20,453 nucleotides of DNA, taken from a virus. The translations under genes were made by a program, and so were the position numbers. The notes beneath the pieces were generated by a model that was not told the origin of the DNA, did not search any database, and saw only the letters and a program-made list of their open reading frames with translations. The first letter of the stretch is position 1. The number at the start of each line of letters is the position of its first letter. Location of the stretch: IMG/VR virus record IMGVR_UViG_3300022744_000617, positions 1 to 20,453 of that record, one strand, 5' to 3'. This document shows, one piece after another, positions 1-20,453 of this stretch.

Positions 1-58
1 AGTCGAGGATCTTCGCCCCAACAAAGACATCTCCAGTTGGCCTTGATCGTGCCGTCAT
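1..58 (-). CDS. Partial tail-region gene (N-terminus only)
   Basis: Only the first 19 codons lie in the window; the peptide begins MTARSRPTGDVFVGAKILD. The ATG (58-56) overlaps the TGA stop of the preceding tail protein in an ATGA arrangement, the same coupling seen at other junctions of this operon, which is the main reason to accept it. It continues off the left edge. By position just after a hub-like protein it should be another tail-tip or baseplate component, but the fragment is too short to assign. Confidence 0.6.
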   Translation of the reverse strand, partial: MTARSRPTGDVFVGAKILD

Positions 59-2289
59 TGCCACCGCCTGATCGCGCCGTCTGCGATCGTTTCAGTTTGC
101 GACACGTTAAACGCTAGGTCCGGTTCACTGATGCCGCTCGTTGTTACTGTGTCGGCATTGGTCCCGACATCACCCCACGTGAACCATGTAGCATCAGCCG
201 TGAACGTAGCGACGCCAGTCGTAAACTGTAGCGTGGTCGATGTTATTGCCGCGATGGTGTACGTCTCAACAGCAGTGCCGTCTAGTTGCCATGCCTTGAC
301 AATCTGTCCCACAAAGAAGTCAGACGTCGCTCCTTCTCCGTCGTCGGTCCCGAGCACGGTGATCGTGTCATTCGCCACTGACGTCGTCGATCTCGAATGG
401 CCGACAACAAACGGCACAATACAGAACACACGTTGGCGCATGCGCAACGCTAGGCGAACCTCGCCGGTATCCCAATCAATTCCGCGTTCGATCACTTCCG
501 CCGTCGACGTGCTGCCGCCGATGCCGGTTGTTGATTCAAAATCAGGCAGCGACGATCGCGTGATGTTCACAAGGTCGCCGACGTTCAGCGCCGCCATCGT
601 GTGCTTACAGCGTAAGCGCACGATCACCATTCCGCGTCCATCTGTTGACTGCCAGCGTCGGGCCTGTGTCTCGAATTCCTCGAAGAAGTAGCCGGCCGGT
701 GGGAGTAGCTGCTGCTTATCAGTGCTGCGTGCCGGCGCACCCGCTACGTAGCACCCGAGAAGTTCTAGCTCCACCGGATCGGTTCGCTCCGGGTATCTGG
801 CGAGAAGTTCCCGATCGGTGATGTTAACCGTCAACCGAGAATCACCATCACGCGGGTCGTAGTTAGCCGACACCGACAAGACTGGCGCGATCATATCCTC
901 GTTGTATTCCACAGAGTCGGACCCTGCCACGATGCTGCTGCTGTCGATGGTCGTCGTAATGGACGACGATGCGACGTACTCGTCTGAGATGCGCTTGATC
1001 GCCAGCTTGCCGGTATTCGTGGTGTAGACGTAGCACCCGGCACCAAGGCAAAACGACGTCAACAGCTTGGCGAGCTCGATCGTATCCCGAATGAAATAGG
1101 AAAAAGGAAATTGCGCGGCGACCGTTCCCCAAGAGCTGTCGATGTACGACGACGGTATGCCAGCGCCGAAGCGCCACGATTGCCCGGTTAGCGATGTTCG
1201 GTCTACGCCTGGCAAGATGTCGGCTGCGCTGTTTGTTCCGCCGCCTTCGATGGAAACAAGCAACGGCTTTAGAGATTGCGGGCTCGTGCCCGACAACACG
1301 CAGACGTGCCGAGCTGACCCACCCGACTGTGTGGCGATCGACCACGACGGATGCGGTACAAACTGAATCACCTCGTCGCGCACGCATGTTACCGCCGATG
1401 TCGATCCGTCGACGATGCGCATAGTCTCAGTCATCGTTTCGCCGTTGGTGTCGACGACGTCGATCATTAGCGTCGACACCATGGGATGATCTGCTCCCAG
1501 GTTGTCTGTGTTCTCCATGTTTACGGTGTACCAAAAGGTAGCCGGGTCATAGGTGATACTCGTGTACGCCATGTCCTTCAGGCCGAGACCAACCTTGCGA
1601 GACAGGTACTCGTCAATGATAGGCCCGCACTGAAAATGCCACGCGCCTTCGGAGTAGCTCGGCGACTGCTCGATGGAGTAGCAGCCCACCTGCTGCGAGT
1701 TGCTGTTCGCTGTTCCGTCTTCATTCAAGAACACCGCATAGAGATTTACGCGCCGCCCCTTCCATGCAGGTGGCTGAGTAAAGATTGACGCGCCGTACTC
1801 TGCGCCGGTCTCTGTTGCGGTGAAGTGCTCTTGTGCGATCGAGCCGAACGCGCCGCGCGTACATCCCTGCAAATCGGTGGCAGTCTTCGATGTGTACGTG
1901 ATCGTTTCGCCGCCAACGTATACAGTTCCCGCGCTTGCCAGTGCCGTTGTGCTGTCTGTGACAATCGTCGTCGCCGACGTCGTCGCGTTTGTGTTGATAT
2001 AGGTCTTGCGCCGGAGCCTTGGTGCGAACAGAGATTGAAGAGAACTAGAGCCGCGCGGGTCTTGCAGTGAGAACGATAGCCCGCCACCGAGAACGGCGCG
2101 CTTGTTGTAGTCTAACTTTCTATCTTCCTCTTCTACGTCTTTCAAGATCGACAGCTCTGTGCGTGTGTCGCCGATGATCGTCGACGCCGAAATCCCCGGC
2201 ACTTCTTTGAACGCATACGGGATGCCTTGAATGGTCACAAACAATGCGACCCGGTGGCGTCTACCAGCTAGGCGGGTCGCATACGTCAC
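55..2289 (-). CDS. Tail tip / baseplate hub-like protein
   Basis: A 744-residue protein and the largest gene here. I do not recognise a named family with certainty; size, beta-rich composition and position two genes downstream of the tape measure fit a tail-tip hub or tail-associated structural protein. The N-terminal 100 residues look like a tail-tip domain. A small beta module around residues 104-162 (GGETITY, GCTRG) and another near 630-705 resemble modules in other virion proteins of this window. The start is GTG (2289-2287), overlapping the TGA of the upstream gene as GTGA; the first in-frame ATG lies hundreds of codons downstream, so translation is probably coupled. No signal peptide or enzymatic motif was seen. 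It could also carry a receptor-facing domain at its C-terminus. Confidence 0.65.
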   Translation of the reverse strand: MTYATRLAGRRHRVALFVTIQGIPYAFKEVPGISASTIIGDTRTELSILKDVEEEDRKLDYNKRAVLGGGLSFSLQDPRGSSSLQSLFAPRLRRKTYINTNATTSATTIVTDSTTALASAGTVYVGGETITYTSKTATDLQGCTRGAFGSIAQEHFTATETGAEYGASIFTQPPAWKGRRVNLYAVFLNEDGTANSNSQQVGCYSIEQSPSYSEGAWHFQCGPIIDEYLSRKVGLGLKDMAYTSITYDPATFWYTVNMENTDNLGADHPMVSTLMIDVVDTNGETMTETMRIVDGSTSAVTCVRDEVIQFVPHPSWSIATQSGGSARHVCVLSGTSPQSLKPLLVSIEGGGTNSAADILPGVDRTSLTGQSWRFGAGIPSSYIDSSWGTVAAQFPFSYFIRDTIELAKLLTSFCLGAGCYVYTTNTGKLAIKRISDEYVASSSITTTIDSSSIVAGSDSVEYNEDMIAPVLSVSANYDPRDGDSRLTVNITDRELLARYPERTDPVELELLGCYVAGAPARSTDKQQLLPPAGYFFEEFETQARRWQSTDGRGMVIVRLRCKHTMAALNVGDLVNITRSSLPDFESTTGIGGSTSTAEVIERGIDWDTGEVRLALRMRQRVFCIVPFVVGHSRSTTSVANDTITVLGTDDGEGATSDFFVGQIVKAWQLDGTAVETYTIAAITSTTLQFTTGVATFTADATWFTWGDVGTNADTVTTSGISEPDLAFNVSQTETIADGAIRRWQ

Positions 2290-3128
2290 ACGGCACCCGA
2301 GAGCGTCAACGTCATATCGTAGAGGTCGACGCCCAGCTCTGTACGCTTAGCGTCGAGTGCATCACCGCCGCCATCGCCAAGGCGCCACGCGGTGCCAACA
2401 AGCGTTGACGATGACAACGCAGACAGCGTTGTCACAGACGACGACAACAAAGACTGCTCGTGAATCTCGATCGGCCTTCCGTCGTTGTTGACGTCGATAA
2501 ATCTTTCAACCGTAGCCGCAGTGTCGCTTGAGCGAGAACGCATCCACACGCGGCGCGCATCAATCCACTGGAACACTAGGCTGATTGACTGAATCTTATC
2601 GCTTCGACGCACGACAGACGTGTCCCCGCTGGCGAGCTCAGATGCGTTGATCACCCATTTCGTGTGCGGCTCTATGTCTTTATGGTAGTCATTCGCCACC
2701 CAGCACGCATACGGCGACAGCGTTGATATCTCAGGGTTAGCATCAGCTGCCCCCTTCTCTGTCACGAATCCGATAGAGTCTGAATCAAACGTGGTCGCCG
2801 CGTCATTCCATAGAATCTTGAATGTAGCGGCACCGCTTGTGCGCGCGACATAAACTTTTGCAGATACGTTAGCAGGGTCCGTATCCCACGAAACAGTCGT
2901 TCCGTTTGTTGTCATTGAAACGGTATAACTGTTTCCGCCGAACGAGGCGTTCGATAGCCAGGTTCCGAGGATTGCACAGAAGTCTGACGACGTGCCGTCA
3001 CCGCGTAGGTAGTAGGTTCCGGCCGGAAGTGTTGCGCTGTACGTCGTGGCGGTTTCGGTGATGCGTACGACGTCGTTGATACCAGTGATGATCTCGATTG
3101 CGCCAAGCGCCACGATAAACTTACTCAT
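2286..3128 (-). CDS. Tail protein downstream of tape measure (distal tail-like)
   Basis: A 280-residue protein with no recognised catalytic motif. It lies directly after the tape measure gene, whose TGA overlaps this ATG (ATGA), and its own stop overlaps the GTG start of the hub-like gene. In siphophages this position is usually taken by the distal tail or a minor tail protein, and the sequence is beta-rich (for example TYYLRGDGTSSDF near residue 39 and WVINASELASGDTSVVRR in the middle), consistent with that role. The assignment is by position and composition rather than by a clear family signature. It was probably co-translated with both neighbours. Confidence 0.6.
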   Translation of the reverse strand: MSKFIVALGAIEIITGINDVVRITETATTYSATLPAGTYYLRGDGTSSDFCAILGTWLSNASFGGNSYTVSMTTNGTTVSWDTDPANVSAKVYVARTSGAATFKILWNDAATTFDSDSIGFVTEKGAADANPEISTLSPYACWVANDYHKDIEPHTKWVINASELASGDTSVVRRSDKIQSISLVFQWIDARRVWMRSRSSDTAATVERFIDVNNDGRPIEIHEQSLLSSSVTTLSALSSSTLVGTAWRLGDGGGDALDAKRTELGVDLYDMTLTLSGAV

Positions 3129-4570
3129 GCGAACCGCCTCCGCTGCGCAAGACGTGCTGCGCGCGCCACTGCCTCAGCCGTCTGTTCTGGTCGTGGGCCG
3201 CCGATACCGTAGCTAATGTTTACCGTTACTCCGCCGCCGTCACCGGAGGAAGAGCCGCGAGATCGTGAGCCTGTGCCGCGTTCGCGTGATGCGCCGGATC
3301 GTGCCTTCTCGCGCTTGTCGTCTGCTGCCTGCTTCTTTCCGATGTCGACACCCATCACGGTGGCGACACCGCCCATACTGACACCGGCGACGATCGCCGC
3401 AGCCCCAAGTGCCGCAAGAGGTGGCCCGTTAGGGCTTCCGACAATGGACAGGCCGGCGCCCTCGAATGCCTGCTTAATTCCGATCCCGATAAGCTGGCTA
3501 CCGATACTCTTTAGAAAATACTGCGCTGCAATCTCTTCGGCGTACTTCGTGCCCTCGATCTTGTCCTCAAGGTATTGCATAGACGTATCAGCGAGAAGTT
3601 GTGCCGACGATTGCGCGAGGTCCGCATATGTCTGTTTGATGCTGGCGATCTCTTCTTCTGTCTTTCTCGCCTGTTCGATGCGCTGCTTATCCGCTTCCTC
3701 TTGCGCCTTTAGCTGCGCCTTCATGCGGTTGTCTGTTTCTTCGTCCGTCTTCTCGTCGAGCGCCTTCCGTGCCTTTGCGAGATTCTCTAGGTAGCTTTCG
3801 CGCGCAGCATCGTTTGCGTCTAGCTGCTTCATGCCGGCTTCTACGAGATCGTTTTTCCAGTCGTTTGGTTTCTCGCCTTTCGGGGTCTTAACCTTTTCCG
3901 CTGCATCACGTCCGCGCACGGCCATCTTTAGAGTCTGAATGTCAAGCAAAAGTTGTCGCTGTTTTTGCAATTGCAGTAGCTCAGCCTCGCGCATGCTCTT
4001 TTGCGCTTGGTCTTCCGCCGAGACGCCGCCGAGCGCCTTGCGCAGATCCTTGATCTTCGCGTCAATCTCGGCGACTTTTGTTGCGGTGTTTGCCTGCATC
4101 TGCGCGGATGTCTCTGGCCCGGCAAGTTCTCCCTTTAGTTTTGCAAGCTCGTCATACAGCTTGTGTGTCTGCGCTGTCGTCGCGTCGATGCTGGAATATT
4201 GCAGGTCGATCGCTTTGCTTTGCGCTTCGTTCAGATTCTCCCAATGCTTCGTCAGCGCGGCGACTGCCAGTCCGCACGCTGCGAGCGCGATGCCGAACAC
4301 GCCCCCGCTGGCGAGCAGACCGGCAATGTCACCGATAGGTCCGATGGCACCGATTGTTGCCGTTGATAGCCCGCCCATCGATCCACTGATGCCGCGCAGC
4401 GCCTTACTTGCTTCGCGCTCGGCACCGTCCAACTTGCCTAGGCCGCCAGTGATGAGCGACAGGCCGCCGCCCAGCTTGCGGGCCGATGCGTCCGTCTTAG
4501 CAAGCTGCGCGTCCGCCTGGCTGGCGTCCACGACTAGCTTGTATGAGAATGTTTCGCCGGTATCGCTCAT
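3125..4570 (-). CDS. Tape measure protein
   Basis: A 481-residue protein that is probably the tail-length ruler inside the tube. The N-terminus (residues 8-20, FSYKLVVDASQAD) has the common tape-measure opening for tail proteins of this type. A glycine- and alanine-rich hydrophobic stretch lies at about residues 74-106, a long charged coiled-coil region with many K, E, Q and A at about 110-330, a second hydrophobic glycine/alanine segment near 380-410, and a basic serine/glycine-rich C-terminus. It directly follows the tail chaperone frames, the classic siphophage order. The ATG at 4570 overlaps the stop of the -1 chaperone frame as ATGA. At 481 residues it is short; with the usual rule of about 1.5 angstrom per residue it predicts a tail near 70 nm. 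No lysozyme or peptidase domain was seen. Confidence 0.88.
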   Translation of the reverse strand: MSDTGETFSYKLVVDASQADAQLAKTDASARKLGGGLSLITGGLGKLDGAEREASKALRGISGSMGGLSTATIGAIGPIGDIAGLLASGGVFGIALAACGLAVAALTKHWENLNEAQSKAIDLQYSSIDATTAQTHKLYDELAKLKGELAGPETSAQMQANTATKVAEIDAKIKDLRKALGGVSAEDQAQKSMREAELLQLQKQRQLLLDIQTLKMAVRGRDAAEKVKTPKGEKPNDWKNDLVEAGMKQLDANDAARESYLENLAKARKALDEKTDEETDNRMKAQLKAQEEADKQRIEQARKTEEEIASIKQTYADLAQSSAQLLADTSMQYLEDKIEGTKYAEEIAAQYFLKSIGSQLIGIGIKQAFEGAGLSIVGSPNGPPLAALGAAAIVAGVSMGGVATVMGVDIGKKQAADDKREKARSGASRERGTGSRSRGSSSGDGGGVTVNISYGIGGPRPEQTAEAVARAARLAQRRRFA

Positions 4571-4809
4571 CTTTTCTCCCGGCTTTCCTTGATGTCTTCT
4601 GACATCTTTTCAGAGTGAGCGTGCGAGATGATTCCTATCGCCTGAATAGCATGACCGCTTAGGCGTTCCAATGATTGTAGCCCTGTCTTGCCCTCACACG
4701 CTCGCCACAGAGACAGCGCATCGGACACATCAGGGTTGTTCAGGATATGTCGACGGGGGCAAACGTCGGTCTGATACTCGGTTCCGTGGAAGTGAGCCCC
4801 TCCGCCGTC
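4567..4809 (-). CDS. Tail assembly chaperone, -1 frame extension (gpT-like)
   Basis: This open frame was read by hand. In the -1 frame relative to the 260-residue chaperone gene it runs 80 codons without a stop, from the candidate slip site at 4815-4809 to a TGA (4569-4567) that overlaps the tape-measure ATG. The peptide starts DGGGAHFHGTEY, has an amphipathic middle (ALSLWRACEGKTGLQSLERL) and ends SEDIKESREKR. It has no good start codon of its own in the first part. In lambda and most siphophages the equivalent gene is made as a G-T fusion by -1 frameshifting, so the likely product is residues 1-238 of the upstream protein joined to these 80 residues, 318 in all. The fusion would recruit the tape measure during tail assembly. 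Confidence 0.7.
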   Translation of the reverse strand, partial: DGGGAHFHGTEYQTDVCPRRHILNNPDVSDALSLWRACEGKTGLQSLERLSGHAIQAIGIISHAHSEKMSEDIKESREKR

Positions 4810-5522
4810 TTTCCGTTTGGCCCCGCCATGACACCCGAGCTGAACCCGGCGATGTCCTGGGCATTTGCTGCAATCGAGTTTTGCGAGGTCGACCCGAGCG
4901 GCTGCCCAAACCGCAATGCTTTTTTTGCCGGCAAGTCCTGGAAGTGTAGGGCTGCCTCGTAGATCGGGGTCAGAAGGCCCGTGCGACGGAGCGCGTCGAG
5001 AAGCTCCGCGTCAATCTCGGTCTTGCCATCGATGCCGGAGATGCCTGCTACCGCCTTCTCGACGAAGGCCGCGCGTGCGTCGACCACCTTGGCGATCGCA
5101 TTGGTCAGCGCCACCGGGCTACCGCCGTCGCGCGCTGCCTTGACTTCGGACCACGCAGCCGATTCAACGCCGCCAAGCTCCCGGCGCTGTGCTTCCGAAA
5201 GGACGCGAAACGACAAGCCAATGTCCTCCGCGCCGTCTGGCATTTCAAGATCGCCGACAGGAAGCAGTAGACCGCTAGTTGCATTCAGTGCCTTCTGCGC
5301 CGCCTCACGCAGCGCTGCGCTGTCCTGCTTGGCGAGCGCATCGGCAAAGGCGTCAACGCTTAGCTCCGACCATCTGATATCGTCGTCAAGCGGGATGCCC
5401 TTGGCCTTGCGCTCCTCAATCTCTTTCGCTCGCCGGTCGCGTGCAGCCGTATGAAGTTCTCGGAGGCATTGCGATAGACTGACAGCCGGGCCAATTGCAC
5501 CGGCAAAAAGTAACATGACCAT
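4740..5522 (-). CDS. Tail assembly chaperone (gpG-like)
   Basis: A 260-residue, largely helical protein between the tail tube and tape measure genes, the usual place of the tail assembly chaperone. The family diverges quickly, so the call rests on position, on helical charged composition (for example residues 25-43, AARDRRAKEIEERKAKGIP), and above all on the long -1 frame that follows. A good ribosome site (AAAAGGGG, seven bases before the ATG) supports the start at 5522. The short form ends at TGA 4742-4740; the frameshifted form would continue to 4567. The N-terminal stretch MVMLLFAGAIGPAVS is hydrophobic but lacks basic residues at its start, so it is probably not a signal peptide. It is probably absent from the mature virion. 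Confidence 0.75.
   Translation of the reverse strand: MVMLLFAGAIGPAVSLSQCLRELHTAARDRRAKEIEERKAKGIPLDDDIRWSELSVDAFADALAKQDSAALREAAQKALNATSGLLLPVGDLEMPDGAEDIGLSFRVLSEAQRRELGGVESAAWSEVKAARDGGSPVALTNAIAKVVDARAAFVEKAVAGISGIDGKTEIDAELLDALRRTGLLTPIYEAALHFQDLPAKKALRFGQPLGSTSQNSIAANAQDIAGFSSGVMAGPNGKTAEGLTSTEPSIRPTFAPVDIS
4809..4815 (-). promoter_or_regulatory. Candidate -1 frameshift slip site (C GGA AAG)
   Basis: In the zero frame of the chaperone gene the codons read AAC GGA AAG ACG. The heptamer C GGA AAG differs from the lambda G-T slip site (G GGA AAG) by one base, and the A-site lysine codon can re-pair with AAA after slipping. The -1 frame is open from upstream of this point to the tape measure. 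A second near-match, G CCA AAC, lies five bases upstream. No strong downstream hairpin was evident by eye. Confidence 0.45.
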
Positions 5523-5548
5523 GTGTTAACCCCTTTTATCACGATACA

Positions 5549-6760
5549 CTAGAACAGGTGGATTCTAAGCGGAGCACCTGTCGTCGGTCCGTAGCATGTT
5601 GCCTCGAATGAGTATCCGTCGAATCCGTCAATGGATACTTTCTCGCCCTTTGTGAAAGCAGCGAGCGGCGCGCGGATGTAGAGGCATGCGCCGGCCGCCG
5701 TGCCGATCTGGATACCGATATCAAACGTGCCGAGCACGGCGCCAACACTCTTGTCGGTCGCTTGCAGCATCGTTGCGTCGAGTGTGCCAGCGCTATCGGT
5801 GATGCCGCCAAGCCCGCTCGTGGTGTCGAGGTAGAACTTGCCGCTGATCTTCGGCACCTTGTTAAAGACGCCGTAGCCGTAGACGCCGTGCGTGCCGTTG
5901 TGTGCGCCGCGCGGGACGACAGTGCCGCCGAAATCGATCTCAAGATCGCGGAACGTGTACGCCGTTGAACCTACGTACATCGTGGACGCCACGCCCACGA
6001 TCGCGTTGCCGGTCGTGGGGATAGTAAACGACGGGTTCGCTTCCGCGCTGTCGGTGACGTTGGTCGGCTGCCACGTGGTGACGAGTTTGGCGTACTCGTT
6101 CATCGAGCAGATGATCTTACCGGTGCCCATGCAGCCAAAGAACAGCCGGCGATATTCCTCGCCTTCCGCGTCAAAATATGCGTGCTTGTGGTGTACGATT
6201 GACGGGTCGATTGTCCAGCGTGATGCACGGATAACGGTGCCAGTTGGCGTGCCTCCATGTGTACGGTCAAGCGTGAGGCTGTTTGTCGTTCCACCTGATA
6301 CAATTTCGCGCGCCACGGTATCGGTGCCGTTGCTAAACAGCACGCCCATGCCGTCGGTATAGTTGGTGCCGCTCGTGACCGTGAGCGTAGTCGTGGCGCC
6401 ACCCGTCGCCGTCGTGCCTGTCGATGCCGGGTCTACCGAGTCGGTGCCGGTGATGACGTCGAGAATCTTGCCGACCTCGCTCTCTGCCTCGGGATCAAGA
6501 GCGCCGCCGGCGTTGCCGCTGATGCCGCGCAAGATCAGTTCCAGGTTGTGTTGGCCGAGTTCATTAGGTCCGGCGAGCGGGGCCTGGAAACGCGCTGCTG
6601 CGTTCATGCTGCCGCGCTCAAGCTTCTTACGCTGCGTCGGCTTGAATCCCGGATCGCCTTCGGGCTCAAGCTGAATCAGCGTGCCGGGCGTGCCGGTAAA
6701 ATCCGACGTTGAGGAATGCTTGCCCATGCGAAGTTCAAAAGCGCGTGCCTGTCCGGTCAT
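5549..6760 (-). CDS. Major tail (tube) protein
   Basis: A 403-residue, beta-rich protein with many T, G and V residues, placed between the tail terminator candidate and the chaperone gene, where the tail tube subunit is expected. The N-terminus (RMGKHSSTSDFTGTPGT) and the C-terminal FTKGEKVSIDGFDGYSFEAT region fit tube proteins. A small module at about residues 121-180 (TTTLTVTSGTNYTDGMGVLF, then LTLDRTHGG and TPTGTVIRA) looks like an inserted beta domain of the kind that decorates the outside of tail tubes. A clear ribosome site, AGAGG, lies before the ATG. The subunit would be present in many copies, so expression should be high. No sheath gene follows, which argues for a non-contractile tail. 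Confidence 0.78.
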   Translation of the reverse strand: MTGQARAFELRMGKHSSTSDFTGTPGTLIQLEPEGDPGFKPTQRKKLERGSMNAAARFQAPLAGPNELGQHNLELILRGISGNAGGALDPEAESEVGKILDVITGTDSVDPASTGTTATGGATTTLTVTSGTNYTDGMGVLFSNGTDTVAREIVSGGTTNSLTLDRTHGGTPTGTVIRASRWTIDPSIVHHKHAYFDAEGEEYRRLFFGCMGTGKIICSMNEYAKLVTTWQPTNVTDSAEANPSFTIPTTGNAIVGVASTMYVGSTAYTFRDLEIDFGGTVVPRGAHNGTHGVYGYGVFNKVPKISGKFYLDTTSGLGGITDSAGTLDATMLQATDKSVGAVLGTFDIGIQIGTAAGACLYIRAPLAAFTKGEKVSIDGFDGYSFEATCYGPTTGAPLRIHLF

Positions 6761-6772
6761 GTCGTCACCTCT

Positions 6773-7237
6773 TTACGGAGTTTCTCTGTACTCGATCGTG
6801 ATAGGTGTGCGCGTTCTGTAACCGCCTTGAACCTTCTCGATTTGAGCTCTCATGATTGCATTGTTCGCCAGGCCGATACCGATGATCGACGACGTCGAGA
6901 ACGTGCCACGTGCGGACGGTGCCAGGAGCGCAGCGCCGATCGTGTAGTGATCGGCTGCGATATCCTCGAAGTTTGCCGCTGGCTCTTTGTCTTCGATATA
7001 GAACACGAGCAAGTCGACCTCGGCGCGCATGCGCGGGGGGATGCCGCTAGAGTTAGGCGCCCCAACAAACTCGACGGATCGAGGCTCAAACCAGAACCCG
7101 CGCGAGTCGGGGAACGGGCCTTCGCTCGCCGTCTTAGATGCATGGCGAAACGTCGGCGATTTGCCACGCCGCGTCTTCGCCGGGGTCAACGCCTCGACGA
7201 CAGACACCATCTGGGCTTGGGCCTGTAGCCAGCTCAC
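6773..7237 (-). CDS. Tail terminator / minor tail protein candidate
   Basis: A 154-residue protein just upstream of the tail tube gene. Small alpha/beta proteins here usually cap the tail (gpU-like) or complete the neck. Features in favour are size, position, and the segment RMRAEVDLLVFYIEDKEP at about residues 69-86 followed by a C-terminal RTRTPITIEYRE strand, which resembles the core of terminator proteins. The start is GTG at 7237, overlapping the TGA of the previous gene (GTGA); an ATG nine codons later is an alternative. No signal peptide or membrane segment. The name is by position plus general fold, not by a diagnostic motif. Confidence 0.6.
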   Translation of the reverse strand: MSWLQAQAQMVSVVEALTPAKTRRGKSPTFRHASKTASEGPFPDSRGFWFEPRSVEFVGAPNSSGIPPRMRAEVDLLVFYIEDKEPAANFEDIAADHYTIGAALLAPSARGTFSTSSIIGIGLANNAIMRAQIEKVQGGYRTRTPITIEYRETP

Positions 7238-8187
7238 CTAGACACCCGGAACCCGTTGCCTTGCTTGACCACTTCGTTCGTCGACGGCCCGAGGCCGGGC
7301 GGGTCTGTGTTCTGGTTCGCCTCGAACCACGTAGACGACGCAAGCGTGGTTTCTTTCAACTGGTCAAGGCGCCCCTGCATGCGATCGAAGTAGACCTGCT
7401 CGGTGTCTGGCCGCTGGCGCAAGATTGCCACGACGGTGGCCAGCGCATGCAGCGGCTCCAGCTCCTCGACAGAGACGATGTTCTCTTCGGAGATGTTATT
7501 CGCATGCAGCCAGGGCAGCACCTCGTTGCGCCAGCCGGCGCCAAGCGCGTGCTCCAGGTCGTAGTCGCTGGCATCTACCGACGACAGCACGATCGGGTAG
7601 TCGCGAATCAGGCGCGACGGTGTCAGCTTCGATGTCGCCAGCCGGCGCACGATCGAAAACTGCGTCGACCACCGCATGTCAATGCCGTTGACAACGCACT
7701 TCCAGATAGCGTGACACGGGCCGGCAAGCGCGGTCTGCGCCGTGGTCAGCACCTTATAGATGTCGATCCCAACAAAATCGGACCCACTTGGCACGTCATG
7801 CGTGAGCGGGTCTTTCAAATATACAGTTGTTCCCGTGATGTTTCGCGCGCTCTCTACTGTGTGAATCTCGCCTGCAACCGTGCGGATAGAATACAGCGTT
7901 CCACGGTACATTGTTGCTGACGCGGACAGCGTCAGCGTGCGCGCACCCTCGGATGCGGATGACGCCAGCGTCGTCGATATGGTGCTGATCGTGGCAGATG
8001 CCCACGTGTCGACCGTCGTAGGCGACGAGGCCGGCGTGTAGATTTGCACGTATGCGGTACCGACGTCGACGGGTGCTGCTGCCGCCCATTCGCGCGAGTC
8101 GCTGTCGTTGTAGTTACCGCCACCCATCGTGCGCGGGTAGGTCGTGAGGATTGGTGCCGTGCCGATGATAAACTTTTCAGCCGGCAT
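7234..8187 (-). CDS. Neck / head-tail connection protein candidate
   Basis: A 317-residue protein with two visibly different halves. Residues 71-146 form a beta-rich module (ARTLTLSASATMYRGTLYSI, then TTVYLKDPL) resembling the modules in the tail tube and tip proteins. Residues 180-285 are helical, with DYDLEHALGAGWRNEVLPWL and an ALATVVAILRQRPDTEQVYF helix, recalling head-tail adaptor proteins that pack on the portal. A ribosome site AAAGGGTGG precedes the ATG at 8187. It opens the tail block after the lysis cassette and is coupled to the terminator candidate by a GTGA overlap. I do not recognise the whole protein, and tail rather than neck location remains possible. Confidence 0.5.
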   Translation of the reverse strand: MPAEKFIIGTAPILTTYPRTMGGGNYNDSDSREWAAAAPVDVGTAYVQIYTPASSPTTVDTWASATISTISTTLASSASEGARTLTLSASATMYRGTLYSIRTVAGEIHTVESARNITGTTVYLKDPLTHDVPSGSDFVGIDIYKVLTTAQTALAGPCHAIWKCVVNGIDMRWSTQFSIVRRLATSKLTPSRLIRDYPIVLSSVDASDYDLEHALGAGWRNEVLPWLHANNISEENIVSVEELEPLHALATVVAILRQRPDTEQVYFDRMQGRLDQLKETTLASSTWFEANQNTDPPGLGPSTNEVVKQGNGFRVSR

Positions 8188-8202
8188 GCGACCACCCTTT
8201 CA

Positions 8203-8733
8203 CTATTGCGTGGTGCTCACGAAAACACGCACTTCCGATATATCAGCAGAGTGTCCACGGTACAAGGTTCTGCGGGTGCGTGGAATCTCGTGGACCTTGC
8301 CGGTTGCAGGGTCTGCGATTTGCCAACTACCGCCGGGGAGCTCGCCGACGCAAAGCACGAAATGATCGGCGTCTGACAGCCCGCTAGATGCGCCGGCCTT
8401 GTGGTCGATCCCGAAGATGACAGGCACGCCAGACCGCACGTAGCGCGATACGTCCTCTGCGACGTAGCCGCCGACAAAGGCTTTGCTGATGCCGATGGCC
8501 GGCCCGGCGACACTGGTAATGAGCCCGCTCCCAGCGTAGCCATTGGCGGCCATGATGCGCATATTCGCCTCGGTCATAGAGGCCGGCGCCTGCTTTTTGT
8601 TGACCGCGCGCGCAGCCATCACCATGCACGATAGCAGGCACCCTGACTGCGCAAACGTCTTGCCGCCCTTGCCGAGCGGCATCGGCCCGTGCGGCAAGTC
8701 GGACTGCTTTACAATCGCGCCGACGTCGATCAC
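8203..8733 (-). CDS. C39-like cysteine peptidase, probable endolysin
   Basis: A 176-residue protein with the layout of papain-fold C39-like peptidases. Residues 29-40 (QSGCLLSCMVMA) match the family pattern with an upstream Gln and a Cys followed four residues later by a second Cys; C32 would be the nucleophile. H124 sits in SDADHFVLCVG and D141 in IADPATGKV, as expected for the Cys-His-Asp triad. Phage endolysins with such domains cut peptide bonds in peptidoglycan, and the two small membrane proteins directly upstream support a lysis role. No signal peptide was seen, so it would need a holin to reach its substrate. The start is GTG (8733), overlapping the TGA of the holin-like gene as GTGA. 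A virion-associated or peptide-processing function is the alternative. Confidence 0.68.
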   Translation of the reverse strand: MIDVGAIVKQSDLPHGPMPLGKGGKTFAQSGCLLSCMVMAARAVNKKQAPASMTEANMRIMAANGYAGSGLITSVAGPAIGISKAFVGGYVAEDVSRYVRSGVPVIFGIDHKAGASSGLSDADHFVLCVGELPGGSWQIADPATGKVHEIPRTRRTLYRGHSADISEVRVFVSTTQ

Positions 8734-8942
8734 TTCTTTGGGCCGAGCTTATCAACGGCATTAGCGATAGCGTCCGCGCCGTCTGCCATCACGTCGTTGC
8801 TCGGGTCTTTGTCGGCACGCCACTTCTTAGCGAGTCCGTGCAAGACACCGACGACGAGTTCTTTCAAGACACCGCCGGCGGCGAACACGAGCATCAACAC
8901 AAGCGGGTTGCCAAGCAAGTTCTTTGGGATCAAGTCATTCAT
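8730..8942 (-). CDS. Small holin-like membrane protein
   Basis: A 70-residue protein with one hydrophobic helix at about residues 13-36 (PLVLMLVFAAGGVLKELVVG), then a basic patch (LAKKWRADK) and a polar tail ending in KKLGPKK-like charges (DKLGPKK). I chose the ATG at 8942, which overlaps the previous stop by eight bases, rather than a start 24 codons further upstream, because the upstream part would lie wholly inside the neighbouring gene and is not hydrophobic. Size, single membrane segment and charged tail fit a holin or pinholin, and the neighbouring peptidase gene supports this. The family itself is not recognised; a small membrane-anchored structural protein is possible. Confidence 0.55.
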   Translation of the reverse strand: MNDLIPKNLLGNPLVLMLVFAAGGVLKELVVGVLHGLAKKWRADKDPSNDVMADGADAIANAVDKLGPKK

Positions 8943-9186
8943 CTTCGTGGCTCCGTAGTTTTCTGTGTGGTCCGGTTCTTTCGTCGAGCTTCTCGTTGGC
9001 GCGCTCCATGCCAAGCTCCAGCTTGTCGAGCTTTAGGTTGATCACCCGCAACGCCTCACTATAAAGCTCGCGGGAAATCTTGCTCTCGACGTCACGCTCT
9101 ACGCGGGACACGCGCCACGACATGGCGCCCCACGCGGCACCTGCGCCGAACAATCCGATTGCGCCGCCCATGAGCCATTCCGGCAT
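8935..9186 (-). CDS. Membrane-anchored coiled-coil protein (i-spanin or holin accessory candidate)
   Basis: An 83-residue protein. Residues 5-23 form a glycine/alanine-rich membrane segment and residues 26-70 a charged heptad-like helix (VERDVESKISRELYSEALRV and following), ending in a polar basic tail. This N-in anchor plus periplasmic coiled coil resembles inner-membrane spanins or small accessory proteins of lysis cassettes. A strong ribosome site, AGGAGG, four bases before the ATG, overlaps the stop codon of the previous gene. No embedded outer-membrane spanin frame was recognised nearby; the lipoprotein at 18622-19044 is too far away to pair confidently. Confidence 0.58.
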   Translation of the reverse strand: MPEWLMGGAIGLFGAGAAWGAMSWRVSRVERDVESKISRELYSEALRVINLKLDKLELGMERANEKLDERTGPHRKLRSHEDE

Positions 9187-9194
9187 GCTGCCTC

Positions 9195-9509
9195 CTACGG
9201 TTTTGCTGGCGGTACGTACTTCTCAAAAGGTGCGCCGTCCCAGCCGCCGGCGTTCACGAGCTTGGCGCTCTTGGCGACGGCTTCCACGGCGGAGTCAAAC
9301 GCTGCGCAGTCGTAGGCGATCTCAGTATTCGACACGCCGCCGCTTTCTTTGGGCACGTTCAGGTAACCGAAGCACTCGCCATCATTTGGCTTGTTGATGC
9401 ACATAGAGACGATGTCAGCGTCGCCAATTTGCGCCCCGCTCACGACCGAGACACCGCCGACAACGGCAGCGCCCGCGAGGAATGCAAGAGCGTTTTCTTT
9501 GATACCCAT
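9195..9509 (-). CDS. Exported small cysteine-containing protein
   Basis: A 104-residue protein. The start chosen is the ATG at 9509, which shares one base with the TAA of the previous gene (TAATG); a longer frame begins 49 codons upstream but is entirely overlapped by that gene. The N-terminus MGIKENALAFLAGAAVVGGV is a hydrophobic signal peptide or membrane anchor, with a possible cleavage after SGA at residue 26. Cysteines at about 37, 46 and 68 follow. The rest has no recognised motif. It lies between three signal-peptide genes and the lysis cassette. Possible roles are a periplasmic lysis or exclusion factor, or a virion accessory protein; none can be chosen from the sequence. Confidence 0.6.
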   Translation of the reverse strand: MGIKENALAFLAGAAVVGGVSVVSGAQIGDADIVSMCINKPNDGECFGYLNVPKESGGVSNTEIAYDCAAFDSAVEAVAKSAKLVNAGGWDGAPFEKYVPPAKP

Positions 9510-10279
9510 TAGATGCAACTCCAAAGTGTGTTGGCATACAGACAGTGCATGGACTGGTTGACCGTGAGCGTCGTCGGCGACGTGCGGAGCTTCACCTTGC
9601 CCGCTGAATCGGTGACCACGATCGACGCACTGCCCACGTTCATCAGGTCGAACCATTCACCATCGCGAATCGAGGTTTCGCCAGGTTCATAATTGCAAAC
9701 CGTGCCAGAGGTGCAGTTAAATGATATACTTGAAGACGTAGGAGTAGTCGTATCAAGTGTAGCAGTGGCGTTAGAGATCGTCTGGCGTTGCGTAATCTCT
9801 TGCAGCCCCTCACCGAGCACGCACATTTGATTGGTGCCATCAAGAGTCGGCGAGAGACCATCAGCGGCGCAGAAAATGCGTGTGGATGTAGCAGCATCCG
9901 TCTGGCGACCCGCCAGGATGTTACCGCTGGAAATCTTTAGCTCGCCACCGGAGCCGGCGGACGACTTAAGATACCACTGCGCAACGCTGCCGGTGTCCGG
10001 GCCGAAGTCGCCGCGAACGGTTCCATCAGTAAGCGCCACCTGCACCGCGCCGTCGTGGCGGACCACGCCCGTACCATTTGGGCGCAAGACAAGGTCCTCG
10101 TTCGTGCCGGTCGTGATGTCGACGGAGATGGCTGAAAAGATAAGTTGTGACAGCAGCGTCCCGCCGCTGAATGACCCACCACCACCGCCGTCGCCGTTGA
10201 TGCGACCGGCCATTGCAGACCCGGTCGCGACAAAGGACGCGAGCAGGAAGGCCGCTACGAATCCGATACGCGCGCGCAT
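9509..10279 (-). CDS. Exported tail-fibre-like protein with signal peptide
   Basis: A 256-residue protein. Residues 1-24 are a classical signal peptide: basic start (MRAR), hydrophobic core (IGFVAAFLLASFVATG) and an AMA cleavage site. The mature part begins with a glycine-rich linker and then LVLRPNGTGVVRHDG, a pattern typical of phage tail-fibre and trimeric virion proteins; the C-terminal part (GEWFDLMNVGSASIVVTDSA, then a final LYANTLWSCI strand) is similar to receptor-binding beta folds. Virion proteins of dsDNA phages normally carry no signal peptide, so this combination is odd. The stop and start with neighbours are linked by TAATG and TGATG. It could be exported and then join the virion, or act in the periplasm or cell surface. 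Confidence 0.7.
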   Translation of the reverse strand: MRARIGFVAAFLLASFVATGSAMAGRINGDGGGGGSFSGGTLLSQLIFSAISVDITTGTNEDLVLRPNGTGVVRHDGAVQVALTDGTVRGDFGPDTGSVAQWYLKSSAGSGGELKISSGNILAGRQTDAATSTRIFCAADGLSPTLDGTNQMCVLGEGLQEITQRQTISNATATLDTTTPTSSSISFNCTSGTVCNYEPGETSIRDGEWFDLMNVGSASIVVTDSAGKVKLRTSPTTLTVNQSMHCLYANTLWSCI

Positions 10280-10677
10280 CAGCTACCGCCCAGGCACTTG
10301 ATCGCCTGCGTGCCGCTGGCAACCAAACAGTAAGGCGCACCGCGTGCGGCGTCCGCACTCAGCGAGCTACGCAGACAGGTCGCCGACGTCGTCGAGATGC
10401 ACGGCGCGCTTGTCGTTACGCCAGACCCGCCGACAAAGACCGACGTGGCGCTGTTGTTTTCGCAGTAGACGCTTTGGAAGTTCATCCCCGAAGACGGCGC
10501 GATGGCGGTTGCCGTCGTCGCGCACGTCACAGAGAACGCCTCGAAGTTCTGGAAACCAGACGCCGGCACCTGTTGCGCGGCGACAAGAGACGGAATCGAG
10601 GAAGCGCGCGCGGGTACGAGCGCGACCCCGATCAACAATGCAACAGCAAAAGCCCCAAGAATAAAGGTGCGTCGCAT
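10279..10677 (-). CDS. Exported six-cysteine virion-like protein
   Basis: A 132-residue protein with a signal peptide (MRRTFILGAFAVALLIGVAL, cleavage ARA before S26). The mature part contains the segment SVYCENNSATSVFVGGSGVT, similar in style to small beta-sandwich virion proteins with the N-N-S/T-x-x-V-x-V-G-G pattern. Six cysteines at about 52, 72, 93, 101, 117 and 128 suggest three disulfides formed in the periplasm. A strong ribosome site AGGAG lies before the ATG and overlaps the stop of the upstream gene. Its stop shares a base with the next ATG (TGATG). Function unknown; a decoration or adhesion protein added after export is one possibility. Confidence 0.7.
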   Translation of the reverse strand: MRRTFILGAFAVALLIGVALVPARASSIPSLVAAQQVPASGFQNFEAFSVTCATTATAIAPSSGMNFQSVYCENNSATSVFVGGSGVTTSAPCISTTSATCLRSSLSADAARGAPYCLVASGTQAIKCLGGS

Positions 10678-10686
10678 GTTTTACTC

Positions 10687-11265
10687 CTAGAGAGACTGCA
10701 GTTTGATTACATAGAAATTAGCCGCACGGGTCGTGACCGTATCACCATTTGATCCGCTGTCATAACGGAAGTCATAGGTGTCGCTCAGGCTGGCGCTCAC
10801 AATCTTCTCAACACATCCGAGATTGCCGCGCACGGCCGATGCCGCATAGGTATTGCGCACGATGGGGCTCGCCACGGTGGTAGCGCCGGCGCGCACGCGG
10901 TGCCAGGCACCGAGCACGACAGCGTTGTTAGCCCCGACGACATCGTTAAGGCAAGCGCGCAAGAGGATCTCGCCGACGCCGCAAGAGGCAGCGATCGTGA
11001 AGCTGTTGCTCGCGAGCGTGTACGTGATGCATCCGCTGCCGTCGGTCTCACCCGCCACCATGGGCGCAGCCGTCTTTACGGTGACGTAGGTGCCGGCGGT
11101 AGTGACCGTGGTAACGGTTCCGGTCGCATCGCTGATGCCAGCCGATGCGAACACGGAATCGCCGGCGCTATTGTACTCGCGCGCGAGCGCGTTGCCGGGC
11201 AGGAAGAACGTAGCGAAACCAAGCGTGAGCGTTGCAGCCAGTGCGTATTTCAAAACATTCTTCAT
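10687..11265 (-). CDS. Exported beta-rich protein with signal peptide
   Basis: A 192-residue protein whose first 28 residues form a signal peptide (MKNVLKYALAATLTLGFATF, cleavage site ALA before R29). The mature part is rich in V, T, A and G with four cysteines, and its C-terminus (DTYDFRYDSGSNGDTVTT followed by a YVIKLQSL strand) looks like the last strands of a jelly-roll of the C1q or TNF-like kind often found in secreted or surface proteins. The ribosome site AAGGAG is strong and contains the stop codon of the upstream gene. It is the first of four successive exported-protein genes. No family is recognised with confidence, and the jelly-roll reading is an inference. Confidence 0.68.
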   Translation of the reverse strand: MKNVLKYALAATLTLGFATFFLPGNALAREYNSAGDSVFASAGISDATGTVTTVTTAGTYVTVKTAAPMVAGETDGSGCITYTLASNSFTIAASCGVGEILLRACLNDVVGANNAVVLGAWHRVRAGATTVASPIVRNTYAASAVRGNLGCVEKIVSASLSDTYDFRYDSGSNGDTVTTRAANFYVIKLQSL

Positions 11266-11275
11266 TGCCTACTCC

Positions 11276-11515
11276 TTAGCGCCGTCGCGCTTCGTTGATG
11301 TATTCGTGCATGGGTCGCGTGTGGCCTTTGTCCGCATCACGCGCCATGGCGGACGCAATACGGTGCGCGGTCTCAGAATTGACCACGGTGCTGGTGCCAT
11401 TGGTCAGCATGCGAGCAAGTGCAGGCTCTGCCTTCTGTGCGATGTCGGCAGCGAGAGCGTCGGCTGCGTCTTTGCGGATCTGCTTTTCGCCGTTCTCGGA
11501 CTTACGCTTCGACAT
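11276..11515 (-). CDS. Small charged helical protein, unknown
   Basis: A 79-residue basic, alanine-rich, mostly helical protein starting MSKRKSENGEKQIRKDAADA. No signal peptide or known motif. Its start overlaps the end of the 172-residue gene by 14 bases, and a GGAAG ribosome site sits six bases before the ATG. It lies between the capsid gene and the exported-protein genes. A small head-completion or DNA-binding role is conceivable, but there is no direct support for either. Confidence 0.6.
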   Translation of the reverse strand: MSKRKSENGEKQIRKDAADALAADIAQKAEPALARMLTNGTSTVVNSETAHRIASAMARDADKGHTRPMHEYINEARRR

Positions 11516-12020
11516 TTGGCACTTCCTTCTTTGGTCGCTGAATCTTTGGCGCGTCTTGCTTCGCTTTGTTCACGACGGTGGCGAGCAAGTCGATCATCTC
11601 TTTGGCGTTGTGCTTGTTGCTTTGCAGTTGATTCTTCTCTCGAAGCGCCACGTTCTTGTGAATCAGCGCGACGTGCTCTTGCGTGAGCACCGGCCAGTCA
11701 GCCAGCGGGTCGCCGGGGAATGCCGGCTCGATGGGCTTCGGCACGTAGCTAATCTCAGCGTCGAATGCGTCGCTTGACGCAACACGCTCGCCAGCAACAA
11801 AGATTGGCTGTTTGTCCTTGCCCTTCTTAGCCATGATGTTCATGGCACTTGAGCGGCGACCGTGCGGGACGATGCCTTCCCCTTGGCGGTAGCTGCCGCC
11901 GTCGTCTGGGATGAGGTAGCTAAATCCGTCCGTTGTAGAGATAACGGACAGCATGCGCGGTCGCTTGGCGAGCTTGCGAACCTTTGCGAGAACGTCATCG
12001 AGATCGTCGTTGTCAATCAT
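11502..12020 (-). CDS. Unknown protein downstream of major capsid
   Basis: A 172-residue protein, acidic at the N-terminus (MIDNDDLDDVLAKVRKLAK) and basic with lysines towards the end. An AAGGGG ribosome site precedes the ATG at 12020. Immediately downstream of the capsid gene, genes usually encode head decoration, head-tail completion or DNA-binding proteins. The middle (SYVPKPIEPAFPGDPLADWP) is proline-rich and probably extended, followed by a charged helix around residues 115-155. No family was recognised. Confidence 0.6.
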   Translation of the reverse strand: MIDNDDLDDVLAKVRKLAKRPRMLSVISTTDGFSYLIPDDGGSYRQGEGIVPHGRRSSAMNIMAKKGKDKQPIFVAGERVASSDAFDAEISYVPKPIEPAFPGDPLADWPVLTQEHVALIHKNVALREKNQLQSNKHNAKEMIDLLATVVNKAKQDAPKIQRPKKEVPNVEA

Positions 12021-12058
12021 TTGTTTCCCCTTCTATCGGTTGTCAGTTCGGCCGCGAA

Positions 12059-13063
12059 TTACGGCGCGTCGGTAACAATCTTCACAGCGTTCAAGTCGAC
12101 GAGCTCGGCGCACAAGTAGTGAGCCGTGGTCACGACGTCGACCGCACGCAGCAAGAGGTTGACATGCGCGCGCGTCATGAGCGGTGCCTTTTCCAGGTAC
12201 ACGAAGGCGCCGGGACGGCCCATGTACTTAGGCGCGTCGGGGGCTTCGTCGCCACCGAGGACACCGAAGCAACCGACGACGTCCGCGCCCGAGTTCGCGG
12301 TGACCGCAAGCTCGTAGTCGTACGTCGACACTGGACGGCCGAGCAGCTCACCAATGTAGCCGGCGCCGCGCGAGTCTTGCGCGTTCATCAGGTTATTTTG
12401 CGCCTGGCTGTTCCACAGATTCGACAGGCCCGTACCCGTGCCCGCCATCGCTTCCGTGTTCACGTCGTTAACCTGAATCTCGTGCAACACGTATTGCGCT
12501 TCTTGGATGCCGCGCAACGGTTGGTTGATACGGAACTGGTATTGTGCCGCCATCAGGTTCGCGATCGAGCAATCAACGCCGGTCGAACCAACCGAGGTTG
12601 ACAGGCCGGTCATGAGTGCAAGCGCGTCCGCCTCCATCTTCTGCATGGCCATCGGGATGTGCTCGTTGATGATCGGCTCAAGCATGCCCGTGAGTTGGTC
12701 AGTATTGCCGTCGACGAACATGCGTTGCACTTGCTCGAACGGAACACCGAGCGCGAGCGATGCCGCGTTCTCGGTAACTTGGCTCAAGATCGCCACGCCT
12801 TCCGTCGGGGTGACGGACACCGACGTGCCGAGCGACAGCGCAGTGTTGCTCGAAAGCGCGGTTCCTTCCGTGCCTGCCGACGCAGCGCCCAGATCGCCTT
12901 GCTTGAAGTAGCGCTTAAGGGGCGCATTCAAGCCGGAGATCGAATCCTTGTGAAACTTCGCAAGGAAGATGAACTTGGGGATATTCGCGAGGATGGCGCG
13001 CTGCGCCATCACCTCGGTACGGGTGTATGCGGAAAGTGTAGATGCAGTGGTCTCGTTGGCCAT
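12059..13063 (-). CDS. Major capsid protein
   Basis: A 334-residue protein directly after the scaffold gene, the standard position of the HK97-fold capsid subunit. The N-terminus (ANETTASTLSAYTRTEVMAQ) has no signal or long delta-domain, in keeping with a separate scaffold gene. A central LSLGTSVSVTPTEGVAILSQ region followed by the helical ASLALGVPFEQVQ stretch and a C-terminal domain with APLMTRAHVNLLLRAVDVVT fits capsid proteins of tailed phages, although I cannot name the subfamily. A ribosome site GAGGG lies four bases before the ATG. It is followed by only 38 bases before the next gene, and no terminator was seen there. Confidence 0.82.
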   Translation of the reverse strand: MANETTASTLSAYTRTEVMAQRAILANIPKFIFLAKFHKDSISGLNAPLKRYFKQGDLGAASAGTEGTALSSNTALSLGTSVSVTPTEGVAILSQVTENAASLALGVPFEQVQRMFVDGNTDQLTGMLEPIINEHIPMAMQKMEADALALMTGLSTSVGSTGVDCSIANLMAAQYQFRINQPLRGIQEAQYVLHEIQVNDVNTEAMAGTGTGLSNLWNSQAQNNLMNAQDSRGAGYIGELLGRPVSTYDYELAVTANSGADVVGCFGVLGGDEAPDAPKYMGRPGAFVYLEKAPLMTRAHVNLLLRAVDVVTTAHYLCAELVDLNAVKIVTDAP

Positions 13064-13079
13064 TAGTCCCTCGTGTTAG

Positions 13080-13766
13080 TTACATCCCAAAGAAACCAAA
13101 CTTGCTTGTCTTCTTGCTCGTCACCTGGCTTTCAACTTGGGCCAGGTATTCTGTGGGATATTTGCGGCGCGCTTCGGCAACAGTGATTTGTTTGCTTTCG
13201 ATCATCGCCACCAGATCGACAGAGTGAGTCGCAGGCGCGGGTGCCGCTGAAGGCGGGGGCTTGCGCGTCGGCAAAGAAGGGGAAGAAGATGCATCCGCAT
13301 TCGCCCCCCGCGCCTGCGTTTGTTCGTAGAATGCGACGAACGCAGACTTGGCTGGCAAGCCTTCGATCCCGTCAAGCACTCTCTTGGCATTTTCGTCCAT
13401 CGTCTCAGTGGCGCGCTCGATGCGCTTAGTCTCAGACTCGCGCCACGCCTTGCCGTAGCCGGCGTCTGGCTGCACAGCGGCATAGGCTGCTTTCAAGTCT
13501 TCCAGTTCTTTAGTGCGAATCGCCAAGAGCTCGGCATGTTTGCCGCTCGCCTCAAGGTCTTTCTTGTGCGCCTCTGCTGCCGCCGTCTCAGCGGCAAGCC
13601 GGGCCGCGAGCTCGCGTTCTGCCTTCTCGGCACGCTGCGCATAGCTCGCGAGCGCCGCAGTTGTTGCATCATTGATCGGGGGTGCAGATACGTTATTGCC
13701 ACCCGTCTCGACGACGGGTTGCGCTGTACCATTTACCTTTGAATCCGCCGCTTCTGCTGCTGCCAT
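13080..13766 (-). CDS. Capsid scaffold protein
   Basis: A 228-residue, alanine- and glutamate-rich protein next to the capsid gene. It has a disordered N-terminus, a long coiled-coil-like helix at about residues 41-100 (KAERELAARLAAETAAAEAH), a proline-rich hinge near 165-180, and a C-terminal basic helix ending TSKKTSKFGFFGM, the layout of assembly scaffolds that bind capsid subunits through a short C-terminal helix. No protease motif was seen in it or in a neighbour, so scaffold exit without processing is likely. The ribosome site GGAG stands seven bases before the ATG; the 55-base gap upstream carries a palindrome listed separately. Confidence 0.8.
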   Translation of the reverse strand: MAAAEAADSKVNGTAQPVVETGGNNVSAPPINDATTAALASYAQRAEKAERELAARLAAETAAAEAHKKDLEASGKHAELLAIRTKELEDLKAAYAAVQPDAGYGKAWRESETKRIERATETMDENAKRVLDGIEGLPAKSAFVAFYEQTQARGANADASSSPSLPTRKPPPSAAPAPATHSVDLVAMIESKQITVAEARRKYPTEYLAQVESQVTSKKTSKFGFFGM

Positions 13767-13794
13767 AGTGTTTCTCCGCCTTCTTAAGTGCAGA

Positions 13795-13807
13795 GATACA
13801 CTGTATC
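13795..13807. promoter_or_regulatory. Palindrome GATACACTGTATC upstream of scaffold gene
   Basis: A 13-base inverted repeat with a single central base lies in the short gap before the scaffold gene, 29 bases from its ATG. Its core TACACTGTA also occurs just before the small terminase start (18540-18548). It may be an operator or part of an internal promoter supplying extra scaffold and capsid protein. Only sequence symmetry supports it. Confidence 0.35.
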
Positions 13808-13821
13808 AAATTGGTCCGCAA

Positions 13822-14472
13822 CTATTCCGCGCCGGATGTGCCTCGCCCACCAAACTTGAACATACCCAGACGCAACAGTTGACGGAAAATGTCCCGGCGT
13901 TGGTCCGGTGATAGGCCAAGCCAGGGTCGGGGTGGACGACCGTTGCCGCCGTAGTGGATGTAGCGCCCAAGCAGGTTCCATTGTGGCGAGCGGTTGCCGG
14001 TGCGCACTGCCTTGCCGCGCTGTCTCGATACACCATAGCGCTCGGTTTCCCGGGCCGATGCGCGTGCAAGAGCCTGGCGCTTTTTGTACGCGGCAGACCC
14101 GCCGCTTTCTCCCTTGGCGCGTGCCACCTGCGAAGCCTTTGCCGCCGGCGTCGACACCTCCGCCGATGTGCCCGCGCCCGAGCCAAACGTCAGCGTGAGC
14201 ACGTTGCCGGACAGGTCTTTTTGTAGCCGCTTCACGCTGCCCATGAGTCCGCCAGTCAGGCGTAGGTCTACGTTCTGCGCCTCACCCATGGCGGCTAACT
14301 TCGCCTTCCACTCAGGCGAGTAGTCAGCGAGCGGATTGCCGTGGATGTCAAGGCCAGCCTGCACCCGCTGGCGGATGGCGCCCGGCACGATGGCAGATAG
14401 GAAGTCTGCGATCTTCGGCCAGTTGGGCGTTGGCTTTCCGCTCGCGCCGACAAACGTGATCGAGCTCGCCAC
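13822..14472 (-). CDS. Virion morphogenesis protein (Mu gpG / P2 gpS-like)
   Basis: A 216-residue basic protein. The N-terminal part (FLSAIVPGAIRQRVQAGLDI, then GNPLADYSPEWKAK) and the late motif RPWLGLSPDQRRDI near residues 182-195 match the pattern of the phage virion morphogenesis or tail completion family found in Mu and P2. In Mu the gene likewise follows the MuF minor head gene, as here. The start is GTG at 14472, with GAGG seven bases upstream overlapping the stop of the MuF gene. The middle is rich in basic and serine residues (about 120-165) and may touch DNA or head protein. It probably acts in head completion or head-tail joining. Confidence 0.75.
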   Translation of the reverse strand: MASSITFVGASGKPTPNWPKIADFLSAIVPGAIRQRVQAGLDIHGNPLADYSPEWKAKLAAMGEAQNVDLRLTGGLMGSVKRLQKDLSGNVLTLTFGSGAGTSAEVSTPAAKASQVARAKGESGGSAAYKKRQALARASARETERYGVSRQRGKAVRTGNRSPQWNLLGRYIHYGGNGRPPRPWLGLSPDQRRDIFRQLLRLGMFKFGGRGTSGAE

Positions 14473-14474
14473 AG

Positions 14475-15260
14475 CTACACCTCGACGATCTCAATCCCCT
14501 GTGCCTCTGCCTCAGATCGCAGCATAGCAGCCCACGAGTGACGGCAATTATACCCGCCACCGAATGTCTCAGCGTCTAAATCTGTACCATTATCTAGCTT
14601 GCCTAGATCGTCCAACCGTACAGCTTTACCCACGTATTCCGCGCAGAAGTCTCGCGTCTTTTGATCGTCTGGCCCGACGTACAACATGACAATGGGTTCG
14701 CCGGCGGCATCTTGTGCGGCTGTTGCATCGTCGACGGCGACCTTCCGGCCCGCGCCCATGATCGCCGCGTCGACCGCTGCCTGCGCCTTGGCAAACGAGG
14801 CATGCACCGCATCGGCCACATTCGCGATCGCATTGTCGAGGCTGTCTCCGGTCGTAACCCCGAGGCGCATTGCCTCTGCGATCTGATCGGCGCCCTTGCT
14901 AAACGCGTCGGTGACCTCTGCCATCTGGCCGCTGATGATCCCCTCGATCTCGCGCACCACGTCGGGGTTGAAGTCTCCCATGTCGAGACTGTCAGCCACC
15001 GCGCGCGCGGCATCGAGTGCGGCCCTGTCGACCTCGGTTGCGATGGACGCAAGCGCTTGCTCTTCCATGGCGCGCACAATCTGCGATCGAATCTTGCTTG
15101 CGTTCGCCAGCGCCTCTTTGTCCGACAGCAAAGCAGAGTCGCCGCGCTCGGTGTCGAGCTTCGACACGAGTGCGGTGATCTGTTTGATCAGCGCGCGCTC
15201 GATTTGCTCTAGCGCGCGCTTTGCCGCATCGGCTGCCTTGCTGCCGTCTTCATTCGCCAT
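14475..15260 (-). CDS. Minor head protein (MuF-like)
   Basis: A 261-residue protein next to the portal. The C-terminal motif GGGYNCRHSW at about residues 234-243, preceded by TRDFCAEYVGK near 202-212, is the characteristic Mu gpF-like (SPP1 gp7) domain that binds the portal. The N-terminal two thirds is helical and alanine-rich. The ATG at 15260 overlaps the end of the portal gene by 11 bases and has only a weak ribosome site, suggesting translational coupling to portal synthesis. No toxin or ADP-ribosyl domain is fused to the C-terminus, in contrast to some MuF proteins. Confidence 0.85.
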   Translation of the reverse strand: MANEDGSKAADAAKRALEQIERALIKQITALVSKLDTERGDSALLSDKEALANASKIRSQIVRAMEEQALASIATEVDRAALDAARAVADSLDMGDFNPDVVREIEGIISGQMAEVTDAFSKGADQIAEAMRLGVTTGDSLDNAIANVADAVHASFAKAQAAVDAAIMGAGRKVAVDDATAAQDAAGEPIVMLYVGPDDQKTRDFCAEYVGKAVRLDDLGKLDNGTDLDAETFGGGYNCRHSWAAMLRSEAEAQGIEIVEV

Positions 15261-16791
15261 TGTTCACGGCCGGTGCGCTTGCCTTAGCATCAGGTGACGG
15301 CGCATCGGTCTTAGACGCCAAGGTCAGCCCGCCGAACTTCGTCGCCGGTGCCGCAAGCTGTGTGCCCTGCCCGATCTTGTCGCTGATGCCGACAGCGACC
15401 GCATCCGCCACGGTCGGATAGATGTCGGGGAACGCTGCCGATGCGTACTGCGCGGGGCTCAGTACCTTGCGATCTAGACCGGCTTCCAAGCGAGCCATCT
15501 TGTCGGTCTGAATCTCATAGCTGACTGCACTCTTCGGCGTGACGCATACGGTGAGCGCACCGAACTTGATCGGACGCGATGACACGTTGTCGTGCATGTC
15601 AAGCAAAATCGGCCAGAGCAGTTGCTCCTCCATGCGCACGAAGTTGTGCGAGAGACGCTGCACCTTGCGGTCGTGCTGTTGATTCTGCACCTGGCGCGCG
15701 ATACCGGACTCAGGCGGTCCGGGCTCGGTAGCGTACGCATCGGGGTTATTGCTGCGCGAGATGGCGAGCTCACGGAGCGCCAGCTTATTGCCCTCGCGAA
15801 TCTCTGCAAATTCAGCATTGAAGTTGAGCACATCAAAACGCTCATTGGTCGCGATCTTGTTCCAATGGTCCGGGCCGATCGTGATGTCTTTCATCTCCAA
15901 GCTATCGCCGGAGTAGTACGGCTGTCCGTGCCCTTGCAGGTCGCTGATGTATTGCAGGTTAGAACGCGACACGTTCAGTCCGTCGACGACGGACGCGATG
16001 TCTCGGTCTGCGTCGAGGTACACTGACCCGCTCGGGATGCCAGCATGCGCCACGAACACGGGCAAGAGCCCCGCATACTCGGTCGCCGGGTCTCCGCCGA
16101 CATAGAAGGCGTCGCCGTTCTCTGAGACGATGTGAACCCACCACGTGTCAGACTCGACGCTCTCGCGCGAGAAGATGCGCCACCATGAGACAGGGTCGGC
16201 AATGCCGTTGGGCGACGTCGTCTTGTGCCCGAAGACGAGCGCTTTGCGGATGTCGTTCGGCGCGCTGTTATCGCAGATGCACACCGTATCAGAAGGATAA
16301 TGCAGCGAGATGCGCGGCTCGTCGGCGACGGTATCCCAGTCGACGACGCCGAAGATGGTACCGAGCGCGAGCGTGCGCTGCTCTAGCTCGGGGAGGATGC
16401 CGTCAAGGTCGGCAGCGTCGACAAGCCATTCGAGTTCGGCAGCGCGCTTCTCGTCTTCGATCTTCTCAGAAGCCTCGTCCTCAAGGTACCGATCTGGCGC
16501 GGTGTTATATACGCCAGCGTCGGACGCGGCGATCATCTGCAACCAGTTGATCGGGATGATTGGCATGCGCTGGAACGTCTGCGGATAGCGCGCCGCCATT
16601 GCCTCGCGCACAATCTGTTCCTGGTCGCCCTCGTACCGCTTGCGCTGCCGCTTGGCCCACACGTCATAGCCGGGTGCCTTGTGCCGCTGACCAGCGTTTA
16701 GGATGTCCTGCACTTCTTTCTTGCTGAACGTGCGATGCCCGGCGGCGATGATGCTGTTCAGATTGTCGACCAGGCTTGAATCCCACAGCAT
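15250..16791 (-). CDS. Portal protein
   Basis: A 513-residue protein between the large terminase and MuF genes. Features fitting portals are the N-terminal helical region, a beta domain with WDTVADEPRISLHYPSD near residues 170-186, the central NVSRSNLQYISDLQG helix, and the long helices after residue 330 (EIREGNKLALRELAIS, GIARQVQNQQHDRKVQ) which form the stem and tunnel. I prefer the ATG at 16791, five bases after AGAGG, over an in-frame GTG at 16797 that would overlap that ribosome site. It forms the ring at one capsid vertex through which DNA is packaged. The C-terminal 45 residues are alanine- and proline-rich and probably disordered. Confidence 0.85.
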   Translation of the reverse strand: MLWDSSLVDNLNSIIAAGHRTFSKKEVQDILNAGQRHKAPGYDVWAKRQRKRYEGDQEQIVREAMAARYPQTFQRMPIIPINWLQMIAASDAGVYNTAPDRYLEDEASEKIEDEKRAAELEWLVDAADLDGILPELEQRTLALGTIFGVVDWDTVADEPRISLHYPSDTVCICDNSAPNDIRKALVFGHKTTSPNGIADPVSWWRIFSRESVESDTWWVHIVSENGDAFYVGGDPATEYAGLLPVFVAHAGIPSGSVYLDADRDIASVVDGLNVSRSNLQYISDLQGHGQPYYSGDSLEMKDITIGPDHWNKIATNERFDVLNFNAEFAEIREGNKLALRELAISRSNNPDAYATEPGPPESGIARQVQNQQHDRKVQRLSHNFVRMEEQLLWPILLDMHDNVSSRPIKFGALTVCVTPKSAVSYEIQTDKMARLEAGLDRKVLSPAQYASAAFPDIYPTVADAVAVGISDKIGQGTQLAAPATKFGGLTLASKTDAPSPDAKASAPAVNNGE

Positions 16792-16809
16792 GCGCACCTC
16801 TAGTGTATG

Positions 16810-18111
16810 TTAACCGTGTACCATGCTCACGACGTTAGGTGTACTGTTAGCGCGCGTAGAGAACCCGGGCCAGTACATATGAACGCCGTAGCGCACGAGG
16901 TCAGCACCGTGCGAGAGGTCGGCATCGCCGCGCAGCTTCTCAGGCTTACCCGTCGTCTTGTCGTACGCCTGCTGCTCAAAGCACCGCGTGATGTAGCGGC
17001 ACTGTTTGGTGTCGATGTGAATGCGGTTCTTTGCGAGCGCCAGTTGTACACTTTGCACGCTCGCCTCGATCGACGGGTTGGCGCTCGGGAACTTCGGGCG
17101 GAATCCTAGCGACCTTAGGATCTGAACCGTCGTCAGGTTGCTGTTGCTAGAGCGCTGTTGCCCTGCCGCGTCACACACCACAGTTAGCGTCGACTGCATG
17201 ACCTCGCGCTCAGACGTGTTGCACAGCAGCGCGATTTGACTGCGCGCATACTCGCCATGTTCAAGCACATCGGTGCCGTTCTTGCTGCCGATGATCTCTT
17301 TGATGATGTGCGCGCCGTTGTCGGTCTTGAGCACGATCGCCCACGTCATCGCGTCGACGTTGAAATCGCACCACATCTGCAAGCGTGGAAGGTCTTTATA
17401 GGTGAGCGCCGGGGCATCCATGTGGTGCTTGTTGCGATCGAACCGGGTATAAACGCGACCCTCTTTCGGCGTGCGAATCCCCTCAAGGCGTTCGCGCTGC
17501 TCCGACTCCGACAGCATCGCGGTCAGGTCCGCCACGTAGGATGCGCTCAGATGCGGGTTGTCCTGCGTGCGCGCAAATATCTGGCGCATGCCAATGGACT
17601 CGGCTGCCGCCGTCCACTTCTCGCCAGCACCGCCGTACCCTTCCGGCGTACCCTGCAATACAAGTTGCGGTGTATTGCTAATGCCGTCAGTTATGCGCTC
17701 TCTAATTGTACGCAATAGACGGTCGCCTAGCGTCTCCCATTCGTCAACGAGCGCAAACCCTACCGTTAGACCATACAGTGATTCAGGGTTGTCACCGCTT
17801 CTCAGGAACAGTTTGCACTCGCGACTACCCATGCGCCATGTGATAGTGGAATCGCTCTTATGGTAAGTGTATCGTATTCCCGCCTTCTCCATACATCGTT
17901 GCCATGTTTCAACGAAGACAGCGGTCAATTGCTTATACGTTGGCTCGACAACTAGTCCGGCAATTGGTGCATTGGCATACGCCAGGCGAAACGCCTTCCA
18001 TACCATTGCGTAGGTCTTGCCAGATCGGACGCCGCCGGTGAGGCATAATATCTTCGATGTCTCATCGTCGATCATGTCCGCTTGGTGCGGCAGTAGTTCG
18101 ATGGTCGCCAT
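16810..18111 (-). CDS. terL: Terminase large subunit
   Basis: A 433-residue packaging motor and nuclease. Visible motifs: Walker A GGVRSGKT at 26-33, Walker B FALVDEWE at 119-126 with catalytic E124, coupling motif QGTP at 153-156, and the RNase H-like nuclease acidic residues D249 (MWCDFNVD), D314 (VVCDAAG) and an aspartate near 398-404 (DADLSHGAD). It hydrolyses ATP to push DNA through the portal and cuts the concatemer. The ATG shares its first base with the TAA of the small terminase gene (TAATG), so translation is coupled. Length is at the shorter end for the family and all core motifs are present. Confidence 0.93.
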   Translation of the reverse strand: MATIELLPHQADMIDDETSKILCLTGGVRSGKTYAMVWKAFRLAYANAPIAGLVVEPTYKQLTAVFVETWQRCMEKAGIRYTYHKSDSTITWRMGSRECKLFLRSGDNPESLYGLTVGFALVDEWETLGDRLLRTIRERITDGISNTPQLVLQGTPEGYGGAGEKWTAAAESIGMRQIFARTQDNPHLSASYVADLTAMLSESEQRERLEGIRTPKEGRVYTRFDRNKHHMDAPALTYKDLPRLQMWCDFNVDAMTWAIVLKTDNGAHIIKEIIGSKNGTDVLEHGEYARSQIALLCNTSEREVMQSTLTVVCDAAGQQRSSNSNLTTVQILRSLGFRPKFPSANPSIEASVQSVQLALAKNRIHIDTKQCRYITRCFEQQAYDKTTGKPEKLRGDADLSHGADLVRYGVHMYWPGFSTRANSTPNVVSMVHG

Positions 18112-18536
18112 TAGTTGCGCGGCGTCGTGGGCGCATCTTGTGGACGACGCACCATGTCGAGGGCAGGGTTATCGGTGCGCGCCTGGCTGTCGGTCTCAGC
18201 ATGCGCCGTGTATTTCAGAATCGTCTCGGCCGCCTTGAGGCGGGACGGCAAGTCGGCAGCGTCATCCGCCACCGTTTCAATCAGAAAGTCCGAAGCGATG
18301 GCGATGCCGGTCTCAAGCCGGACGCGCGCGATGCTAACTGCCACTTGGGCTATGCGCCGGTACTCTTCTAGGAACGCGGCATCGAGCATCCACTTGTTGG
18401 CTGTGCTGTACGCCACTTTGGAGAACTTGCACGCCTGCTTTACGGTGCCACTTTGCACGAGCCAGACAGCGAACGCCACTTGCTGCGCTGAAAGGCCGTC
18501 TTCACGTGACACTTTCTCGTTAGGACCAATCCCCAT
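18111..18536 (-). CDS. terS: Terminase small subunit
   Basis: A 141-residue protein immediately upstream of the large terminase. A helix-turn-helix at about residues 29-52 (SGTVKQACKFSKVAYSTANK) would bind the packaging start site; residues 55-100 form the oligomerisation helices, and the C-terminal tail is polar. It recognises phage DNA and hands it to the large subunit. No Shine-Dalgarno sequence precedes the ATG, and a TACAGT hexamer lies six bases upstream, so a leaderless transcript is possible. The packaging site itself may lie in or near this gene but was not recognised. Confidence 0.85.
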   Translation of the reverse strand: MGIGPNEKVSREDGLSAQQVAFAVWLVQSGTVKQACKFSKVAYSTANKWMLDAAFLEEYRRIAQVAVSIARVRLETGIAIASDFLIETVADDAADLPSRLKAAETILKYTAHAETDSQARTDNPALDMVRRPQDAPTTPRN

Positions 18537-18542
18537 TGGTAC

Positions 18543-18572
18543 ACTGTATGCACGTTATCACGCCCGCAACAA
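18543..18572 (-). promoter_or_regulatory. Weak candidate promoter for the packaging operon
   Basis: On the minus strand TTGTTG (18572-18567) and TACAGT (18548-18543) are separated by 18 bases, with the ATG of the small terminase starting six bases after the second hexamer. The -35 match is poor. A TATAGT hexamer at 18577-18572 is an alternative -10 but lacks a good -35. The gap 18537-18621 is the only non-coding stretch upstream of the packaging genes. Confidence 0.25.
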
Positions 18573-18582
18573 CTATACCGTG

Positions 18583-18603
18583 ACTGCTCCAAAATTGAGC
18601 AGT
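18583..18603. repeat. Small inverted repeat between lipoprotein and terminase genes
   Basis: ACTGCTC and GAGCAGT form a perfect seven-base stem with a seven-base loop, 18 bases beyond the lipoprotein stop codon. There is no run of T after the stem on the minus strand, so it is a weak terminator at best; it could attenuate transcription or stabilise the upstream RNA. Confidence 0.4.
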
Positions 18604-18621
18604 TGTGCCAATTTGGCAAAC

Positions 18622-19044
18622 CTACCAGTTGCACAGCGGCTTGGCCTTTTCGATAGCCTCATCCGTCTCAGAGTGCCACGGGCCGGGGCTCTTGGCGTGG
18701 TTCGCGTCGCCGTCGCCGGTCTTCTGGAAAAAGTGCGCATGCCAGCGCTCGTGCAGCATCACGTGGCAGCTAGAGACGGTCATGTGCTGCTCGTCAACCG
18801 TGTAGCCGGAAGCCTCCAGCCCGCTGTCCACCCAGAACACCGTGGGATCGACCCAGGTGACTTCTATGGGCGGGGCCGGGTCAAGGGCCGGCTCTAGGTC
18901 CGCCATCCCAAAGAAGACGTCCTGCACTTGCTCAGCGCTAGGGCAGTTGCCCGGCACCCGTGCGCGGCAGTCAACGCTAGCCCACGCAGGCACCCATGTA
19001 GAACAGCTCGCCAGTAGGCAGGTGAGAATTATCGCACATCGCAT
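18622..19044 (-). CDS. Lipoprotein with HExxH zinc-protease-like motif
   Basis: A 140-residue protein. Residues 1-13 are a short signal sequence ending in a lipobox (LLAS before C14), so it should be lipid-anchored. Residues 98-102 are HERWH, an HExxH motif in the context SSCHVMLHERWHAHFF, as in zinc metallopeptidases; possible third ligands are H116, H124 or E126. Six cysteines follow the lipid-modified one or flank the motif. I do not recognise the family. If active it would work in the periplasm or at the outer membrane, for instance in lysis, envelope modification or superinfection exclusion. It is the first gene of the leftward set after the control region; only a weak GGTAAGA element precedes the ATG. 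Confidence 0.7.
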   Translation of the reverse strand: MRCAIILTCLLASCSTWVPAWASVDCRARVPGNCPSAEQVQDVFFGMADLEPALDPAPPIEVTWVDPTVFWVDSGLEASGYTVDEQHMTVSSCHVMLHERWHAHFFQKTGDGDANHAKSPGPWHSETDEAIEKAKPLCNW

Positions 19045-19060
19045 GTGGTATTCTTACCAC
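19045..19060. repeat. Inverted repeat touching the lipoprotein start codon
   Basis: GTGGTA and TACCAC form a six-base stem with a four-base loop immediately before the ATG of the lipoprotein gene. It contains the only ribosome-site-like bases, so it could mask initiation in RNA or be a protein binding site in DNA. Confidence 0.4.
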
Positions 19061-19078
19061 AGACCGGGCCGTTTGTAA

Positions 19079-19098
19079 ATCCAGGTCAGCCAAGTCAG
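19079..19098 (+). repeat. Composite repeat copy 1
   Basis: ATCCAGGTCAGCCAAGTCAG differs from copy 2 by one base. It is built from two tandem nine-base units, CCAGGTCAG and CCAAGTCAG. With the inverted TGACCTGGAT at 19110-19119 it also forms a ten-base inverted repeat around a 21-base loop. Confidence 0.75.
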
Positions 19099-19139
19099 TC
19101 CCCAGTCAATGACCTGGATAAACGGACTTGGGGTTTTCT

Positions 19140-19156
19140 GTGACGCAGTGCGTCAC
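19140..19156. promoter_or_regulatory. 17-base palindrome, operator candidate
   Basis: GTGACGCA and TGCGTCAC face each other around one central base. On the minus strand it sits just after a TATAAA hexamer (19172-19167), where a repressor could block a leftward promoter. No T-run follows it, so it is not a terminator. Confidence 0.45.
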
Positions 19157-19166
19157 GCGTAATGCC

Positions 19167-19195
19167 TTTATAAGAGATTAGAGAGTTTTTTTAGA
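19167..19195 (-). promoter_or_regulatory. Weak candidate leftward promoter
   Basis: TATAAA (19172-19167) matches a sigma70 -10 in five of six positions, but the sequence 17 bases upstream (TCTAAA) is a poor -35. It would give a leader of about 115 bases before the lipoprotein gene. An activator bound at the upstream repeats could compensate for the weak -35, as is common for late promoters. Confidence 0.28.
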
Positions 19196-19213
19196 GAGGA
19201 AATACCGGACAAA

Positions 19214-19233
19214 ATCCAGGTCAGGCAAGTCAG
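19214..19233 (+). repeat. Composite repeat copy 2
   Basis: ATCCAGGTCAGGCAAGTCAG lies 135 bases from copy 1 in the same direction. Its second part, GTCAGGCAAGTCAG, is perfectly inverted at 19292-19305. Confidence 0.78.
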
Positions 19234-19291
19234 GCACTATGGCCCATTCTCTGGAAAGCCACCGACCGGCATGCGGACATGGCACTTTTGA

Positions 19292-19309
19292 CTGACTTGC
19301 CTGACTTGG
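19292..19309 (-). repeat. Composite repeat copy 3 (inverted)
   Basis: Read on the minus strand this is CCAAGTCAGGCAAGTCAG, one base different from the matching part of copy 2. Confidence 0.75.
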
Positions 19310-19329
19310 GGGTTTTTCTAACCCAAGTC
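19303..19329. repeat. Stem-loop GACTTGGG / CCCAAGTC, possible terminator
   Basis: A perfect eight-base stem encloses an 11-base T-rich loop. Rightward it is followed by GTGTTTTAATTT, so it could stop transcription in that direction, upstream of the plus-strand promoter; the T stretch is interrupted, making it a weak terminator call. The same GACTTGGGG-T element occurs at 19125-19139. Confidence 0.4.
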
Positions 19330-19346
19330 CGTGTTTTAATTTAACA

Positions 19347-19377
19347 ATCCAGGTCAGTAACTTTTACTGACCTGGAT
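19347..19377. repeat. Perfect 14-base-stem hairpin
   Basis: ATCCAGGTCAGTAA and TTACTGACCTGGAT are exact inverted copies separated by CTT. It carries one repeat-core copy on each strand, 39 bases upstream of the plus-strand -35 box. It is followed by no T-run. Confidence 0.8.
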
Positions 19378-19378
19378 C

Positions 19379-19398
19379 CTGACCTGCCTGACCTGGAT
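19379..19398 (-). repeat. Composite repeat copy 4 (inverted)
   Basis: On the minus strand it reads ATCCAGGTCAGGCAGGTCAG, one base different from copy 2. It ends 17 bases before the -35 box of the rightward promoter, a position suited to a regulator binding site. Confidence 0.78.
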
Positions 19399-19415
19399 CT
19401 GGGCTGTGTTATTGG

Positions 19416-19443
19416 TTGACTTATATGTTGTGTCATGTACAAT
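19416..19443 (+). promoter_or_regulatory. Strong sigma70-like promoter for the plus-strand operon
   Basis: TTGACT (19416-19421) and TACAAT (19438-19443) are spaced by 16 bases; each differs from consensus by one base. The expected transcription start is near 19450, which is the A of an in-frame ATG, so the mRNA may be leaderless. Inverted repeats GTCAT-N5-ATGAC (19432-19446) and TCATGT-N9-ACATGA (19433-19453, approximately) overlap the -10 box and could be an operator. Confidence 0.68.
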
Positions 19444-19449
19444 GACGAC

Positions 19450-19686
19450 ATGATCACAAAAAACATCGACCTAATCGCTGTTCTCAATTCAAAACCGGCT
19501 GGGCAATGGGTCTTTCTGACCGGGAAAAACATATGTCAGGCGGGGCCGCGTTCAGCCCTTGTAAAAAGGGGCTGGGCAGAAGAGGCAGAGAAACAACTGG
19601 CAGACAGCGGGCACATGACAATCCCTATGCGACTCACGGAAGCCGGAAGAGCTGCCGCCGCTCGTCTGCTTGGCGGTGCCCAATGA
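19450..19686 (+). CDS. Small unknown protein, first gene of plus-strand operon
   Basis: A 78-residue protein beginning MITKNIDLIAVLNSKPAGQW. An in-frame ATG 15 bases upstream (19435) lies inside the promoter spacer and cannot be on a transcript from that promoter, so I chose 19450. No Shine-Dalgarno sequence precedes it. The sequence (ALVKRGWAEEAEK, then MRLTEAGRAAAARLL) resembles a small winged-helix fold, with a strand-like MTIPMRLTEAGR ending reminiscent of short phage or MarR-type DNA-binding proteins. A regulator role is therefore possible, but no family was recognised. Its TGA overlaps the next ATG (ATGA). Confidence 0.62.
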   Translation: MITKNIDLIAVLNSKPAGQWVFLTGKNICQAGPRSALVKRGWAEEAEKQLADSGHMTIPMRLTEAGRAAAARLLGGAQ

Positions 19687-20135
19687 CCTACCGCACCCAC
19701 ACCGTGTCCCACATCCTGGAGGTGCCGCGCGAACTCAGGACCATGGCGCACCCCGGCGACCGCGTCATCGTGGACGCCGCCAACCGCGTCTCGCACCTGC
19801 TGTCAGGACAGAACGCCTACACGCTGTTTCAGCTCACGGAGCGCGTGACCGGGCCTACCCGCTGGTACACCGACCGGGGCGCCACCTGCATCAATCCTGG
19901 GCGCGTACGCTACGCCTACAGGGACGGCGCCTCGGTCTTTGTTGGCGCGCTTGACGGCACCCAGGGTGAAGCCCGTATCGCCGGTCTTGGCGAGCAAGAC
20001 ATCGCCGACCTGTGCGCCATCGCCGGCGTCTACCTTGACGGAGAAAAGGACGATGTGACGATCGTGGGCGACGATGTCTTTATCCAGTATATCGAGCCAG
20101 AGGACGACATCACCTGGAAGGCGGGCGAGGTATGA
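19683..20135 (+). CDS. Unknown protein, second gene of plus-strand operon
   Basis: A 150-residue acidic protein starting MTYRTHTVSHILEVPRELRT. The ATG at 19683 overlaps the stop of the first gene as ATGA; a longer frame opens at 19506 but its extra part lies inside the first gene and looks non-coding. The middle (RWYTDRGATCINPGRVRYAY) and the acidic C-terminus (YIEPEDDITWKAGEV) show no known motif. No membrane segment or signal peptide. It is likely a cytoplasmic early phage protein. Function unknown. Confidence 0.65.
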   Translation: MTYRTHTVSHILEVPRELRTMAHPGDRVIVDAANRVSHLLSGQNAYTLFQLTERVTGPTRWYTDRGATCINPGRVRYAYRDGASVFVGALDGTQGEARIAGLGEQDIADLCAIAGVYLDGEKDDVTIVGDDVFIQYIEPEDDITWKAGEV

Positions 20136-20453
20136 GCGGCGAAATCCCTCGACAAGATCCGTTGACCGATCAAGAAATGGAAGAACTCCCAAACGAAGCA
20201 AGGGAGATCCTCGCCGCCTACATCGCAGACTTCGGCCCTGTCGGCGACGACATGCGCTACATGGCACGCGGCACAATCGACCTTTATAACGACCTGCGCC
20301 TGGTAGTGTTCCAGCGCGATGAGATACTGATCTCAATGGCACGCATGCTTGAGTCTCTTAAAGCAAACGTCGCGATCCGGCGCGAGTTGTCGACGAAATG
20401 CTGTGACGATTGGTCGTGCGTGCTGTGCTCACCGATGGCGTCGTTTGTTAATT
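20132..20453 (+). CDS. Unknown protein, third gene of plus-strand operon (partial)
   Basis: The frame opens at an ATG overlapping the previous TGA (ATGA) and stays open for 107 codons to the right edge, so it is 3'-truncated by the window. The peptide starts MSGEIPRQDPLTDQEMEELP, has a helical middle (MARGTIDLYNDLRLVVFQRD), then a cysteine cluster near the end (KCCDDWSCVLC), which could be a metal-binding knuckle. GAGG lies one base before the ATG, too close for an ideal ribosome site, so translation is probably coupled. Function unknown. Confidence 0.62.
   Translation, partial: MSGEIPRQDPLTDQEMEELPNEAREILAAYIADFGPVGDDMRYMARGTIDLYNDLRLVVFQRDEILISMARMLESLKANVAIRRELSTKCCDDWSCVLCSPMASFVN

Follow-up and report, generated by a model that had tools for sequence, protein, structure and literature searches.

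A predicted Sec-exported, cysteine-rich version of a virion-like gene pair in the late operon of a divergent tailed phage

The window, i.e. the whole stretch of DNA that was analysed, is a 20,453-base virus record of a tailed phage, in which every late gene lies on the minus strand. The late genes follow the order small and large terminase, portal, head genes, major capsid, a block of four genes designated A to D, a probable lysis cassette and tail genes. Portal, capsid and tail genes were assigned largely by gene order and size, since this phage is highly diverged. The family search gave no informative match for the major capsid candidate, a segment of which was 40% identical in L004 (labels of this type denote viral comparison contigs; G001 is the L144 contig, 37.7 kb). 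The preliminary description had placed four consecutive genes at 9195-11265 inside the structural operon, and all four open reading frames were indeed located there; they run on the minus strand, flanked by capsid-side genes on one side and by lysis and tail genes on the other. The features are as follows.

18622..19044, minus strand: g140, upstream of the small terminase gene; signal-peptide score 5.2, with an AWA site or a lipobox LLASC
16810..18111, minus strand: terminase large subunit (phrog_2, E=6e-28), which marks a tailed phage
12059..13063, minus strand: probable major capsid protein, 334 aa, by size and gene order
10687..11265, minus strand: gene A, 192 aa; predicted signal peptide 1-28 (GNALA/REYNS) and a mature part of about 164 aa with 4 Cys
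10279..10677, minus strand: gene B, 132 aa; predicted signal peptide 1-25 (VPARA/SSIPS), linker and beta-module with VFVGGSGVTT; 6 Cys
9509..10279, minus strand: gene C, 256 aa; predicted signal peptide 1-24 (GSAMA/GRING), Gly-rich linker, fibre-like DITTGTNEDLVLRPNGTG repeat and C-terminal region; 6 Cys
9195..9509, minus strand: gene D, 104 aa; hydrophobic N-terminus (anchor or weak signal peptide); 3 Cys
8935..9186, minus strand: small protein in holin-like position; a single hydrophobic segment at the N-terminus, charged coiled-coil-like tail
8730..8942, minus strand: small one-TM protein, holin-like, 70 aa from an internal ATG (MNDLIPKN...)
8203..8733, minus strand: C39-like cysteine peptidase, probable endolysin (weak PF13529 match, E=0.0034, below the curated cut-off)

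Signal peptides were scored with a heuristic of our own, based on n-region charge, hydrophobic core and AxA site, with a pass threshold of 4.3. Genes A, B and C scored 4.49 (cut after GNALA), 5.76 (VPARA) and 5.45 (GSAMA), respectively; the same heuristic returned 4.4-5.5 for OmpA, PhoA, MalE, LamB, DsbA and Bla of E. coli. All three proteins have the features of Sec/SPI substrates, namely a positive n-region, a hydrophobic core and AxA within about 30 residues, and the starts of A and B are preceded by good ribosome sites. Gene D, whose ATG at 9509 has a TGGAG ribosome site, lacks this combination: its N-terminus is hydrophobic, no cleavage site was called, and a signal anchor is the most it could be. 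Only A, B, C and g140 passed among the 24 genes of the window, the pass rate for random N-termini of matching composition was 0.45%, and none of 75 annotated genes of phages tf, Speedwell, ctEqG8, Charming and Tunturi_3 passed; three consecutive signal peptides are therefore not a chance occurrence. Sec export of A, B and C is a well-supported prediction. The earlier proposal of three genes in a row with signal peptides (ALA, ARA, AMA) thus holds, with scores like those of E. coli exported proteins, while that of four exported proteins is reduced to these three.

Gene B belongs to a widespread, uncharacterised family of phage beta-domains of about 87 residues with the motif VxxGGSxVT, the first homologues being found in the podovirus-like contigs L001 and L020. 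A scan of 2.9 million viral contigs with a degenerate DNA pattern for VxxGGSxVTT returned at least 119 stretches. Most of the matches listed were proteins of about 87 residues that have no signal peptide and start at the beta-domain itself, and a few were unrelated long proteins. The neighbours of non-exported B genes were portal/head, fibre, lectin-like (LamG) or SGNH-hydrolase genes, and many of these B genes among the matches listed directly followed the portal gene, as expected for head-associated proteins. In isolated phages, Speedwell gp9 lies directly after the portal gene, the ctEqG8 member after the capsid gene and Charming gp25 after an SGNH esterase. The matching family is PHROG 30212, of unknown function, whose profile hit Speedwell gp9 and the L023, L024, L025, L046 and L054 members. 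Window B alone gave no direct hit to this profile, and for this reason we file it by alignment and tree as a relative of PHROG 30212 and not as a member; it carries the motif and the aligned beta-domain of PHROG 30212-like modules. The domain, the motif and proximity to portal, capsid, fibre or SGNH genes are common to window B and proteins of this type (Speedwell gp9, Charming gp25, ctEqG8 UOF81936), whereas the signal peptide and Cys pairs are present in window B and absent from them.

An AlphaFold model of B built on 39 sequences had a confident beta core (blocks with pLDDT 83-96), and its best viral structure matches (BFVD, E down to 1e-7) were unnamed phage proteins, many of 84-100 residues. 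The fold prediction called for earlier was thus informative for B but not for C, the model of which (pLDDT 39) was set aside. The best match in the PDB fold search with the B model was weak (7a02, E=0.044, TM 0.34-0.39) and corresponded to the Bacillus endospore appendage subunit Ena1B. Both proteins have several Cys; however, there is no sequence match, the biology differs, and the Ena N-terminal Cys connector is absent from B, which has no Cys before the beta-domain. The Pfam scan of the 39 B members likewise retrieved no Ena family.

As regards direct virion evidence, the B-family member of Tunturi_3 is annotated as “virion structural protein”; the Tunturi phage paper mentions neither mass spectrometry nor SDS-PAGE, so this annotation is without proteomic support. 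No proteomics placing a B-family member or a C protein, exported or not, in a virion was found in the literature searched. Phage tf was considered as a source of such proof and rejected: tf_61 matches the B profile weakly and the tf paper reports no proteomics on it, and tf_50, named “head fiber protein”, is not of the B family. It should be added that tf_60 and tf_61 (L149 34452-34999, minus strand, Pseudomonas phage tf) are small tandem proteins, unannotated in tf, with weak B-profile E-values of 0.036 and 0.0013, adjoining SGNH tail spike and TM genes. B also matched L011 at 12.4 bits, but on the antisense strand of a scaffold-like gene, and this match was discarded. Genome contigs searched for hosts contained no relatives, the four pattern matches being chance frames without the domain.

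Gene C is 35% identical to L001 9257-10231, whose N-terminus is also signal-like, and both share the fibre repeat DITTGTNE-LxLxPNGTG. With its DITTGTNEDLVLRPNGTG repeat and Gly-rich linker C resembles phage fibre proteins with xNGTG or RYLKL-type repeats, from which it differs by the Sec signal peptide at its start and 6 Cys. Pfam, PHROG and PDB sequence searches yielded nothing useful for A, C and D; gene A had no match in family, PDB or phage-collection searches, and relatives of D were sought and not found. Homology of A to TNF/C1q-like proteins near lysis genes in L001 and L020 (hhalign probability 0.1) and of D to the L001 D gene was considered, and the comparisons spoke against both. The virion-like character ascribed earlier to the mature parts is well supported for B, through its phage beta-module family, and for C, through its fibre repeat. 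The four genes had been regarded as one set that might recur in other phages: a functional set is supported for B and C only, which recur as a pair in several unrelated viruses, whereas no recurrence was seen for A and D.

Signal peptides or clear signal-like N-termini were present in at least seven distinct B members (window, L001, L020, L043, L144, L052 and L054), which add only a signal peptide and a linker ahead of the beta-domain. In the maximum-likelihood tree the window phage and the four podovirus-like contigs L001, L020, L043 and L144 formed one clade with support 96/90. L052 and L054 fell outside it, on long branches and with uncertain placement, and consequently the export trait needs at least two changes. 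Cysteines in the exported B forms numbered 0, 4, 4, 4, 4 and 6, L054 B having none; the mean for the non-exported forms among the matches listed was 0.27. Several of the extra Cys sit in a short insertion, KGYPxCTxxAxC, absent from the cytosolic forms. Mature parts of the window proteins contain 4 (A), 6 (B), 6 (C) and 3 (D) Cys, so that the even numbers noted previously are true of A-C and not of D. The 4-6 Cys of most exported B proteins lend support to the earlier suggestion of disulfides, and the cysteine gain of the exported form points to an oxidising compartment.

Export of B was accompanied by export of its partner. By automatic calls, the gene downstream of exported B was signal-peptide-positive in four of five cases, versus 0/85 for non-exported B among the matches listed (Fisher p 2e-6, many of the 85 loci being near-copies); with non-redundant loci having a downstream neighbour, 0/34 partners of non-exported B among the matches listed were exported, with p about 6e-5 by our own arithmetic. 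The automatic exception was L020, whose partner starts with MKWLLSLLLVTGIGS and scores 3.66, below the threshold; the partner in L001, not in the automatic count, starts with MSKKLLVVFLCLSVFVALDRAYA and is signal-like by eye. We put both down to gene-calling failures. B and its partner thus share their export state in nearly every scorable case.

Fibre-like partners of exported B are window C, L001 C and those of L043 and L054. LamG-like partners occur in L144 (PF13385, E=0.015, below cut-off) and, by resemblance, in L020 and as gene E in L001, and an SGNH hydrolase (PF13472, weak) in L052. Each type has a cytosolic counterpart: portal-B-LamG in L076 versus exported L020 and L144, B with a RYLKL-motif fibre protein in L035 versus exported L054, and B with an SGNH hydrolase in L046 versus exported L052. 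As the same three partner types stand beside exported and non-exported B, we regard them as one kind of pair in two states. The recurrence of the exported pairing in several unrelated viruses argues that the pattern is real and, as judged from sequence, the block is a genuine co-exported, putatively disulfide-rich form of a virion-like pair that is normally cytosolic.

Closely downstream of the block in the window, L144, L001 and L020 come small holin-like genes with a single TM segment, together with a peptidoglycan hydrolase gene (Amidase_2 in L144, CHAP in L001 and L020, the weak C39 match in the window), and the 8935..9186 protein resembles those of L144 and L001 in architecture and place. 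L052 has a phage lysozyme and a TM gene at a distance of 2-5 kb from the block, and hence a lysis cassette adjoins it in four or five loci. TM (holin-like) genes also follow non-exported B in L027, L061 and L089; this adjacency therefore reflects a place in the late operon that both forms share and does not mark export. In G001, the called signal-peptide genes were the three of the B block only.

The usual view is that virions of tailed phages are assembled entirely in the cytoplasm. The reading we tentatively favour, with somewhat less than even confidence, is that A-C, perhaps with D, represent a late, Sec-exported version of a virion-fibre module that is made cytoplasmically elsewhere, and that they decorate particles at lysis. 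The small beta-module B and its fibre-like partner C would be exported together; in the late phase of infection A-C would be translocated through the inner membrane, be trimmed of their signal peptides and build up in the periplasm, where disulfides would form. Lysis of the cell by the neighbouring holin and endolysin genes would then free them at the same place and moment as the progeny, to whose particles they might bind as surface decoration or adhesin. The case for addition to the particle at lysis is that non-exported counterparts are found among genes for head and fibre proteins, and that a decoration could in principle attach to a finished particle; it is weakened because no B or C protein was found in published virion proteomics, A and D do not recur, L054 B has no Cys and lysis adjacency is not specific. 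That several tailed-phage lineages export a two-component fibre or decoration module through Sec, oxidise it in the periplasm and assemble it on particles after lysis is a more doubtful generalisation.

Slightly less favoured and nearly as likely as decoration at lysis, though still rather improbable in itself, is receptor blocking or superinfection exclusion, whereby the exported proteins would stay on the infected cell and its debris, at the surface or in the periplasm, and occupy or modify the phage's own receptor, sparing progeny from loss on dead envelopes and keeping rival phages out. Export together with fibre, lectin-like or SGNH partners suits the binding or editing of surface glycans, and L052 exports an SGNH hydrolase and has a lipobox-bearing second one. 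A precedent also exists in lambda Lom, an exported outer-membrane protein encoded between tail genes (PMC12309495), which shares with A-C both export and a place inside the late structural region. However, Lom is an outer-membrane beta-barrel, whereas Pfam and PHROG scans retrieved no Lom/Ail barrel family for A-C and neither an outer-membrane anchor nor a barrel was seen in them; furthermore, a block standing with late head and lysis genes is late for exclusion, and the cytosolic relatives of B have no reason for an envelope location.

In the window, L144, L001 and L020 the block immediately precedes holin-like and endolysin genes, and D and L144 D have anchor-like N-termini; both points would also suit a lysis accessory that helps to open the outer envelope as a spanin substitute or regulates holin timing. 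We consider this unlikely, as the mature parts resemble beta fibre, lectin or SGNH modules, spanin features (a coiled-coil inner-membrane i-spanin, a short o-spanin lipoprotein) are absent from A-C by sequence, and many phages, some of them infecting Gram-positive hosts, have the B-family domain in non-exported form. Quite unlikely, too, are uncleaved anchors that tether assembling virion parts to the inner membrane, with the bulk of the protein cytoplasmic. Cleavage of A-C is a prediction, D and L144 D look anchor-like and L001 C carries charges within its hydrophobic region, but A, B and C have the canonical AxA at the right distance and the cysteine gain points away from the cytoplasm. Finally, chance hydrophobic N-termini or wrong start codons are very improbable: the signal calls come from our own heuristic alone, yet the low random rate, the three contiguous genes and the ribosome sites before A and B speak against them, and the signal is conserved despite a divergent mature part in the well-supported clade.

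Searches of a collection of open-access papers turned up no account of fibre-like proteins with signal peptides in tailed phages, which speaks weakly for novelty. One study took the absence of signal peptides from phage-encoded hypervariable (DGR) proteins as support for their phage origin (PMC6199706). Should decoration at lysis prove true, rules by which a signal peptide argues against a role in the virion would have to be revised. The matched exported and non-exported pairs make post-lysis addition of parts, or the sending of virion-derived binders to the host surface, directly testable.

Two minor sets of observations should be added. In L052, the exported SGNH hydrolase (9460-10590, minus strand) and the lipobox-bearing one on the opposite strand (7572-9449, plus strand) adjoin tail and lysis genes, and a third SGNH domain occurs in a tail-region protein without signal peptide; surface-glycan editing is a possible role of this set. 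Moreover, three unrelated phages have an exported or lipoprotein-like gene close to the small terminase gene or to where the packaging genes begin. These genes are g140 of the window, for which Pfam and PHROG scans gave no family, L011 4318-4662 (plus strand), a Rap1a-domain protein (PF18602, E 5e-16), and L151 10499-11035 (minus strand, G001), with an exported-type N-terminus MVRLASVLILVLTLGC/GQ. In L011, the probable capsid open reading frame (10554-11816, plus strand) opens with a signal-peptide-like MKKLQIALGVALGFVMSVAHAAHA ahead of the likely mature start.
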